From NCBI GenBank assembly GCA_017545665.1, contig JAFWKQ010000040.1, forward strand, positions 1 through 64,000: a DNA stretch of 64,000 nucleotides. Direction: 5' to 3'. Both the position numbers and the translations under genes were made by a program. The notes under the pieces are model-generated. The model saw only the letters and a list, made by a program, of their open reading frames with translations. It did no database searches and was not told where the DNA came from. This document shows, one piece after another, positions 1 through 64,000 of this stretch (positions are counted from its first letter, which is position 1; the number at the start of each line of letters is the position of its first letter). This DNA is from Atopobiaceae bacterium (GTDB lineage Bacteria > Actinomycetota > Coriobacteriia > Coriobacteriales > Atopobiaceae).

Positions 1-27
1 CAGTAGCAGTAGCAGTAGCAGCAGTAG
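1..27. repeat. CAG/TAG triplet repeat
   Basis: A short imperfect tandem repeat of CAGTAG units at the very edge of the window, before the DUF362 gene. The unit is repeated about four times and then dissolves. It could be the end of a repetitive reading frame or a spacer that continues to the left of the window. No function can be assigned. Confidence 0.5.
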
Positions 28-111
28 CGCCAAGTAACAAGCCTCGCGCAAATGTGCCCAACATTCAATTACAATAAAGATGCACACCGAGTCAAAGGAG
101 GAGGAGGAGGA

Positions 112-1137
112 ATGACAATCCATGCAGCAACACCTGCCACCGGCGGCGACCACTACATCGCACCACAGGAGCGCGACGGCGGCAGTTCGATCGTCTATTT
201 TACCCGCGACCTCAGCGCCGACGGCCTGCGCAAGGCCTTTGCCAAGATTGCAGACAAGCTCGACGGCCATGTGGCCATTAAGCTCCACACCGGCGAGAAG
301 GACGGTCCCAACATCATCCCCCGTCCTTGGGTCGCCGAGCTCGTGGAGAAGGACCTGCCCGAGGCAAAGATCGTGGAAACCAACACCTACTACGTTGGCG
401 ACCGCGACACCACCGAAAAGCACCGCGAAACCATTGCCCACAACGGATGGACGTTCTGTCCCGTGGACATAACGGACGAGGACGGCTACATCGAGTGGCC
501 GGTTGAGGGTGGCAAGTGGTTCGACACCATGGCCGTTGGCGCCAACCTCGCGAACTACGATTCGATGCTCACGCTCACCCACTTCAAGGGTCACATGATG
601 GGCGGTTTTGGCGGCTCCAATAAGAACCTCGGCATCGGCTGCGCCTCCGGCAAGGAGGGCAAGAAGTGGATTCACGCCCAGACGTCAGACGACGGCAAAA
701 CGTGGGGCGCGCAGTGGTCTGTTGCCAACGAGGAGCTCATGGAGAAAATCACCGAGTCCACCAAGGCGACCATCGACCACTTTGGCGACAAGATCGTATA
801 CATCAACGTACTGCGCAACATGAGCGTGAGCTGTGACTGCGAGGGCACCGCCGCCCAGCCGGTCGTAACCCCCAACGTGGGCATCCTCGTATCCACCGAC
901 ATCTGCGCCATCGATTCGGCGAGCGTGGACCTTGTGGTTGCCATGACCGACGCCGGCCTCGTGCACAACCACGACCTCGTGGAGCGCATGACCAGCCGCC
1001 ACGGCTTCCGCCAACTCGAGTACATGCACGAGCTGGGCATGGGCAACTGGCGCTATACGCTTCTGGATCTTGACAACGACGAGGCTGAGGTAAGCCTGAC
1101 CGACGCCGTGTCGCACGTCGTTCCGTTTGCGGGATAA
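112..1137 (+). CDS. DUF362 family protein
   Basis: A 341-residue soluble protein resembling the DUF362 family (COG2768, often described as uncharacterised Fe-S centre proteins). The family signature region is visible as LTHFKGHMMGGFGGSNKNLG, followed by a GCASGKEGK segment. Cysteines occur in CDCEG near residue 260. Many DUF362 proteins end in a ferredoxin-like domain with two CxxCxxC motifs. None is visible here, so this is a short form without its own 4Fe-4S domain. The ATG at 112 was chosen because a very strong purine-rich Shine-Dalgarno stretch ends just before it; an upstream in-frame ATG at 52 lacks one. It is transcribed alone and ends in a clear terminator. The biochemical role of the family is not known. 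Confidence 0.8.
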   Translation: MTIHAATPATGGDHYIAPQERDGGSSIVYFTRDLSADGLRKAFAKIADKLDGHVAIKLHTGEKDGPNIIPRPWVAELVEKDLPEAKIVETNTYYVGDRDTTEKHRETIAHNGWTFCPVDITDEDGYIEWPVEGGKWFDTMAVGANLANYDSMLTLTHFKGHMMGGFGGSNKNLGIGCASGKEGKKWIHAQTSDDGKTWGAQWSVANEELMEKITESTKATIDHFGDKIVYINVLRNMSVSCDCEGTAAQPVVTPNVGILVSTDICAIDSASVDLVVAMTDAGLVHNHDLVERMTSRHGFRQLEYMHELGMGNWRYTLLDLDNDEAEVSLTDAVSHVVPFAG

Positions 1138-1152
1138 GGTCACTCATTAAAA

Positions 1153-1197
1153 GGCCCATCCTCCCGCCGAGCCACACAGGGAGGATGGGTCTTTTTT
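1153..1197 (+). terminator. Rho-independent terminator after the DUF362 gene
   Basis: A 13-bp stem (GGCCCATCCTCCC paired with GGGAGGATGGGTC, one G-T pair) with a 13-nt loop is followed directly by six T residues. It lies 15 bases past the stop codon. Confidence 0.85.
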
Positions 1198-1256
1198 CGC
1201 TCTACACTACTTGAGGCGCATCGCAATTCAGACACAAAGAGCTCGCGTACCTCGCG

Positions 1257-2402
1257 CTACGTCAGACCGCCGTCCGCGTCCTTCTGCGCCAGGAACTCCC
1301 CAAACAGGGGAAGGTCGAAGCCCACGTATCCGCGTCTGCGCTCGCCTATGATACCCTGCCTCAGCATACGCTTGCGGTATGTGCCCGCATACGCACGCGA
1401 CTTGCCCATGCGTTCGGCTATGTTGGCCATGCTGCTTTCGTCCCTGTCTGGGAGCATGGCGCGCAGGAACGCGAGATCACCCTCAGAAAGCTCGCGGTAG
1501 GTTGACTCCAGAACACGCGAATACATCTCGTGACGCGCCATGTCCGTACCGCGCGCCACGTCGGCATAAGAGACCTCCGCCTCCCGGGGATGACAATCCC
1601 AAGCACGATACCCAACTAGCTGAAGCATAAAGGGAAACCCGTCGATAGCTGTTACAGCGAGGCTAGTAGCATCGTCGGACACAAAACGGCCCGACTCCGC
1701 TATGGTCCTGCGCCACGCATCCTCAATCTCGAAATGCGGAATGCGCCCAAGCCGCTCTCGCTGGGCTCTTCGCAAAAACGAGATTGACTTGTGGCCAGCA
1801 AGCTCGTCAACGTTGTAAGGAAGGCCCGCCATGATGAGCGCAATCCTTCTGCGCTCGATTACGAAGTGCTGGTATGTGGCCGCAAGCGTAACCATCTCGT
1901 CGACCTGTGGCGACACCTCGTCCACCGTAATCAAAAGACCAAGGTCGTGCGCAGCAAGGAGATCCAAAAGGTCCTCCATGGCAGTGCGCCACGTTGGCGC
2001 GTTCTGGGAAGGCAACTCCCACTCGGCATTAAGCAAGCCACCAACACCCAGCCCAGTAAGTCGCGGGCCATCATGATCGCCCAGAACCCTACTTGCCTTT
2101 CGCCGAGCGACCGCGAGCACCTCTTCAAGAAGACCAGGAAGGGCGGACACGCCCACGGAGATCCACCCGTGCCTCTCTGACATCTCGGCCACGTATCCCA
2201 GCAGTGCAGTTTTCCCTGTTCCACGCGCACCAGAGACGAGCGTCGTAAGCTCGGGCGCTCTTCCGCTTCGATCGAGCGCGCGACTCATGCGAGAGATAAA
2301 GTCGTTTCGACCTGCCATGAACAGTGGAATTTCGCCAAAGCTGGGCGTAAAGGGATTCTCGATGGAAGCGGAGTGACTCGGAAGCTGAGCAGTTTTTCTC
2401 AT
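1257..2402 (-). CDS. AAA ATPase, Orc1/Cdc6-like (STAND-type) ATP-binding protein
   Basis: A 381-residue P-loop ATPase. The Walker A motif GARGTGKT is at about residues 58-65 and the Walker B motif LLITVDE at about 156-162. After it come an arginine-rich helical lid region and a C-terminal winged-helix-like segment (DESSMANIAERMGKSRAYAGT) that looks like an HTH. This arrangement is typical of bacterial Orc1/Cdc6-like and archaeal-type AAA ATPases found as single genes of unknown function in anaerobes. The ATG at 2402 has a GAAAGAAG Shine-Dalgarno; a GTG at 2417 would add five residues. It is divergent from larE and has no operon partner. Substrate and role are unknown. Confidence 0.75.
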   Translation of the reverse strand: MRKTAQLPSHSASIENPFTPSFGEIPLFMAGRNDFISRMSRALDRSGRAPELTTLVSGARGTGKTALLGYVAEMSERHGWISVGVSALPGLLEEVLAVARRKASRVLGDHDGPRLTGLGVGGLLNAEWELPSQNAPTWRTAMEDLLDLLAAHDLGLLITVDEVSPQVDEMVTLAATYQHFVIERRRIALIMAGLPYNVDELAGHKSISFLRRAQRERLGRIPHFEIEDAWRRTIAESGRFVSDDATSLAVTAIDGFPFMLQLVGYRAWDCHPREAEVSYADVARGTDMARHEMYSRVLESTYRELSEGDLAFLRAMLPDRDESSMANIAERMGKSRAYAGTYRKRMLRQGIIGERRRGYVGFDLPLFGEFLAQKDADGGLT

Positions 2403-2664
2403 TTTTTCTTCTTTCACAGTTTTTTATTTTTTCATATTTTACCTCATGTTTCCGTCCGAGACGTTAGCACGACAAGCGACGTCTGCTTGCCGCACGAACT
2501 TATGTCGCCAGTGGACTCCGGGAGCTGGGTACACGTAGCGGCGGAGCTCTGAACACCGGCAAGGCTGGGCGCGACGGCATATCCAAATAACTTAGGGCCC
2601 GTTCCCTATCTGAGGCGTCTTTCATGGTATTGTCTGCCATAACAACCTCTTTGAAGGAGGACCC

Positions 2665-3483
2665 ATGGACGAACAGTTGCAAGCAAAGTATGCGGCGCTT
2701 AAGGACGCCCTTGCCGCATACCAAAGCGTCGCCGTTGCCTTTTCGGGCGGCACGGACTCGACGTTGCTCTCTAAGGTTGCCCACGACGTGTTGGGCGACG
2801 CCATGATTGCCATCACGATTGCCGGCGCCGCCACGCCCTCGCGCGTCGTGGACGAGGCGCAGGGCTGGGCGCAACGGGAGGGCATTCGCCACATGCGCAT
2901 TGCGTTCAACGAGCTCGAGGTGCCCGAGTTCGCGGCGAATGTGCCGGACCGCTGCTATCACTGCAAGTTGGCGATCTTTAGGACGATCCTAGGCCAAGCC
3001 GCGCAAAACGATTGCAAGGTGGTCGCGGACGGCTCCAACCTGGACGACCAAGGCGACTATCGCCCTGGTCTACGCGCGCTTGCCGAGCTTGGCATCAAGT
3101 CGCCTCTGTGCGACGCCAGCTTTACGAAAGGCGACGTGCGTGCGCTTAGTCGCGAGCTGGGCCTTCCCACCTGGAACATGCCCTCGGCGGCCTGTCTGGC
3201 ATCGCGCTTTGCCTATGGCGATCCGATAACACGCAAGAAGCTCGAGCGCGTGGAGGAGGCCGAGGACTATCTGCACGATCTGGGACTGGGCCAGCTGAGG
3301 GTACGCGTCCACGGTAGCGAGGGAGAGTTGGCGCGCATAGAAGTCGAAGCCGAGCGCATTGCCTCGCTTGCCGAGCCCAACACGCGGAACAAGATAGAGC
3401 AGCAGCTCCGGAGCCTCGGGTTTACCTATGTGAGCCTTGACCTTACGGGGTTCAGAAGCGGTGCCATGAACGAGGCCCTTTAA
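2665..3483 (+). CDS. larE: ATP-dependent sacrificial sulfur transferase LarE
   Basis: A 272-residue PP-loop pyrophosphatase family protein. LarE adenylates the carboxylates of the nicotinic-acid-derived precursor and donates sulfur in synthesis of the nickel-pincer cofactor of lactate racemase. The PP-loop SGGTDST is at residues 27-33, and ACLASRFAYG carries C177, which aligns with the sacrificial cysteine of Lactobacillus LarE. C97 and C100 form a CYHC pair. Together with C177 they match the three-cysteine LarE type reported to hold a [4Fe-4S] cluster and to be catalytic rather than sacrificial. The start has a GAAGGAGGA ribosome site. No larA, larB or larC is in the window, so the partner genes must lie elsewhere or the protein serves another nickel-pincer enzyme. 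Confidence 0.9.
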   Translation: MDEQLQAKYAALKDALAAYQSVAVAFSGGTDSTLLSKVAHDVLGDAMIAITIAGAATPSRVVDEAQGWAQREGIRHMRIAFNELEVPEFAANVPDRCYHCKLAIFRTILGQAAQNDCKVVADGSNLDDQGDYRPGLRALAELGIKSPLCDASFTKGDVRALSRELGLPTWNMPSAACLASRFAYGDPITRKKLERVEEAEDYLHDLGLGQLRVRVHGSEGELARIEVEAERIASLAEPNTRNKIEQQLRSLGFTYVSLDLTGFRSGAMNEAL

Positions 3484-3511
3484 GCAACCCACAAGCACAC
3501 AAACCAAAATG

Positions 3512-3540
3512 TTACGAGCTACCGCATGGCTTGTTACAAT
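3512..3540 (+). promoter_or_regulatory. Probable promoter of ddh
   Basis: TTACGA and TACAAT hexamers are separated by 17 bp, and the -10 box is preceded by TG in the extended -10 position (TGTTACAAT). Transcription would start around 3547, about 60 bases before ddh. Confidence 0.5.
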
Positions 3541-3606
3541 CGGGCAACACCCCCATACGTGCGGGTATGCTCTTCTTTGTATGCAGTGAAATCGAAGGAG
3601 GTTCCT

Positions 3607-4584
3607 ATGAGGATCGCAATAGCTGGTTATGGCAACCTTGGACGCGGTGTGGAAGCCGCCGTTACCAACGCTCCCGACATGGAGCTCGTCGGCATCTTCA
3701 CCCGCCGCGACCCCGCAACCGTAAGCGTCGCAACCGATGCCCCCGTATTAGCTTGGAACGACATGGCGAGCTACGCCGACAAGATTGATGTGGTGGTCAT
3801 TTGCGGAGGCAGTGCGACCGACCTGCCCACCCAGACCCCCGAGCTCGCCAAGCTCTTCTGCGTGGTGGACAGCTTTGACACGCACGCGAACATCCCCACC
3901 CACTTCGCCAACGTGGATGCCGCCGCACGCGCAGCAGGCAACCTCGGCGTCATTTCCTGCGGATGGGATCCCGGCCTGTTCTCGTTGGCGCGCCTCTATG
4001 CCAGCGCCGCGCTTCCGCAGGGCGCCGACTACACGTTCTGGGGTCGCGGCGTAAGCCAGGGCCACTCCGATGCCATCCGTCGCATCCCCGGCGTGGCAGA
4101 CGCGCGCCAGTACACTGTGCCCGTCCCCGAGGCCGTAAAGGCCGCTCGCTCGGGCGAGAATCCCGAGCTCACCACCCGCCAAAAGCATACGCGCGAGTGC
4201 TTTGTGGTTGCCGAGGAGGGCGCCGACCTGGCGGCTATCGAGAAGGCCATCGTCACCATGCCCAACTACTTTGCCGACTACGACACCACCGTCACGTTCA
4301 TCTCGCAGGCCGAGCTCGACGCCAACCATAAGGGACTCCCCCATGGCGGCACCGTCATTCGGAGCGGTCGCACCGGCCTCGATAGCGAGTTTTGCAACAC
4401 GGTGGAGTTCTCGCTCAACCTGGACTCCAATCCCTACTTCACCGGCAGCGTGCTCACAAGCGTCGCTCGCGCCGCCTACCGCATGCACGAGGAGGGCAAA
4501 GTGGGCGCCTACACGATGTTCGACATTCCGCCCGCGCTCTTGTCGCCTCTCTCTGCCGAGGAGCTGCGCGCGCACCTCATGTAA
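3607..4584 (+). CDS. ddh: meso-diaminopimelate D-dehydrogenase
   Basis: A 325-residue NADPH-dependent dehydrogenase (EC 1.4.1.16) that makes meso-2,6-diaminopimelate from tetrahydrodipicolinate in one step. The N-terminal dinucleotide-binding loop GYGNLG is at residues 7-12. The family blocks STGWDPG-like (ISCGWDPGLFSLARLYA), SQGHSDAIRRIPGV and the HGG segment (LPHGGTVI) are all present, and the length is that of corynebacterial Ddh. The ATG at 3607 follows an AAGGAGG site. The next gene is lysA, so the two form the last steps to DAP and lysine. The single-step dehydrogenase route is known mostly from Corynebacterium and some Bacilli and gut anaerobes. Confidence 0.93.
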   Translation: MRIAIAGYGNLGRGVEAAVTNAPDMELVGIFTRRDPATVSVATDAPVLAWNDMASYADKIDVVVICGGSATDLPTQTPELAKLFCVVDSFDTHANIPTHFANVDAAARAAGNLGVISCGWDPGLFSLARLYASAALPQGADYTFWGRGVSQGHSDAIRRIPGVADARQYTVPVPEAVKAARSGENPELTTRQKHTRECFVVAEEGADLAAIEKAIVTMPNYFADYDTTVTFISQAELDANHKGLPHGGTVIRSGRTGLDSEFCNTVEFSLNLDSNPYFTGSVLTSVARAAYRMHEEGKVGAYTMFDIPPALLSPLSAEELRAHLM

Positions 4585-4624
4585 GCGCAAGCAAACTAGG
4601 TTAGACTAAGTTAAGCCAATGTAT

Positions 4625-4653
4625 CGTGGGTCGGGGGTCATCCCCGGCCCGCG
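4625..4653 (+). other. Stem-loop in the ddh-lysA gap
   Basis: A GC-rich hairpin (CGTGGGTCGGGG paired with CCCCGGCCCGCG, with one mispair and G-T pairing) lies just upstream of the lysA ribosome site. There is no following T-run, so it is more likely an mRNA processing or stability element than a terminator. Confidence 0.5.
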
Positions 4654-4675
4654 AAGTATATGAAAGGGAGCCGCC

Positions 4676-5971
4676 ATGCTCTACGACAATCTGTCCGTTA
4701 ACGAGGCCGGCCATCTGTCCATAGCCGGAGTTGACGCCTGCGAGCTTGCCGCCACGTATGGGACGCCTCTTTACGTGCTGGACGAGAATCGCATGCGCGC
4801 GCGGTGCCGCACCTACGTGCAGGCCATGTCTGCACACTTTGCCCCGGGATCTATGCCCTTGTTTGCCAGCAAGGCGCTGTGCTTTAAGGGAATCTATCCC
4901 ATCGTGCAGGACGAAGGCATGGGTGCCGACGTCGTGTCGGCGGGAGAGGTGGCCACCGCCCTTGCGGCAGGCTTCCCCGCCGAGCGCCTGTACTTCCACG
5001 GCAGCAACAAGACCGATGCCGAGATAGCCTATGGCGTCGAGCAGGGCGTGGGCTGCTTTGTGGTAGACAACCTCGACGAGCTCCAGACGCTCTCGCGTGC
5101 GGCACAGGAGCGTGGCATCGTGCAGCAGGTGCTCCTGCGCATAACGGTGGGACTCGATCCCCATACGCTCGCGGCCATAAACACCGGCAAGGTGGACTCG
5201 CAGTTTGGCGTGCCCATCGAAACCGGACAGGCGCTGCGGTTTGTGGAGCAAGCCGTTCAGACGCCAAACGTCGAGGTGCTGGGCTATCACAGCCACATTG
5301 GAAGCCAGATCTTCGAGGCCACGTCGTTCTGCGACCAAGTGGACCGCCTCCTGGCCTTTGCCTGCGAGGTACGGGAGAAGCTCGGCTACGTTGCCGGCAC
5401 CTTCAATCTGGGCGGCGGCTTTGCCGTGCGCTATGTTGAGTCCGACCCCCAGGTAGACATTGCGGCAAACATAAAGGCCATCGCCGAGCACCTGAACGCC
5501 GGATGCAAGGAAGCGGACTATCCCGTGCCGCGCATCCTCATGGAGCCCGGCCGCTCCATCGTGGCCGACTCGGGCGTCACGCTCTACTCCGCGGGTCGCA
5601 TCAAGACCGTAGAGGGCTACCGCAGCTACGTTATGGTGGACGGCGGCATGACCGACAACCCCCGCTATGCGCTGTACAAGAGCGCCTACACCGTGCTCAA
5701 CGCCTCGCGCGCCGCAGAGGCCGCCGACTTTGAGTGCACCATTGCCGGACACTGCTGCGAGAGCGGCGACCGCATTGCCGAGGACATCCGCATCGCGCGT
5801 CCGAGCAACGGTGACGTGATTGCCGTGCTCACCACCGGCGCATACAACTTTGCCATGTCCAGCAACTACAACCGCCTGATGCGCCCGGCGCTCGTTATTA
5901 TCGCCAACGGAGAGGCGCGCCTCGCCGTGCGGCGCCAGACGGTCGAGGATCTGCTCGCGCTTGAAGCCTAG
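4676..5971 (+). CDS. lysA: Diaminopimelate decarboxylase
   Basis: A 431-residue fold-type III PLP enzyme that decarboxylates meso-DAP to L-lysine. The PLP lysine is K66 in FASKALCF. The GGGF phosphate-binding turn (FNLGGGFAVRY), the EPGRS block (ILMEPGRSIVADSG) and the substrate-binding CCESGD near residue 360 are all in place. The start ATG has a GAAAGGGAG Shine-Dalgarno. It sits 91 bp after ddh in the same direction, with a hairpin in the gap. The stop codon is followed after five bases by a long palindrome. Confidence 0.95.
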   Translation: MLYDNLSVNEAGHLSIAGVDACELAATYGTPLYVLDENRMRARCRTYVQAMSAHFAPGSMPLFASKALCFKGIYPIVQDEGMGADVVSAGEVATALAAGFPAERLYFHGSNKTDAEIAYGVEQGVGCFVVDNLDELQTLSRAAQERGIVQQVLLRITVGLDPHTLAAINTGKVDSQFGVPIETGQALRFVEQAVQTPNVEVLGYHSHIGSQIFEATSFCDQVDRLLAFACEVREKLGYVAGTFNLGGGFAVRYVESDPQVDIAANIKAIAEHLNAGCKEADYPVPRILMEPGRSIVADSGVTLYSAGRIKTVEGYRSYVMVDGGMTDNPRYALYKSAYTVLNASRAAEAADFECTIAGHCCESGDRIAEDIRIARPSNGDVIAVLTTGAYNFAMSSNYNRLMRPALVIIANGEARLAVRRQTVEDLLALEA

Positions 5972-5976
5972 TCCCA

Positions 5977-6055
5977 AAAAGCTGACAAGGGGACAGGTCA
6001 CTTGTCATACTTTTTGGAAAAGTATGACAAGTGACCTGTCCCCTTGTCAGCTTTT
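5977..6055. repeat. REP-like perfect palindrome (GGGGACAGGTC type), 38-bp arms
   Basis: Two 38-base arms are exactly complementary around a 3-base loop (5977-6014 and 6018-6055). The arm contains ACAAGGGGACAGGTCACTTG, close to the GGGGAC-containing repeats seen at 12657-12730 and 29373-29396. The element lies between convergent lysA and the YoaK-like gene, starts with a poly-A and ends with a poly-T, so it could terminate transcription from both sides. The right arm contains the last codons and TGA stop of the YoaK-like gene. Confidence 0.9.
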
Positions 6056-6754
6056 GTGCCGGTAGCGCATTACCGTAATGACAATAACCGCCACCCCAAG
6101 CAGCACGATTGCCGGAACAACCGCGGCTTTGTCCCAAAGGTCGCAGGCGCGCGTGCCCACAAAGGCACCCGCGGCAAACGTTGCGATGATGCTCAAAAAG
6201 CGCACGGCGCGCAGGAGTTGCGCTGGTTCGTGGCGCATCGTCCAGGCAAATATGCAGTCCACGAACTTTCGTAGATTGCCCGTGCTCATGGTGGTTACGA
6301 TGGCGTCTCCCCTAAACGTGGTAAACGTCTCGTATTGCATGGCCGCAACAAACGACACGATGCAGTTGGCGAGCATGTCCCATTCCCTGCTCAGCGGAAT
6401 GAACCCCACTATGGCAAGTCCGCACATCTCCGCCACGAGCACGGAGCGTCGCACGAGACGGCGCTTCTTGAGCATGAGCATCTCCTTGGCGCCAAGGGCA
6501 ACGATAAGTCCCAGCGTGAACGCCGCAATGGGAAGCAGGAACGACAAGTACGTGTCGCTCGCACCGTTTGACAAGGCAATGCCCAGCTTAACGATGTTTC
6601 CCGTCTGTGCGTTTGCAAACACCCCGCCGCGCTTGAAGTAGGTGTAGGCATCCAAATACCCGCCCACCAGCGTAAGGACGTAGGCAATGCGCATACGCTG
6701 CGTGGGGTCAAGGGCGCTTGCGGGAACGCCGCCAGATGGTGCTGCTTCACTCAT
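6047..6754 (-). CDS. YoaK family (DUF1275) membrane protein
   Basis: A 235-residue integral membrane protein with about six hydrophobic segments. It shows the features of the DUF1275/YoaK family: an N-terminal GGYLDAYTYFKRGGVFANAQ block, then TGNIVKLG, and a second half-repeat with TTMSTGNLRKFVD. The family is of unknown function. The ATG at 6754 has an AAGGAG site six bases upstream; an upstream start at 6772 lies inside that site and is unlikely. The final lysine and serine codons and the TGA stop are part of the palindrome at 5977-6055, so insertion of that element has probably rewritten the C-terminus. Confidence 0.8.
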   Translation of the reverse strand: MSEAAPSGGVPASALDPTQRMRIAYVLTLVGGYLDAYTYFKRGGVFANAQTGNIVKLGIALSNGASDTYLSFLLPIAAFTLGLIVALGAKEMLMLKKRRLVRRSVLVAEMCGLAIVGFIPLSREWDMLANCIVSFVAAMQYETFTTFRGDAIVTTMSTGNLRKFVDCIFAWTMRHEPAQLLRAVRFLSIIATFAAGAFVGTRACDLWDKAAVVPAIVLLGVAVIVITVMRYRHKS

Positions 6755-6857
6755 GAGAATCTCCTTTTGCACGGGACTTGTTCATGGTAGACCTCTTTCC
6801 CGCATCAATGGACGCGAACCCGAATTGGGACAGCCCGTAAACCCTCCTACCGCCACT

Positions 6858-6987
6858 CCCAAAACCGAACAAACGAAAATCTAGGCAGTTTTTTCATCGA
6901 AAACGCCGTTTGTTCGGTTTTTGGGCAAGCGAAAACCGAACAAACGGCAAAATCAGATTAAAAACAAGCGAAATCTCCGTTTGTTAA
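6858..6987. repeat. ACCGAACAAACG repeat cluster
   Basis: The block AAAACCGAACAAACG occurs at about 6860 and again at 6930. It appears inverted at 6907-6924 (CGTTTGTTCGGTTTTTGGG) and in a shortened form at 6978. The result is two alternative hairpins in an AT-rich gap between divergently transcribed yoaK and fprA. No coding potential is seen. The same motif is not obvious elsewhere in the window. Confidence 0.7.
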
Positions 6988-7044
6988 GGTCCACGCCACG
7001 CAAAGGGACTGCTTCCATTACTTAGAATGCATATTTCAAACGCC

Positions 7045-7160
7045 CTCAGTTAGGCGTCCTTAGGAAGCGCTGGCGATTCCTAAGGACCGCTGCCGTTCGC
7101 GTCACCGCGCATGCGCCTAACCCGCAAGCAGCGGCTCACGAGGTGAACGAAGCCGCACGC
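7045..7160. repeat. Nested palindrome and decayed copy of the GC-rich core repeat
   Basis: GTTAGGCG and CGCCTAAC flank an inner TCCTTAGGAA / TTCCTAAGGA hairpin (7057-7086). Just after, GCGGCTCACGAGGTGAAC at 7131 resembles a worn copy of the core repeat found at 28259, 34650, 43135 and 51684. No gene is seen in 6755-7325 apart from these repeats. Confidence 0.5.
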
Positions 7161-7325
7161 GTGCCGAACGTGGACGTGGGGCATAGAGGCAGTTCGGGCT
7201 ATGCATCGCCTGCCTTTTACGTGCGGAGTCATTGGTCTTGTACGGCCATTTGGCTTATAGTGTTCTTGCGCAAGGGATTGGGGCTCAGCCACATACGAGT
7301 CCCTATTTACCAGAAAGGCAGCACT

Positions 7326-8486
7326 ATGCAAATTGCAGACGGTATTTACTACATTGGCGTAAACGACCACGAGCTCGACCTGTTTGAGGGCCAGTACATC
7401 GTTCCAAATGGCATGGCCTACAACTCCTACGCGATCCTGGACGACAAGATCGCGGTTATGGACAGCGTGGACGCCAACTTTGGCGACGAATGGATTGCGA
7501 ATCTGGAATCCGTGCTGGATGGTCGCACGCCAGACTATCTTATTGTTCAGCACATGGAGCCCGACCACAGCGCCAACATCACCACCTTTGCATACAAGTA
7601 TCCCGAGGCCACGATCGTGGGCAGCGTGGGCGCCTTTAACATGATGCAAAACTACTTTGGCACCAAGTTCGAGGGTCGTAACCTCATAGTGAAGGAAGGC
7701 TCCACGCTTTCGCTTGGCACCAAGGAGCTCACCTTTATCGCCGCGCCAAACGTGCATTGGCCCGAGGTAATCTTTACGTACGACGCCACCGACAAGGTGC
7801 TTTTCTCTGCCGATGCCTTTGGCAAGTTTGGCGCACTCGACGTGGAAGAGGACTGGGACTGCGAGGCGAGGCGCTACTACTTTGGCATCGTGGGCAAATT
7901 CGGCGTCCCCGTGCAAAAGGTGCTGGCCAAGGCCGCCAATTTGGACATCCAAACCATTTGCCCCCTGCACGGTCCCATCCTTTCCGAAAACCTCGAGCAC
8001 TACCTTGGTCAGTACCAAACGTGGTCCGCGTACGACGTGGAGACCCCTGGCGTCGTAATCGCCTACTCCAGCGTATACGGCCACACGAAGGAGGCCGTCG
8101 AGCTGCTTGCCAGCGAGCTCGAGAAGAAGGGCTGCCCGCGCGTCGTGGTTACCGACCTCGCACGCGACGATCAGGCAGAGGCCGTTGAGGATGCCTTCCG
8201 CCATGGCCACTTGGTACTGGCAACCACCACATACTGCGGTGGCGTCTTCCCCGCCATGGAGCAGTTCATCCATCACCTGCTCGATCACGCCTTCCAAAAG
8301 CGCACCGTGGCCTTTGTGGAAAACGGCTCGTGGATGCCGGCGGCCACCAAGGGAATGCGCGCACTTATGGAGAAGTGTGCAAACATTACGTTTGCCCAGA
8401 ACTCGGTTACCGTAAAGGGTGCGCTCAACGACGATTCACGCGCGCAAATAGACGCTCTGGCAACCGAGCTGGCAGCGCAGTTCTAA
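7326..8486 (+). CDS. fprA: Flavodiiron protein (A-type flavoprotein, oxygen/NO reductase)
   Basis: A 386-residue protein with an N-terminal metallo-beta-lactamase-like diiron domain and a C-terminal flavodoxin domain. The diiron ligands are visible as HMEPDH (residues 76-81), a histidine in APNVHWPE, the aspartate in FSADAFG and a histidine in CPLHGPI. The flavodoxin domain starts near residue 247 with IAYSSVYGHTKEAVELLA, the FMN phosphate loop. Such proteins reduce O2 to water or NO to N2O and protect strict anaerobes, usually with rubredoxin as donor. No rubredoxin gene is adjacent. The ATG at 7326 has an AGAAAGG site; a longer in-frame extension upstream runs through repeats and is not coding. 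Confidence 0.93.
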   Translation: MQIADGIYYIGVNDHELDLFEGQYIVPNGMAYNSYAILDDKIAVMDSVDANFGDEWIANLESVLDGRTPDYLIVQHMEPDHSANITTFAYKYPEATIVGSVGAFNMMQNYFGTKFEGRNLIVKEGSTLSLGTKELTFIAAPNVHWPEVIFTYDATDKVLFSADAFGKFGALDVEEDWDCEARRYYFGIVGKFGVPVQKVLAKAANLDIQTICPLHGPILSENLEHYLGQYQTWSAYDVETPGVVIAYSSVYGHTKEAVELLASELEKKGCPRVVVTDLARDDQAEAVEDAFRHGHLVLATTTYCGGVFPAMEQFIHHLLDHAFQKRTVAFVENGSWMPAATKGMRALMEKCANITFAQNSVTVKGALNDDSRAQIDALATELAAQF

Positions 8487-8492
8487 CGCCAC

Positions 8493-8543
8493 GACCTCGG
8501 GGTGGCACAGTTATACCTGGTATAAGTGTGCCACCCCGAGGTC
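8493..8543. terminator. Bidirectional palindrome between convergent fprA and sbcC
   Basis: The 17-bp arms GACCTCGGGGTGGCACA and TGTGCCACCCCGAGGTC are perfectly complementary, with an inner TTATACCTGGTATAA that is itself nearly palindromic. It fills the gap between two converging stop codons. There is no T-run, so it is an atypical terminator or mRNA end-protecting stem. Confidence 0.6.
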
Positions 8544-8556
8544 ATAGAGCACCAGG

Positions 8557-11379
8557 CTAGTCGGCAACCACCACTGCGCTGCTTCCCTCGGCGCTCGCCT
8601 TCACCTCAATGCGATTCTCCATGCGCTTCTCCAGCTCCTCCACGTGACTGATAATGGCCACCAGGCAATCGCCGGACGCAAGGTCGGAAAGCACGCGCAT
8701 AACCTGCTCCAGCGAATCCGGGTCGAGCGATCCGAAGCCCTCGTCTATGAACACGGTGTCCAGGTGCATCCCACCGGCGCGCTGCTGGGCGTAGTCCGAA
8801 AGACCCAGAGCCAAGGAGAGCGACGCCTCAAACGACTCACCGCCCGAAAGAGACGACACGGGACGCCGCTTGCCCGTGGCATAGTCCACCACGTCAAGCG
8901 AGAGGCCTCCCTTTCCGCGACCCTCTCCCTCGGCATTGCGCACCAGCTGATAATGACCATCCGACATTACGGATAGACGCCTGTTCGCACAGATGACGAT
9001 CTGGTCAAAGTAGAATCCAAGTACATAGCGCTCGAACGAGATGCGATTGGTGCCCGATGCCTGTCCTCGCGCAATCCGCGAGACGCGATCGGCTGCCACG
9101 ACGGCACGCTCCAAACCAGGCAGCTGAGCCGCGCAGGCACGCATCTCCTCCAAGATGCGCTCGTTCGCATCCACGCGCGCGTGCGCCAAGCGAACTTCGC
9201 GATCGGCGTTCTGCTCTGCAGCCTGTGCAGACAAAAGCGCGCGCTTCTGCTTGTTCGTATTGGGCGCATCGTCGCCCTCCTTCACGCCCAGCTCCTCCAA
9301 ACGGGCAAGGCGCTCCTCTACCGCCGTGGCAGCAGATGCCTGTTCGGTGAGTGCCTGAGCATTGGCCTCGCGCGCCTTCTCGAGCTCGAGCTCTATGTCT
9401 TTTCGACGGTTCGAAAGCGCCTCAAGCTCCCGCTTTGCCTCATCGCGCGACGCATAGCGCAAACTCGACGCCACCTCGTCCACACGCGCTTGGGCAGCAG
9501 CAAGCTCCACCGAAACCTCCTCGCACGCACTTACCAACCCCATAAGCTCACTACGCACGTCGGCAAGGTCCTTCTCGTCCCGTTCGAGCTGTTCGCGCAT
9601 TTTCGTAAGCTCGTTGAGCTTTCGTTCCAACGCCTTAACGCGCACGTCCTGCTCGGCCTGTCGATCGCGCAATGCCTGACGAAGCTCAGCCACCTTTGTG
9701 CGTGCCCATCGCTCCGCATCGTCTTCCAGTGCCGTCAGTGCCGTACCAACCATATCGGAAACAAGGGAAAGCGTTGCCCTCGAGCGCTCGTTCGTCTGCG
9801 ACTGAAGCGCGAGGTAGGCATCCTGGCTGCTGTGCAACCGCTCGTCGGCCTGCTCTTGATGGGTGCGCGCAACCATGAGTGAGCTTCGGTCGGGCGCAAC
9901 CTGCGTAGGCTTTACCGGACTCGGGTGCCTTGTGGATCCGCACACGGGACATGGCTCGCCCTCAACGAGCGACGAGGCCACAAAGGCCGCGTCGTCTGCC
10001 ACAAGCGCCAAAAACAGATCCTCAGCCTGTATGCGTGCCTGCTCCGCCTCATCCTGCAGGCGCTCGACCTCCCGTGCGCGCGATGCGAGCTCATTGCGCC
10101 GTTGGGCAAGGTCCGCAAGGTCTGAGACCACTTGCTGGGCTTGCGCGGACTGACGCTTGAGCTCCGCGCTTTGAGAGCGGGCCTGTTCCAGCTGACCGGC
10201 AATGTCTTGGGCAACCGCAAGCTCAACGCGCGCGTTGGCAACCGACTCTTCCAACTGCGCCCGCCTGCCTTCCAGGGCTTGCCGTTGCGCGCCGAGCTCG
10301 TCGCCCCTCTCTTGTGCCTTCTGCACCTCTGCGCGACGCCGTTCCAGCTCCTCGTAGCGTGGGAGCGACTTGGAGAGCTCGGCCTCATCGGCCGTAAGCT
10401 TTCCATGGTGCAGATCGTAATTCGCACTTGCGTCCTCTAGGGCCTTGTCGAATACCCTCACATGCGCATTTGCGCGCACGAGCTTCCGCTTGGCCTCTTC
10501 TGCCGCTCCTAACGCCTCGGCCGCCGCCTCGGCAGTCCGCAAGCTCATACGTGCCTCTAGCGTCGCATCGCGCGCTGCGTCGCGCACTTCCTCCGCCTTG
10601 GCTATTTCCTCCTGCTGACGCGCCACGATGGTTTGGGCTGCCTCAATGCAGTCCTTTGCCGCAAGCGCAGGCTGGGATTGCGAAAGCACACGTTGGGGCT
10701 TGTCGTGAACAACCACGATTCCACGGTCGAGCCTTTGTATGCAACGCTCAAACTCATTGCGGGCCAAATCGAGCTTCTCATGCGCGTCTTTGGCAGCCTC
10801 GGCTAGCTCCGACCCAAATCGATTGAGTTCCTCCGTCGAAAAAATCTTACGCAACACAACCTCGCGCTCAGTTGGATCGGTGCACAAAAGCTCCCTGAAC
10901 GCACCTTGCGCGATCATGGTTACCTGGCGGAACTGCCCGTAGCTCAAGCCCAAGAGCTCAATTACCGCCTCGTTTACCTGGCGCACGTTGTTACCCAACA
11001 CTACGTCACCGCAAGTGAGTTCCGCCGCAGCCGGACGATCCACCATGGTCGAGGCGCCGTCCTTCCCTGCTCGCTGACGTGCGAGCTTCTGCTGCGGGCG
11101 CCGCGTGACCACATACGTCTTGCCCGCATGCTCGAAGGTTAGGCTCACCTCGGTGGGCGTGTTCTCGTCGGCAAAGTCGCTGCGCAACGTGCGTACGTCC
11201 CTGTCTCCCGAGGACTCCCCAAACAAGGCAAAGGTAAGCGCGTCAAACAGCATCGTCTTGCCCGAGCCAGTGTCGCCGTAGATAAGGTAGAGCCCGTGGT
11301 CGCCAAACTTCGAGAAGTCCAGGTCCACATGGCCGGCATACGGTCCAAAGGCAACAAGCGACAGTTCGAGCGGCCTCAT
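8557..11379 (-). CDS. sbcC: Exonuclease SbcC (Rad50-like ATPase)
   Basis: A 940-residue SMC-like ATPase of the SbcCD nuclease, which cleaves DNA hairpins and protein-blocked ends. The Walker A motif GDTGSGKT is near residue 36. Long coiled coils flank a zinc hook, EPCPVCGS, near residue 476. The signature LSGGESFEASLSLALGL is near 843 and the Walker B motif DTVFIDEGFGSLD near 878. The start overlaps the stop of sbcD by four bases (ATGA). Its substrate preference is relevant here because this genome carries many long palindromes, which SbcCD would be expected to attack during replication. Confidence 0.96.
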   Translation of the reverse strand: MRPLELSLVAFGPYAGHVDLDFSKFGDHGLYLIYGDTGSGKTMLFDALTFALFGESSGDRDVRTLRSDFADENTPTEVSLTFEHAGKTYVVTRRPQQKLARQRAGKDGASTMVDRPAAAELTCGDVVLGNNVRQVNEAVIELLGLSYGQFRQVTMIAQGAFRELLCTDPTEREVVLRKIFSTEELNRFGSELAEAAKDAHEKLDLARNEFERCIQRLDRGIVVVHDKPQRVLSQSQPALAAKDCIEAAQTIVARQQEEIAKAEEVRDAARDATLEARMSLRTAEAAAEALGAAEEAKRKLVRANAHVRVFDKALEDASANYDLHHGKLTADEAELSKSLPRYEELERRRAEVQKAQERGDELGAQRQALEGRRAQLEESVANARVELAVAQDIAGQLEQARSQSAELKRQSAQAQQVVSDLADLAQRRNELASRAREVERLQDEAEQARIQAEDLFLALVADDAAFVASSLVEGEPCPVCGSTRHPSPVKPTQVAPDRSSLMVARTHQEQADERLHSSQDAYLALQSQTNERSRATLSLVSDMVGTALTALEDDAERWARTKVAELRQALRDRQAEQDVRVKALERKLNELTKMREQLERDEKDLADVRSELMGLVSACEEVSVELAAAQARVDEVASSLRYASRDEAKRELEALSNRRKDIELELEKAREANAQALTEQASAATAVEERLARLEELGVKEGDDAPNTNKQKRALLSAQAAEQNADREVRLAHARVDANERILEEMRACAAQLPGLERAVVAADRVSRIARGQASGTNRISFERYVLGFYFDQIVICANRRLSVMSDGHYQLVRNAEGEGRGKGGLSLDVVDYATGKRRPVSSLSGGESFEASLSLALGLSDYAQQRAGGMHLDTVFIDEGFGSLDPDSLEQVMRVLSDLASGDCLVAIISHVEELEKRMENRIEVKASAEGSSAVVVAD

Positions 11380-12557
11380 GCCAAATCACCCTCTCGACTC
11401 AACACCTTTTCGAAGGCTTCGTTTACCAGTTTTTCTTCGTCCTCCGCAAGAGGCTTGCCTGTTTGCGCCTCAAAGAATTCGCGGAACAGGTCTACCACGT
11501 CCTTGCTCAAGTCCACTTCCGAATGGACGTCCTCGGCTCCAGCCGCGCGCGTTATGGCGTTGTCAAAACTCACTTGTTCGAGGTTGGGCCATACCTTGCG
11601 AAGACGTGCGACAACATCTATGGGGTCGTCGTCGGTTACGACGGCATGCACGAAGTCCAAGCGGGTCTTGTCGTCCTCCTGCTTGGCTAGGTTTACCAGG
11701 TCCTCCACGCTTCCCCGCTCCATGCGGAAATCGCGCAACGGCTCCACGGGCACCAGGCGAAACTTCACGCGCACCCCCTCTTCCTTCTGCGTTATTCCCA
11801 CGACCACGAACGACTTCTTCTGCTCGATCTCGGACGAGGAGAGCTTGAGGGGGCTGCCAGCGTAGCGAATCTCGTCCCTCCCTATGCGCTGCGGCCGATG
11901 TATGTGGCCCAAGGCAACGTAGTCGAAGCCCTCAAATGCGCGGCAGTCGACGTTGTCTAACGTGCCCAGCGAGAGGTGCTCGGAATCGCTTCTTTCGGGA
12001 GACAAACCCGCATTGGTAACAAACTGATGCGCGACGCACACATTGGGCCGCTCCTTGAAGGCGGGAAGCGAGCGAATGTGATCGAGCACCATACGTAGCG
12101 CGGTATCGTAATTGATTACCAGGCCCGCATCGAGATCCATGCGCGTAGCCCACGCTCGCACGTCTGCGGGACGCACGAAGGGAACAAGCCAAAAGTTCAC
12201 TCCCTCTATTTCTATGGGAGAGAGCTCTTCCCTAAGCTCACCGGCGACGTAAATGCCCGAAAGCGCCATGAGGTTGGATCCCATGGATATGCGCGCGCCC
12301 GAATCGTGATTGCCGCTTACCACCAACACGGGCACCTCAAGCTGCGCCATGCGGGTAATGAAGCGATCCCATTGGCGCACCGCGGCCTCAGCGGGATTGG
12401 GGCTGTCGAACACATCGCCAGCAACAACCAGCGCTTTTGCCGCCGATCGTTCCACCAGTTCGCCGAGTTGTTCTAAGAGGTATTCCGTATCGCTCAACAG
12501 CGGAATCTGCGAGAGCTTGCGACCAAGGTGGAGGTCGGAGGTGTGAACAAAGCGCAT
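11376..12557 (-). CDS. sbcD: Exonuclease SbcD (Mre11-like nuclease)
   Basis: A 393-residue calcineurin-like phosphoesterase, the nuclease subunit of SbcCD. The metal ligands appear in order as HTSDLHLGR (residues 4-12), VVAGDVFD, VVSGNHDSG and later histidines in VAHQF and YVALGHIHRPQ. The chosen ATG at 12557 starts directly at the conserved MRFVHTSDLHLG. An in-frame extension upstream to 12707 runs through a palindrome and is not supported. It is co-transcribed with sbcC through a four-base overlap. Confidence 0.95.
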   Translation of the reverse strand: MRFVHTSDLHLGRKLSQIPLLSDTEYLLEQLGELVERSAAKALVVAGDVFDSPNPAEAAVRQWDRFITRMAQLEVPVLVVSGNHDSGARISMGSNLMALSGIYVAGELREELSPIEIEGVNFWLVPFVRPADVRAWATRMDLDAGLVINYDTALRMVLDHIRSLPAFKERPNVCVAHQFVTNAGLSPERSDSEHLSLGTLDNVDCRAFEGFDYVALGHIHRPQRIGRDEIRYAGSPLKLSSSEIEQKKSFVVVGITQKEEGVRVKFRLVPVEPLRDFRMERGSVEDLVNLAKQEDDKTRLDFVHAVVTDDDPIDVVARLRKVWPNLEQVSFDNAITRAAGAEDVHSEVDLSKDVVDLFREFFEAQTGKPLAEDEEKLVNEAFEKVLSREGDLA

Positions 12558-12656
12558 GAAGCTCCAATCGTTCGACGTGGACGGCTCCAGTATATCGCGA
12601 AGCCGCGCCATGGGATGGTGCTTTGCGTGCAAACTCGGGCATAAGGAAACAGTTAA

Positions 12657-12730
12657 GCGGTACAAAGGGGACTGTCCCCTTTGTACCGCTTTTTCGGTTG
12701 GGTACAAAGGGGACAGTCCCCTTTGTACCC
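12657..12730. repeat. Tandem pair of REP-like GGGGAC palindromes
   Basis: Two perfect palindromes follow one another. The first (12657-12689) has GGTACAAAGGGGAC inverted around a one-base centre. The second (12700-12730) has GGGTACAAAGGGGAC. The central base pair differs (CTG versus CAG), so they are in opposite orientation. They fill the gap between htrA (stop at 12735) and sbcD. The GGGGAC/GTCCCC kernel is typical of REP elements mobilised by TnpA-REP (RAYT) transposases; no such transposase is in the window. Confidence 0.9.
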
Positions 12731-12734
12731 ATTC

Positions 12735-14288
12735 CTAGTTCGAGTGCAGGCCGGGGTTGCCCTGGGTGTTGTTGTCCCAGTTCCACATGTCCCACGGGAA
12801 GCTGTACGAGTCCCAAGGCGACTGCTGGTTGTATTGGTTGTTCTGCTGCTGGTTGTTTTGCTGCTGGTTGAGATACTGCTCATACTCCTGGAGCTGACGC
12901 TGGTACTGCTCTTCCTCCTGCTTGCGCTGCTTCTCCTGCTCCTCCTGCAGCGTCTCGTCCGAGCCCAGCGTCACTTGCACGCTCTGCTCTTTTCCGTCGC
13001 GCACGAACTTAACCTCAACCTGGTCTCCCACGGCGTACGAGCGCACTGCCAATATGAGGCCGTCGGCAGAGGTAACGTCGTGCTCGCCGATCTTCGTAAC
13101 AATGTCGCCCACCTTAAGGCCTGCCTGAGCAGCGGGGCTCGAATCCGCCACTTGGGCAATATAGGCCCCTTGGTTTACCGACAAGTGATTCGCCTGAGCA
13201 TTTTGGGCGTTAACCGTGTTGCAGGAAACGCCTATGTAGGCATGGGTAACCTTCTCGCCACGTATGACCTTGTTCGCTATGTCCACGGCATAGTTTCCCG
13301 GAATCGCAAAGCCAATGCCAGAGAACGACTCCAGCCCCGCGCCATTGGCATACAGCGTGTTTATGCCCACGAGCTGGCCCTTTTCGTTTACCAGCGCACC
13401 GCCCGAGTTTCCGCCGTTAATGGCTGCGTCCACTTGGATGAGGTTGGTGTATATGGTGTTTCCACTTGTGCCCTGCATGAGCTGGTTGCGATAGAGGGCG
13501 CTCACGATGCCCGACGATGCCGACTGATCCAAGCCAAGGGGGCTGCCCAGCGTCATAACCCAGTCGCCAACCACCAGGGCCGACGAGTCGCCCACTTCTA
13601 TGGGCGTTACCTGCGCCCCGTTTAGGTCGGCCTTTATTACGGCAATGTCGCTCGACGCGTCACCACCCACCAGAGTCGCATCGTAGCTTTGGCCATCGAT
13701 GGTAACCGATATTGTTTTGGCGTCTCCTGCAACATGCCAATTGGTGATGATGTTGCCATCGTTGTCCAGGATGACGCCCGAGCCAATGCCTGACTCACCA
13801 GAGTCGGTAGTTACGTAGAGAGCCACAACCGACGGCAGGCACTTGGCAGCGACCGCCTCGTCAACCGAGGCGTCATCGCCCGTTGTGGCAATGTTTATGG
13901 TTTGCCCTGCTCCCGAGTTTCCGCCGGCAGGCAGAGACGCTTTCGTGCGCAGCACACCCGTTGCCAGCAGGATGCCCACCAGCCCGGCCGACACCACCGC
14001 TCCGGCAATGGCGCCGCCCACAACGCCTTTCCATGCGCCTCCACGCCGTGGCTCGGGAGCGGGATACGACCCGTTGGCATGGGGCGATGGCGTGGGAGTG
14101 GGCATTGGCCCCGTGTTCACGACGTTCTGCCGTGTCCTTTGCTGCGACACCGTGCTCTGTGGCCTCTGTTGCGCCTGCGGGTTCGCTTGGGGATTCACTT
14201 GCGATTGCGGATTCACCTGCGGGTTCGGTCGTGAGAATCCACCGGAGGGTGAGGGTGGTTGCGTGCCGCCCTTGTTGTCGTATGCCAT
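12735..14288 (-). CDS. htrA: HtrA/DegP-type membrane-anchored serine protease with PDZ domain
   Basis: A 517-residue S1C protease. The cytoplasmic N-terminus (about 80 residues) is rich in P, Q and N. A transmembrane helix follows at about 88-113 (VVGGAIAGAVVSAGLVGILL). The catalytic triad is visible as NWHVAG (His about 185), SSDIAVIK (Asp about 212) and GGNSGGALV (Ser about 294). A PDZ domain covers about 360-450. The C-terminal 60 residues are a Q/N-rich coiled segment ending in W-rich repeats, which is unusual for HtrA. The ATG at 14288 has an AAAGG site; GTG at 14294 is the alternative. It degrades or refolds misfolded envelope proteins. Confidence 0.92.
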   Translation of the reverse strand: MAYDNKGGTQPPSPSGGFSRPNPQVNPQSQVNPQANPQAQQRPQSTVSQQRTRQNVVNTGPMPTPTPSPHANGSYPAPEPRRGGAWKGVVGGAIAGAVVSAGLVGILLATGVLRTKASLPAGGNSGAGQTINIATTGDDASVDEAVAAKCLPSVVALYVTTDSGESGIGSGVILDNDGNIITNWHVAGDAKTISVTIDGQSYDATLVGGDASSDIAVIKADLNGAQVTPIEVGDSSALVVGDWVMTLGSPLGLDQSASSGIVSALYRNQLMQGTSGNTIYTNLIQVDAAINGGNSGGALVNEKGQLVGINTLYANGAGLESFSGIGFAIPGNYAVDIANKVIRGEKVTHAYIGVSCNTVNAQNAQANHLSVNQGAYIAQVADSSPAAQAGLKVGDIVTKIGEHDVTSADGLILAVRSYAVGDQVEVKFVRDGKEQSVQVTLGSDETLQEEQEKQRKQEEEQYQRQLQEYEQYLNQQQNNQQQNNQYNQQSPWDSYSFPWDMWNWDNNTQGNPGLHSN

Positions 14289-14412
14289 AGCCACTGCCTT
14301 TCACTTGCAATGCTCATAAAGAACTGTACCCTCGCTTTCGCTACGCTTACCAATGGACCGTAAGTTTCACATTCGGAGAACAATTCTTTGAAAGAGCTTA
14401 AAGAGAGGTGCG

Positions 14413-14449
14413 AGAGAAGCGCCCAGAAGACTCCTGGCAAGCGCTCTCT
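14413..14449 (-). terminator. Imperfect hairpin downstream of the GlnR-like gene
   Basis: AGAGAAGCGCCCAG pairs with CTGGCAAGCGCTCTCT with a small bulge. It is 20 bases past the stop of the regulator gene and could end its transcript, but no T-run follows, so the call is tentative. Confidence 0.4.
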
Positions 14450-14470
14450 AAGAAAGAGTCCGATGCCGTC

Positions 14471-15145
14471 CTAGAGCTTAAACAGGTAGCCAACGCCGCG
14501 AACGGTAACGATGTGAGACGCCACATGTGGGCCAACCTTGGAACGGACGCGACGTATGTGCACGTCCACCGTGCGCGTACCGCCGCAATACTCGAAGCCC
14601 CACACCCTATGCAAAAGCGTCTCGCGCGAATACGCACGCGAGGGATGCGTTGCCAAGAAGGAAAGCAGCGAATACTCCATGAGCGTAAGGTCCACGGGCT
14701 CGCCGTCAATGTAAACCTGGTACGTGGCCAGATTGATGGTCATGTTGTCCACCGACACGATGTCGGCAGGCGCGCTCTCCTCGCCAGGCCACAGCAGCAT
14801 CTTGCTGCGCACCTCAAACTCGGCAGGTCCCGCGGACGAAAGGATAAAGTCGTTGCGTCCCTGCACGGGCATGCGCAGGCTGGAGAGCTTGTCCTCATCC
14901 TGCACTAGTAGCATGGGAATAAAGCCATTGTCGGCAACGTAGGAGTCCACCGCGTTAAGGGTCTCCTCGTCCAGGCCAGGGATGTCCAGAATCACAAGGT
15001 CGAAATCGCGCCCCGACGAAATTGCCTGTGAGAAGGTCTCGGGCAGCGAAAGGGCGATGGAGACGTCAAGCGCGTGAGAGAGTTCGCGCATACGCTCATG
15101 GTGGCGGGTGGTTCGAGAAATAAGAAGTATGTTCTTGTGATGCAT
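14471..15145 (-). CDS. GlnR-like orphan OmpR-family response regulator
   Basis: A 224-residue protein with a degenerate receiver domain (1-118) and an OmpR/PhoB winged helix (about 125-224). D54 in VILDIPG is present. The usual acidic pair is replaced by ISRTT, and the conserved lysine before the last strand is missing, so phosphorylation as in normal receivers is unlikely. The linker ILSSAGPAEFEVRSKML and the DNA-binding helix GGTRTVDVHIRRVRSK closely resemble actinobacterial GlnR, the master regulator of nitrogen assimilation, which is also an atypical orphan regulator. No histidine kinase is nearby. Neighbours are a glutamine-type ABC transporter and glnA, which fits. The ATG at 15145 matches the start of the receiver domain; longer forms are possible. 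Confidence 0.8.
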   Translation of the reverse strand: MHHKNILLISRTTRHHERMRELSHALDVSIALSLPETFSQAISSGRDFDLVILDIPGLDEETLNAVDSYVADNGFIPMLLVQDEDKLSSLRMPVQGRNDFILSSAGPAEFEVRSKMLLWPGEESAPADIVSVDNMTINLATYQVYIDGEPVDLTLMEYSLLSFLATHPSRAYSRETLLHRVWGFEYCGGTRTVDVHIRRVRSKVGPHVASHIVTVRGVGYLFKL

Positions 15146-15285
15146 GCGGGCCAAGCCCCCAAATACTATTTCGTTCAATACGCTCTTTACACTAATACGA
15201 ACGAATAGTACCACACCAAGTTACGTTTTAGTAAACAAGCGCAGAACTACTATATCTCTTTGGGGTTATCCAACGACTGCTCTCG

Positions 15286-15323
15286 CTCCGCGCTCGCTTC
15301 GCTCGCTCACTTCGTGAGTCGCC
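15286..15323 (-). repeat. GC-rich core repeat, family A copy 1
   Basis: The sequence from CTCCGCGCTCGCTTCGCTCG to CGTGAGTCGCC is the same core found at 28259, 28342, 34650 and, in altered form, 43135 and 51684. Here the flanking arms are decayed: only GGTTATCCAACG at 15263 and CGATGGATAGCC at 15389 still look complementary. Confidence 0.75.
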
Positions 15324-15405
15324 ACATGCGGGCGGCAACGCGGGCACGCAGCGCGACGATCGCCCAAGGGATAAAAACACCACCGCGCCGATGGATAGCC
15401 TTATA

Positions 15406-15480
15406 AGCGACACGTTGCGACCTCTCCGCGCGCAGTTCGCGCAGCGCTGTTTGAGCACGGAAAGGTCGCAATGTGTCGCT
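15406..15480. repeat. Palindrome with family B core
   Basis: The arms AGCGACACGTTGCGACCT and AGGTCGCAATGTGTCGCT are complementary with two mismatches. They enclose a core (CGCGCAGTTCGCGCAGCGC then TGTTTGAGCAC) that recurs inverted at 49611-49641 inside unrelated arms. It sits 20 bp downstream of the glnQ stop and may end that operon's transcript. The gap 15146-15499 holds no gene. Confidence 0.8.
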
Positions 15481-15499
15481 CTTGGAGCTGGCCAATCGC

Positions 15500-16375
15500 C
15501 TAATCGATGGATCCCAAGAACTCGGCGGTACGCTTGTGCTGGGGGTGGTCGAACACCTGCTCCGGCGTTCCCTGCTCCACCACGACGCCGCCTTCCATAA
15601 ACACCACGCGGTCGGCAACCTCTCGTGCAAAGCCCATCTCGTGCGTAACCACGATCATGGTCATGCCGCCGTGCTCGGCCAGCTTGCGCATAACGTCTAG
15701 GACGCCACGCACGAGCTCGGGATCAAGCGCGGAGGTGGGCTCATCGAACAATATGATATCGGGATGCATGGCAACGGCACGCGCAATGGCCACGCGCTGC
15801 TGCTGACCACCCGAAAGCTGGGCGGGCTTATAGTCGGCGCGATCCAGCAAACCCACCGCGTCAAGTTGCTTGAGCGCCTCTGCCTCGGCCTCTTCCTTGG
15901 ATTTCTTGAGCACCTTGGTCTGGCCAATCATCACGTTACCCTTGGCCGTAAGATGCGGGAAGAGGTTGAAGCTCTGAAACACCATGCCCAGGTTCTGCCG
16001 AAGCTTGTTTACCTCGCTCTGCAAAAGATGGCCGGTGATCTCCTTGTCCTCAATGAGGATGTGACCTGCCGTGGGAGTCTCCAAAAGGTTTATGCACCGC
16101 AGCATGGTGGACTTGCCCGACCCCGAAGGTCCCAGCACGCATACCACCTCGCCTGGCCAAACGGTAAGGTTCACGTCGGTAAGAACCTGTGTGTCGCCAT
16201 CGAACGTCTTCATGAGGTGCTCTATGCGCACGCAGGGATGCTCGTGTGGCTCGAAGTGGTGCTTGGTAATCGACTTGTCGCGTTCGTGGGCAGCGCGAGC
16301 CGCCTCCTCCGCATCCAAGGCGGGAGGTACGTCTTGCGCGTCATTCGATATGTGCAGTCGTTTATTAGATAGCAT
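15500..16375 (-). CDS. glnQ: Amino-acid (glutamine-type) ABC transporter ATP-binding protein
   Basis: A 291-residue ABC ATPase of the polar amino acid family (GlnQ/HisP). Walker A GPSGSGKS is at 82-89, and the Q-loop [11 protein letters not shown], signature [14 protein letters not shown], Walker [15 protein letters not shown] and the H-switch VVTHEMGFA are all present. An N-terminal extension of about 45 residues precedes the usual start. The ATG at 16375 overlaps the end of the permease gene by 11 bases and has a GGAAGAGG site inside it, so translation is coupled. It is the last gene of glnH-glnP-glnQ. Confidence 0.93.
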
Positions 16376-17669
16376 CTGCAACCTCTTCCTTGACGGCGTC
16401 TGCCTTCGCTTTGGGACGCTTGCCACCGCCACGCTCCGAGCGGGCCATGCGCTTCTCAATTACGGTTACGACCTTAATGAGCGGCAGCGTAACGATGAGG
16501 TAGAAGATGCCCGCGGTTACGTACGGCGTCATGTTGCCCGTAATCGACGTGAGGTTTTTAGAGAACATCATAAGCTCCATGACGCCCACCGACGAGAGAA
16601 GCGACGTGTCCTTAAACGCGGTAATAAAGTCGCTGGTTACGGTGGGGATCACGCGTCGAATCGTTTGGGGCAGGATGATGTTTACCATGGTCTGCAGATG
16701 GCCCATGCCCAAACTCGAGGCGGCCTCGTACTGGCCGGCGGGTATGGACTCAATGCCCGCACGGAAGATCTCGGCAAGATAGGCCGACGAGTTGATTGCC
16801 ATAACAATAATGCCAAGAATATAGTTATCGATATTTATGTTCATCATGGGCAAGCCAAAGAACACGATGTAGATCTGCAAAAACAGCGGGGTACCACGCA
16901 AGACGTTAATGTACACGATGGCTATTGCGCGCAGCAGCTTGAACCGGCTCACCTTCATGAGGGCAAATATGAGGCCTAGCACCACGGCAAAGGGATACGA
17001 TGCAATAACGATGCCCAAACACACGAACCATCCGGGAAGCAGCGCAAAGAGCGAGGTGACTATGAGCTGCGGTTTGAAAAACATGCCTAGGAACTGGTTG
17101 GAGTTCCATGCCTGAACCCATGGTTGATGATCCAGCCAGCTCACGATCGTCTGCGCGAACGTGTTGGCAATGGTCTCGATGGGAGGAGCGTCCTGCAGCT
17201 GCTTGGTCTCACCGCCACTCACGTATGTGCCGCCAACAACCACGCTGCCACCCTGGGGAGGAAAGCGCATGTCGGTAACTTCCAGGCGAATCAGATGCCC
17301 GGCATTGAGCGGCTCGGAAAACTTAACGTTCAGCTTGTTGCCCTGCGGCGAGGCCTCTCCCTCAATCTTGCTACGATCGAGCCCTTTGAGCGCCGTAATC
17401 TTGGTGGTGCTTCCATCGAAGGAGCCTCCCTCGGGAAGAACGAGCTCCAAGCTCTGCACGCTATCGCCCTCATCGACCGTCGCTTCCCAGGTTAGGCGGG
17501 TGGGCAATCCGCCTATAACACCCGTACCGCCATCTTCGTTGGGCTTTGCCGTCGTACTGCCAGTCGTAAGCCCAAAGGCGGTGCCCGGTAGAACACACAT
17601 AAACGCAATTGCAAGGACAAAGGCAGCCACAAGGCTCCGCAGCCCCATCCGCTTGTTGGTCTTATCCAT
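16365..17669 (-). CDS. glnP: Amino-acid ABC transporter permease with N-terminal extracytoplasmic domain
   Basis: A 434-residue protein in three parts. Residues 1-33 form a Sec signal peptide or anchor ([20 protein letters not shown]). Residues 34-180 form a beta-rich domain of unknown family with no transmembrane segment. Residues about 185-410 form a HisM/GlnP-type permease with the EAA loop ([20 protein letters not shown]). Fusions of GlnP with a substrate-binding domain are known, but this insert is too short and lacks SBP motifs, and a separate binding protein is encoded just upstream. The basic C-terminal tail overlaps glnQ. The ATG at 17669 has a GAAAGAGAG site. Confidence 0.88.
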
Positions 17670-17700
17670 AACCGCTCTCTTTCGCCTTTTGCATAAGCGA

Positions 17701-17731
17701 AGGGACCCGGGGAATGGCTCCCCGGATCCCT
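17701..17731 (-). other. Intercistronic hairpin between glnH and glnP
   Basis: AGGGACCCGGGG pairs with CCCCGGATCCCT around a seven-base loop. There is no following T-run on the transcribed strand. Such stems often protect the upstream binding-protein mRNA and lower expression of the downstream permease. Confidence 0.6.
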
Positions 17732-17738
17732 CATAGAC

Positions 17739-18608
17739 CTATTTCAACTCGGAACCGAACCAGTTCTTCTTGATCTGGGCCATGGTTCCGTCCTGCTCCA
17801 TCTTGGCAAGCGCCTCGTTGATGGCCTTGGTGAGCTCGGGATTGTCCTTGGAAACGGCAATGCCGTACTGCTCGCCGGTGGCAATGGGCTCCAGAACCTG
17901 CAAATCCGAGAAGGAGTTCTTGATCTGATACGACGCAACGGGAAGGTCGGTTACCAACGCGTCGTAGGAACCCGTCTGCACGCCGGTCATGGCCGCGATG
18001 ATGTCGTCCAAGGGAACGATTCCGTCCTTGCCGGCGGCAACGGGGAAATGCTCCTTGGCCCAAGCCTCGCCCGTCGTTCCAGCCTGCACGGCGATCTTCT
18101 TGCCCTCCGCATTGAGGCTCTCCTTGGTCTCGGTGGAGCCCTTCTTGGTAACGATGGACTGGTTGGAGTCCACGTAGGGATCCGACATGTCCACCTCTTG
18201 CTTGCGCTCGTCGGTAATGGTCATGCCGGCAATGGCAATGTCGGCGGTGCCGCCCGCCTTGATGGCGGGAACCAGGGAGTCGAATGCCTGGCTGGGCTTC
18301 CAGTTGGCCTCGAGGCCCATGTGCTCGGCCAGGGCCTTGGACATGTCGATGTCGAAGCCCACCGGTTCGCCGGTCTTGTCGTCCATGGACTCGAAGGGCG
18401 GGAAGTACAGGTTGGATATGCACGTGAGCTTTCCGGGTACGACGAGCTTGTACTCACCGCTCGATGCCGCGGCAGAGCCCGAACTCGCGCTAGACGAGGC
18501 GGCACTGCTCGAGGCGTTGCCGGCACAACCAAAGATGGCAAGCGTACCAAGTCCCGAAGCAAACAGGGCGCTTCCCTTGAGGAACTGACGACGAGACATT
18601 CCACTCAT
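17739..18608 (-). CDS. glnH: Amino-acid ABC transporter substrate-binding lipoprotein
   Basis: A 289-residue family 3 (SBP_bac_3) binding protein. The N-terminus has a twin-arginine-like SRRQFLKG followed by a hydrophobic stretch and a lipobox IFGC with the lipidated cysteine at residue 28. A serine/alanine-rich linker (29-50) tethers the binding domain. GFDIDMSKALAEHMG and AGMTITDERKQEVDMSDPY are the classic family blocks, including the arginine that binds the amino-acid carboxylate. The ATG at 18608 has an AGAAAGG site. It is first in the glnH-glnP-glnQ operon, next to the GlnR-like regulator and glnA, so glutamine or glutamate is the likely ligand. Confidence 0.92.
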   Translation of the reverse strand: MSGMSRRQFLKGSALFASGLGTLAIFGCAGNASSSAASSSASSGSAAASSGEYKLVVPGKLTCISNLYFPPFESMDDKTGEPVGFDIDMSKALAEHMGLEANWKPSQAFDSLVPAIKAGGTADIAIAGMTITDERKQEVDMSDPYVDSNQSIVTKKGSTETKESLNAEGKKIAVQAGTTGEAWAKEHFPVAAGKDGIVPLDDIIAAMTGVQTGSYDALVTDLPVASYQIKNSFSDLQVLEPIATGEQYGIAVSKDNPELTKAINEALAKMEQDGTMAQIKKNWFGSELK

Positions 18609-18793
18609 AATACAAACCTTTCTGCTGAGTTTTTCTGTTCCTGCAACGCGCGCAGGAGACGCAACGAAACGCGTCGCAGCACTATCCTAGCAACGATTTG
18701 TTACAGTCTGATAGCAGACCGCAATCTTGCAAGGCGAAGAACCTTGGAGTTGGTGCTCGCACCGCTTGTATTGGAATGCGATTTGTTAACAGA

Positions 18794-18822
18794 TTGTCTA
18801 ATCGGTGCGACTGACATACTAT
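18794..18822 (+). promoter_or_regulatory. Promoter of the small lipoprotein gene
   Basis: TTGTCT and TACTAT are separated by exactly 17 bp. Transcription would start near 18829, about 60 bases before the ATG at 18888. An overlapping inverted pair GCACCG (18760s) / CGGTGC (18803-18808) could be an operator. Confidence 0.65.
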
Positions 18823-18887
18823 TTCCACAGACATGTGACCACTATGGGAGTATGCAACACAAGCACGAACACAGGAAGGGAAAGGAA

Positions 18888-19382
18888 ATGGATACAAAGA
18901 TGCTCAAGCGGGCTGGAGGCGCCCTATTGTTGGCCATGACGCTGCTCGTAAGTGGATGTGCGACACCTGGGGCAGGAGGCGCGAGCTCTTCCATTCCCAC
19001 AGAGGTCGATTCGGCGGCCGTTAAGTCTGGCACCGTAGAGATTCACGGCTGGGTTGAGGACGTGGTGGCATACTGCAAGGAGCACAAGAACAGCAACGGC
19101 ACGCTGGTTGAGGTAACTGGAATGATCAGCAAGGGATACACGGAGGAAACGACGACCTCAATGACCTTGGTTGACCCCAGGGATTACGAATCGGAAGACG
19201 GCGACGACCCCATGAAGGAGCTTCAGATCGATACCAAAAAGCCCTTTGCGGAGGTGACGTTTGCCGAGCCCGTGGAAACCACCAAGTGGCGCCACCTCAC
19301 TGGCGTCAAGGGCATGGCATTCGTGGACGAGTCTGAGCCAAACAAGATCGTCATTCGTAGCGCCATAGAGACGAAGGACTAG
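18888..19382 (+). CDS. Small secreted lipoprotein of unknown function
   Basis: A 164-residue protein with a lipoprotein signal peptide (LLLAMTLLVSGC, lipidated cysteine at residue 24). The mature part is acidic and shows no recognised domain. The pattern of alternating hydrophobic residues (VEIHGWVEDVVAYC, LVEVTGMISKGY) suggests a small beta-barrel such as an OB-like fold, which is inference only. The ATG at 18888 has a GAAGGGAAAGG site. It is a single-gene unit with its own promoter and a strong terminator, divergent from the glnHPQ operon. Confidence 0.8.
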   Translation: MDTKMLKRAGGALLLAMTLLVSGCATPGAGGASSSIPTEVDSAAVKSGTVEIHGWVEDVVAYCKEHKNSNGTLVEVTGMISKGYTEETTTSMTLVDPRDYESEDGDDPMKELQIDTKKPFAEVTFAEPVETTKWRHLTGVKGMAFVDESEPNKIVIRSAIETKD

Positions 19383-19415
19383 AGCTCTCAAAACGCGAAG
19401 GCGCCCATATGCGAG

Positions 19416-19450
19416 AAAAGCCCCCTCTGACGACGTCAGAGGGGGCTTTT
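19416..19450. terminator. Bidirectional Rho-independent terminator
   Basis: A 16-bp perfect stem (AAAAGCCCCCTCTGAC / GTCAGAGGGGGCTTTT) with a three-base loop, with A-tract and T-tract on either side. It serves the lipoprotein gene on the plus strand and probably the convergent glnA on the minus strand. Confidence 0.9.
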
Positions 19451-19583
19451 GTTTACTGGGGCTAAAAATGCCGGCGAGCAGTGGTTTTTGGGATTCGCCA
19501 CCGTAAGAACGGGAAGGCCTCCCAGCGGCAACCCTTCGCGAGCGCCGCGCTACGACGCGCTACGACAAAAGACCAAATTCACC

Positions 19584-20909
19584 CTAGAACCCGGCGTAGT
19601 AGTGCTGCTTCTCCCAATCGGTAATGGTGGTGCAGTACTCGTTCCACTCCAAGCGCTTCTCGGCAATGAGGAAGTCGCAGATGTGGTCGCCGAGCGTCTG
19701 ACGCATGAGGTCGCTCTTCTCAAACAGCTCGATGGCTTCGCCAAGCGTGCGCGGAAGGTGCGTGCGACCCATGCTCACCATATGCGCGTCGGTAACGTCT
19801 TTGCCCGTATACTCCACCGGCAGGGGCAGCTCGTCTTCGATTCCCTTGAGGCCTGCGGCAATGGTTACCGCAAGCGTGAGGTAGGGATTGGCCGTGGGAT
19901 CGGGGTTACGCAGCTCTATGCGCGCGGCGGAATGCTTGCCCGGCTTGTGCGCGGGAATGCGCACCAATGCGGAACGGTTCTTGCGACCCCACGTCGTATA
20001 CACCGGCACCTCGCCGTTTGGCACCAGACGCTTGTACGAGTTGACCGTGGGGTTCGTAACCAACGTGAACTCAGGCGCATAGCGCAGTATGCCTGCGATG
20101 TAGTGGTGCGCGAGTTTGGACAGGTGGCAGTCCTCGGTGCCCCAAAAGAGGTTCTCGCCATCGGGATTGAACAGCGATTCGCAGACGAACATCCCGGATC
20201 CCGAGAAGTCCGCCAAGGGCTTTGGCATAAACGACGCAAACAGACCCTGCGTGTTCGCCTCCTGCTTTATGACCAAGCGCGCCGTCATGATGTTGTCGGC
20301 CGCACTCAGAGCCTCACAATAGCGAAGGTCGATGCCGTTTTGCGACGGGGCGTTGGAGTGATAGGAATACTGCACCGGAATGGACATCTTTTCCAGCGTA
20401 AGCGTGGTGGAGCGACGGATGTCGCGCGCCGAGTCGTAGGGGGTGAGGTCGAAGTAGCCTGCGTGGTCCACAGGTATTGGCTCCTGGTCGTCGGCAAAGT
20501 AGAAGTACTCCAGCTTGGGTCCCACGTTGGGCACAAAACCCTTGGCGTCGGCATCCTGCACCACGCGGTTTAGGCACGAGCGCGGATCGCCCGCAAAAGG
20601 CTCTCCCTTGGGCGTGCGCACGTCACAGAAGATGCGTGCCACCCCGCTGTTGGCCGGACGCCACGGAAGAATCTGGAACGTCTCGGCATCGGGAAAGGCC
20701 AGCATGTCCGACTCTTCCAGCGAAACGAAGCCCGCCACGGCTGAGCCGTCAAACCCGATGCCTTCGTCAAACGCCTCTTCCAGCTCGGCGGGCGAAATCG
20801 AGAAGGACTTGAGGTTGCCCAGCACGTCGGTAAACCACAGGCGAACAAAGCGGATGTCGCGCTTCTCTACGGTTCGCAGGACAAAGTCCACGTTCATATC
20901 GTTGCTCAT
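19584..20909 (-). CDS. glnA: Glutamine synthetase type I
   Basis: A 441-residue GSI enzyme (EC 6.3.1.2) that makes glutamine from glutamate, ammonia and ATP. Family blocks are visible in order: the beta-grasp segment WFTDVLGNLKSFSI, the Asp loop FDGSAVAGFVSLEESDM, GPKLEYFYF, the ammonium-site glutamates around YCEALSAADNIMTARLV, NPTVNSYKRL and the ATP-site IELRNPDPTANPYL. The length is that of the GSI-alpha type, without the GSI-beta insertion, so adenylylation control is not expected. The ATG at 20909 follows a GGAGGG site. It is monocistronic and ends near a shared terminator. A GlnR-like direct repeat lies upstream. Confidence 0.95.
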   Translation of the reverse strand: MSNDMNVDFVLRTVEKRDIRFVRLWFTDVLGNLKSFSISPAELEEAFDEGIGFDGSAVAGFVSLEESDMLAFPDAETFQILPWRPANSGVARIFCDVRTPKGEPFAGDPRSCLNRVVQDADAKGFVPNVGPKLEYFYFADDQEPIPVDHAGYFDLTPYDSARDIRRSTTLTLEKMSIPVQYSYHSNAPSQNGIDLRYCEALSAADNIMTARLVIKQEANTQGLFASFMPKPLADFSGSGMFVCESLFNPDGENLFWGTEDCHLSKLAHHYIAGILRYAPEFTLVTNPTVNSYKRLVPNGEVPVYTTWGRKNRSALVRIPAHKPGKHSAARIELRNPDPTANPYLTLAVTIAAGLKGIEDELPLPVEYTGKDVTDAHMVSMGRTHLPRTLGEAIELFEKSDLMRQTLGDHICDFLIAEKRLEWNEYCTTITDWEKQHYYAGF

Positions 20910-20968
20910 GCGTCCCTCCAAGGATGACAGAGGAAGTTACTCATTCCCTAAGACCATGGCACAACCGT

Positions 20969-20984
20969 GTTTCGGAGCTGTTTC
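20969..20984 (-). promoter_or_regulatory. Candidate GlnR box upstream of glnA
   Basis: On the minus strand GAAAC-N6-GAAAC occurs 60 bases before the glnA start. Streptomyces GlnR binds pairs of five-base half-sites (GTNAC and GAAAC type) separated by six bases. Spacing and one half-site type fit; assignment to the nearby GlnR-like protein is inference. Confidence 0.4.
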
Positions 20985-21047
20985 ACCTTTTGCGTGCGTG
21001 CCAAAACACTACGATTGCGTAGGCCCTGGAGGTCATTGCAGCGCACC

Positions 21048-22028
21048 CTATCCGAACTTCTCTTTGAGCTCCTCAAAGGACACGTGACTGTCGAGGTCGG
21101 GAATCTCAACCTTGCCATCGATGACGTCAAACAGAAAGGTAGATATGTTCTCTATGGTAAGCTCGTTCGATTTTTGGCCGCCTGACCCACTGAGCACATA
21201 CGTCTTCTGCAGCTGCGTGCCCAACGCACCTGCCGAAAGGAGAAAGTGATTCTCCAACCTTTCGGGATTGACAAGGTCTGAGGCCAAGACGCGCGTTGCC
21301 ACCGAATAGCTATTCACAAGAATCCTCGACCCATCGTCTTCGACGAGCACAGTCCTCTGGGCGTCGGCGTCCAAATCCATCCGAACCTTCCCGCTTTCGG
21401 ACGATTGCTCGCTCCGCTTAAAGAGCGCGCCAAGATCTGCGAGCGCCAAACAGTACAGCTCCGTATTGGGCATGACCATAATAGGCTCTACAGAAAAAGC
21501 GGTTGGGTATAGGAGGTAATTGATGCCCGCCAAATCAACCTGTGGAGCGTGAAATGTCCCTATCATCGCGTTTGCCGCAGAAAGACTCTTCGAGGCGAAC
21601 GCGCCACCTAAGACGACACAGTTCTCAAGCTCTATTTCACTACCATAGAGGCTCCCCCCAACAAAGCAGTTCTTCAGGCGAATCGTCGTTGCGTTGACGT
21701 CCGCACCGAACAGCACGCGTCCGTCCATGACGAATGCCGAAACAGTTCCCGAACAAGCCACCGCCTTTCGAAACACGATTTGCTTGCTGGCGGTGTTCTT
21801 CACATGCAGCTCGTTGCTTGTGTATACGGCATTCGCAAACTCCACGGGCCCATCGTCGATTTCCAGAGCCCATGCGTAAGCTCCGCCCTCCACTACCACG
21901 TTTCCCCGAATGTGTACCGAGCGGTTCAACTCGCTTGCCCGCTCGGGAAGGATTCCGCCTCTTACGACACAGTCCGAAAGTCCCACCTGGTTTTCGGAGC
22001 CAACCCTTACCTCTTTAAGCTTTGCCAT
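21048..22028 (-). CDS. Predicted beta-helix protein, last gene of the SPFH cluster
   Basis: A 326-residue protein I cannot assign to a named family. Its first 200 residues show short repeating units with alternating hydrophobic residues and glycine turns (VHIRGNVVVEGG, RLKNCFVGGSLYGSEIELENCVVLGG). These suggest a right-handed beta-helix of the bactofilin or polymer-forming cytoskeletal kind. No signal peptide or membrane segment is seen. The C-terminal part is mixed alpha/beta and acidic. The ATG at 22028 has a GGGGGAG site; a TTG at 22067 is less likely. It follows the 354-residue gene by 43 bases and closes the six-gene operon. Confidence 0.7.
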   Translation of the reverse strand: MAKLKEVRVGSENQVGLSDCVVRGGILPERASELNRSVHIRGNVVVEGGAYAWALEIDDGPVEFANAVYTSNELHVKNTASKQIVFRKAVACSGTVSAFVMDGRVLFGADVNATTIRLKNCFVGGSLYGSEIELENCVVLGGAFASKSLSAANAMIGTFHAPQVDLAGINYLLYPTAFSVEPIMVMPNTELYCLALADLGALFKRSEQSSESGKVRMDLDADAQRTVLVEDDGSRILVNSYSVATRVLASDLVNPERLENHFLLSAGALGTQLQKTYVLSGSGGQKSNELTIENISTFLFDVIDGKVEIPDLDSHVSFEELKEKFG

Positions 22029-22071
22029 ATCACTCGCTCCCCCAATGAAGTTACGCAATTCCGACAATCGT

Positions 22072-23136
22072 CTACTGCTTACTATATGCCGTGGTAATTG
22101 GAGACTGTTTGTACATGTTCATTATCTGAGCGCTTACGCGACTGCGGTACGTGCGTTCCTCCTCATTGCACGCGTTGGCGGCATAGTCCTCAACGTTTTG
22201 GAGGAAGTACCGATCCACCGCCACCTTATCTTGCTGCGACAGTTGCTGCCAAGTGGAAGCGTCCGCTTTTGCAACCTCGGCAATGACCTGTCTTTTGGCA
22301 CTCCCTTCCCTAAGACCCACCGACTCATGGATGACTATTCGCTGGAGCGAGTTTGCAATATCGGTTTGGACGGTATATACGACCGGCATGAAGAGAAACG
22401 TCTCGTCCGTCTTGGGAAGCATTATGCTTTGGGTCGCATTAGCGTAATCCACGACGAAACCGCACACACGAGCAAGTCTCTTTAGTGAATCCGCCACGCA
22501 TGCCTTTGCACGAGCGCACAGGAGCTTAAGGGACGTTGCGTTTGTATCCCATGCATATACACTCGCACGCGCCGCAGTTTGAACGAAAGGGTCGGCAATC
22601 TCGTCACCCATCGCCTTACCGCTAAGCTGGAATGCCGCCTCGTCAAGCTCTCTTACTCGCCGCTCCAGCTCGCGATCGAGTTCGGTGAATATGCGCAAGT
22701 AACGCGCCTTGATGGCGTGGAAGTCGTCATTCATCTGCTCGTGAATGCGTGTGACCTGTTCCCCCTGTTTGGCAATAAGACCAGCGGTTGACCTCACACC
22801 GCTCCCAAATTCTGATGCCTGCGCCGAGAGCTCACTGCTTAGCACACTATAGAACCCATTGATAGCCGTTTGCGAGATATCCTTTGCGGATTGCTCAATC
22901 TGAGCAACCTGCGCCGCCTCTGTGGCCGACAGCACTCCCGCCACTACGGCAAGCGCGGCATCGGCGCCATTGACGCTTTTGTCAAAGGGATCGGTGTTAA
23001 CCGTGACGTTAATTTGTACCGGAACATCGCCCTCATAATGCATGCGATGCATTTTTCCATGTTTGCTCGCAGGCACGAAGCCACTCACGGAACCAGAATA
23101 ATGAACGCTGGCATTGAATTGCTTGCTGTAGCTCAA
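22072..23136 (-). CDS. SPFH-cluster helical protein, paralogue B
   Basis: A 354-residue protein of no recognised family, clearly paralogous to the preceding gene (23133-24119). Both have a V-x-V-x-TDP strand near the N-terminus, then a hydrophobic helix, a GFY motif, and a shared long helix (131-168 here) with the pattern DFxxIKARYxxxFTxLDR then RVRELD. Paralogue B has about 45 extra N-terminal residues. The start is TTG at 23136. It overlaps the TGA of the previous gene as TTGA and has a GGGAGGAG site nine bases away, so translation is coupled. No signal peptide is seen. Coiled-coil assembly is likely. Confidence 0.7.
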   Translation of the reverse strand: MSYSKQFNASVHYSGSVSGFVPASKHGKMHRMHYEGDVPVQINVTVNTDPFDKSVNGADAALAVVAGVLSATEAAQVAQIEQSAKDISQTAINGFYSVLSSELSAQASEFGSGVRSTAGLIAKQGEQVTRIHEQMNDDFHAIKARYLRIFTELDRELERRVRELDEAAFQLSGKAMGDEIADPFVQTAARASVYAWDTNATSLKLLCARAKACVADSLKRLARVCGFVVDYANATQSIMLPKTDETFLFMPVVYTVQTDIANSLQRIVIHESVGLREGSAKRQVIAEVAKADASTWQQLSQQDKVAVDRYFLQNVEDYAANACNEEERTYRSRVSAQIMNMYKQSPITTAYSKQ

Positions 23137-24119
23137 CGCACATCTCCTCCCTGCATCGGAATCGATGGGCTGGCAACTGCACCTGGCTGCGTTTGCGGCA
23201 CTTGTTGACCCGGTTGAACATTGGTAAACGAGGCGTCAAAGAGGTTAACCATGGTTTGGGAGACACGGGCATCCAGATTGCCCGTCGTGGTTTTGTTTAC
23301 GAATGACTCCCGAATTGCCGCGATATCTCGTTGGCTGGAACCTTTTAGCTCGTTTTGCCCACGTCTCACGCCCGCAACGAGGTTTGCCTGAGTCTGTGGC
23401 GGCAGGCCCGCCGGAGTCTGCACTTGAAGGGTGAAGGTGTTGGGAGCTATTTGGCTTTCGGCAACCGCATACACAACAGGAACACATTCGAATGGCGCAC
23501 CTGAAGGAACCGAGGGCTCTAGCACCGATTCTGTCAGGCGCGTATAGCTTATAATGTGTCGCGTACCTTCGCTCAGCTGTTCGATTGACCCCACAACCTT
23601 CTTCTTCAGAAGCGCGTTTGACGTCTTGAGCACCGCATTGTCGATGTCGGAAGCATAGAAGAATGCAGCTGGCACATCATGGCACTGCCGAGCGGAAATG
23701 AAGGCGTTCCGTACCTGTGCAAGCGCCATCGCGTCTTGGTCGAGCTCTCGAACCCTCTTCTCCAGGCTTCGGTCCAAGCTAGTGAACAGCTTGAAGTATC
23801 GCGCCTTAATGCGATTGAAGTCGCCTTGCATCTGATCATGCGTGTGGTCTATAGCCTTTGCGGTCTCCATCATAGAACCTGCGCGACTGTTCATTGTGCT
23901 TGCGAACTGCGCTATACGCTGGCTAAGACGCGAGCGCAGAAGCATGTAGAAACCACTGTCAATGCTTTTACAAATTGCGGCCGACGCCTTCTTCTCAGAC
24001 GCAATGACGGCGGCTTGCATGGCCGTAACGGCCGTTCCAACCAGCCCGACGCCCGCGGTCACGTCGTCAATCTTGCGTGCCATAGGGTCAGTGTCTACCG
24101 TAAAGTCAAAATGCGCCAT
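23133..24119 (-). CDS. SPFH-cluster helical protein, paralogue A
   Basis: A 328-residue protein, paralogue of the next gene. It starts with the short strand FDFTVDTDP, then a hydrophobic, glycine-rich helix at about 21-42 that could insert in or lie on the membrane, the GFY motif near 56-58 and the conserved charged helix at 93-130. The C-terminus is proline/glutamine-rich and probably disordered. A strong AGGGG site precedes the ATG at 24119. It is 14 bases after the 647-residue gene and overlaps the next gene by four bases. No biochemical function can be given. Confidence 0.7.
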   Translation of the reverse strand: MAHFDFTVDTDPMARKIDDVTAGVGLVGTAVTAMQAAVIASEKKASAAICKSIDSGFYMLLRSRLSQRIAQFASTMNSRAGSMMETAKAIDHTHDQMQGDFNRIKARYFKLFTSLDRSLEKRVRELDQDAMALAQVRNAFISARQCHDVPAAFFYASDIDNAVLKTSNALLKKKVVGSIEQLSEGTRHIISYTRLTESVLEPSVPSGAPFECVPVVYAVAESQIAPNTFTLQVQTPAGLPPQTQANLVAGVRRGQNELKGSSQRDIAAIRESFVNKTTTGNLDARVSQTMVNLFDASFTNVQPGQQVPQTQPGAVASPSIPMQGGDVR

Positions 24120-24133
24120 GTCACACCCCTACC

Positions 24134-26077
24134 TTATGCGCCAAAATTGCCGCTGGCGAGCGTCCGAATATGTCCTTCCGCCTGCGCCTCGAGATTGATG
24201 GCAAAGTCTTCATCGAGCTTTTGGGAAGTTACGGGCTCAGGAGGGACGTCACCCTCCTGCGCAAGATAAGGACTTATGGAAACCAGGCGCCTGCGTCGCG
24301 GTTCGAGCTCACGCACGTTTGAGACTGCTCGTGCTACCTCACGAGCCTGATAGTCTCGCAGAGACGCCTCGTAGTACTCAACGTGTCCAAACTGCTCCGC
24401 ACAGCGATCGATGTCTTCGCGTATTCGTTCCATGAACTCCATAAATTCGGCTTGTTTCGCACGGGCTTGGTCGGCTTGTAACTGGAACCCCGCAATGACC
24501 TCGGCCTCGTTCTTGGCTTCTTGGACCTCAGCGTCTTCCAGGTTTCCCGAAGCCTTCATGCTCGCTATGGTTGCGCTCTGCTGCTGATAATTGGTATAGC
24601 TCTCAACGTACTCTGCGTAGGCCTCATTCATGCGCTGAATAAGCGCATTGGCCTCCGCGCGATTCCTGCCGAAGAAGTCCTCTGTGTCGCGATGCCATTG
24701 GTTAAGGTAGTCGGTCTTCTGGTTTTGGATATCGCTATAAATGCGCAACCGCTCAACCCGATTCTCCTGCATAAGATTTTGGATAACGGGCATGAGGACC
24801 TCCGTGTCCACCTGATGCATACCAAAGGGCATCGCAGTTCTTGAGCCATTGTCTGCAATCCAAGTGCCCGAGAACAAGTCGAGTCGCACCCTCGAGCTCT
24901 GCTTGAGCGAGAAAGGCTTGTAGTCGTTTATCTCGTCGCCATAATTGAACGTGGCCGTGCGAATACGCTCGATCTCTTCGGCCTCAAGTGTAGGAGAGTA
25001 CTGGTCAAAAGACGCCTTGAGGACGTTTTGCATAACATGGGCATAGTAGTTCGTAATCTTTGACATGCTTTCGGTGCGGGAACGCGAGAGCATGTCCACA
25101 CCCTGGGCAAGTTGGCGCATGACCTTAACAAAGAATGCGATGTCCCCGCTGCCATCCGATGCCGAGCGCTGGTTGAGCGCTCCCAGAGATGAGAACTCCT
25201 TCGTCTTCGCCTCGGCTTGGCTCGCATCAAAAACAGGGACTATGGGGTAGTTTGCGGTGTCGTTGGTGGCATATTCGCTCAGCATCCGATATCGTTCGCT
25301 GCCCGGATGCACCACAGGAACGCTCACCGAGACATCTCGACTATCGCCAATCAGATAGCGGACGCTACGAACCTGTCGATCGATAGATCCCATGTAATCG
25401 TGCAGGGTCACATCCTGGACGGACGTGGAGTAGTCCGAGGTATCAACCTGTTCGACCTCTTCGTTCGACTCCACCGCCGGCATCGTTTCCATTTGCCCTT
25501 GCAGACTATCCATGGCCTCCTTGAGTTCCCCAGGTTGATTTATGAGCGTAAGTGAAAACTCGGTCTCTGGCACATCTCCCGTGAAGTCGACCACGTAGCT
25601 TCTATTGCCAGCCTTTACGTGTCGTGCCACCGGTACGTACGCAACCCCAACACTCTGCACCCTATAATCACGGCGAATCGACTGATGTTGCGCCTGCAGC
25701 GCAGCCAACCGCTTCGAAAACTCGATGGAATTCGTCTCTTCCGCCTTCTGCGTATTGTAGAGCCTGAACGCCAGGATGCCGGCAGTGGCCAAGGCGCCAA
25801 TGAGGAAGATGATCGCAAAAGGGCTCACGAAAACCGTGAGCAGCAAGAGGATAAGTGCTGCAGCTCCGCCCGCCACAAATACGATAACGAGTTTTTTCTT
25901 TGCCTCACCACTCTTAGAGGCTGCTTGAATCCGCTCTTGTCCCACTTCCGATATTTGCTGCTCTAAGGCCATCTCTTCCGAAACGACCTTCTCTGCAGCC
26001 TGACGATAGTAGTCGAACAGCACCTGCGCCTGGTCCTGATAGATGTCCGCCGAATTGGGAAAGACCTTTCCAGTCAC
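24134..26077 (-). CDS. SPFH-cluster large membrane protein with coiled coils
   Basis: A protein of 647 residues of no recognised family. The N-terminal 60 residues form a charged helix. Two adjacent transmembrane helices lie at about 63-83 and 85-105, separated by a proline. A large soluble region follows, including a long coiled coil (about 460-600) rich in A, E, Q and R. The topology puts both large parts on the same, presumably cytoplasmic, side. The GTG at 26077 was chosen because GGAGG lies eight bases upstream. An ATG at 26101 would add eight residues but has no site, only a hairpin, before it. It is the third gene of the cluster. Confidence 0.7.
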   Translation of the reverse strand: MTGKVFPNSADIYQDQAQVLFDYYRQAAEKVVSEEMALEQQISEVGQERIQAASKSGEAKKKLVIVFVAGGAAALILLLLTVFVSPFAIIFLIGALATAGILAFRLYNTQKAEETNSIEFSKRLAALQAQHQSIRRDYRVQSVGVAYVPVARHVKAGNRSYVVDFTGDVPETEFSLTLINQPGELKEAMDSLQGQMETMPAVESNEEVEQVDTSDYSTSVQDVTLHDYMGSIDRQVRSVRYLIGDSRDVSVSVPVVHPGSERYRMLSEYATNDTANYPIVPVFDASQAEAKTKEFSSLGALNQRSASDGSGDIAFFVKVMRQLAQGVDMLSRSRTESMSKITNYYAHVMQNVLKASFDQYSPTLEAEEIERIRTATFNYGDEINDYKPFSLKQSSRVRLDLFSGTWIADNGSRTAMPFGMHQVDTEVLMPVIQNLMQENRVERLRIYSDIQNQKTDYLNQWHRDTEDFFGRNRAEANALIQRMNEAYAEYVESYTNYQQQSATIASMKASGNLEDAEVQEAKNEAEVIAGFQLQADQARAKQAEFMEFMERIREDIDRCAEQFGHVEYYEASLRDYQAREVARAVSNVRELEPRRRRLVSISPYLAQEGDVPPEPVTSQKLDEDFAINLEAQAEGHIRTLASGNFGA

Positions 26078-26106
26078 GTCTGCATCCTCCAAACTCAACA
26101 TGGCGA

Positions 26107-26122
26107 AGGCGAAGCTTCGCCT
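26107..26122. other. Perfect 16-bp palindrome in the SPFH operon
   Basis: AGGCGAAGCTTCGCCT lies in the gap between the four-helix membrane protein gene and the 647-residue gene. With adjoining GGCGA it could form a small stem in the mRNA, or be a binding site of a dimeric regulator. Confidence 0.4.
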
Positions 26123-26133
26123 CTACGACTCAT

Positions 26134-26868
26134 TCAGTTTCGTAAGGCCTTGCGCTGCTCTATGAGCAGCAATGCGCTTTGCGCCTGATCGAGCGCTGCC
26201 CTTGCGGATTGGGCGCTCAGGACTGGGTTGCTCATGGCCGCGTCCAGCTCATCTAAATATGCGGCAGTCTGCTCCTCCAGCGCATATGCCTCGGGGGTGT
26301 GGAGCGGGCTCGTGTAGCGCAGCTCCTCCGCAATGCGGTTTATTGCCTTCACGAGATCCTTTTGCGTTTGTTCCTGCGCGTCGAAGTGGTTGAGGCGCAC
26401 CGCAAGACGCTCAGAGGTGGTACGGAGACGCTCTATGGATCCGCGCATACCCGTTTCGTATTGACGGACATTCTCCACATGACTCGATGCGGCCATGGCG
26501 GAGTACGCCCCCAGCGCCAACCCAAACAACCCAACCAATTGGGCCACTACCAAGACGGCGAGCGGCATTGCGCCCAACACCGCCAAAACGATAACCACGA
26601 CCGTAAACAGGGCATAGATTCCCAATGCCTTGTAATAGATGCCCCAACCGATCACCCTGCCACTCGAGAGCCCCTCAATGGAGTCGCCAACAAGAAGGGG
26701 GCCAAACGACAGCGCATAGAGCACCACCAGGTCGCACGAGATGAACACGGCTGCCGGCGTGCCCGCAGGCGGCTGGGGCATAAGGAGTATGAGACCCAAT
26801 ACCAAAATGGCCATGCCCAAGGCAAACAGCGCGATCTTTATGCCGATCGAAATGCCTTTGCTCCCCAT
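26134..26868 (-). CDS. SPFH-cluster four-helix membrane protein
   Basis: A 244-residue protein with four predicted transmembrane helices in the first 130 residues (around 10-30, 39-60, 76-98 and 103-126). A cytoplasmic helical domain follows (130-244) with heptad-like spacing and many E, Q and R residues. I do not recognise the family. Of two close ATGs, the second (26868) is six bases from the AAGGAAGG site, whereas the first (26874) touches it, so 26868 was taken. It follows the SPFH gene by 37 bases. Confidence 0.7.
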   Translation of the reverse strand: MGSKGISIGIKIALFALGMAILVLGLILLMPQPPAGTPAAVFISCDLVVLYALSFGPLLVGDSIEGLSSGRVIGWGIYYKALGIYALFTVVVIVLAVLGAMPLAVLVVAQLVGLFGLALGAYSAMAASSHVENVRQYETGMRGSIERLRTTSERLAVRLNHFDAQEQTQKDLVKAINRIAEELRYTSPLHTPEAYALEEQTAAYLDELDAAMSNPVLSAQSARAALDQAQSALLLIEQRKALRN

Positions 26869-26905
26869 ACGCATCCTTCCTTAAAGTAGGCTCTTCAACC
26901 CGCGC

Positions 26906-28117
26906 CTATCCAAGGCGCATCCCGCACTGCGGACAGAACTTCGTGCCCAAGCCAACGATCGCCCGGCATCTTGGACACGTGGTGTCGGAGAAGGCCGCGT
27001 TGTCCGACGCGAGCTGCGCGCCGCACGTAACGCATCGGTGTGCTCCCTTTTGGTTGTCGGAGCCGCAAACGGGGCAGGGATTGTACTCGTTGCCACAACT
27101 TGGGCAAAAGCGCGAGGTGGTTGCATAGGGCTTTCCGCAGTTGGCGCAAAACACCTGGGCGCGCGGCTGCATCCCGCCTGCCTGCATCCCGCCTACCGCG
27201 CCTTGCTGGACGGGCGCCTGCGAATAGCCAGGTCCCGCATTGAAGCCCGTTTGCGGCGGCTGCTGCATGGTTGCTTGACCCATGCCCTGGGAGCCCCCGC
27301 CAAACATTCCGGTCATCATGGCCATGCCCAGAATGCCCATTTCCTGCCCGCCTCCAACGGCACCCTTAGCGACGTCGAAGGACTGACGCTGCTGCCAGGT
27401 GTATCCGGCTATGTTCTGCGCGCTGCGCTCCGTAAGAGCGTCCGATATTTTCCTTCCCGCCTCCGAGGTCGTGTCCACATCGATTGAGGTGATGTAGAAG
27501 CCCGTGAGCCTGAGGCCATACTCCTCCCAGAACTCCGCCATCGGCTGGCCAATAAAGGTGCTCAGCTGATCGAGCTGCATGGATATCTGCGTTATGCCCA
27601 CCCGATTGGCCGTCATGTATGAGGCTATTGCGCTGTTGGTCTTGGATATGAGCGGACCCATGAAGTGGTCGGTGAGCTGCTTGGACGTAAAGGTGTGCAG
27701 GGTACCTATGAGCTTTACCAAGAACTTTTCGGCATCAGACACCTGCACGCCATACCGACCGGCCGCGACTATGGGCACCATGGCGCCGTAGTCCGGATCC
27801 ATTATGCGCATGGGGGTCGTTTTCCAATCGATGGTGAGCGGCATGGCCTTGTTTACGAACCACACCTCCGCAAAGAAGGGATTCGTGCCGCCAAAAGGAA
27901 TGCCGTAGAGATTCCTGAGCAGAGGCAGATTCTCTGTGGTGAGTTTGTGGCTGCCCGGACCAAACTTACCGATAATCTGACCTTTGGAGAAGAACACCGC
28001 CTCCTGGGACTCCCTTACGATGAGCCTCGTCGCCGTGCTGAGATTCGACTCCTCGAAGCGGTGGGCATAGACGTCATTTGTTTGTGGAGACCATTCGACT
28101 ACGTCAATGAATGCCAT
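26906..28117 (-). CDS. SPFH-domain protein with C-terminal zinc ribbons (YdjI/virion-core-like)
   Basis: A 403-residue protein. Residues about 25-230 form an SPFH (stomatin/prohibitin/flotillin) domain of the 'virion core protein' type: IVRESQEAVFFSKGQI, then FGPGSHKLTTENLPLL and LTGFYITSIDV. A Gly/Met/Gln-rich linker (about 250-325) follows. The C-terminus has three zinc-ribbon modules built from CxxC pairs (CANC/CPSC, CPVC/CVTC, CPRC/CPQC). Relatives include B. subtilis YdjI, which works with YdjG/YdjH at the membrane in a PspA-linked stress response. Here the partners are different. It is the first gene of a six-gene operon. The ATG at 28117 was chosen because the conserved region starts right after it. 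Confidence 0.85.
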   Translation of the reverse strand: MAFIDVVEWSPQTNDVYAHRFEESNLSTATRLIVRESQEAVFFSKGQIIGKFGPGSHKLTTENLPLLRNLYGIPFGGTNPFFAEVWFVNKAMPLTIDWKTTPMRIMDPDYGAMVPIVAAGRYGVQVSDAEKFLVKLIGTLHTFTSKQLTDHFMGPLISKTNSAIASYMTANRVGITQISMQLDQLSTFIGQPMAEFWEEYGLRLTGFYITSIDVDTTSEAGRKISDALTERSAQNIAGYTWQQRQSFDVAKGAVGGGQEMGILGMAMMTGMFGGGSQGMGQATMQQPPQTGFNAGPGYSQAPVQQGAVGGMQAGGMQPRAQVFCANCGKPYATTSRFCPSCGNEYNPCPVCGSDNQKGAHRCVTCGAQLASDNAAFSDTTCPRCRAIVGLGTKFCPQCGMRLG

Positions 28118-28235
28118 ACTGTGCCGCCCTTTTCTTGGGATTCTGATAAACGTTCTTATCCTATCACCAATACAGGACAACAATCCATGAGTTCGGCTGA
28201 TGTAACAAATGGGCGGTCCATAGGGGCTCTCGCAC

Positions 28236-28420
28236 CGCGCCTGCGCCGCGCCCCGTAAGCGGCGACTCACGAAGTGAGCGAGCGAAGCGAGCGCGGAGCC
28301 TCTTGCGGGCCCGTGCCCTGCGCCTGCGCCGCGTCCCGCAAGCGGCGACTCACGAAGTGAGCGAGCGAAGCGAGCGCGGAGCCTCTTGCGGGACGCGGCG
28401 CAGGTGCAGGCGCGTGTCGC
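28236..28420. repeat. Double family A palindrome (two tandem core repeats in complementary arms)
   Basis: Two identical 42-base cores (28259-28300 and 28342-28383) start GCGGCGACTCACGAAGTGAG and end GCGCGGAGCC. The second is flanked by arms TGCGCCTGCGCCGCGTCCCG and CGGGACGCGGCGCAGGTGCA (one mismatch). The first has a related but diverged left arm, so the unit looks tandemly duplicated. It lies in the divergent gap between the SPFH operon and gpmA. Apart from the repeat and gpmA leader, 28118-28539 shows no gene. Confidence 0.9.
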
Positions 28421-28539
28421 GAACCCGTACTCCCCTACGTAAGCCCACTGACGGAAAAACCAGCGACAACCCCCTTCCCTTCGTGCATACTTATAGCGTT
28501 AGGGCAGATTGGCTGCCGTACTAGAGAAAGGACCTTCAT

Positions 28540-29307
28540 ATGGCCGACGACAAGCTTATGCATCTTGTTCTTATCCGTCACGGCGAGTCCGAGTGGAATA
28601 AGGCTAACCTGTTCACCGGTTGGACCGACGTAGACCTCAGCGAGGCTGGCGTCCAGGAAGCACTCGACGGCGGCAAGGCCCTCAAGGAGGCCGGCTTCGA
28701 CTTCGACGTGTGCTACACCTCGCTCCTCAAGCGCGCCATCCACACCCTGAACAACGTCCTGTTTGCCATGGACCGCGAGTGGCTGCCCGTATACAAGAGC
28801 TGGAAGCTCAACGAGCGTCACTACGGCGCCCTCCAGGGCATGAACAAGGCCGAAACCGCCGCCAAGTACGGCGACGAGCAGGTTAAGATCTGGCGTCGTT
28901 CCTTCGACATCCCTGCCAAGGCCCTCGATCCCGATGACGAGCGCTGCGCGCAGAAGGCCGAGAACTACCGCGAAGAGCCCATGCCTGAGCGCCTTCCCTA
29001 CACCGAGTGCCTGAAGGACTGCATCGCCCGCGCATGGCCGTACTTCCAGGACGAGATCGCCCCGCAGCTCAAGGCTGGCAAGCGCGTCCTCATTGCCGCC
29101 CACGGCAACAGCCTGCGCTCGCTCGTCATGATGTTCGACAAGCTCACCCCCGAGGAGATCCTTGAGGTGAACATCCCCACCGCCGTGCCTCTGGCCTACA
29201 CCTTCGACCAGGACTGGAACGTCGTGGAGAAGAAGTACATTGGCGACCCCGACGTAATCGCCGCCAAGATTGACGCCGTTGCCAACCAGGGCAAGGCCAA
29301 AAAGTAA
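28540..29307 (+). CDS. gpmA: 2,3-bisphosphoglycerate-dependent phosphoglycerate mutase
   Basis: A 255-residue histidine phosphatase superfamily enzyme (EC 5.4.2.11) that interconverts 3- and 2-phosphoglycerate in glycolysis. The catalytic motif [10 protein letters not shown] (phosphohistidine near residue 13), [12 protein letters not shown], the RHYGALQG block and [11 protein letters not shown] (second active-site histidine) are all canonical. The length is that of the dPGM family. GAGAAAGGA precedes the ATG. Codon use is strongly C-biased, as expected for a highly expressed gene. It is monocistronic with a terminator. Confidence 0.97.
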
Positions 29308-29330
29308 TTCTGCTCGCCAGACACAAAAGG

Positions 29331-29366
29331 GCCGCCAGCGAATTCGCGTTCGCTGGCGGCTTTTTT
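29331..29366 (+). terminator. Rho-independent terminator of gpmA
   Basis: GCCGCCAGCGAA pairs with TTCGCTGGCGGC, followed by six T residues, 23 bases after the gpmA stop. Confidence 0.92.
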
Positions 29367-29372
29367 GCACCC

Positions 29373-29396
29373 CAACTTGGGGACTGTCCCTTAGTT
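29373..29396. repeat. Single REP-like GGGGACTGTCCC element
   Basis: AACTTGGGGAC and GTCCCTTAGTT form an imperfect palindrome with the same GGGGACTGTCCC kernel as 12657-12689. Its right end overlaps the TAA stop of the next minus-strand gene. Confidence 0.7.
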
Positions 29397-29805
29397 AGGG
29401 TTTGCGCAGGCTCAGCAGACGCATAACGAGGTCGGCACCGCCCACCAGCGCCAACGAGATTCCCAAGGCCATGCAAAACGGGCGCAAGACGCCATTGCAT
29501 GCCATGGCAGAATCAGCACACAAATCTATGAGCATGCCAGGCATGCAGGCCACGAGCGCCCCCACCAAGGCGATGCCCAAGTCCAATCCACGGCGTTCCC
29601 CCTCGTCGCGCTCGAATATACGCACGATCGAAAGCAGCAGAGCCACAATCGAGGCGCCCAGCACGGCACGCCCCGCCCACAAGCAGGTGCCCACCATTCC
29701 CGCATTCCGCTCTTCGCAGGGCGCGGCAAAGGTAAGAACACCGATCAAAAGCAACGCAGATAAAACCGTAAGCGCTATTCCTACCAACGGCCTTGCCTTG
29801 TCCAT
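29395..29805 (-). CDS. Small four-helix membrane protein, DUF4418-like
   Basis: A 136-residue hydrophobic protein with four predicted transmembrane helices (about 8-28, 43-62, 74-94, 109-131). Cysteines sit at the ends of the first and third loops (APCEER, GTCLWAG, IDLCADSAMACNG). The cysteine and MVGTCLWAGRA pattern resembles DUF4418, found next to ABC exporters in anaerobes, but I am not certain. No exporter is adjacent. The stop codon abuts a REP-like repeat. Confidence 0.6.
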   Translation of the reverse strand: MDKARPLVGIALTVLSALLLIGVLTFAAPCEERNAGMVGTCLWAGRAVLGASIVALLLSIVRIFERDEGERRGLDLGIALVGALVACMPGMLIDLCADSAMACNGVLRPFCMALGISLALVGGADLVMRLLSLRKP

Positions 29806-30063
29806 CCAACATCGCCTCCACGTTTCGTCGCTCCACGAGATGCCGAGTACTTTTATTTAAGCAGAATAGAGGCCTGCCACATAACCATCAAGGGGCCAAG
29901 CAGGAAAGACCTTTCTAGATTGACTACGCAACCAAAAGACTGTGGTAGTTTGACAAGTCGTGTATGATTCATACGTCAGGATTTCCCAACTTTTGGGCGA
30001 GGGCCGCGTCGCGCGGCGGGCGGGGGCGCCCGGACGAGTGCGGCGCGGCTGGATTGGATTGCG

Positions 30064-31041
30064 ATGAAGCACGCTGACCTTACGCTCGTGGTGCCGGCAT
30101 ACAACGAGCGGGACAACGTCCGCCCGTTCCTCGGCGAGCTGCGCCGCGCCCTGGAGGGCAGGCAAGAGGCCGTCGAGGTGCTGTTCGTGGACGACGGCGG
30201 CTCGGACGGCACGTGGGGCGAGGTCGTCGCGGCCGCCCGCTCGTGGGACGACCGCCGCGTCGCGGTGCGGGGCCTGTCGCTGTCCCGCAACTTTGGGAAG
30301 GAGGCTGCCATGCTGGCGGGCCTGGAGGCCGCCCGCGGCGACTGCCTCTGCATAATCGACGCCGACCTCCAGCAGCCCCCCGCCGTGGCGCTTAAGATGT
30401 ACGACCTGCTGATGGCCTCCCCCGACTACGACTGCGTGGCCGCCTTCCAGCGCGAGCGCAGGCGGGGCGGACCCACCGGGGCGCTCTCGTCGGCATTTTA
30501 TCGGTTGCTGGGGAGCGCCTCCGGCATGGAGGTGCTCCCGGACGCGAGCGACTTCAGGGTGTTCCGCCGCTGCGTCGCGGACGCGATCGTGTCGATGCCC
30601 GAGTACCACCGCTTCTCCAAGGGGCTCTTCGCCTGGGTGGGCTTCCGCACGCTCCCCTTCCCCTATGTGCCGGAGGAGCGCCGCGCCGGCAGCAGCACCT
30701 GGGGCTTCCGCGCCCTCGCGTCCTACGCCTGGGAGGGAATAGTCTCGTTCTCCACCGCGCCGCTACGCGCGGTCCTCGCGTTCGGGGTCGTGTGCGCGGC
30801 CCTTGCGCTTGTCATGCTGCTGGTCACGGTGGTCAAGCGCGTGGCGCTTGGCGTGGACACGCCCGGCTACGCCACCATCGTCACCCTCATCCTGTTCTTC
30901 GGCGGCGCGCAGCTCGTGGCCATAGGGCTCGTGGGGGAGTACGTCGCCCGCACGTACGTGCAGAGCAAGCGGCGTCCGGTGTACCTCGTGCGCGACCGCG
31001 TGTCCTCCGACGGGGACGGCGCCGAGGGAGGCGAGGCGTGA
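30064..31041 (+). CDS. gtrB: GtrB/DPM1-like polyprenyl-phosphate glycosyltransferase (GT2)
   Basis: A 325-residue family 2 glycosyltransferase. GtrB-type enzymes transfer a sugar from UDP-sugar to undecaprenyl phosphate. The GT-A core shows VVPAYNERDNV, VLFVDDGGSDGT, the nucleotide-sugar DxD segment CIIDADLQQPP, and LSRNFGKEAAMLAGL, typical of the GtrB/dolichol-phosphate-mannose synthase branch. Two transmembrane helices follow at about 238-265 and 278-300. The gene is visibly richer in G+C than the flanks: the 60 bases at 30121-30180 contain 46 G/C, against 32 in 32161-32220. It overlaps gtrA by one base (TGATG). Confidence 0.9.
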   Translation: MKHADLTLVVPAYNERDNVRPFLGELRRALEGRQEAVEVLFVDDGGSDGTWGEVVAAARSWDDRRVAVRGLSLSRNFGKEAAMLAGLEAARGDCLCIIDADLQQPPAVALKMYDLLMASPDYDCVAAFQRERRRGGPTGALSSAFYRLLGSASGMEVLPDASDFRVFRRCVADAIVSMPEYHRFSKGLFAWVGFRTLPFPYVPEERRAGSSTWGFRALASYAWEGIVSFSTAPLRAVLAFGVVCAALALVMLLVTVVKRVALGVDTPGYATIVTLILFFGGAQLVAIGLVGEYVARTYVQSKRRPVYLVRDRVSSDGDGAEGGEA

Positions 31042-31424
31042 TGGGCGGCCTGCCCGAGGGGGCGAGGAGGGGCGCGCGCTACGTCGCGGTGGGAGCCGGC
31101 ACGGCGCTGCTGGAGCTCGTGCTGTTCCGCCTGCTGTGGTGGGCGACGGGCGGCGACGTCGCGGCGTCCAACGTCGCGGCGGTGGCGGTGGCCACGCTGT
31201 GCAACTTCCTGCTCAACAGGTCCTTTACGTTCAGGAGTGGCTCGAACCCCGTGCGCAGCATGGTCCTCTACGTCGCGCTCCTGGCCTTCAACACCGCCTT
31301 CTCTACCTTCGCCATCGGCTGGCTGGTGGGCATCGGCGCGGAGCCCGCGGTCGCCAAGGTGCTCACCCAGGGCTGCGTGGTCGTGTGGAACTACTTTCTA
31401 TACAACAAGGTGGTATTCAAGTAA
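31041..31424 (+). CDS. gtrA: GtrA family flippase-like membrane protein
   Basis: A 127-residue protein with four transmembrane helices and the family marks: ARYVAVGAGTALLELVLFRL, then CNFLLNRSFTFRS and the C-terminal VWNYFLYNKVVFK. GtrA proteins are thought to flip the lipid-linked sugar made by GtrB. It is as GC-rich as gtrB. The start ATG overlaps the gtrB stop, and a GTG three bases earlier is an alternative. It is followed after 23 bases by a polytopic protein likely to use the flipped sugar. Confidence 0.9.
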   Translation: MGGLPEGARRGARYVAVGAGTALLELVLFRLLWWATGGDVAASNVAAVAVATLCNFLLNRSFTFRSGSNPVRSMVLYVALLAFNTAFSTFAIGWLVGIGAEPAVAKVLTQGCVVVWNYFLYNKVVFK

Positions 31425-31447
31425 CGCATCTCCAAGGAGTAAGGGAT

Positions 31448-33274
31448 ATGGCTCTTTCCACAACGCAGGAACAGGCAAGCGAAACCGTACTTATGGGCGC
31501 GGGCAATCGCCACTTATTTACCCATAAGGAATGGCATGTGGTCGCTATCGTGACGATCGCGTTTCTTACCATCATTACGACCGCCCCCTTCCTCACGGCA
31601 AATTGGCCGAGCACGCACGACCTGTTGTTTCATGTGGCGCGAATTCGTTCCATGGCACACGGCTTCCAGACGGGAGTTCTTCCCACTCAGCTCCACGACG
31701 TGTTTGCCTTTGGCTTTGGGTATCCGTCTGGAATCTGCTATCCAGACCTGTTCCTCTATATACCTGCGCTTCTGCTGGCCGTGGGCCTCTCTCTAAAGAC
31801 TTCTTACGTCGTGTTCATGGGCCTTATGAACCTTGCTACCGCCTGCATTTCGTACTATTCGTTTTCGCAAGTGTTCCGATCGCGCTCCGCAGGAGTGGCT
31901 GGCTGCATACTCTGGACGTGCGCCCCTTATAGGCTGCTCGACGTACTGCTACGCGCCGCCGTTGGCGAAAGCCTCGCCCTTGTGTTCGCACCCCTGCTCG
32001 TCCTCGGTCTTTGGAGGATCTTTCTCGATGACAAGAGCAAGCCGGGATCGGGTTGGATGGCGCTTGGCCTCGCTGCCGCGGGCATCGTGCACTCCCACGT
32101 CCTCAGCATTGTGCTCTTCCTCATGTGGGGTGCCGCAATACTCATTCCCCTCGTGATCTTTAGGAAAAAGAAGGGAATCCTGCTCGCTCTTGGCAAGAGC
32201 GTGCTCCTAGCCCTGTTGCTTTGTGCTGGGTATCTTGTGCCTTTCCTCGACTATTACGTCCATCACGACCTACTGGTAAAAGACTTCTACTTTCCCGTGT
32301 ATGAGCATTCGCTTGAGCCAGCCGAGCTGCTTTCGCCGTTCCTGGACATGTCGGGGCTCTCTCAACCTCTTGGAGAAAAGCTGTCGGCCGAGATGCCCAT
32401 GAACATAGGCTGGGGCCTGCTCCTTACTTTGCCTCTTGCGGCATGCGCCTTTGCTCTCCCCTCGCTTAGGAAGCCCAAAACCGAAGGGGTCCGACCTTGG
32501 TTTTTGGTACTGGCAATCGTGAGCCTGGTGTTCATGTTCTTGACCACCTATCTCTTCCCTTGGGAATACGATGGCGGCATTCGCATCCTGGCGGCCATCG
32601 TTCGAAGAGTTGAGATTGTTAATCTTCCCTGTCGCTTCTTGGGGGTTGCGTCATTCACGCTCGTCTGTCTGGCTTGCCTTCTTACAAAGTGCGGCGACCG
32701 TCGCCTGCAAATTGCGGTTGTGGCCTGCCTCCTTATTTCGCTCATTGAGTGCGGGTATGCCATAGGCACCTTTGTTCGCCAGGTTGATCGGCTTCCGGAG
32801 GAAACGGTTACCGCAGCCGAACATGAATCGTTTATTAGCGGGGCAGAGTACCTCTCTCAACCGCTCGCAGCCGATTTTGCAAAGGATTGGCCCAACGAGC
32901 AATTCGTGCCGCTTTCGGACTCCGCGCAGCTTACCGTAGATAACTTTGAGCACGTTACGCCTCAGCGAACGACGTTGAGCGTGCGCAATGACTCAGCCGA
33001 CGCGCATCGCGTACGTCTGCCGCTCTTCTGGCATCAGCAAAACGCTCTTGTTGACCAAAGCACGGGCCAGGCTCCCGAAGGTGTGAGCATGGAGTTTGAC
33101 GAGGGCTACGTTGCGCTTGTTGTGGAACCACACGTTACGGCTAGCCTTGCGATTGAGTTTCGCGAGCCACCCCTCTGGCGCGTTGCCGAGGCAACCTCCC
33201 TCGTCACGGCAATCGCGCTCGTGGTGTGGGGCGTGCGCCAAAAGGTCATACAATCGCGCAAGCCTAGGAATTGA
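31448..33274 (+). CDS. Polytopic membrane glycosyltransferase-like protein (GT-C type, YfhO/GtrC role)
   Basis: A 608-residue protein with about eleven transmembrane helices and an extracytoplasmic C-terminal beta domain (about 470-590) before a last helix. The first loop contains THDLLFHVARIRSM, a DxxxH-type acidic/histidine loop where GT-C enzymes have catalytic carboxylates. It is the third gene of a gtrB-gtrA-X cassette, the order used for glucosylation of O-antigen or wall glycopolymers, where the third gene gives acceptor specificity. Its base composition is lower in G+C than the first two genes. AAGGAG precedes the ATG. Substrate unknown. Confidence 0.75.
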   Translation: MALSTTQEQASETVLMGAGNRHLFTHKEWHVVAIVTIAFLTIITTAPFLTANWPSTHDLLFHVARIRSMAHGFQTGVLPTQLHDVFAFGFGYPSGICYPDLFLYIPALLLAVGLSLKTSYVVFMGLMNLATACISYYSFSQVFRSRSAGVAGCILWTCAPYRLLDVLLRAAVGESLALVFAPLLVLGLWRIFLDDKSKPGSGWMALGLAAAGIVHSHVLSIVLFLMWGAAILIPLVIFRKKKGILLALGKSVLLALLLCAGYLVPFLDYYVHHDLLVKDFYFPVYEHSLEPAELLSPFLDMSGLSQPLGEKLSAEMPMNIGWGLLLTLPLAACAFALPSLRKPKTEGVRPWFLVLAIVSLVFMFLTTYLFPWEYDGGIRILAAIVRRVEIVNLPCRFLGVASFTLVCLACLLTKCGDRRLQIAVVACLLISLIECGYAIGTFVRQVDRLPEETVTAAEHESFISGAEYLSQPLAADFAKDWPNEQFVPLSDSAQLTVDNFEHVTPQRTTLSVRNDSADAHRVRLPLFWHQQNALVDQSTGQAPEGVSMEFDEGYVALVVEPHVTASLAIEFREPPLWRVAEATSLVTAIALVVWGVRQKVIQSRKPRN

Positions 33275-33299
33275 CCTCCGACAGGCATTGTTGCGAGGG

Positions 33300-34562
33300 T
33301 CAGAGTTCGACGCGCTCCCATTCGGGAGCTGCGGGTATGGCGCGAAGAAGCGGGTTGAGTGCGGCCACCGCCGCACCAAGCACCGCAAGACCCACCATAA
33401 CCAGCACGAATCCCGAGAATCCGATGCGTGGCAGCAGCTCGCCGGCCACCGCTCCAGAAAAGCTGGCAAAGAACATGAGCACCGTCATTACCGCCGCGCG
33501 CGTACGCCCCTGCTTGGAGACGGGCGTCTTGGAGAACACGAATCCGCTCACCAGCGCATTGAACAGCGGCATGGGAAAGCTTGCCAAACACGTCGACGCG
33601 ATGATTACGGGATACGAAGCGCTCAACACCATGGGCAGGTATGCAACCGCCATGGCAAAGAACACGATCACGACTCCCTTGCCCGTGGGAATGCGATTGC
33701 ACACACGTGTCGAGAAGACCGATCCCAAGATGGTCCCCACTGCCATGCCAACGTTGGAGAGGCTTATGAGCAGCGGCTCGGTTCCCCGCTCCACCAGCGA
33801 GAGGTTCACCGCCTGGTGCAAACCAAACACGCTAAACTGCACAATACCGATGACCACCACCGCGCTCACGATTGTTTTGCTTGCCAGCACCCATCTCCAG
33901 CCGTCAACCATGTCGGACCAAAACGAGAGCATACCGCGATTGGGTATGCCGTTATTGGCGCCGTTCTGTGCGTCTTCTTCTTGCATGTTAGGCAAGCGCA
34001 GGAACCAGGCACACACGAATGCGAGCGCGTCGAAGATGGCGCTCGCAAAGAACGGGAAGGAGCGCGATATGCCAAACAGAACGGCGCCCAAAGGAGACCC
34101 CGCCGTGTTTACGGCTGCATCACGGCCCTGGTTTACGCTTTCCGCCTCCGCATAGCGCGTCGGTCCCACCACCCGAATGAGCGCGGCGTTGGTCGTGCCG
34201 CCTAAAAAGCCAAACACCGATGAGGAGCACATACACAGCCCCGCAAACCAGGCAAAGGTAAGCTGGCCAAACACAAACAAGAGACCCATGACCATCCACA
34301 GCAGCGCACATACGCCTGCCTGGACAAGCATGAGCTTTCGGTGGTCGTGTCGATCGATAAAGGTCCCACCCGTAATTTGGGTAATGGCGCTCACGATACC
34401 GCGAACCGTTGAAAACCACCCGGCCACCACCACCGAACCTGACAGGTCGTAGGCCATAACCGACAGCACAATCCAATGCACGGCCGAACCGGCCAGAAGG
34501 AAGGTGTCGGCCCCAAACCAAGCGGGATAGTTGGGTATGCGAAAGAGGGATGAGCGCTTCAT
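33300..34562 (-). CDS. Major facilitator superfamily transporter
   Basis: A 420-residue protein with about twelve transmembrane helices. A typical loop 2-3 MFS motif is present as GTFIDRHDHRKLM. The overall layout resembles the MFS_3/enterobactin-exporter-like family (DHA3), often linked to macrolide or siderophore export. Substrate cannot be deduced. The ATG at 34562 begins a conserved-looking N-terminus; a longer frame upstream enters a palindrome and is not supported. The gene is convergent with the glycosyltransferase gene, with only 25 bp between the stops. Confidence 0.82.
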   Translation of the reverse strand: MKRSSLFRIPNYPAWFGADTFLLAGSAVHWIVLSVMAYDLSGSVVVAGWFSTVRGIVSAITQITGGTFIDRHDHRKLMLVQAGVCALLWMVMGLLFVFGQLTFAWFAGLCMCSSSVFGFLGGTTNAALIRVVGPTRYAEAESVNQGRDAAVNTAGSPLGAVLFGISRSFPFFASAIFDALAFVCAWFLRLPNMQEEDAQNGANNGIPNRGMLSFWSDMVDGWRWVLASKTIVSAVVVIGIVQFSVFGLHQAVNLSLVERGTEPLLISLSNVGMAVGTILGSVFSTRVCNRIPTGKGVVIVFFAMAVAYLPMVLSASYPVIIASTCLASFPMPLFNALVSGFVFSKTPVSKQGRTRAAVMTVLMFFASFSGAVAGELLPRIGFSGFVLVMVGLAVLGAAVAALNPLLRAIPAAPEWERVEL

Positions 34563-34610
34563 GACCTCATAATAGCATCTATGGAGCCACCATGTGCTCT
34601 GTTTACCGTT

Positions 34611-34732
34611 GCGCTGCTCACACCCCCCCGCGCCTACGCCAATCCGCATGCGGCGACTCACGAAGTGAGCGAGCGAAGCGAGCGCGGAGTCGCGTACGGA
34701 TTGGCGTGGGCGCGGGGGGGTGTGAGCAGCGC
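34611..34732. repeat. Family A palindrome with 40-bp locus-specific arms
   Basis: The left arm (34611-34650, beginning GCGCTGCTCACACCCCCCCG) and right arm (34693-34732, ending TGTGAGCAGCGC) are complementary with about three mismatches. They enclose the conserved core GGCGACTCACGAAGTGAGCG...GCGCGGAG (34650-34689). The arms are unrelated to those at the other family A sites. It fills the gap between the MFS gene start and the apbE stop. Confidence 0.92.
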
Positions 34733-34737
34733 ACTGG

Positions 34738-35727
34738 CTACGCAAACTCAAACGAGGAGTTCGGTGTCGTTGTCACGCCGCCGTCCGCATAGAGCAGCAG
34801 CGCCTCGACGTCAGCATGCGTCTGCGCAAACTTAAGCGCCTCTTCGCGCGACAGCATGAAGAGCGGTTTAGTCAATCCGTCGCCGTCAATCGAGGCGACG
34901 CTAAACACCGAGGCCGACTCCACGTCGGTTTGCGCAGGGTATCCCGTTCTGGGATCCAGGATGTGCCAATAGCTCTGGCCGTCTCGCTCGAAGCTACGCT
35001 CGTAGAGGCCGCTGGTAACAACCGACCCGTCCGTGGTACGCACGCGGGCAATCACCCGTTCGCCGCTCTTGCTGGATGGGTCACGCACACCCACGCTCCA
35101 CGGTTCGGACCGCTCATTCGTCCCCCACACCTTTACGTTGCCGCCCAGATTCACAAACGCACTGGTGGCTCCCCGTTGGCGGAACAACTCAACGAGCTTG
35201 TCGGCCATAAACCCCTTGGCAATGCCGCCAAGGTCCAAGCGGGCCATGGGATCGCGAAGTCGTATCGCATTACCTTGCACCTCCACGTTTTGCCAACCCA
35301 CATGGGGCAGCGCCGCCTCTATGGCACCAGAGTCGGGCACGACGCCCTCCACGAAGTCCCACAGCTCGCTCACCGCGCCAATGGTTATATCAAAGAGCCC
35401 GTTGGACTGCTCGCAATAGGCAAGGGCTTTTGTTACGAGCTCGGCCGTAAGCGGATCCACCTCGCAGGATTCCCCCTTTGCGGCGTTGATGCGCGCGACG
35501 TCGCTGGTTGCGATGGTGCGTGAGAAGAGCTTCTCAAAACGGTCGCAAAGACGCTGCGCCTCATCCAAGACGCTCTCGTCCACGTTGCCACCCAGCACAC
35601 ATACCGTATTGAAGTTGAACAGCGTGCGTTGCGCAAAGGGAGTCGACGCAGGTTTGCAGCCTGCCAGAGGCATGGCCATAAGGGCCAGGGTCAGGCGCAC
35701 TAACTCTCGTCGTTCGATGTTACGCAT
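34738..35727 (-). CDS. apbE: FAD:protein FMN transferase (ApbE lipoprotein)
   Basis: A 329-residue ApbE family enzyme (EC 2.7.1.180) that attaches FMN covalently to threonine or serine of target flavoproteins outside the membrane. The signal peptide ends in the lipobox LAGC with the lipidated cysteine at residue 24. Family motifs include the LDLGGIAKGFMADKL block, VNLGGNVKVWG, and the HILDPRTGYPA segment near residue 260 with the Mg-binding Asp and Thr. A GGAGGGGAGG site precedes the ATG. It is divergent from the NusG-domain-II and Gx-transporter genes, a grouping that recalls flavinylation and extracellular electron transfer loci. Confidence 0.94.
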   Translation of the reverse strand: MRNIERRELVRLTLALMAMPLAGCKPASTPFAQRTLFNFNTVCVLGGNVDESVLDEAQRLCDRFEKLFSRTIATSDVARINAAKGESCEVDPLTAELVTKALAYCEQSNGLFDITIGAVSELWDFVEGVVPDSGAIEAALPHVGWQNVEVQGNAIRLRDPMARLDLGGIAKGFMADKLVELFRQRGATSAFVNLGGNVKVWGTNERSEPWSVGVRDPSSKSGERVIARVRTTDGSVVTSGLYERSFERDGQSYWHILDPRTGYPAQTDVESASVFSVASIDGDGLTKPLFMLSREEALKFAQTHADVEALLLYADGGVTTTPNSSFEFA

Positions 35728-35794
35728 GGTCCTCCCCTCCTGTTGCTGACCCCGAACTCACGCTAGCCCGCATGCGGCTCTGCGTGAATGCTCT

Positions 35795-35825
35795 TCGCTC
35801 GTAAATTATAATTGCCACGGTACGG
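35795..35825. promoter_or_regulatory. Divergent promoter region between apbE and the NusG-II gene
   Basis: AAATTATAATTG supplies a TATAAT-like -10 on both strands because ATTATAAT is nearly self-complementary. The -35 boxes are poor on both sides, which suggests activator dependence or a single-direction promoter. Confidence 0.4.
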
Positions 35826-35849
35826 AATATCGAACGACGGGCAAGCAGC

Positions 35850-36290
35850 GTGCAAGGTATAAGAAATCACAAGGCAACCATCGTGGCTGGAGTTTTGGTG
35901 CTCGCCGCACTGGCCGTCGTATTCGCGCTCTTTGGACCTTGGCGCGCGTCAAATGCCGGCGAGCTCTTTGCCGTGGTGCACGACGCGGATGGCGGCGAGC
36001 GACGCCTTCCCCTTTCTGTGGACCAGACCTGCGAGGTGCAAACGTCGCTTGGCCGCAACGTTGTGGTTGTCCAAGACGGTGCGGCACGCATGACAGAGGC
36101 CGACTGCCCTCACAAAAGCTGCACCCAACAGCAGCCCATCTCGCAACCAGGACAGCAAATCATTTGCCTTCCTCACCAGCTGTGGGTGGAAATAGTGTCC
36201 CAAGGAGATGCACCTAATCAACTCAACGAGGATGCCGTACGCTGGAACGAAGGCGGCAGCAGCACGAACGTAGACCTGGTAGCGCGCTAG
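35850..36290 (+). CDS. NusG domain II-containing membrane-anchored protein (EetA/Lin0431-like)
   Basis: A 146-residue protein with one N-terminal transmembrane helix (about 10-30) and an extracytoplasmic domain matching the NusG domain II/Lin0431 family: RRLPLSVDQTCEVQT, then MTEADCPHKSCTQ and ICLPHQLWVEI. The DCPHKSC and ICLPH segments are the family's conserved cysteine pattern. The same domain occurs in EetA of the Listeria flavin-based electron transfer locus. The GTG at 35850 is the only start that keeps the anchor. It is followed after one base by the next gene, so the two are co-transcribed. Confidence 0.85.
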   Translation: MQGIRNHKATIVAGVLVLAALAVVFALFGPWRASNAGELFAVVHDADGGERRLPLSVDQTCEVQTSLGRNVVVVQDGAARMTEADCPHKSCTQQQPISQPGQQIICLPHQLWVEIVSQGDAPNQLNEDAVRWNEGGSSTNVDLVAR

Positions 36291-36291
36291 C

Positions 36292-37368
36292 ATGGACAAG
36301 ACCGCTCTTTCACCCGCAGAGATTCAACGCTGGACACGCATAGGCGTACTTGCGGCACTTGCCATGCTTCTTGGGTACATGGAGGCCTTTTTGCCGATTC
36401 CCATTCCCGGGGTAAAGCTTGGCCTGGCAAACATCGCGGTCCTTGTCGCACTCGCCGATCACGACGTGTGGGGCGGCTTTAGCATCTCTCTTATAAAGGT
36501 GCTTGTTTTGGGCCTGTTGTTTGGCTCCCCTCTCACCTTGGCCTATTCCGCCGCGGGAACGCTTTTGGCCTTTTGCGGCATGGCGACCTTGTCGCTGCTC
36601 CCCACCATGCACCTGGTGATGGTCTCGGTGGTAGGCGCCCTTCTCCACGAGATTGGCCAGCTATTCGTGGCGCAGGCATTGCTGGGCACAACAACGGTTT
36701 GGTACCTCGCGCCTCTGCTCCTTTTGCTCGGATGCGTTACGGGAGCCATATGCGGAGTGCTTGCCAGCAAACTCAACGACTCGCTTGCGCGCACGGACGC
36801 AGCGGCCGCCGTTACGACGGTTAACGTATCGGAGCTGGCCGCGCAACCCGCACGGAAGTCCACGATATGGCTTTTGGTTGGTCTCGTAGCATTCGTGGTA
36901 GCGGTCTTTCGCGTTGAAAACATGCGTATTCTGCTTGCGCTCACCGTGCTGGGTCTCGTTCTTTGCGCCCTCGCGCGCGTGCGCGCAAAGCGTCTTTTGC
37001 GCAGCATGGCACCGCTGCTCGCGCTTATTGCGTTTACCCTTGCGGTACAGCTTGTTGTGTCGCCGCAAACCGCATGGGAGTTCACGGCGCGATCTTCCTT
37101 GCGACTGCTGAGCATTGCGGCCGCATGCGCGGCCTTTATGGCACGCGTTCCCACAAGCGACCTCACAGTCCTTGTTGCGCGGATGGCCACGCCTCTGAAG
37201 CGTCTTGGCATACAAGGCGATGGCTTTGTGCTCGCCTTGGACGTGGCGTTACGCCTCGTGCCAACCATGGAGGGCCTGATTGAGCCGCAAGAGCTGCGAC
37301 TGCGCGATGTGCCGCAGCTCATTCCACGTGCGTACGAGCGCTTGCTGGCTCGCGTGTCGAAGCAATAG
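36292..37368 (+). CDS. Gx transporter family protein fused to an EcfT-like domain
   Basis: A 358-residue membrane protein in two parts. Residues about 12-165 match the Gx transporter/heptaprenyl diphosphate synthase component I family (MLLGYMEAFLPIPIPGVKLGLANI), S-component-like six-helix proteins such as EetB. Residues about 190-355 look like the EcfT/CbiQ transmembrane coupling protein, with LVARMATPLKRLGIQGDGFVLALDVALRLVPTM and C-terminal RLRDVPQLIPRAYERLL near its coupling helices. An EcfA ATPase pair is not in the window. It is directly downstream of the NusG-II gene and divergent from apbE, so flavin or quinone-related transport for an extracellular redox system is a reasonable inference. 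Confidence 0.8.
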   Translation: MDKTALSPAEIQRWTRIGVLAALAMLLGYMEAFLPIPIPGVKLGLANIAVLVALADHDVWGGFSISLIKVLVLGLLFGSPLTLAYSAAGTLLAFCGMATLSLLPTMHLVMVSVVGALLHEIGQLFVAQALLGTTTVWYLAPLLLLLGCVTGAICGVLASKLNDSLARTDAAAAVTTVNVSELAAQPARKSTIWLLVGLVAFVVAVFRVENMRILLALTVLGLVLCALARVRAKRLLRSMAPLLALIAFTLAVQLVVSPQTAWEFTARSSLRLLSIAAACAAFMARVPTSDLTVLVARMATPLKRLGIQGDGFVLALDVALRLVPTMEGLIEPQELRLRDVPQLIPRAYERLLARVSKQ

Positions 37369-37425
37369 GAACAAAAGAGGCTCCGCGCGCTCGAACGGTG
37401 CCGCGTCGGTGCCGTGCCTCCCGCC

Positions 37426-37520
37426 GGGTACACTTTTTGGTCCGCAAACTTCCCCGCCGTGCACACAAATCGGCCTTTTGTGGACCCGGTAGGGATGTTT
37501 GCGGACCAAAAAGTGTACCC
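37426..37520. repeat. Family C palindrome (GGTCCGCAAACTTCCC type)
   Basis: GGGTACACTTTTTGGTCCGC at 37426 is complementary to GCGGACCAAAAAGTGTACCC ending at 37520. The inner part, CACACAAATCGGCC then TTTTGTGGACCCGG, is nearly the same as the centre of the repeat at 55141-55173. A loose piece, GAAAGTGGACCCAG, follows at 37540. Confidence 0.85.
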
Positions 37521-37570
37521 GACCCTTCCGCCTCCCGGGAAAGTGGACCCAGCCCCATACCTCGAGAGTG

Positions 37571-37640
37571 GCGCTGCGCACAAAATCGGACGTCTCGGAG
37601 GTCAAGTCGTCTCCGAGACGTCCGACTCCATGCGCAGCGC
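37571..37640. repeat. Family D hairpin (AAAATCGGAC tip), copy 1
   Basis: Outer arms GCGCTGCGCA / TGCGCAGCGC enclose inner arms TCGGACGTCTCGGA / TCCGAGACGTCCGA. AAAATCGGAC is shared with the hairpins at 47479 and 47623. It lies 25 bp downstream of the first capA gene and could end its transcript. The whole gap 37369-37665 is filled by this and the family C palindrome. Confidence 0.8.
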
Positions 37641-37665
37641 TACAAGGGTAGACAATCGCGCGCAA

Positions 37666-39171
37666 CTACAGCTCGAGCTTGTACACGCCAGTCTTCGCGT
37701 CGTAGCCAGATCCCAAGACTTTGGCGCAGAACTCGTTTGCCCACGTAGGAGTAAGCGAGGTGTTGTCGGTGTTGGGATTGACGTCAGTATTGAGGGAATT
37801 GGATGCAGCCAACTCGTCGGTCCAATCCTTGATGAGATATGTTGTCATGTCGGTAGTAAGCCCAAGGTGCGAAATGACAGGCTTGAATTCGGCGGACGTC
37901 ACCGAGCAGGAGCCATTGGCATCCTTGTGCAGGGTAACCTCGGCGATGCCGCCCACCAGGCTCTCGTTGGAGGGAGACGTGCTTATGAAATTGCCCGTGG
38001 AGTAATAGCAGGGCACCTTCTTGCCGTTTGGACCCTCAACGACGGTAACGGGCTCAATCACATGCGGGTGGTTGCCAATGATTACGTCAACGCCCAAGTC
38101 CGCGAACTTCTTGGCCCACTCCTTTTGCATCTCCACAGGCTCGGTGCTGTACTCCTCGCCCCAGTGCGGGAACACAACCACCATGTCCGCAAGCTCGTGC
38201 GCCTTCTCGACGGTCTTCTTTACGTGCTCCTCCTCCAGCATGGACACGAGCCCCTGCTTGTCGTGCGACTCGTTGCCGTTGAGGTCCTGCGTGTAGTTGA
38301 GCAGCGCAACCTTAAAGCCGTCCTTCTCGAACACATACACATCATCTGCCGAGGCGTTCTTGTTATCGGGGTTCGCCTCGCCGATGACATTCATCTCGGG
38401 GTGCTTGGTGGCCCAGAAGTTCTGCTCGCTCCGCACCAGGGTATAGGGGTCATCGAAGTTGCCGCTGTTGTCCATGGCATGGTTCGTTGCCTTAAGCGCG
38501 ACGTTAAAGCCCGCCTTCGCCTCCGCGTCGCCCATCTCCTGCGGACCGTTGAACTCGGGGTAGCCGTCATAGCCGTCGGGAGCCGTGCCCGTGTATACGT
38601 TGCCGCCCAGGGGCGTCTCCTGATTGAGGACCTTTATGTCCTTGTCCTTTAGCTCGCCCTGTATGTGGGCAAACACGTGGTCGTAGTTGCGCGTACCGTC
38701 CGACTGAAGACCGCTCTGGCGCACCTGATAATGGAACAGGATGTCGCCCACCATGAGCAGGTTGATATCCACCGAACCGTCCGCGGCCTTGCCAGCGGCT
38801 GCCGTACCGCCCTCGGTATTGCCCTGGCCTTGGGCCTGCTGCGTGTTGCCACCAGCCGCCCCCTGCCCAGATGCCGCGTCGCCTCCCTTGTTGCATGCGC
38901 GCAAAAGGAAAAAGACCAGAAGGCCGACAAATACCAACGCGAGCACGATGCTTACGATGGGAAGCGCCGCGCTACGCTTGGGCGCCTGACCATGCATGTG
39001 CGCCGCATGTGCGGGCCTTTGCTGGCGCGCTTGCGGCCGGGACTGCGGTCGCTGCGTGCGGGGACCAGCCTGCACGGTAGACTGCCTTCGTTGTGCGTTT
39101 GTGGGACGCGCGCCCTTCGACCTTCGCTGGGAATCCGGTCGACGACGCTGTGGTCTGTTTTCCTGCGGCAT
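37666..39171 (-). CDS. CapA family membrane-anchored metallophosphatase-like protein 1
   Basis: A 501-residue protein. The first 65 residues are Arg/Gln/Pro-rich and cytoplasmic, one transmembrane helix follows at about 69-91, then a low-complexity Gly/Gln linker and a CapA/PgsA domain from about 135. CapA motifs are INLLMVGDILFH, VLNQETPLG, NVALKATNHAMD (TNHxxD), PHWGEEY (HWG) and IIGNHPHVIEPV. The fold is calcineurin-like, and the family acts in poly-gamma-glutamate or capsule synthesis in some species. No capB or capC is nearby. The ATG has a GGAGAAAAG site. It is paralogous to 44907-46229. Confidence 0.88.
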   Translation of the reverse strand: MPQENRPQRRRPDSQRRSKGARPTNAQRRQSTVQAGPRTQRPQSRPQARQQRPAHAAHMHGQAPKRSAALPIVSIVLALVFVGLLVFFLLRACNKGGDAASGQGAAGGNTQQAQGQGNTEGGTAAAGKAADGSVDINLLMVGDILFHYQVRQSGLQSDGTRNYDHVFAHIQGELKDKDIKVLNQETPLGGNVYTGTAPDGYDGYPEFNGPQEMGDAEAKAGFNVALKATNHAMDNSGNFDDPYTLVRSEQNFWATKHPEMNVIGEANPDNKNASADDVYVFEKDGFKVALLNYTQDLNGNESHDKQGLVSMLEEEHVKKTVEKAHELADMVVVFPHWGEEYSTEPVEMQKEWAKKFADLGVDVIIGNHPHVIEPVTVVEGPNGKKVPCYYSTGNFISTSPSNESLVGGIAEVTLHKDANGSCSVTSAEFKPVISHLGLTTDMTTYLIKDWTDELAASNSLNTDVNPNTDNTSLTPTWANEFCAKVLGSGYDAKTGVYKLEL

Positions 39172-39287
39172 CTTTTCTCCTCACTCGAGTGATGAAGATA
39201 ATACCGCTCTGTGGTATAGGGCGTTCGCATATACACAAGAATCCACGTAAGAGAAACACTGTTTCGACGTCTGGAGGACGAGCGAAC

Positions 39288-39518
39288 TTGGAAACATGCC
39301 CCAGGCTTGGCATCTTGTCCCAAGTTTGGATATCGTATTTTCAGCTATCTGTATTAATAATGGGAAATGAATTCACCCTCCGCAATCGAATCCTGCGGTT
39401 TTTCATTTTTGAACAGATTCATTTCCCGTTGCATAAAATATGCAGTGGGAAATAAACGGACAACTTTTTTGCGAATCCTGGGCTTTTGTGTTTTTGAACA
39501 GATTCATTTCCCATTAAT
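39288..39518. repeat. AT-rich tandem/inverted repeats around GATTCATTTCCC
   Basis: The gap 39172-39671 holds no gene. It contains TTTTTGAACAGATTCATTTCCC-like units at 39407-39427 and 39492-39512. CGAATCCTG-type segments precede each, and inverted AATGGGAAATGAAT is at 39359, so the two ends can pair. A weaker hairpin (AACTTGGAAACATGCC / GGCATCTTGTCCCAAGTT) sits at 39288-39340. The low G+C contrasts with the GC-rich palindromes elsewhere. Confidence 0.7.
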
Positions 39519-39671
39519 TTATAACAGAATAGCATGTCTTAGTCCGAAGGCCGCCCGAGAACTTGCCCGTCCCACGAAAAAACGCCAAATCCGAGAGGAA
39601 GCGCCTCCTTGGGGACATGAAAACTTGCCCACCCAGGCAAAAGCCAACAAACGAACTGCCCTCAAACAGCT

Positions 39672-41126
39672 TTATCGCTTTAGGCGCATGAGGGCATACT
39701 GCACGCCCAGCATGGCAAAGAGCGCAACCATAACGGCAAGGTACGAGTACACGGCACCGTCAAAGCCCACCATGCGCACGAGCACCACCGACGTCAGGCA
39801 CACAAAGACAAAGGCAGCCAGGTAAGTAAGGGTCGCCTGCGCCTGCCTGCGCAGCACCGTAATAACCTGATACAAAAAGTCGATGGCCGCGGAAAGGCCG
39901 CCCGCCACGATCATGAGGTACTGCGCCATGCGGTACGGCTCAAAGTCCACACCGTACATAACGCCGTTGAGCCATACGCCAACAAAGCCAAACGCAAACA
40001 GCATAACTACCGTAACCGCCACGCTTACCCCCAGCATGGCAAAGACGATAAGGTCAAAGCGAGCGCGCTTGGACTTGTCGGCCCATACGCTGGCTATGCG
40101 CACAAGCTGCGGCTTGTACACGAAGCCCACGATCATGAGAATAGACTGCGCCGGGAAGTATATGGCGTTAAAGTACACCTGGCTCTCGTAGGGAAGCGCG
40201 CCTTCCATCGCAAACTTGGGCACCGTCTCTATGAGGGCAAACAGGAACAAGGCCGCAAACGAGGGAAAGCATTCAACAAAGAGCTCGATTATCTCCACAC
40301 GGTCGACGCTGCGTGACTTTGGCGTCTCCAAAAAGGCAAGCGGAAGCGTTAGCAGCACAAAGGTTGCCACCGCCACCACCGCCATACCCAAGCTCGCAAC
40401 CACAAGATTGCGCGTAACGAGCAACAACAGCGCGAATACGATAATACCCGCTATAGAGCGTACCGCCTGCGATACGCCCGAAAGGTAGAGCTTGCCCATC
40501 TGCTGCAGGCGTCCCTCGTATACGTCGGCCAAGGCGTCCACCGCACGAAAGCCAAAGGCTCCCCAGGTAATCAGCGACATCTCCTGGTCGTATCCCTTTA
40601 TGGCGCACCACAGCCAGCCCACAAGAAGCATGAGCACCACCGTAAGGACGCGCTGCACCTGATAGGAGGCAAAGGAGTCGGCCTCGTCGATGTCGGATAC
40701 CTGATACGTCCGCACGCCGTAGTTGCCAACGTATAGCAGGAGCGTTGCCGTGGTAAAGGCCATGGAAAACATGCCTGCGCGCTCTGCCCCGGCAAGCTGC
40801 GTGGCAATTATGGACAGAATCGGGAAGAGCGCGCCCCACGCCGCAAGCCCTATGGTGTTGAGCACGTAGTCGCGCATCGTCTGATTCGCCTCGTACTCGG
40901 AGGCGCCTTGCGAAAACGAGCGCTTGTCTGCCACGTCCAGCAGGCGGTCCCACCAGCGATTCACGATTTGGCGAATGCGCGGTTCCGAGGAGTGTCGCCT
41001 TCGCTTGCGCCTCTTCTTCTTGCTGCGAACGTCATACGTCTCGCGCACGCCGCGCGAACGACGGGAACCATCCCGCCGTTCACGCGACCTACGTCTTTTG
41101 CGCCTTTTTTCCGACCGACGTTCCAT
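39672..41126 (-). CDS. Polysaccharide flippase-like membrane protein (MOP/Wzx-type)
   Basis: A 484-residue protein with about twelve to fourteen transmembrane helices after a 60-residue cytoplasmic N-terminus that is extremely rich in Arg and Lys (RRKRRRSRERR and KKKRRKRRRH). The helix pattern and segments such as LNTIGLAAWGALFPILSII and YFPAQSILMIVGFVYKPQLV resemble the MOP superfamily of lipid-linked oligosaccharide exporters. The ATG at 41126 lies six bases after the aspS stop, and translation is probably coupled because no good ribosome site is seen. Substrate unknown; nearby CapA and glycosyltransferase genes fit an envelope glycan role. Confidence 0.78.
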   Translation of the reverse strand: MERRSEKRRKRRRSRERRDGSRRSRGVRETYDVRSKKKRRKRRRHSSEPRIRQIVNRWWDRLLDVADKRSFSQGASEYEANQTMRDYVLNTIGLAAWGALFPILSIIATQLAGAERAGMFSMAFTTATLLLYVGNYGVRTYQVSDIDEADSFASYQVQRVLTVVLMLLVGWLWCAIKGYDQEMSLITWGAFGFRAVDALADVYEGRLQQMGKLYLSGVSQAVRSIAGIIVFALLLLVTRNLVVASLGMAVVAVATFVLLTLPLAFLETPKSRSVDRVEIIELFVECFPSFAALFLFALIETVPKFAMEGALPYESQVYFNAIYFPAQSILMIVGFVYKPQLVRIASVWADKSKRARFDLIVFAMLGVSVAVTVVMLFAFGFVGVWLNGVMYGVDFEPYRMAQYLMIVAGGLSAAIDFLYQVITVLRRQAQATLTYLAAFVFVCLTSVVLVRMVGFDGAVYSYLAVMVALFAMLGVQYALMRLKR

Positions 41127-41132
41127 ACGCAA

Positions 41133-42902
41133 CTAAAGCAGCCTGAGCGAGACTTCCTTGAGCTGCTTGCCGCCAACGGCGGAGGGAGCGTCGCTCATAA
41201 GGTCGTTGCCGTTGCTCGTCTTGGGGAAGGCCATAACCTCGCGGATGGAGTCGCAGCCCGCCAGCAGCATGCACACGCGATCCAAGCCCAGCGCAAAGCC
41301 ACCCATGGGAGGCGCGCCGTATTCCAGGGCGTCCAGCAAGAAGCCAAACTGCTCGCGCGCGCCCTCCTCGGTAAAGCCCAGCAGCTTGAGGATGCGCATT
41401 TGGAGCTCTGCGTTATGCACACGCATGCCTCCGCCACCAGCCTCGTAGCCGTCCATCACGAAGTCGTAGGTGTGCGACCCCACCGAAAGCGGATCCGACT
41501 CAAGTCGCTCGATGTCGGCCTCTTCGGGCTGGGTAAAGGGCTGGTGCTCGGCGGCATAGGCTTTGCGGTCCTCGTCCCAGTGCACCAAGGGGAAGTCCAC
41601 GACCCACAGGAAATCGTGGCCCTCAAGCGGCAGCTCCATTGCCTTGGCCATATGGGAGCGCATGCCGCCCAGAATCTCGCAGGAGAGAATGCGCTCACCC
41701 GCCGCAAACATTACCAGGTCGCCCGGCTCCACGTCGCATTCGGCGCGCAGCCCTTCCATCTCCTCATCCGAGAAGAACTTCACGATGGGGCTGTTTATGG
41801 AACCGTCCTCGCGGAAGGCAATCCAGGCAAGGCCCTTGGCGCCAAAGGTCGCCGCAACGTTGGCGAGCTTGTCAATCTGGCTACGGGGCCACCTACCCGC
41901 ACCCTTGGCGTTGATGCACTTTACAACCTGGCCTTCGCTGTTGGCAGCCGTGGCAAAGATCTTGAACTTGGAATTGGCGAAGAGCTCGGTAACGTCGTGA
42001 AGCTCCATGCCAAAGCGCGTGTCGGGTTTGTCGGTTCCGTAGGTATCCATGGCCTCGGCATAGGTAAGGCGAGGAAGCGGCTTGGGCATGGTAACGCCAA
42101 CCGCGGCAAAAGCATCGGCAAGCACGTCCTCCAGCGCGGCCATAACGTCCTCTTGCTCCACGAAGCTCATCTCGACGTCCACCTGGGTGAACTCCGGCTG
42201 GCGGTCGGCGCGCAGGTCTTCGTCGCGGAAGCATTTTGCCACCTGATAATAGCGCTCTACGCCACCAACCATAAGCAGCTGCTTAAGGAGCTGCGGGCTT
42301 TGGGGAAGCGCATAGAAATTGCCGGGTTGCAGACGACTGGGCACAATGAAGTCGCGAGCGCCCTCGGGCGTCGACTTAAAGAGCGCCGGCGTCTCCACCT
42401 CCATAAAGGCACGCTTGTGCAGCGCCTCGCGAATCGCAAAGGTGAAGTCGGAACGCAGGCGCATGTTCTCCATCATGGATGGACGGCGGAGGTCCAAGTA
42501 ACGATAGCGCAGGCGCACGTCCTCAGAGACCTCCAGACGATCCTCAATCTGGAACGCAGGGGTCTTGGCAGTATTGAGCACCTCTATGCTCGAGACAAGA
42601 ACCTCGATTTCGCCCGTGCCGAGCTTGGGATTCTCCATACCCTCCGGGCGCTTGCGCACAACGCCCTCAACTTTGATAGGCCACTCGGAGCGCACGGTCT
42701 CCGCCGTATGGAATGCGGTGCCACCAGAGTTGTCGGGGTCAAACGAAATCTGCGTTACGCCCTCGCGATCGCGCAGGTCGATGAATATAAGACCACCGTG
42801 GTCGCGACGATGCCAAACCCATCCCGTGAGGGTAACCATAGACCCAATGTCTTCGGGCCGCAGCTCGTCGCAGGTATGGGTATGCATGGAAAACGTGCTC
42901 AT
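41133..42902 (-). CDS. aspS: Aspartyl-tRNA synthetase
   Basis: A 589-residue class IIb synthetase of bacterial type, with an N-terminal OB-fold anticodon-binding domain (VTLTGWVWHRRDHGGLIFIDLRDREG), catalytic core and the bacterial GAD insertion. Motif 2 (VAKCFRDEDLRADRQPEFTQ) and motif 3 (GGFALGLDRVCMLL) are clear. The ATG at 42902 has a GAAAGGAAC site. The upstream leader carries two stem-loops. The downstream flippase gene begins six bases after the stop. Confidence 0.97.
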   Translation of the reverse strand: MSTFSMHTHTCDELRPEDIGSMVTLTGWVWHRRDHGGLIFIDLRDREGVTQISFDPDNSGGTAFHTAETVRSEWPIKVEGVVRKRPEGMENPKLGTGEIEVLVSSIEVLNTAKTPAFQIEDRLEVSEDVRLRYRYLDLRRPSMMENMRLRSDFTFAIREALHKRAFMEVETPALFKSTPEGARDFIVPSRLQPGNFYALPQSPQLLKQLLMVGGVERYYQVAKCFRDEDLRADRQPEFTQVDVEMSFVEQEDVMAALEDVLADAFAAVGVTMPKPLPRLTYAEAMDTYGTDKPDTRFGMELHDVTELFANSKFKIFATAANSEGQVVKCINAKGAGRWPRSQIDKLANVAATFGAKGLAWIAFREDGSINSPIVKFFSDEEMEGLRAECDVEPGDLVMFAAGERILSCEILGGMRSHMAKAMELPLEGHDFLWVVDFPLVHWDEDRKAYAAEHQPFTQPEEADIERLESDPLSVGSHTYDFVMDGYEAGGGGMRVHNAELQMRILKLLGFTEEGAREQFGFLLDALEYGAPPMGGFALGLDRVCMLLAGCDSIREVMAFPKTSNGNDLMSDAPSAVGGKQLKEVSLRLL

Positions 42903-42921
42903 TTAGTTCCTTTCGTTTCCT

Positions 42922-43005
42922 CCCGTCCCGTGTCGGTACGGACGGGCAAGCCAACATATTGCGCCAAGGCGTAAACGGCACCTCGACACACGGCGCAATA
43001 TTCTA
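42922..43005 (-). promoter_or_regulatory. aspS promoter -10 and structured leader
   Basis: TAGAAT (43005 to 43000 on the minus strand) is a likely -10 with a weak -35. Right after it come ATATTGCGCC / GGCGCAATAT arms (42956-42965 and 42992-43001), then CCCGTC / GACGGG arms (42922-42946). The T-box consensus is absent. Confidence 0.4.
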
Positions 43006-43101
43006 CTACGACTTTGCGCACTCGCCACGTTTTAAAACACGTGCTCAAGACGACGCTCTGGAAAACCACAATTGCGGGACGTGGAACACCGCCTAAGCAC
43101 A

Positions 43102-43194
43102 CGCAGCCCCGTGCCTGCGGTGTGGGCCACATGCGGCTCCGCGCTCGCTTCGTGAGTCGCCGCATGTTGGCCACACCGCAGGCACGGGGCTGCG
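43102..43194. repeat. Family A palindrome with shortened core
   Basis: Arms CGCAGCCCCGTGCCTGCGGT (43102) and ACCGCAGGCACGGGGCTGCG (to 43194) continue inward to ATGCGG / CCGCAT with one shifted base pair. The core GGCTCCGCGCTCGCTTCGTGA lacks the 13-base CGCTCGCTCACTT segment present in other copies. It lies in the divergent gap between aspS and the fusion-protein gene. Confidence 0.9.
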
Positions 43195-43292
43195 AGTGGC
43201 TCTACCAATATCAGCTGTAGATGCTTTGCCTCGCATCCCTAAGGGGCTCAGTTGCGGTATGCTTTAGCACACCAATAAAACGAAGGACAAAC

Positions 43293-44846
43293 ATGGCTGG
43301 AAATCAGAGCGAATCGAACGACAAGCGCAAGCATCTACGCATGGACCTGCCCTCCATTGAGGACGGCGGATTGGAAGACCACACCGTTGCCTCTCCCGCG
43401 CTCGGCTTTGGCATGGACCGCGAGGAAGTGTCCGACGAGATCAAGCGCTTGGAAAACGAGCAGGCCGCAAACAATCAGAGTGGCGCGACGTGGACGCCTA
43501 ACCAACAACCGGGCACGTCCAGCTATCAAGACGCATACGACCAAATAGAGCAGTCGCCCATAGAGACGCTTAGCAAAAACGAGGTGGCTGCGGTCAACGT
43601 TGAGGATCGCTCGTATTACGTGAGCGACGCGCCCTCCCCTTACCTATCCAAGCGTCAGGCACGCGAAGACGTTCAAACAACCAAACGCAGACATTCGCGC
43701 ATTGCGACCGTCCTCGTAGTCTTGTTCATACTGGGCGTGTTGGGGGCTGGCGGATGGTTCCTATGGAACAGCATGGACCATGAGTCGCCAAAGAGCGTCG
43801 AACACTACGAGTCAGCGGAGATCGAGAAGGCCGAATACCTCGAGACCATCGACACCACCTCGTTGGTACGTCCCGCAGACGAAGTGACAGTGACCTCGGG
43901 GGTTTCGGGCACCATTACCGAGGCATTCGTTGAAAAGGGAGCAGAGGTGCAGGAGGGTGATCAGCTCTTTCACCTCGACAATCCCACCATTTCGGATGCT
44001 CTCAACAAGGCGCAGCAGGCACTCGACTCACTCAAGCAGGACGTGCAAAAGAAAAACGAGGCGCTGCAACGCGCACACGAAGAGGTTGCCAGGGCGCAGG
44101 GACAAGCAAGTGGAAGCAGCAGCAGCTCATCCAGCAGCTCGTCCAGCAGCTCAGCAACAACCTCCTCCTCCCTTGAGTCTGCGCAGGCCAGGGTAACGGC
44201 GGCGCAGGCCGATCTTGATGCCGCAAACGCGAGCCTGGCAAGCGTTCAGGAAACGTACGACCACGCGCTCGAGCAGCTCAACACGCTCGACGTATTCGCA
44301 CCTATATCCGGCAAGATCACCGAGCTCAACGAGCAAGCCAAAGTAGGTAGCTCGGTATCGGGCTCAACGCGCCTGTGCACCGTTTCCAACACGTCGCACT
44401 ATAAGATTGTGATGGAAATTCCCAGGTCCGATCAAGACAGCGTAGCGGTGGGACAAGAGGTTCGCCTTACCTTCCCCGCCATCAAAGACCTATTGGTTAC
44501 CTCCACCGTAAGTTCCATAGATGAGGCGGAGGACAACGACCAAATCGTTCTTGCAACCGTAATGATAGAGAACCCCGACGAGCGCATAACTAGCGGCGCG
44601 GCAGCCGAGGCTTCCATAGTCCTCAAGAGCCTCCCGGATGCGTATATCGTCCCCTATCAGGCTCTACGCGTTGCAGAAAATGGAAGCACGCACCTCGACG
44701 TATTGCTTGACCCCTCTCGCGGCATCGTAACCGACATACCCGTAAAGGTGCTCGCCACCGATAGGACGAAGGCGGCGGTTGAGGCCGACAATATCCAGGC
44801 GGGCAATACGGTTGTGCTGCCAAAGGAAGAGCAAAAGCAGCAGTAA
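43293..44846 (+). CDS. HlyD/RND-family efflux membrane-fusion protein (orphan)
   Basis: A 517-residue protein with a long cytoplasmic N-terminus (about 135 residues, acidic, no domain recognised), one transmembrane helix (about 137-158) and an extracytoplasmic adaptor. The lipoyl half-motifs are VTSGVSGTITEAFVEKGAEVQEGDQLF and LDVFAPISGKITELN. A coiled-coil hairpin between them is interrupted by a run of 14 serines encoded by AGC/TCA/TCC codons. Beta-barrel and membrane-proximal domains follow. Adaptors of this kind normally sit next to MacB-like ABC genes; none is present here. The ATG at 43293 has a GAAGGA site. Confidence 0.85.
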   Translation: MAGNQSESNDKRKHLRMDLPSIEDGGLEDHTVASPALGFGMDREEVSDEIKRLENEQAANNQSGATWTPNQQPGTSSYQDAYDQIEQSPIETLSKNEVAAVNVEDRSYYVSDAPSPYLSKRQAREDVQTTKRRHSRIATVLVVLFILGVLGAGGWFLWNSMDHESPKSVEHYESAEIEKAEYLETIDTTSLVRPADEVTVTSGVSGTITEAFVEKGAEVQEGDQLFHLDNPTISDALNKAQQALDSLKQDVQKKNEALQRAHEEVARAQGQASGSSSSSSSSSSSSSATTSSSLESAQARVTAAQADLDAANASLASVQETYDHALEQLNTLDVFAPISGKITELNEQAKVGSSVSGSTRLCTVSNTSHYKIVMEIPRSDQDSVAVGQEVRLTFPAIKDLLVTSTVSSIDEAEDNDQIVLATVMIENPDERITSGAAAEASIVLKSLPDAYIVPYQALRVAENGSTHLDVLLDPSRGIVTDIPVKVLATDRTKAAVEADNIQAGNTVVLPKEEQKQQ

Positions 44847-44884
44847 CAGGCAATGCTCCCCTGCGGGTAATAACATCAGACAAT

Positions 44885-44901
44885 GGGGATACTCCCCTTT
44901 T
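44885..44901 (+). terminator. Short terminator-like hairpin between convergent genes
   Basis: GGGGA-TAC-TCCCC followed by TTTT, 39 bases after the fusion-protein stop. The stem is short, so confidence is limited. Confidence 0.45.
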
Positions 44902-44906
44902 GCCTG

Positions 44907-46229
44907 CTACACCACGCGGAGCATGGCGTCCTCGACGTTGTATCCTTCGCCAAGTACCTCGGCGCACATCTGCGAGACCTCCTCAGGCGGGAAGTAATCC
45001 CATCCCGTCTGGCCCTGCTCCTCGGTATAGTTGCTCAGAAGATACACCGTGTACTGCCCTCGGTTTGCGCGGTACGTCACAACCGGCTTGAGCACGGCGC
45101 TCTTTACGCTACAGGCGCCCTTGTCGTCACGCGAGAGCGTAACCTCAGCAAGGCCGCCCACCAGGCTTTGCCTATCGAGTGCCGAAACGAAGCAGCCGAG
45201 CGAATAGAAGCACACCGTTTTGTGCCCGTCCGGCCCCGACAAGATCTCCGTCCGCTGCAACACGCGAGGATGCGTGCCTATAACCACATCCACGCCATTG
45301 TTTGCATACACTTGAGCATAGCGAGTCTGCTCTTCCGTTACCTCAGTATCGTACTCTTGGCCCCAATGCGGACACGCGACGATCATCTGCGCACCAGCGT
45401 CGCGGGCGCGCTTTACGTCGGCGCTAATCTTTTGCTCGTCCAATTCGGACAAAAAACGCACGTTCTCTTCGCCCACGTCCCACGTATGGTTAAGAACCGC
45501 CACCTTAAAGCCGTCCTTCTCGAACACATATACGTTGTTCGCATAGCCGTTGCTAACCACCGTCTCTTCCACCTCAGGATCCGACACGCCAAGCAAGGGG
45601 ATTTTGGGATATTCCGCATTCCACCAGTTAAGCTCGTTGTGCAGTCCCTGCGTGCCATTGTCCATCGTATGATCGGTTGCCCGTAGGACCACGTTAAAGC
45701 CGGCGTCCACCTCAGCACGGCCCAATTCCTGCGGCGCATTAAGAGGGTCCAGCGAACCGTAGTCAAACCCATCCCCCGGCAGATTCGTCTCCTGTTCCAC
45801 AACACGAATGTCACTCTGCTTTAGTTCGGACGATACGTTGGCAAAAAGAGGCGTGAAATCGTATCCGCCATTATTCTTTATCCCGCTTTCGAGTGCCGAG
45901 CTATTGAGCACCACATCGCCCACCATCGCAAGGCTAATTTGGGCAGGCTGCACCGTTGGGATAGCCTCTTCCTTAACTTCGGCTTTCTTCGCTGGCGCCT
46001 CGTTGTGTTCGTTCGCATTGAGCAGCGGCATGTCTAATATGCGCTGGCCAAACAAGATACCCGCACCACCGATTATTGCAATAAGTACGATGGCGCTAAT
46101 CCATTTAAACACCCTGCCCGCACGACGTCTGCGGCGGTATTCGGAAATACCGGCCGTGCGCGAAAGGCGCGTATATGATGAGTCCGCACGACGCGGTGAG
46201 CCTGGACCGTTGTTGATTTCGTCGCCCAT
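44907..46229 (-). CDS. CapA family membrane-anchored protein 2
   Basis: A 440-residue paralogue of the gene at 37666-39171: short cytoplasmic N-terminus with SRTAGISEYRRRRRAGR, one transmembrane helix (about 41-63) and a CapA domain from about 100. Matching motifs are ISLAMVGDVVLNS, VVEQETNLPG, NVVLRATDHTMD, CPHWGQEYDTE and VIGTHPRVLQR. TDHxxD replaces TNHxxD, so the active site is not identical to copy 1. The ATG at 46229 has a GGAAGGAAAG site. No poly-gamma-glutamate synthase genes are nearby. Confidence 0.87.
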   Translation of the reverse strand: MGDEINNGPGSPRRADSSYTRLSRTAGISEYRRRRRAGRVFKWISAIVLIAIIGGAGILFGQRILDMPLLNANEHNEAPAKKAEVKEEAIPTVQPAQISLAMVGDVVLNSSALESGIKNNGGYDFTPLFANVSSELKQSDIRVVEQETNLPGDGFDYGSLDPLNAPQELGRAEVDAGFNVVLRATDHTMDNGTQGLHNELNWWNAEYPKIPLLGVSDPEVEETVVSNGYANNVYVFEKDGFKVAVLNHTWDVGEENVRFLSELDEQKISADVKRARDAGAQMIVACPHWGQEYDTEVTEEQTRYAQVYANNGVDVVIGTHPRVLQRTEILSGPDGHKTVCFYSLGCFVSALDRQSLVGGLAEVTLSRDDKGACSVKSAVLKPVVTYRANRGQYTVYLLSNYTEEQGQTGWDYFPPEEVSQMCAEVLGEGYNVEDAMLRVV

Positions 46230-46319
46230 GTGCTTTCCTTCCCGCACCATATGCATGCCAGTCCATAATACGATGAAATGCGTCAAAATGTGAGATGAAC
46301 CTCGCAAGAAAGGATACTT

Positions 46320-46997
46320 GTGCAATATAAAACAGTAATCTTCGACCTAGATGGGACGCTCCTTAATACCTTGGACGACCTGCATGCTTCCACAAACCAT
46401 GCGCTAGCGCACCACGGCATGCCTCCACGAACAAAAGACGAGGTGCGACGCTTTGTGGGAAACGGCATATACAACCTTATTCGGCAAGCGGTTGTTCCCG
46501 GAACGAGCAAGTCGACGATACAAGAGGTGCACGCTACGTTTGACGCGCACTACGCCAAACACAACCTCGATCGCACGGCACCGTATGAGGGGATTTCCAC
46601 GCTTTTGAGCAACCTCAAGGCAGCAAACGTACATTGTTGCGTTGTTTCCAACAAGGGCGACTACGCAGTCCAGCCTTTGGTGCAGCACTTCTTCCCCAAC
46701 ACCTTTGACGTTGTATGCGGCGAGCGCGAGAAGGAGGGCATACGGCGCAAGCCTTGGCCCGACACGGTTCTTACGTGCATGGAGTCTCTTGGAATGACAA
46801 GGGCGGATTGCGTTTACGTAGGTGACTCGGAAGTGGACGTGGCCACAGCACAGAACGCCGGCATGGACCATATCATCGTGCTTTGGGGGTTTAGGAGCGA
46901 AGAGTTCCTTCGCCAAAACGGCGCACGCACGCTCGTGCGAACGCCGGCGCAGCTCGAGGCGCTGTTGCTGCACAGCCGACTCTCCACTCAAGGATAA
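46320..46997 (+). CDS. HAD-superfamily phosphatase, phosphoglycolate-phosphatase-like
   Basis: A 225-residue HAD hydrolase, subfamily IA. Motif I is VIFDLDGTLLNTLDD, with the nucleophile and acid-base aspartates. Motif II is CCVVSNKGD, the motif III lysine lies before KPWPDTV, and motif IV is CVYVGDSEVDVATAQNAGM. The cap domain and length fit Gph/PgpH-type phosphatases, but many substrates are possible. The start is GTG at 46320 with a GAAAGG site six bases upstream. It is divergent from capA copy 2. Confidence 0.88.
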   Translation: MQYKTVIFDLDGTLLNTLDDLHASTNHALAHHGMPPRTKDEVRRFVGNGIYNLIRQAVVPGTSKSTIQEVHATFDAHYAKHNLDRTAPYEGISTLLSNLKAANVHCCVVSNKGDYAVQPLVQHFFPNTFDVVCGEREKEGIRRKPWPDTVLTCMESLGMTRADCVYVGDSEVDVATAQNAGMDHIIVLWGFRSEEFLRQNGARTLVRTPAQLEALLLHSRLSTQG

Positions 46998-47130
46998 AAG
47001 AGACGCCTCGACCAAAGAAGCGTCACGTGAGCGGCGGTCTGCTTCCTTTGGCAAAACAGTCATGTCAGAAGGGTGCGTATGCGCTAAGATGTAACTACAT
47101 TGTTTAGTCCCTCTATCGAAAGGAGCGGCC

Positions 47131-47439
47131 ATGGGCAAGAAGGCAGCGGAGGCTCTAAAGATAAGCTACGACGAGCTGGATGAGTACCTGCACGTCAACC
47201 ATTCCGTCTACATGCGTTTTGGTACCAAGGTTTATTACATTACAGACGCAAACGAAAACTATTGGCGTGCGCAGGACACTTCCATCCGCAACCACAAGAA
47301 CCACTTTGTGGACTGCAGCGAGTTGGTACCCACGGTCAACGAGTTCCTCTCTCTTCGCTTTGCCAATGGCCACACCATTGAGGAAGTCTTCGACCAGTGC
47401 ACCTTCTATGCATCCGTTAAGGGCGAGAAGGACGCATAG
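47131..47439 (+). CDS. Small conserved-looking cytoplasmic protein, function unknown
   Basis: A 102-residue acidic protein with no signal peptide or membrane segment. I do not recognise the family. Visible features are an N-terminal helix (AAEALKISYDELDEYLHVNHS), a beta-like VYMRFGTKVYYITDANENYW and a C-terminal helix ending in a cysteine-containing segment. An excellent AAAGGAGCGG site precedes the ATG and codon use matches the neighbours, so it is a real gene. It stands alone between the HAD gene and a block of palindromes. Confidence 0.75.
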   Translation: MGKKAAEALKISYDELDEYLHVNHSVYMRFGTKVYYITDANENYWRAQDTSIRNHKNHFVDCSELVPTVNEFLSLRFANGHTIEEVFDQCTFYASVKGEKDA

Positions 47440-47478
47440 ACCTCTCGATTCGTTCCGCATGCTTTCGTACATGTGTGG

Positions 47479-47526
47479 AAAATCGGACATTGTGCGAACC
47501 GTTGGGGTTCCATAATGTCCGATTTT
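47479..47526. repeat. Family D hairpin (AAAATCGGAC tip), copy 2
   Basis: AAAATCGGACATTGTGCGAA and the complement TTCCATAATGTCCGATTTT form an 18-20 bp stem with a small internal mismatch and a four-base loop. It lies 40 bp after the stop of the 102-residue gene, and its T-rich end suits a terminator. Between it and copy 3 (47527-47622) are loose family C pieces such as GGCCACTTTTCGGTCCGCGG. Confidence 0.8.
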
Positions 47527-47622
47527 TGTGCGGACGGCGCTGGGGCCACTTTTCGGTCCGCGGACACCCCTGCCGGGGCCACTTTCTGAGGGCTCGAGGT
47601 AGCCAGTCCAGTGGCTGCAGAC

Positions 47623-47667
47623 AAAATCGGACGCTTTGAGCCGGCACATGGCTTCAAAGCGTCCGAT
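47623..47667. repeat. Family D hairpin (AAAATCGGAC tip), copy 3
   Basis: AAAATCGGACGCTTTGAGCC pairs with GGCTTCAAAGCGTCCGAT around a short loop. It lies 28 bp from the stop of the hydrogenase gene, which reads towards it on the minus strand. Confidence 0.8.
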
Positions 47668-47695
47668 CTTCTTTCCTCAGACGTGCCTCAGAGGC

Positions 47696-49288
47696 CTAAT
47701 CCTCGGCATCCTCCTGCGGCTTCTCTCCATCCTCGGGGCGCTCGAGCGCATGGATGAGGGAGCGGAACTCGTTGTCCACCGCGTGCTTGCGCGGTGACTT
47801 CTTCGCATAGCGCTTTACGGCTGCCGCAGACTTGTTGATAGCCTGGAGCGTTCCCGGACCCGCAACGCAACCGCCCGGACAGGCCATGCCCTCGAGCAGG
47901 AACCCATTGTACTTTCCTCGTGTAGCGTCACGCAGCATCTTGCGACAGTCATCCAATCCCTCGGCGTTGAGCACCTTGATGTCGCGATCGGGCTCACGCT
48001 CTTGAATAACGTTTACCACCGCGTTGGCCACGCCACCGGCAACGGCAAAGTTGCGACCGTCCTCGGAGGCATAGTCAAAGTCGGAGTTCTCATCGTCTTC
48101 CAGGCTCAGATAGTCTATGCCCTTGGCACTCATCATGCCAGCCATTTCCTCAAAGGTAAGCACGAAGTCCACCTCGGAGCGCACCGACTCACGCATGGCC
48201 TCAAGCTTCTTCGCCGAGCACGGGCCCACAAACACGATCTTTGATTTAGGACGATACGCACGCACCATTCGCGCCGTAAGCACCATGGGGGTCAATGCCA
48301 TGGAGATGCATTGCTTGTAGTCGGGGAACTCCTTCTTTGCCATCTCCGACCACGCTGGGCAGCACGACGTTCCCATGAAGGGCATCTTTTCGGGCACCTC
48401 ATCCAGGTACATGTCGGCCTCTTCTATGGCGCAGAGGTCCGCGCCAACGGCAACCTCCTCCACGCCGGAAAAGCCCAGCTTGGCAAAGGCGTTACGCAGC
48501 TTGCCCACGTTTCCCTTGCCGCCAAACTGGCCGACGAACGCCGGTGCCACGATGGCAATTACCTCGTCACCGCCAATTATTGAGAAGATCACCTGCGCAA
48601 TCTGGCTCTTGTCGGCAATGGCGCCAAACGGGCAGTTAATGAGGCATTGTCCGCACGACACGCACTTCTCGTAGTCAATCTTCGCGCGACCGTTTTCGTC
48701 GGATCCAATGGCATGCATGCCGCACGCATCGGCGCAGGGGCGCGTGTAGTGATGGATGGCGTTATAGGGACACGTGCGCTCGCACATGCCGCACTTTATG
48801 CACTTCTCCTGATCGATGACGGCGCGCTTTTGGTGGAAGGTTATGGCCTGCTTGCGGCAGATCTCGCGACACGGGTGCGCGAGGCAACCCTGGCACATGT
48901 CGGTGACCACGTACACGTTGTCCTTGCATGCGTTGCAGGCGAACTTTATGACGTTGATGAGCGGCGGGTTGTAATAGGTATCGGCAACCGTAGCGTCTTC
49001 CAAGCCCTCGCTCACGCGAATCGGACGGTCGACGCCCTTTTGCGGCAGACCCATGGCCAAGCGAATGCGCTCCTCCACGATGGCGCGTTCCAAAAACACG
49101 CTTTCGCGATAGGTGGCCACGTCGCCCGGCACGATTTCATACGGAAGCTGGTCAAAGTGCACATCGAAGTCCGCGTCGGTCCAATCGGGATTGTTAACAA
49201 CGTCATAGACGCTTTTTGCCACCTCGGCAAACACGCGCCGACGGATATCGGTTAGGTTTGTGTACACGCCTCGCATGGTATCGGCCAT
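47696..49288 (-). CDS. Monomeric [FeFe] hydrogenase (group B-like)
   Basis: A 530-residue iron hydrogenase. The N-terminal part carries ferredoxin-type 4Fe-4S sites (CNACK, CQGCLAHPCREICRK, CIKCGMCERTCPYNAI, CVSCGQCLINCPFGAI). The H-cluster motifs are L1 TSCCPAW near 307, L2 GPCSAKKLE near 356 and L3 EGMACPGGCVAG near 471. The proton-relay cysteine of L1 is kept. The N-terminus (MRGVYTNLTDIRRRVFAEVA) and the lack of HydB/HydC-like partner genes suggest a monomeric group B enzyme. It would couple reduced ferredoxin to H2. The maturases HydE, HydF and HydG are not in the window. Confidence 0.9.
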   Translation of the reverse strand: MADTMRGVYTNLTDIRRRVFAEVAKSVYDVVNNPDWTDADFDVHFDQLPYEIVPGDVATYRESVFLERAIVEERIRLAMGLPQKGVDRPIRVSEGLEDATVADTYYNPPLINVIKFACNACKDNVYVVTDMCQGCLAHPCREICRKQAITFHQKRAVIDQEKCIKCGMCERTCPYNAIHHYTRPCADACGMHAIGSDENGRAKIDYEKCVSCGQCLINCPFGAIADKSQIAQVIFSIIGGDEVIAIVAPAFVGQFGGKGNVGKLRNAFAKLGFSGVEEVAVGADLCAIEEADMYLDEVPEKMPFMGTSCCPAWSEMAKKEFPDYKQCISMALTPMVLTARMVRAYRPKSKIVFVGPCSAKKLEAMRESVRSEVDFVLTFEEMAGMMSAKGIDYLSLEDDENSDFDYASEDGRNFAVAGGVANAVVNVIQEREPDRDIKVLNAEGLDDCRKMLRDATRGKYNGFLLEGMACPGGCVAGPGTLQAINKSAAAVKRYAKKSPRKHAVDNEFRSLIHALERPEDGEKPQEDAED

Positions 49289-49439
49289 AGGAACCCCTTC
49301 CCCAGGTCGCGACCGGACCTTAGCGCCGGATTTCGCCTTGCGTTTTAGTATGAATCAAATCCGCCGAGCATAACCCCTACAGACTGGCCAAACGCCCTAC
49401 TCTTTCGGTGACTACGCTGCTGCTGTTCATCCACCACGC

Positions 49440-49680
49440 CGGCGATATGGCCCGCAGGCAGCTCCACGCTCGAACGGCGCTACGCACGGCGAGGGAAGGC
49501 CGGCAGTCGCCGTGCTCAATTGGCGCAGTGACGCCTTGGTCAGCGAGGGGCGCTGGAAAGCGCCGCGCTCGAACAGCGCTTTGCCGATCGAGGGGGAGAT
49601 GGAGGTCACCGTGCTCAAACAGCGCTTCGCGAACTGCGCGCGGTGACCTCCATCTCCCCCTCTCCCAGCGCTGCGCGAAC
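49440..49680. repeat. Nested family B palindromes
   Basis: Arms CGAGGGGGAGATGGAGGTCA (49589) and TGACCTCCATCTCCCCCTCT (to 49663) enclose the family B core GTGCTCAAACAGCGCTTCGC...GCGCGC (49611-49641). Outside the arms lie half cores, CGCTCGAACAGCGCTTTGCC on the left and CAGCGCTGCGCGAACTG on the right, as if one element had been inserted into another. Further weaker fragments reach back to 49465. No gene is seen between 49289 and 49702. Confidence 0.85.
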
Positions 49681-49702
49681 TGTGCCCTTGCAGGTTTGCC
49701 GC

Positions 49703-50230
49703 TCAGCGCAGCCCGAAGCGCGCAATCGCCTCGTAACGCGGGCGAGAGCCGCTCAGGTCCGAGAAGAACAGCGTCACGGTATCAATCGTTCCTCGCTCGA
49801 CGCAGGGCATGGGCAACGACACACACGAGACGTCCGCCTGTCGCATGAGCGTGACGTGCGGCACGAATCGCTTATGCTCTGGCGCATATCCTGCGGCCGA
49901 CAATTTTTTCTGCACCGCAGAGGCCAGCGAAGCCCACTGCTCGCTCCCACTGCAGAACCCCTGCCAGAGCGTTGCCCTATTCGCGCGCCCAAACGTTCCC
50001 AAGGCACCCAAGGCGGTGGTAAAGGCAGCACTGTTTGCACAGGCCTCATCGAGCAAAGACTCGAGCCCTGCCACCTCGGATCCCGCTCGCTCCCCCAAAA
50101 AGGCAAGCGTCACGTGGAAGGAATCCGGCGCCACGAAGCGGCCATGCACGCAGGAACGAACGAGGGCCGAGGTCTCGCTAAGGGCTTCCACCATGTTTGC
50201 GGGCAGCTCCGCCGCAGCGAACAGCCGCAT
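49703..50230 (-). CDS. thpR: RNA 2',3'-cyclic phosphodiesterase (2H superfamily, ThpR-like)
   Basis: A 175-residue 2H phosphoesterase. The two catalytic HxT motifs are FHVTLAFLG near residue 42 and PHVTLMR near residue 128. The family (formerly '2'-5' RNA ligase') hydrolyses 2',3'-cyclic phosphate ends of RNA. The ATG at 50230 lies four bases after the hisS stop, so translation is probably coupled. Pairing with a tRNA synthetase suits a role in RNA end metabolism, though this is inference. Confidence 0.88.
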   Translation of the reverse strand: MRLFAAAELPANMVEALSETSALVRSCVHGRFVAPDSFHVTLAFLGERAGSEVAGLESLLDEACANSAAFTTALGALGTFGRANRATLWQGFCSGSEQWASLASAVQKKLSAAGYAPEHKRFVPHVTLMRQADVSCVSLPMPCVERGTIDTVTLFFSDLSGSRPRYEAIARFGLR

Positions 50231-50234
50231 GAGA

Positions 50235-51545
50235 CTAGGCCAGGCGCTCGGAAACCGCTTGTGCCAGCTCGGCAAGAGGGACTTGCGTCTGTTCGTGCGT
50301 CGCCATATCGCGCATTGTTGCCACGCCTGCCGCCACCTCGTCGGTACCCAATACCACGCACAGACGTGCACCGAGCTTATCGGCCTGCTTGAACTGGCTC
50401 TTGAGCGAACGACCCTGAGAGTCGGCTTCGGTGCGAATGCCTGCTTTGCGCAGTGCGAGCGCCACGCCAAACACCGAGGGACGAACGTCGGGCGTGCAGG
50501 CCACATACACGCAACTCGGCGCATCGCCACCAAGCTCTGTGCCCTGTGCCTGCAAGGCTAGCGCAATGCGCTCAAAGCCCACGGCAAATCCCAGGCCGGG
50601 AGTGGGCTTGCCGCCCTCGAGCTCCATAAGACCGTCGTAGCGACCGCCTCCGCCAATGGCGCCGACTCCCGCTCCCTCAACCTCAACCTCAAACACGGTG
50701 CGCGTGTAGTAATCCAGTCCACGCACGAGCGTGGGGTCCTCCACGTAGTGCACCCCAGCCTCGTCCAAGTAGCGCTTTACCTGCGCATAGTGAGAAGCGC
50801 ATCCCTCGCAGAGGTTATTGGGCGCAAGAGGCGCGTCCCTCATAACCTCTCGACAGTGGTCGTTTTTGCAATCGAAGGCACGCAGCGGATTGAGTTCGGC
50901 GCGCTCCAGGCAGTCGTCACACATCTGGTCCCTGTGGTCAAGAATGAAGGAGCGGACCTTCTCGCGATACGCAGGTCGGCACTCTGCATCTCCCATGGAG
51001 TTAATAACGAGGCGCAGCGATCCTGGACAAAAGCCCAAGCGTTCGAAGAACGTCATGAGCATGATGATGCATTCCGCGTCCGCCGCCGGATCGGAGGCTC
51101 CGAGCCACTCCACGCCCACCTGATGGAACTGGCGAAGACGACCCTTCTGTGGCCGTTCCCCTCGAAACATGGGACCCGCATACCACAGCTTCACCGGCGC
51201 ACCGCCCTGAGGCACAAAGTTGTTCTGCACTGCGGCACGAACCACCCCAGCTGTCCCCTCGGGTCGTAGGGCAAGGCGCTGCTTGGGCTTAAGGCCACTC
51301 TCGCTTCCCTTTGCCAGCAGGTTTTCTACCAACGCTCCCGAGAACACGCGAAACATCTCTTTTCGCACTACGTCGGTGGACTCGCCAATGCCATGCACAA
51401 AGGTTGCCACCTGCTCGATGGCGGGCGTCTCGATCATATTGAACCCGTAGGTTCCAAAGACTTCGCGCGCCACATCGTTCATGTGCTGCCAGGCACGCAT
51501 ATAGCTGCCGTATAGATCCTCGGTTCCCTGAACCCGCTGTGCCAT
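50235..51545 (-). CDS. hisS: Histidyl-tRNA synthetase
   Basis: A 436-residue class IIa synthetase. Motif 1 region (GFNMIETPAIE), motif 2 (MFRGERPQKGRLRQFHQVGVE), the two histidine-A motifs (LVRGLDYYTRTVFEV and GGGRYDGLMELEGGK) and the C-terminal anticodon-binding domain with GVALALRKAGIRTEADSQGRSLKSQ are all standard. GAAAGAGAC precedes the ATG. It is followed by thpR. No T-box leader is visible upstream; the gap holds a family A palindrome. Confidence 0.96.
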   Translation of the reverse strand: MAQRVQGTEDLYGSYMRAWQHMNDVAREVFGTYGFNMIETPAIEQVATFVHGIGESTDVVRKEMFRVFSGALVENLLAKGSESGLKPKQRLALRPEGTAGVVRAAVQNNFVPQGGAPVKLWYAGPMFRGERPQKGRLRQFHQVGVEWLGASDPAADAECIIMLMTFFERLGFCPGSLRLVINSMGDAECRPAYREKVRSFILDHRDQMCDDCLERAELNPLRAFDCKNDHCREVMRDAPLAPNNLCEGCASHYAQVKRYLDEAGVHYVEDPTLVRGLDYYTRTVFEVEVEGAGVGAIGGGGRYDGLMELEGGKPTPGLGFAVGFERIALALQAQGTELGGDAPSCVYVACTPDVRPSVFGVALALRKAGIRTEADSQGRSLKSQFKQADKLGARLCVVLGTDEVAAGVATMRDMATHEQTQVPLAELAQAVSERLA

Positions 51546-51647
51546 GGTATGTCTCTTTCACTCGCTAACAGTTCGAGTAGTATAACGTGAAACGCCGCGC
51601 TGGGCGGCATCTCACGCTGAAACTCTGCTCTTGCTACGGCCTTGGTT

Positions 51648-51762
51648 GCCTATCGCACCCCGAACCTACGACCGGTCCGCAAGCGACTCCGCGCTCGCTT
51701 CGCTCGCACACTTCGTGAGTCGTCGCCTGCGGACCGTACGCAGGTTCGGGGTGCGACCAGGC
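51648..51762. repeat. Family A palindrome with locus-specific arms
   Basis: The left arm GCCTATCGCACCCCGAACCT...GGTCCGCA (51648-51681) is largely complementary to the right arm TGCGGACCGTACGCAGGTTC...GACCAGGC (51728-51762). The core AGCGACTCCGCGCTCGCTTC...GTGAGTCG (51684-51726) matches the other family A cores with a few substitutions. It fills the hisS-ilvE gap and ends 11 bp before the ilvE stop codon. Confidence 0.9.
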
Positions 51763-51773
51763 GTTGTGCTCGC

Positions 51774-52808
51774 TTACGCGATCTTTACTACCCAGCCGAA
51801 CTTGTCTTCGATCTCGCCCGCCTGGATGCCCGTGAGGGTCTCGCGCAGCTTGGCCATAACGGGACCAACGTGCTCCATGCCAGCGCCAAACACGTGCTCG
51901 CCTCCCTGCAAGTCCACAACCTTGCCAACAGGAGAGATAACGGCAGCGGTTCCGCACATACCACACTCCACGAACTGGTCAATCTCGTCAAAGCGAACCT
52001 GACGCTGCTCGACCTTCATGTTGAGCATCTCCTCTGCCACCTGCACCAAGGAACGGCGCGTAATGGAGGGAAGGATGGAATCGGTGGCGGATTGCGGAAC
52101 CACAAGTGTGCCGTCTTCCTTTACGAACAGGAAGTTCGCGCCACCGGACTCCTCAACGAACGTATGGGTCTGCGGATCGAGGAACATGTTGTCGGCAAAG
52201 CCCTCCTCGTGCGCAAGCACGCTGGGATAGAGGCTCATGGCATAGTTTAGACCCGCCTTGATGGCGCCTGTGCCATGCGGTGCCGCACGGTCATACTCGG
52301 GAACCTTAAGCGCAACGGGCTTTACACCGCCCTGATAGTAAGGCCCAACGGGCGTCACGAGGATTCGGAACTGATACTCGGTTGCGGGCTTCACGCCAAT
52401 GACGTCGCCCGTGGCCACCATAAACGGACGAATGTAGAGCGCCGCGCCCGAGCCAAAGGGAGGCACCCATGCGAGGTTGGCCTCAACCACCTTTCTTACC
52501 GCCTCCACAAAGCGATCCTCCGGGAAGGCGGGCATGCAAATGCGACGAGCGGAATCCGCCATACGCTGCGCATTCATGTCGGGACGGAAGCACACGATGC
52601 TACCATCTTTGGTGGTATAGGCCTTCAGGCCCTCAAACACTTCCTGACAATAGTGGAAGATGCCTGCGCACTCGCTCAGCTGCAAGGTGTGATCGGGCGT
52701 GAGGATGTCGTCCCCCCAGGCACCGTCCTTGTAATTGCACACATAGCTATAGTCCGTAGGCATATAGCTAAAGCTCAAGCTGCCCCAGTCTATGTCTTTC
52801 TTCTCCAT
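51774..52808 (-). CDS. ilvE: Branched-chain amino acid aminotransferase
   Basis: A 344-residue fold-type IV PLP enzyme (EC 2.6.1.42) that interconverts Val, Leu and Ile with their keto acids. The PLP lysine lies in TGAIKAGLNYAMSLY, the HYCQEVFEGLKAY and YIRPFMVATG blocks are canonical, and EESGGANFLFVK plus CGTAAVISPVG complete the cofactor site. The ATG at 52808 has a GAGAGG site; an ATG 42 bases upstream is less suitable. It is monocistronic with a good -10 box upstream. Confidence 0.95.
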   Translation of the reverse strand: MEKKDIDWGSLSFSYMPTDYSYVCNYKDGAWGDDILTPDHTLQLSECAGIFHYCQEVFEGLKAYTTKDGSIVCFRPDMNAQRMADSARRICMPAFPEDRFVEAVRKVVEANLAWVPPFGSGAALYIRPFMVATGDVIGVKPATEYQFRILVTPVGPYYQGGVKPVALKVPEYDRAAPHGTGAIKAGLNYAMSLYPSVLAHEEGFADNMFLDPQTHTFVEESGGANFLFVKEDGTLVVPQSATDSILPSITRRSLVQVAEEMLNMKVEQRQVRFDEIDQFVECGMCGTAAVISPVGKVVDLQGGEHVFGAGMEHVGPVMAKLRETLTGIQAGEIEDKFGWVVKIA

Positions 52809-52848
52809 GGTCGTACCTCTCTTTCGTAGGGCCTCGTCAATACAGGGC

Positions 52849-52854
52849 ATTATA
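52849..52854 (-). promoter_or_regulatory. ilvE promoter -10 box
   Basis: A perfect TATAAT reads towards ilvE, giving a leader of about 35 bases. No good -35 at 17 bp is seen; TTGTTC at 23 bp is too far. Confidence 0.5.
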
Positions 52855-52889
52855 GCCCCGCTTTATTTCGTTCAGTAGAACAACCGAAT

Positions 52890-52917
52890 AAAAAAGCAGC
52901 CCCTCGAAAGGGGCCGC
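52890..52917 (-). terminator. Terminator of the SurA-like gene
   Basis: On the minus strand GCGGCCCC-TTTCGA-GGGGCTGC is followed by six T residues, 22 bases after the stop at 52939. Confidence 0.88.
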
Positions 52918-52938
52918 CAAAGATTTTATGCTCCGCGC

Positions 52939-53880
52939 TTACTGCTTAAGAGTAAGGATGTTGATGGAGCTGTTGCCATAGAGCTTCGAGAGATAGTCCG
53001 TTACCGTCTTCATGTAATCGGACTGTGCCTCGGAGTACTTGGAGTACGCCGTTTGGTAAGCGGCATAGGCAGCCAGGTAATTAGCGCTGTCGTTCTTTAC
53101 TTCGTAGCTCGCAAGCGCCTGGGCGTAAGGACCGTCTGCGCTCTTCCACTTGTTGCCCTGGGCATCCCACTCATCGCCAGCGAGGTTGATGATGTACTTG
53201 GCGTAGTCGGCATTGGCCTTGTTGTAGGCCTCGTCCTGATTCTTCTTGATCTCGTCGTCGCTGAGTGCCGAGCCGTCGTCTTTGGTGGTCTTGTACTCAG
53301 GCTCCTTGGGCATCTCGGGCTCGGTAACGCTCATCTCGCCACCAACCTGCTTCTGGAGCTCGTTGATGCGGTAGGAGTCCGTGAGGAGCTTCTTGACGGT
53401 GTTCACGTCGATGTTGTTGCTCGTGGCAATGGACTCAAAGTCGGGGGTCTGACCAAGCGTCTTCTCCGCATAGTTGAGAAGGTCCTCATCGCTCGGGTTA
53501 ATACCGCGCTTCTCGGCCTCGCCAATGGCAATGGTGTTGCGCACGGCATAGAGGATGTTGTCGGCACTTGGCACATTATAGTTGCCGTTCTCGTCCTTGG
53601 AAGCCTCAAGCGAGGAGGTCATCTCTATAACCTGACGTGCCGTCATGTTCTTTGCTGCACCGTTGTCGGAATAGTTAGCAACAACCGTGTCGAGCTCCTG
53701 CTCGGTAAGCGTAGCCTTGTTGAGTGCTCCGCCAGCTCCACCGCCAAGGGCAAACTTGCCGATGAGCACACCGATTACCAGGGCCGCAACGGCAATCCCG
53801 ATCCATGCGCCCATGCCCAAGTTCTTGACGTCGAACTTCTTGACGCCCTCTTCCCTCTCGTTGGTAACTTCTTCTGCCAT
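52939..53880 (-). CDS. Membrane-anchored SurA-like protein, paralogue 1
   Basis: A 313-residue protein with a short cytoplasmic N-terminus, one transmembrane helix (about 25-45, WIGIAVAALVIGVLIGKFAL) and an acidic extracytoplasmic helical domain. The middle (about 80-190) has the layout of the N-terminal domain of SurA/PrsA foldases, with no PPIase domain. The C-terminal pattern GDEWDxxxNKW...DGPY...NDxAxYxAAYxAY is shared with 56669-57673, so the two are paralogues. The ATG at 53880 has a GAAAGG site. A role in folding or assembly of secreted proteins is inference. It has its own promoter and terminator. Confidence 0.78.
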   Translation of the reverse strand: MAEEVTNEREEGVKKFDVKNLGMGAWIGIAVAALVIGVLIGKFALGGGAGGALNKATLTEQELDTVVANYSDNGAAKNMTARQVIEMTSSLEASKDENGNYNVPSADNILYAVRNTIAIGEAEKRGINPSDEDLLNYAEKTLGQTPDFESIATSNNIDVNTVKKLLTDSYRINELQKQVGGEMSVTEPEMPKEPEYKTTKDDGSALSDDEIKKNQDEAYNKANADYAKYIINLAGDEWDAQGNKWKSADGPYAQALASYEVKNDSANYLAAYAAYQTAYSKYSEAQSDYMKTVTDYLSKLYGNSSINILTLKQ

Positions 53881-53944
53881 CTTCTTGCCTTTCTTGTACC
53901 AATTGCCCGAAGGACATTTCGAGACATTTACAGCATCGGAATGT

Positions 53945-53973
53945 ATTCTACCCCTCAGCTCTCCGTGTGTCGA
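53945..53973 (-). promoter_or_regulatory. Promoter of SurA-like paralogue 1
   Basis: TCGACA and TAGAAT are separated by exactly 17 bp on the minus strand. The transcript would start near 53938, about 60 bases before the ATG. Confidence 0.7.
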
Positions 53974-54058
53974 CCCGAATGTGCAACTCGTCGTTCCCAC
54001 ACAATCCTCATTGTAACCTTTATGGTTGCTTGGTTCGCAAGGCATAGCGGTCGTCCGC

Positions 54059-54811
54059 TCATTTGGCGATTGCCCGCACAAACACATACGTCGTCGCATC
54101 GGACCTCGCCTCGTCAAACGAGTAGCCGCTCCAGGAGAAGGATTGCAGATCCTCAGGTGCCTGCGCGTTGACACTTGCCATGTAGCGCACCATCTCGCCA
54201 CGGGCCATCTTTACATACACTCCCTTTTGCACCACACGCTCGCCCTTAAGCTCCCCAAACACACACGTCACGCATTTGTCTGAAGGCGTGAGGTAGCGCT
54301 CCACAACCTTTGAGTACTCCTTCGAGGCAAGGTTTACGAGCACGCGATTCGAGTCCATGACCTCGTCGTATGGCAACCTCCCCCAAAAGTCATACAGATT
54401 CGTGTGGCCTTGCACCAAAACCTTTGACTGCATCTCCAGCCTGTAGGGCACCACGCCATCAAGAGGCCTGAGCACCCCATAGAAGCCCGAGAGGATGCGC
54501 AGATGCTCCTGCACGTACGCAAGCTGCGCGTCTTCGAAGATGGTTGGCGCCATGTACTTGTACTGTATTCCCTCAAAGGCCAGAAGGGCCGGGGTAAGGC
54601 CCTCATGTAAGTCCATGTGCGCGAACCTTTGCTCATTCGCCGTCGCAATGGAATCGCTGCAACGCCAGAGCCGCTTCTTCTCCTCGTACGTAAGAGAGCA
54701 GATCCATTCCTTGAGGACTTGGGTTCTGTGTATCAACGCGGGAAGTCCTTGGTGGGGAGCCGTCTCGTGGTCCTCAACCATTTGCTTTGCCGGCGAAATG
54801 ATGATCCTCAT
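54059..54811 (-). CDS. yaaA: Peroxide stress protein YaaA (DUF328)
   Basis: A 250-residue YaaA family protein. The start MRIIISPAKQM is diagnostic, followed by the conserved AFEGIQYKYM, LRILSGFYGVLRPLDGVVPYRLEM and NLASKEYSKVV blocks. In E. coli YaaA lowers free iron and protects DNA during peroxide stress. The ATG at 54811 has a GAGGGA site and gives the usual family length. It is monocistronic, consistent with oxygen defence alongside the flavodiiron protein at 7326. Confidence 0.93.
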   Translation of the reverse strand: MRIIISPAKQMVEDHETAPHQGLPALIHRTQVLKEWICSLTYEEKKRLWRCSDSIATANEQRFAHMDLHEGLTPALLAFEGIQYKYMAPTIFEDAQLAYVQEHLRILSGFYGVLRPLDGVVPYRLEMQSKVLVQGHTNLYDFWGRLPYDEVMDSNRVLVNLASKEYSKVVERYLTPSDKCVTCVFGELKGERVVQKGVYVKMARGEMVRYMASVNAQAPEDLQSFSWSGYSFDEARSDATTYVFVRAIAK

Positions 54812-54940
54812 GCCATCCCTCACGTCGCGATTTGCCGATGTCTGTCGTATCGAAGTTTTTCTCACCATTTAACCAAATGCGAGCCATGTGACCAAGTTGC
54901 TTCGTATTGAATACGACTTCGAAGAGCCTGCCCGGTCTCG

Positions 54941-55275
54941 CCAAGTCCAAAAGTTGGACCGAAAGCTTCCCTACCGTGCGCACTTTTGTGCGTCGCCGAC
55001 ACGCGGCTCGGGGCCGGGTCCACTTTTGAGTCCGCAGGCTTCCCTACCGGGTCCACTTCTTGGGGTCGGGCCTCCCGCCGGGTCCACTTCTTGGGATCGG
55101 GCCTCCCGCCGGGTCCACTTTTCCGTCCGCAGGCTTCCCTACCGGGTCCACAAATCGTCCTTTTGTGGACCCGGCAGGGAAGTTTGCGGACTCAAAAGTG
55201 CGCACGGCCCCCTCGGTCCATAAGAAAAGTGGACCCGGTGGGGACGTCTGCGGGCGGAAAAGTGAACCCGACCCG
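54941..55275. repeat. Family C repeat block (GGGTCCACTTTT units)
   Basis: At least five direct units of CCGGGTCCACTTTTNNGTCC, separated by CAGGCTTCCCTA or GGGCCTCCCGC, run from 54941 to 55145. A central hairpin follows, GGGTCCACAAATCGTCC / TTTTGTGGACCCGG. The same unit then recurs in inverted orientation to 55270. The whole forms one large imperfect palindrome between yaaA and the tRNA gene. Related units are at 37426-37550 and 47540-47590. No gene is seen. Confidence 0.88.
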
Positions 55276-55326
55276 ATGGCGAGGTCCACGCCACGCCGGC
55301 GACGCATGCCCACGAATGCACAACAT

Positions 55327-55358
55327 AAAAAAGGCCGAAGGGCTACAACCCTCCGACC
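55327..55358 (-). terminator. Terminator of the tRNA-Thr gene
   Basis: On the minus strand GGTCGGAGGG-TTGTAG-CCCTTCGGCC is followed by six T residues, 11 bases beyond the encoded CCA of the tRNA. Confidence 0.9.
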
Positions 55359-55369
55359 TGTGGAAGCGC

Positions 55370-55445
55370 TGGAGCCAGCTATCAGACTTGAACTGATGAC
55401 CCCCGCTTTACGAGAGCGGTGCTCTACCGGCTGAGCTAAGCTGGC
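55370..55445 (-). tRNA. tRNA-Thr (anticodon CGT)
   Basis: A 76-base cloverleaf on the minus strand with acceptor stem GCCAGCT / AGCTGGC. The D-arm is GCTC...GAGC, the anticodon stem CCGCT / AGCGG encloses a loop with anticodon CGT, and the T-arm contains GTTCAAGTC. The discriminator base is T and the 3' CCA is encoded. It reads the threonine codon ACG. Confidence 0.93.
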
Positions 55446-55603
55446 TTGCAAGGGAATACTCTATACGAATCGTTCCAACTATGCAAGCCCCATTCGCACA
55501 AATACATGCCCTCACCGCATACCCAGCCATCAACAGGTCCGCAACCGCCGCCCTCCGTCGCCTTCCATCGCGCCACCTGGCGATTCTGTCACATCATAAA
55601 GTC

Positions 55604-55702
55604 AATCTGTACACAAAACGCGACGTAAATCGGGCCTTGTGTACACTTAGAGGCCGAAAGTGTACACAGGGCGCTTTTCGCGTCGCGTTTTGTGTGCAGA
55701 TT
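55604..55702. repeat. Nested palindrome with CTGTACACAAAACGCGAC arms
   Basis: AATCTGTACACAAAACGCGA and TCGCGTTTTGTGTGCAGATT are complementary with one mismatch. Inside, CGGGCCTTGTGTACACTT pairs with AAAGTGTACACAGGGCGC. The motif TGTACACAAAACGCGA is repeated in inner and outer stems, suggesting an insertion of the element into itself. The gap 55446-55761 is otherwise empty. Confidence 0.82.
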
Positions 55703-55761
55703 GCAATTTTTATACCAAGGACAGACGTTGGGCGCGATAGGCACTCCCCCCCAGCCTACGC

Positions 55762-56580
55762 TTACGCTTGGATCAGGCGCGCCATTATGCCGCACACCAG
55801 GCGCTCGAACTCGTCGGCACAGCCACGTGCCGCAACGAGCACCGACTCATGCGATACGCCGGGCTCCCCCGCGTAGTTTGCGGCAAGCGTGAGCCCCAGC
55901 ACGCGCATGCCAAGGGCATGGGCCATTATGGCCTCGTTTACCGTGGAGCAGCCAACAAAGGAAGCGCCCAGCGTCTTGAGCGCACCAACCTCGGCGGGCG
56001 TCTCGAAGCTGGGACCAAGCACGCCGGCCAAGACGCCTTCGCTTAGGTCTATTCCCTGCTCGGCGGCCACATTGCGTGCAACGTCTTGAAGATAGCTGGT
56101 ATACACGTCAGCCATCGAAACGAATCCCGAGTCCACGAGGGCGAGCTCAGGCTCCTTGCCATTCCATCCCACCAAGGGATTGGTGCCCGTAAGGTTTATA
56201 TGGTCGGTAATAAGGCCAAGCCCTGGCGTCGTAGCACCTGGAATGGCGCCCGTGGCGCAGGCAAAAACAACCGTATGCGCGCCAAGGCGCTGCGCATGGC
56301 GCACGAGAGAGGTTACCTCAAGCGCCGAATAGCCCTCATACAAGTGCACCCGGCCGGGATACACCACAACGGGCACCCCCTCAATCGTGCCAACCGTCGC
56401 CTCAAAGCTATGCCCTGCAACCGGCTGGGCCAACTCGGGAAAGCCCGGTATTTGATGGTATGCAATGCGCCTCACCGGTTTTACCAAACCCGAAAGGTGC
56501 CCCAGTCCCGTACCCAGCACAAGAGCAACGGGATGCTCCACCGAAGGCCTGCATACGCGTACGTCGTCTGCCATAGCCAT
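55762..56580 (-). CDS. punA: Purine nucleoside phosphorylase
   Basis: A 272-residue trimeric-type PNP (EC 2.4.2.1) that phosphorolyses guanosine and inosine. Family blocks: VLGTGLGHLSG (phosphate-binding loop), PGRVHLYEGY, NLTGTNPLVG, GPSFETPAEV and the purine-site GCSTVNEAIMAHALGMRVLGLT. The normal sequence near the catalytic site has MSTVxE; here it is CSTVNE. The ATG at 56580 has a GAGGGGGAG site, with a second ATG six bases later. It is 88 bp after the SurA-like paralogue 2 gene, possibly co-transcribed. Confidence 0.92.
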   Translation of the reverse strand: MAMADDVRVCRPSVEHPVALVLGTGLGHLSGLVKPVRRIAYHQIPGFPELAQPVAGHSFEATVGTIEGVPVVVYPGRVHLYEGYSALEVTSLVRHAQRLGAHTVVFACATGAIPGATTPGLGLITDHINLTGTNPLVGWNGKEPELALVDSGFVSMADVYTSYLQDVARNVAAEQGIDLSEGVLAGVLGPSFETPAEVGALKTLGASFVGCSTVNEAIMAHALGMRVLGLTLAANYAGEPGVSHESVLVAARGCADEFERLVCGIMARLIQA

Positions 56581-56668
56581 GACTCCCCCTCTGGTCGCCA
56601 CCTCCGTATTGCCTATATCGTATACAAGAAGCGCAACAGAGGAAGACAAAACCGAGAAACGCAACTGG

Positions 56669-57673
56669 TTAGGCGACCAACGTACCCAATTGCACCGTCA
56701 CATCCGAAAGAATCTTGTTTACGTAGTTGGTCCACTCGGTAGAGATCTGCTGCTCCGCCGCAGCGCGTTGCGTCTTTGCCACGTTGTATGCTGCCATTGC
56801 GGCAGAGTATGTGGCCCCGTCGTTGGAAATCGTGTAGTTCTTGAGCTCGGCGTGGTACGGACCGTCCTCGCGTGCCCACTTGTTCGCAGCCTTATCCCAC
56901 TCGTCTCCAGCCAGCCCCACCACGTACTCTCCGTACTCTGGCCTCGGGTCGTCGTTCTTGCCGTCTTCGGGGGCACTTGGCTCCTTGGGCTCTGCCGGCA
57001 GTTTGTTGGCAACCACCTGATCGCGCAGCTTCTTAATGGTGGCGGATTCCTTCATGAGGTTTGCGGCCTGGTCCTTCGACATGCTGTAGCTGGCAGCAAT
57101 TACCGCAAGGTCGTCGGTTTTCCAAACCTCCTTGGCGTATGCGCTCACTTCCTCGTCCGAAACGGTAATGCCACGCTCCTGCGCATCGGCCAGCAAAAAG
57201 TGGTTTCGGGCAATGGAGAGAACGGCATCGGCGCTTGGTATGTCGTAGGTGCCGTCGGCATTGCGCGCAGCCTCCAGCGACATGCCCTCCTCTATTGCCT
57301 CGCGCACCGTCACGACCGTCTCATTGCCTTTGTGCGTATAGGTTCCTATGGGGGTATCGAGCTCCTCCTGACTCACCGTCGTGCGACCGGGCAGCGACAC
57401 CAGGCTCTTGGTGCCAGGCACGGGTGCTGGAACCGACGCCCTTGGCAGCACGAAAAAGCTCACCGCACAGCCTACCGCAAAGGCGACGGCCATGAGCAGG
57501 ACCGTTCGTATGACGTTGATTCGTCGGTTGCGGCGCTTTTGTTGCTCCAGACGGGCCCTCCTATCGGGTCCCGACATGCGATTTGAGGGCTCGGACGCAG
57601 CATTTGCGGACGCCGCGTCGCTTGATGCCACTTCTGAAACGTCGTCCCGCTCCTTGTCGTGTGTATGTGCCAT
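56669..57673 (-). CDS. Membrane-anchored SurA-like protein, paralogue 2
   Basis: A 334-residue protein: an acidic cytoplasmic N-terminus with a basic stretch (RRARLEQQKRRNRRINV), a transmembrane helix at about 57-79 and an extracytoplasmic helical domain. It shares with paralogue 1 (52939) the SADAVLSIARN-like SurA-N segment and the C-terminal GDEWDKAANKW...DGPYHAELKNY pattern. No PPIase domain is present. The start lies four bases after the stop of the HEAT-repeat gene, and GAAGAGG precedes it, so it belongs to the NYN-HEAT operon. Confidence 0.78.
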   Translation of the reverse strand: MAHTHDKERDDVSEVASSDAASANAASEPSNRMSGPDRRARLEQQKRRNRRINVIRTVLLMAVAFAVGCAVSFFVLPRASVPAPVPGTKSLVSLPGRTTVSQEELDTPIGTYTHKGNETVVTVREAIEEGMSLEAARNADGTYDIPSADAVLSIARNHFLLADAQERGITVSDEEVSAYAKEVWKTDDLAVIAASYSMSKDQAANLMKESATIKKLRDQVVANKLPAEPKEPSAPEDGKNDDPRPEYGEYVVGLAGDEWDKAANKWAREDGPYHAELKNYTISNDGATYSAAMAAYNVAKTQRAAAEQQISTEWTNYVNKILSDVTVQLGTLVA

Positions 57674-57677
57674 GGAC

Positions 57678-58268
57678 TTACGCCTCTTCCGTTACGATGG
57701 AGCAGATTTCCGCCGAGTACGCCTTCATGAGGCCACGACCATTCTGCGCGTCAAAGCTCATGCGAGCCACGAGCGACTCCTTAACGTCGTCGCCCAAGTC
57801 CCCTCGCGCAAACTCTCGCAGGCAGACGAGCATCTCCCGGTACTCGGGATCGCCATGGTAGCACTGCACGGCCTCGCTCATGAGTGGCCACGCCTCCGCT
57901 GCGCACTCCGGGGCAATGGCCCCGTAGCAAGAGAGGAACCTAAACGCCGCCAGGCGAACGGATGCGGACGCGTCGTCGAACAACGAGTCCTCGGCTCCCG
58001 GAAACGCATCCAAGACCTGTTCGGGATCGACCACCGCAATCTCCGACAGCGCATCCAAACACTCCCAGCGCGTCTGCGCCTCGGGAAGCATGAGTGCGTC
58101 TATGAGCGCAGGCGCGACGTCCACCACCAAATCGACCCGCTCCCGCGCCATCGCCGCAAGGGAGTGCGCGGCCTCCTGCCGCATGCGGCGATTGGTACCT
58201 TCCAGCTTTTCCACCAGCTCGTCACGAGCCTCTTCGGTCATCTCTATGGTCTTGCTCCCATCGGACAT
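57678..58268 (-). CDS. HEAT-repeat protein
   Basis: A 196-residue acidic soluble protein made of helical pairs with HEAT-like spacing: RRMRQEAAHSLAAMARERVD, TRWECLDALSEIAVVDPEQV and ASVRLAAFRFLSCYG are three clear units. Such proteins are scaffolds for protein-protein contacts. The ATG at 58268 follows GTGGGAG. It lies 13 bases after the NYN-domain gene and four before SurA-like paralogue 2. No enzyme motif is seen. Confidence 0.8.
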   Translation of the reverse strand: MSDGSKTIEMTEEARDELVEKLEGTNRRMRQEAAHSLAAMARERVDLVVDVAPALIDALMLPEAQTRWECLDALSEIAVVDPEQVLDAFPGAEDSLFDDASASVRLAAFRFLSCYGAIAPECAAEAWPLMSEAVQCYHGDPEYREMLVCLREFARGDLGDDVKESLVARMSFDAQNGRGLMKAYSAEICSIVTEEA

Positions 58269-58281
58269 AATGTCTCCCACC

Positions 58282-59061
58282 CTATTCACAAAAACCATCA
58301 ACGGCTATGGTGCCGCTTTTGGGATCCTGATGTATCTCAATGAACCCAAGGCTCGCCGCCTCCTGCAAGAGGCGCGTAAAGGAACGATACCCGAAGGAAC
58401 GCTCCGAGAACTGCGGACGCTTGCGCTTCATGGTGTCCTTGAGACGCGAGGCCAGTATTGCTCCGTCCGACTCATGCTGCAGGGCGTCCACCGTTTCCAA
58501 CAATAGCTGATAGCAAGAGTATTTGTCGCGCGGGACCTTGGACTGGAAGTTCGGAAAGCCTCCTGCGCTCACAATGTCCTCATAAAAAATGAACTCGTCG
58601 CAATTCTCGGCAAGAAGCGCGCTGGTGGCGTCCTTCATGCCAACGCCCACTACCATTTTGCCGAACTCCTTGAGCTTAGACACAAGCGGCGAGAAGTCGG
58701 AGTCGCCCGAAAGGATTGCGAAGGTATCTATGTGGTCCTTGGTAAGGCAGATCTCCACCGCATCCACCGCCAGGCGAATGTCGGCCGAGTTCTTGCCGGT
58801 GTAAGCGCGGTCGGGAATCTCGATGAGCTCGATTCCCAGCTCATGCAGCGGCGTCACGGCGGTGTCGAAGCGCTGCCAGTCGCAATAAGCGCGCTTGGAC
58901 ACGATGCGGCCCTTGTCTACCAGGCGCTCGAGAATACGCTTGACGTCCGGCGCGGGGCCGGGCTCCTGATGGCCGTTCCGCTTGCGACGCCCGGTGCCCA
59001 GGGCAAGGTTCTCGTAGTCAATAAGAACCGCGATGGAACTTTGGACGTTATCGTCGTTCAT
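58282..59061 (-). CDS. NYN domain (LabA/PIN-like) predicted RNase with OST-HTH domain
   Basis: A 259-residue protein. Residues about 7-150 form a NYN (PIN-fold) domain with the expected acidic residues in AVLIDYENLALG, NSADIRLAVDAVE and ILSGDSDFSPLVSKLKE. Residues about 175-258 form an OST-HTH/LOTUS domain (YSCYQLLLETVDALQ...SFGYRSFTRLLQEA), which binds RNA, including G-quadruplex RNA in other systems. The combination is that of LabA/DUF88-type proteins. The ATG at 59061 has a GAAAGGAC site. It is the first gene of a NYN, HEAT, SurA-like operon. Confidence 0.88.
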   Translation of the reverse strand: MNDDNVQSSIAVLIDYENLALGTGRRKRNGHQEPGPAPDVKRILERLVDKGRIVSKRAYCDWQRFDTAVTPLHELGIELIEIPDRAYTGKNSADIRLAVDAVEICLTKDHIDTFAILSGDSDFSPLVSKLKEFGKMVVGVGMKDATSALLAENCDEFIFYEDIVSAGGFPNFQSKVPRDKYSCYQLLLETVDALQHESDGAILASRLKDTMKRKRPQFSERSFGYRSFTRLLQEAASLGFIEIHQDPKSGTIAVDGFCE

Positions 59062-59150
59062 AGTGCGTTTGTCCTTTCCTCGGTGACGGTCGGCGACAAA
59101 AACGACTCCTCCCCTCACCCTATTTCCTGCCAGGAGGCACGCGACTCCGT

Positions 59151-60095
59151 CTACTCGTCTTTGCTAACATCCGTGTCGAGGTTCGACCAGTCCAACCCCG
59201 CCGCGCTGCACTCACTCTCGCTGGCATAGAGCAGCGATACGGCTTGCGTGCCAAGGTCGGCGCCGCCAACCTCGCCAAGCAGGTCAAACAGGTCACGCGA
59301 TGTGGTTGTGCCGGGCAGGTTGAGCTCGAGCTCGTCGGCCTCCTCCAAGGCGATGGTAAGGTCCTTGAGCAGATGCCGCGATTTGAAGCGCGGCTTGAAG
59401 TCGCCTTCGAGCGAAAGCGGTGCGAGCTTTTCCATGGCACCCGACGTGCCCGTGCCACTGAGCACCAGCTCACGCACGCTCTGGGCGCTCAGGCCAGCCT
59501 GCTCGGCCAAGGCCAGCGCCTCGGCATAGCCAACCATGCACGCCGCAAGCGAGACCTGGTTGCAGAGCTTGGCCACCTGACCTGCGCCTGGCTCGTCGAA
59601 ATAGAGCTGCTTGCCCGAGAAGCACCCAAGCAGGCGCGCAATGGGCTCTGCCTCCTTTTTTGTGCAGCCCAGCATTGCCGTAAGCGTGCCGGCCACGGCG
59701 CCTTCCTCGCCCCCGGTTACGGGGCAGTCCACGGCATGGCGGTCGCTCACTTCCGCCACCCCATGGATGTCGCGCGCGAGCTGCGGAGAGGACGTGGTGA
59801 GGTCCACCATCCACGCACCCTTGCGCGTGGTGGCCAGCAATCCCTCAGAAGACAGGTAGACGTCCTCCACATCCTTGGGATAGCCCAGCATGGTAAACAC
59901 CACGTCGGCGTCCTTGGCAACCTCTGCCAGCGACGATGCCCAACGGGCGCCGTGCTTGAGCAGAGGCTCGGCCTTTTCTTTGGTGCGGTTGAACACGGTT
60001 AGCCTGTAGCCGGCATCCAACAGATGGCCGGCTATGGCCGAGCCCATGATGCCGGTACCAACAAAGGACACATTGCGCATGCGCGCTGTGCTCAT
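59151..60095 (-). CDS. NAD(P)-dependent beta-hydroxyacid dehydrogenase (GarR/HIBADH-like)
   Basis: A 314-residue member of the 3-hydroxyisobutyrate / 2-hydroxy-3-oxopropionate reductase family. The Rossmann loop VGTGIMGSAIAGHLL, the NRT motif (FNRTKEKAEPL, favouring NADPH), the substrate loop DCPVTGGEEGAVAGTL and the catalytic-lysine segment GQVAKLCNQ are present. In most relatives the last motif reads KLxNN; here it is KLCNQ. Substrate is uncertain: tartronate semialdehyde, succinic semialdehyde or a related aldehyde. The ATG at 60095 has an AAAGGAA site. Confidence 0.88.
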   Translation of the reverse strand: MSTARMRNVSFVGTGIMGSAIAGHLLDAGYRLTVFNRTKEKAEPLLKHGARWASSLAEVAKDADVVFTMLGYPKDVEDVYLSSEGLLATTRKGAWMVDLTTSSPQLARDIHGVAEVSDRHAVDCPVTGGEEGAVAGTLTAMLGCTKKEAEPIARLLGCFSGKQLYFDEPGAGQVAKLCNQVSLAACMVGYAEALALAEQAGLSAQSVRELVLSGTGTSGAMEKLAPLSLEGDFKPRFKSRHLLKDLTIALEEADELELNLPGTTTSRDLFDLLGEVGGADLGTQAVSLLYASESECSAAGLDWSNLDTDVSKDE

Positions 60096-60122
60096 ACGAA
60101 TTCCTTTCGACGTTGGGAGGCG

Positions 60123-61169
60123 CTATTGGTTTGAAGCGCTCTTGTCTCCGCGCACCTTACGCGCGAGCTTGTCGGCGAACGAGAGCTTCTCGCGGCGGTC
60201 GACGCCCCAGAACACAAGGGCAACCATACCCGGACCCACATGACTGCCCAGAATGGGCGACACTTGGCTATGGATAATGGTAAGCGAGCCGCAGCCCTCC
60301 TGCTTGCGCACTTCCTTCTCGAGCCAGCTCGCTTCCTTTTCGGCGTCCGTGGACACGATGGCGAGCGGCAGGGACGGGTCGTGACCGTAGTTTTGCTTGA
60401 AGTCCTCAAGGATGGCACGCAAGGCCTTCTTGCGACCGCGGCACATGCCGCACAGGCTCAAGGCCCCGTTGATGTCGTACGAGAGCTCGGGCTTTATGTC
60501 CAGCTTGCCCCCCACCGTTGCCGCTGCCGGCGGAATGCGCCCGCCCGCGGCCAGTGCCGAAAAGCTGTCGAGCGTAAAGTAGCCATGAATGAAGTAGCGC
60601 GCCTCGCGAGCCCATTCGTAGAGCTCTCGCGCGGTGAGGCCACGCGTCGCCTGACGCACCACCTCGATCGCCAAAAGCTCGCCTGCGGCCGAGTCGCACT
60701 TGTTGTCCACAACATAGAGCTCGAAATCGGGGTACTTCGCCCGAACCATATCGGCCGCCTGTCGCGCGTTATGGATGGACGACGAGAGACCCGCGGTGAG
60801 GCCAAGGTATATGGTTGGCAGTCCCTCTTGGGCCGCCTTTTCGAAGACTTCCATATACCGACCTGGGGTTATGGCACAGGTGCTGTAGTGCAGCTCGGGA
60901 TTTTTGCGAAGCGTTTCGTAGAACTCGTGGGAGCTCACGCTTTGCCAGAGGTCATCCTCTTTTTCGCCCTCGGGCGTCACATAGGTAAAGGGCAAGAAGT
61001 CAACTCCCAGCCTATGAAGCACTTCAGGCGCAAAGTCGCAGCTAGAATCCACTATGATGCGACAATTCCTGCGCTGATGGAACGCGCGCCCCACACTAAC
61101 AACGTCCTCGGGGGCGCGCGACATGGCTACTGCTTCTTGCTCAATATCTTCTTGGTTATGATTGCTCAT
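60123..61169 (-). CDS. DegV family fatty-acid-binding protein (FakB-like)
   Basis: A 348-residue DegV protein. After a 35-residue extension come IIVDSSCDFAPEVL, the phosphate loop TCAITPGRYMEVF, GLSSSIHNARQAA, and GRIPPAAATVGGKLDIKPEL, with the SHVGPG segment near the end (GSHVGPGMVALVF). DegV proteins bind fatty acids and present them to the FakA kinase for phospholipid synthesis. No fakA is in the window. The ATG at 61169 overlaps the hpf stop by 14 bases and has a GAGGACGAGG site inside hpf, so the two are translationally coupled. Confidence 0.92.
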   Translation of the reverse strand: MSNHNQEDIEQEAVAMSRAPEDVVSVGRAFHQRRNCRIIVDSSCDFAPEVLHRLGVDFLPFTYVTPEGEKEDDLWQSVSSHEFYETLRKNPELHYSTCAITPGRYMEVFEKAAQEGLPTIYLGLTAGLSSSIHNARQAADMVRAKYPDFELYVVDNKCDSAAGELLAIEVVRQATRGLTARELYEWAREARYFIHGYFTLDSFSALAAGGRIPPAAATVGGKLDIKPELSYDINGALSLCGMCRGRKKALRAILEDFKQNYGHDPSLPLAIVSTDAEKEASWLEKEVRKQEGCGSLTIIHSQVSPILGSHVGPGMVALVFWGVDRREKLSFADKLARKVRGDKSASNQ

Positions 61170-61746
61170 CCTCGTCCTCGATCTTAGGTTTAATAATGCC
61201 GTATCCGCCGTCATTCCGACGATACACCACATTCGTGAGACCTGTGAGCTTATCTTCAAATACATAGAAGTCGTGGCCAATAAGATCGATTTGCACAAGC
61301 GCCTCATCCACGCTCATGGGCTTTAGCTCGATGACCTTTTCGCGCACAAGCTCGTCGTCCTCCTGCTCCTCCTTGGGCTCGGGCGCAGGAATCTCTGGCA
61401 ACGGCTCGGGCATGGGCGTAGGACGCTTGGCGCGTTGGCGCTTGTCGATTATGCGCGTCTTGTACTTGCGCAGTTGGCGTGTGACCTTGGACGCCGCCTC
61501 GTCGATCGCGGACTCCAGATCGTCGCCCGTCGCAACTACACGAACCACGTTGTCGCGCACGAACACCGTAACCTCGCAGGCATTGCGCTTACCATACGAA
61601 TGGTTTTTATCTACGCGCAACACCACGTCGCACGTCATGGGCTTGATGTCAAACACCTTGAGCGCGCCACCTATTTTGGTTTCCACCTGTTCGCGAAGAG
61701 CGTCGGAAATGGTGACCTTACGTCCCGAGATCTTGATGCTTACCAT
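61156..61746 (-). CDS. hpf: Ribosome hibernation promoting factor, long form
   Basis: A 196-residue long HPF. The N-terminal RaiA/S30AE domain (1-100: IKISGRKVTISDALREQVETKIGG) is followed by a proline/glutamate-rich linker and the C-terminal dimerisation domain (about 140-196: VIELKPMSVDEALVQIDLIGHDFYVF). It pairs 70S ribosomes into inactive 100S dimers in stationary phase. The ATG at 61746 has a strong GAGGAGG site; an upstream extension is not needed. It overlaps degV. Confidence 0.95.
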   Translation of the reverse strand: MVSIKISGRKVTISDALREQVETKIGGALKVFDIKPMTCDVVLRVDKNHSYGKRNACEVTVFVRDNVVRVVATGDDLESAIDEAASKVTRQLRKYKTRIIDKRQRAKRPTPMPEPLPEIPAPEPKEEQEDDELVREKVIELKPMSVDEALVQIDLIGHDFYVFEDKLTGLTNVVYRRNDGGYGIIKPKIEDEDEQS

Positions 61747-61844
61747 CTTTGCCTCCTCGTCTTGCGTCGCACTGACAAACCCATGGGACGCTACCATGTG
61801 CTGGCCGCGCCCATGTTTACCACTATGATACCCGCAATAACTGA

Positions 61845-62999
61845 TTAATACCCGTAGCTTTCGGCGTAATACCCTTCACCGCCGTAATCGGTATTTCCGC
61901 TGCCTCCGCTCATTCCGCCGGAGGTGCCGCCGCCAGAGCCTGCCTGGCCGGATTCGCCGGACCCTCCAGCCGAGCCACCGCCCGAAGACTGGGACAAGGT
62001 TCGTGCCTCATCCATGGTTACGGCATTCGCTCCCGCAGTCGAGCCGTCCTTGGCATCGAGCGCAACCTCCTCGAGTTGCGCAACCGGAGGCTTTGCGGGC
62101 ATGTCGGTATTCTCGGCCTTGGTGGCGATGCCGCTGATTACGGAATCCTTGCTAAGCGCGGGAAGATTTCCCAGCCAGGTGCGACGCACCTCGTCCAAAA
62201 GGCCGTTTTGCTTAATGTCCTCAAAGGCCTTCTTTACAGCAGCCTGCACGGGACCTTCGCCCGAGGCAACGGCCATCCCAACGGAGGCAGGCTCTTCCAA
62301 TGCGCCTGCAAACGAGACGCCGTCCCGCCAGGAGGAGAGGTATGCCCCCGACGAGGCGTTGCACAGCACCAAGTCCACCGATCCACGATCCAGCGCGTCA
62401 AAGGCCTCGTTCACGGAGGACACAGGGCTTTCGACGGCCTCGAGCGGAGTGAGTCGCAGGGCAACCTGTGCGGGAGACTCATCCTGAACGCCAACGGTCT
62501 TCCCAACTATGTCTGGAATGTTGAGCACGGCTGGCTCACCATGATGGAAGAGCGCAAGCGCCGTTTGGGTGTAGGGATTCACAACGTCAAAGCCACTTGC
62601 CTCGCTTTCCGTGACTCCCATTACCATGTCGCAGTTCTCCGACAGGGCTTTGGGGATGTCTTCCACCGACACGAACTCAACGCTCAGGCCGAGGTCGTCG
62701 GCAAGCGTCGCGCCCAAATCCACGTCGAGGCCCTCAAGGGACTCGTTCGAGTTCGTGATAAAGGGCGCCGATAAGGAAGGACGGACTCCCACCGTGAGCA
62801 CGCCCGCCTTCTTGAGCCCCTCAACGGCACCAGCAGAGCTGCTTGAGCTGTTCGACGAGCTCTCGGAGGATGCTGCTGACGAAGAGTCGCTTGACGAACT
62901 GCTAGGCACGGATGAAGACGCAGAGTTACAACCCGCGAGAATGAACGCCGCGCAAGCAATCAGGCACAGCATTGCAACATGGTTCCTAAACGATCTCAT
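61845..62999 (-). CDS. Amino-acid ABC transporter substrate-binding lipoprotein (orphan)
   Basis: A 384-residue lipoprotein with lipobox LAGC (lipidated cysteine at residue 24), a long poly-serine linker (about 26-58) and a family 3 (SBP_bac_3) binding domain: GVLTVGVRPSLSAPF, LEGLDVDLGATLADDLG and DMVMGVTESEA. The binding-site arginine of typical family members is hard to place. After about residue 315 there is a Gly/Ser-rich tail ending in aromatic residues (GGEGYYAESYGY), unusual for binding proteins. No permease or ATPase is adjacent. The ATG at 62999 has a GAGAGGAACC site. A long structured leader precedes it. Confidence 0.87.
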   Translation of the reverse strand: MRSFRNHVAMLCLIACAAFILAGCNSASSSVPSSSSSDSSSAASSESSSNSSSSSAGAVEGLKKAGVLTVGVRPSLSAPFITNSNESLEGLDVDLGATLADDLGLSVEFVSVEDIPKALSENCDMVMGVTESEASGFDVVNPYTQTALALFHHGEPAVLNIPDIVGKTVGVQDESPAQVALRLTPLEAVESPVSSVNEAFDALDRGSVDLVLCNASSGAYLSSWRDGVSFAGALEEPASVGMAVASGEGPVQAAVKKAFEDIKQNGLLDEVRRTWLGNLPALSKDSVISGIATKAENTDMPAKPPVAQLEEVALDAKDGSTAGANAVTMDEARTLSQSSGGGSAGGSGESGQAGSGGGTSGGMSGGSGNTDYGGEGYYAESYGY

Positions 63000-63299
63000 T
63001 GGTTCCTCTCCCGCAACGCACACATCTTTGTCACACCCCAGCTGACCTGGTATTTGGCCCCACACTCGCATACTGGGACGTTTGCTTCGGGTGCTCAGGC
63101 ACCCCCACTACTGGCCCTCTCGCCCGCGGGACCCCTTGTCCCGAATCACGGACGGTATGACTTACTTCTAGGACGAGCCATGCTCGCCCGGACGCCCACG
63201 TCCGGACTTACGTGGATCCTTTTGGCCTCGTCTGCCATGGACTAGGGCACATCTGCGCCCGCAACCACAGACCTAGGATGAGACTTGGTAAGTATAGCA
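63000..63299 (-). ncRNA. Structured leader RNA or small RNA, unclassified
   Basis: An extended -10 promoter TGCTATACT (63299-63291 on the minus strand) starts a leader of about 285 bases before the binding-protein gene. Four consecutive GC-rich hairpins follow: CCGGAC/GTCCGG (63188-63205), GAGC/GCTC (63172-63186), GGGAC/GTCCC (63128-63142) and GGGTGC/GCACCC (63089-63104). A competing pairing, CCACGT with ACGTGG, overlaps the first. I cannot match it to a known riboswitch, 6S RNA, SRP RNA or tmRNA. It may be a leader or an independent RNA. Confidence 0.4.
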
Positions 63300-63370
63300 C
63301 GGCAACAAGAACAAGGGCTTGCCCACACGTCTGCACGAAATTGGAACGTACGGCAAGCCTGCGACGAGCA

Positions 63371-64000
63371 CTACCACACGCGCGACAACGCGCAGCAGGT
63401 GACGTCCTTTGCCCCTCGCAACAACAACGCACGCGTTGACTCGCGCATCGAGGCGCCCGTGGTCACCACGTCGTCTATAAGAAGCAGCTTCATGCCACGC
63501 ACGTCATCCAACGCTCGCACGGTACCGCTCAGGTTGAAGGCGCGGTCCCCCCTTCCCAACGCACGCTGATCGCGCGCCCCAGAGCGCACCAATACGTCGT
63601 AGAGGGGTATGTCCAAATACGCGCAGAGCTCCTTTGCCACGAGTTCCATGTGGTCGAATCCGCGACGCGCGTAAGCCCTCTGCGTTGCAGGCACAAAGCA
63701 AATCGCATCTAAATTACATGGGTCAAAGCGGGGACGTCCGTCAGGCGCAGGCCACGCAGACGCCTCGTCCAGCGCAGTTGCCATGGCGGCCGCGTTTATC
63801 CCCGCAAGCCGCAACTCGGCGCGGTCCTTAAGGCAGGCAACCAACTGCGAGGACGTCTGGTTGAATCCGAGCGCACACACGGTAGCCCGCGACTCCCATC
63901 CTCCCTCGCAAGCGGTGCAGGTGAGCCAGCCAAAGGGCGCCCCGCACACGGGGCACGCCCAGCGTTGCGCTATCCAGGGGAGGCTCGCCCTGCAATCCTC
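63371..64000 (-). CDS. comF: ComF family phosphoribosyltransferase-like protein, 5' end outside the window
   Basis: At least 209 codons are open to the right edge, so the N-terminus is missing. The visible start reads ...WIAQRWACPVCGAPFG, part of the zinc-finger of ComF, followed by CTACEGGW. The C-terminal PRTase domain has the PRPP loop LLLIDDVVTTGASM near the end and the typical VPATQRAYARRGFDHMELVAKEL block. ComF proteins take part in DNA uptake in competent bacteria, where ComFC works with the ComFA helicase, but they are present in many non-competent species. It reads towards the structured leader. Confidence 0.9.
   Translation of the reverse strand, partial: EDCRASLPWIAQRWACPVCGAPFGWLTCTACEGGWESRATVCALGFNQTSSQLVACLKDRAELRLAGINAAAMATALDEASAWPAPDGRPRFDPCNLDAICFVPATQRAYARRGFDHMELVAKELCAYLDIPLYDVLVRSGARDQRALGRGDRAFNLSGTVRALDDVRGMKLLLIDDVVTTGASMRESTRALLLRGAKDVTCCALSRVW

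Follow-up and report, generated by a model that had tools for sequence, protein, structure and literature searches.

Comparison of sequences from related genomes indicated that the six-gene operon at 21048–28117 on the minus strand of the window (the whole 64,000-nt stretch of DNA that was analyzed) is a horizontally mobile cassette, which encodes an SPFH protein, a 4-TM membrane protein, and four further proteins. The best explanation, for which we regard the case as evenly balanced, was a mobile conflict system that is anchored in the membrane and most likely directed against phages, in which four new partners are added to an SPFH/4-TM base. Protection against envelope stress is the main rival.

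Organization of the operon and its SPFH/4-TM base

Reading of the ORFs in the window gave six consecutive genes on the minus strand at 21048–28117, separated along the operon by 31, 56, 14, −4, and 43 bp, in agreement with the six tightly spaced genes described in the initial annotation. The negative spacer was a 4-base overlap of gene 4 with gene 5, where the TTG start codon of gene 5 overlapped the stop codon of gene 4. Two start codons were corrected by comparison with homologues. The start of gene 3 was set at GTG 26077, which gave the previously annotated length of 647 residues (the ORF itself reaches ATG 26101 and 655 aa), and that of gene 6 at ATG 22028, an invariant Met among the homologues, which gave 326 aa and not 339 aa. 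In the libraries searched, a match to a known family was obtained for gene 1 alone, and genes 3–6 matched nothing convincingly.

Gene 1 (26906–28117, minus strand, 403 aa) matched Band_7_1 (PF13421) in Pfam with an E-value of 9.6e-37 and a score of 127 bits against a cut-off of 24, and its C-terminal part matched Zn_Ribbon_1 three times, confirming the earlier assignment as an SPFH protein with three zinc ribbons. All 12 of the 12 Cys residues of the ribbons were invariant among six homologues, and hydropathy analysis revealed no hydrophobic or TM segment in the protein. In gene 2 (26134–26874, minus strand, 246 aa), hydropathy analysis showed a hydrophobic N-terminal half with about 4 TM segments followed by a helical, probably cytoplasmic tail, as expected for the four-helix membrane protein that had been proposed. 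When the profile of gene 2 was aligned with that of the 4-TM partners of the SPFH genes carried by phage contigs and by genome G010, described below, the two matched over 190 columns (hhalign A11 vs A14, probability 96.7, E=3.6e-10). Gene 2 proteins of distant cassettes shared 27–44% identity. Judged by these alignments, gene 2 belongs, as a divergent representative, to a 4-TM family whose genes repeatedly lie immediately downstream of an SPFH gene; the earlier description of the partners as unrecognized thus stood for genes 3–6 and was given up for gene 2.

Genes 3 to 6

The product of gene 3 (24134–26077, minus strand, 647 aa) has an N-terminal TM helical hairpin and long predicted C-terminal helices. 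The two-helix hairpin anchor of the initial annotation was recovered by hydropathy analysis as one strong hydrophobic hairpin at residues 67–116 of the 655-aa ORF, and the hairpin region 20–140 was the sole well-predicted region in the AlphaFold model. No convincing Pfam match was found in nine members of the gene 3 family, nor any sequence match in the PDB. Gene 4 (23133–24119, minus strand, 328 aa) encodes a helical protein, and gene 5 (22072–23136, minus strand, 354 aa) a protein for which a low-confidence model predicted an N-terminal beta hairpin and long helices. These two had been described as paralogous, and they shared 28% identity, with a profile–profile E-value of 1e-44. Gene 4 was assigned to no family in Pfam, PADLOC, or PHROGs. 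The AlphaFold models of gene 3 (pLDDT 44) and gene 5 (mean pLDDT 56.5) were too poor for fold comparison; matches of the gene 5 model to PDB and viral folds had low Z scores or were at chance level and were set aside, and a resemblance of its N-terminal hairpin to beta-barrel pore stems (Z about 3) was too weak to carry meaning. A probe sequence for a presumed gene 5 homologue in Bacillota matched nothing and was given no weight.

The sequence of gene 6 (21048–22028, minus strand, 326 aa) contained repeats of 16–17 residues, such as RLKNCFVGGSLYGSEI and ELENCVVLGGAFASKSL, from which a beta-helix fold is plausible but unproven. In three of the eight members (G046, G623, and G637, from the other two genera that carry the cassette), gene 6 ended in a C-terminal zinc ribbon resembling the ribbons of the SPFH protein (hhalign probability 89), a similarity that connects the first and last genes of the operon. 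Genes 3, 4/5, and 6 showed no detectable homology with one another in profile comparisons.

Mobility and insertion site

In the window, the cassette separates two housekeeping genes, glnA and gpmA. In ten relatives (G001, G002, G003, G005, G006, G008, G009, G010, G014, and G015), these genes were neighbors only a few hundred bases apart, and G011, in which gpmA is partial, was consistent with the same empty junction. One of the ten was G001, in which GlnA was 99% and Mfd 96% identical to those of the source of the window. In G001, collinearity with the window ended at 21019 and resumed from 28419, and this genome thus contained the empty site; from this junction, the inserted segment, comprising the whole cassette, was placed at approximately 21020–28220. 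Four of the ten relatives (G005, G008, G014, and G015) carried the cassette at sites other than glnA–gpmA. Between two loci of different species (L021 and L022), 87% identity extended over the operon and continued for about 80 bp on its upstream side and 18 bp on its downstream side, beyond which the flanks were unrelated. The empty glnA–gpmA junction in ten relatives and the 87% identity of L021 and L022 within unrelated flanks indicated that the cassette is mobile. Operon identity also departed from that of Mfd in both directions, with 81% for Mfd and 60% for gene 3 between G005 and G014, and 74% for Mfd and 84% for gene 3 between G046 and G623. Neither an integrase nor a transposase was seen within the cassette.

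A tandem 83-nt palindromic element resembling REP/MITE repeats was observed upstream of the operon, at 28224–28410; in the comparison with the G001 junction, the tandem palindrome was placed at 28224–28389. Relatives of this palindrome numbered at least 44 copies in this genome and 42–43 in each of G001 and G004, with few or none in other genomes, and one copy of the family lay at the empty glnA–gpmA junction of G001. In G012, the junction was filled by about 2.6 kb of other DNA (L123, G012:C1:109566-112162). The glnA–gpmA intergenic site is suggested to take insertions repeatedly.

Conservation and selection

An identical order of the six genes was found in seven complete loci (L017, L019, L020, L021, L022, L064, and L065), and L018, a locus cut short at the ends of its contig, agreed with it. 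Five of the complete loci and the truncated one came from the first sample, and the other two lay in genomes of another genus. The initial annotation had allowed that the order might be conserved in no relative, and this proved not to be the case. The cassette ranged over three genera of one Coriobacteriia family: it was carried by 5 of the 16 genomes of the genus, one of them with two copies, by a single genome of a second genus, and by two of a third. Outside the family, genes 3, 5, and 6 were found neither in plasmids, phages, and IMG/VR nor in 296 genomes of the phylum, the latter scanned with the gene 5 profile, which gave two weak local matches only. This survey covered mainly Actinomycetota chromosomes and reached other phyla through one contig scan; because chromosomes beyond Actinomycetota were barely covered, genes 3–6 may be more widespread than listed here.

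The dN/dS ratio ranged from 0.06 to 0.52 for each gene in all estimable pairs, and in these pairs purifying selection acts on every one of the six. Genes 1, 3, and 6 were well conserved, and genes 2, 4, and 5 diverged fastest. Pairwise identities correlated at 0.94–0.98 among genes 1–5 and at 0.77–0.82 between these and gene 6. The six genes were shown to move and evolve as a unit.

Related modules on phages and plasmids, and neighbors of the cassette

Relatives of the gene 1 SPFH protein were found on plasmids and phage contigs, among them a similar SPFH locus on the Butyrivibrio plasmid pNP21 (L027). A homologue of gene 2 followed directly after the SPFH gene on four phage contigs from IMG/VR (L145–L148) and in G010, a genome of the same genus as the window; the contigs come from metagenomes or represent predicted proviruses, and the short ones may be chimeric. 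In L145, genes for a tail sheath, a tail tube, and an XkdN-like protein immediately preceded the SPFH/4-TM module. In L147, the module lay between an SPP1-type portal gene and structural-looking genes, adjoined by Abi_2 and a serine recombinase. In L148 (8111–11044), the SPFH/4-TM genes were followed directly by a HEPN-like protein (PF18736, slightly below the cut-off) and by a protein combining zinc ribbon, TPR, TIR_2, and DUF6273. The G010 module (L052, G010:C75) was 92.5% identical to that of L147 across 4 kb, including adjoining DNA. These modules resemble the cassette in their homologous genes 1 and 2, kept in the same order, in their zinc ribbons, and in their residence on mobile elements. 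They differ from it in an SPFH identity of about 30% to gene 1 on the phage contigs and in their later genes, which encode ZnR-TPR, HEPN-like, or TIR-containing proteins in place of genes 3–6. A zinc-ribbon TPR protein as a later gene was not found in the cassette, and genes 3–6 were unrelated to the ZnR-TPR proteins. By eye, a YfbU-like gene was also noted in L147. In L146, a 548-aa protein (9098–10744) adjoining an SPFH/4-TM/ZnR module appeared AbiH- or SIR2-like by eye (VGNGLDIQLGG) but matched nothing in Pfam. Close to it lay helicase and PLD-like genes.

Around the six-gene cassettes, restriction genes adjoined two of the eight loci. The G005 copy was flanked by a Type IIG enzyme, DUF262/Orf5, a Type III restriction enzyme, and nuclease/helicase-like genes, and the G623 copy by a Type IV restriction enzyme. 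The remaining loci, including that of the window, lay among housekeeping genes or genes not recognized as defensive. A control of 400 kb gave three weak local matches to the same queries; it was small, and because its queries were drawn from the flanks it is suggestive only. HerA adjoining L017 was judged ordinary. Elsewhere in the genus, a Band_7_1 SPFH protein at G000:C67:78958-79623 (L054) ended in three CxxC ribbons. The genes upstream of it resembled, by eye, those for a TerB-type protein, a BrxD-like ATPase, and a DEAD helicase.

Comparison with PspA–YdjGHI and other explanations

The initial annotation had drawn a possible envelope-stress role from the analogy with B. subtilis YdjI. On such a reading, the SPFH/4-TM pair would mark damaged membrane, genes 3–5 would form coiled-coil polymers replacing PspA, and the cassette would spread as protection from antimicrobial peptides or bacteriocins in the habitat; we consider this unlikely. 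The analogy is supported by the report that B. subtilis YdjI, which lacks a membrane anchor, depends on both YdjG and YdjH for membrane localization, and that PspA foci in turn depend on YdjI (PMC8581546). Like the B. subtilis pspA-ydjG-ydjH-ydjI operon, the cassette encodes a TM-less SPFH protein with a C-terminal zinc motif and has genes for putative membrane anchors; unlike it, the cassette has neither PspA nor a TPM match, contains four genes without an assigned family, and is mobile. No protein of the operon matched PspA (PF04012) at E ≤ 1 in Pfam, and none of the six matched the YdjH-like TPM domain at E ≤ 1. The earlier statement that the operon contains no YdjG, YdjH, or PspA held at the level of Pfam family matches. 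PspA was above the cut-off in 0 of 16 genomes of the genus, compared with 9 of 14 control genomes, so that the PspA–YdjI model of B. subtilis cannot apply directly, and with no TPM match among the partners the rest of the YdjI pathway is missing. This absence of PspA and the hairpin and long helices of gene 3 would suit a substitute for PspA, but genes 3–5 showed no similarity to the PspA profile in Pfam. Another Band_7_1 SPFH protein was observed in every genome of the genus, whereas the cassette was present in only 5 of 16, so that it does not serve a core function. The phage-borne relatives, moreover, adjoin Abi_2, TIR, and HEPN-like genes. The likeness of the SPFH protein to YdjI stands, and the gene order, TM segments, and SPFH match upheld a conserved membrane-associated multi-protein operon built on it; the envelope-stress role itself was weakened by the PspA result.

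A surface, secretion, or organelle-like scaffold serving a niche trait and not immunity, with gene 6 as a bactofilin-like polymer and gene 3 as its anchor, seemed very unlikely. Several components are membrane or coiled-coil proteins, and gene 6 resembles bactofilins (PF04519) in its short repeats, the length of which suits a beta-helix. It differs from them in having no significant profile similarity: gene 6 itself had no PF04519 match at E ≤ 1, the best among eight members was a weak one at E=0.08 in a single member, and comparison with Coriobacteriia bactofilins gave hhalign probabilities of 0.2–0.4 against 92 for the positive control, so that gene 6 found no support as a bactofilin. No enzyme or cargo gene was recognized, and the cassette moves between unrelated sites. 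Slightly less probable still is a remnant or selfish phage-derived moron block of no benefit to the cell, for which the SPFH/4-TM modules in phage contigs and the 92.5% identity of the G010 module to one of them could be cited, since the six genes are under purifying selection and no phage structural gene was recognized by eye adjoining the six-gene loci.

A proposed conflict system on an SPFH/4-TM base

A role in conflict is favored because the cassette is mobile and patchily distributed, because its genes 2, 4, and 5 diverge fast, and because phages carry sister modules. The initial annotation had left defence only as a role that could not be dismissed; the mobility of the cassette and the presence of these modules in phage DNA, next to genes for Abi_2, HEPN-like, and TIR proteins, raised it to the leading hypothesis, with anti-phage activity itself as a prediction. 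Several observations stand against it. The six proteins gave only weak, chance-level matches to PADLOC 2023 and PHROGs, and no catalytic effector domain was recognized in them; six of the eight loci had no recognized restriction gene nearby; the phage modules have only genes 1 and 2 in common with the cassette, at an SPFH identity of about 30%; and mobility and patchiness would also fit envelope-stress or antimicrobial-resistance cassettes.

In a conflict system of this kind, SPFH oligomers of gene 1 would dock on the membrane via gene 2, as YdjI does via YdjG and YdjH, and would form a membrane platform together with the hairpin/coiled-coil protein of gene 3. Genes 4 and 5 could assemble on this platform as a hetero-oligomer, and gene 6 may act as a structural adaptor or polymer held by the zinc ribbons. 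Genes 2, 4, and 5, which evolve fast, might sense as the trigger either a change that the phage causes in the membrane or one of its proteins, and assembly would then halt infection, perhaps via changed membrane permeability.

More tentatively, SPFH/4-TM pairs may be the membrane-sensing base of a broad and previously undescribed modular anti-phage class with swappable TIR, HEPN-like, or ZnR-TPR effectors, the effector of the present cassette being a new multi-protein membrane assembly of four unassigned families. In the open literature, we found neither an SPFH-based defence system nor a paper relating SPFH proteins and bactofilins. To our knowledge, SPFH proteins are universal membrane organizers whose roles in bacteria are largely unknown. 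A mobile block that joins four proteins without family assignment to a base in common with TIR-partnered phage modules makes the question of SPFH proteins as immune sensors testable on one operon.
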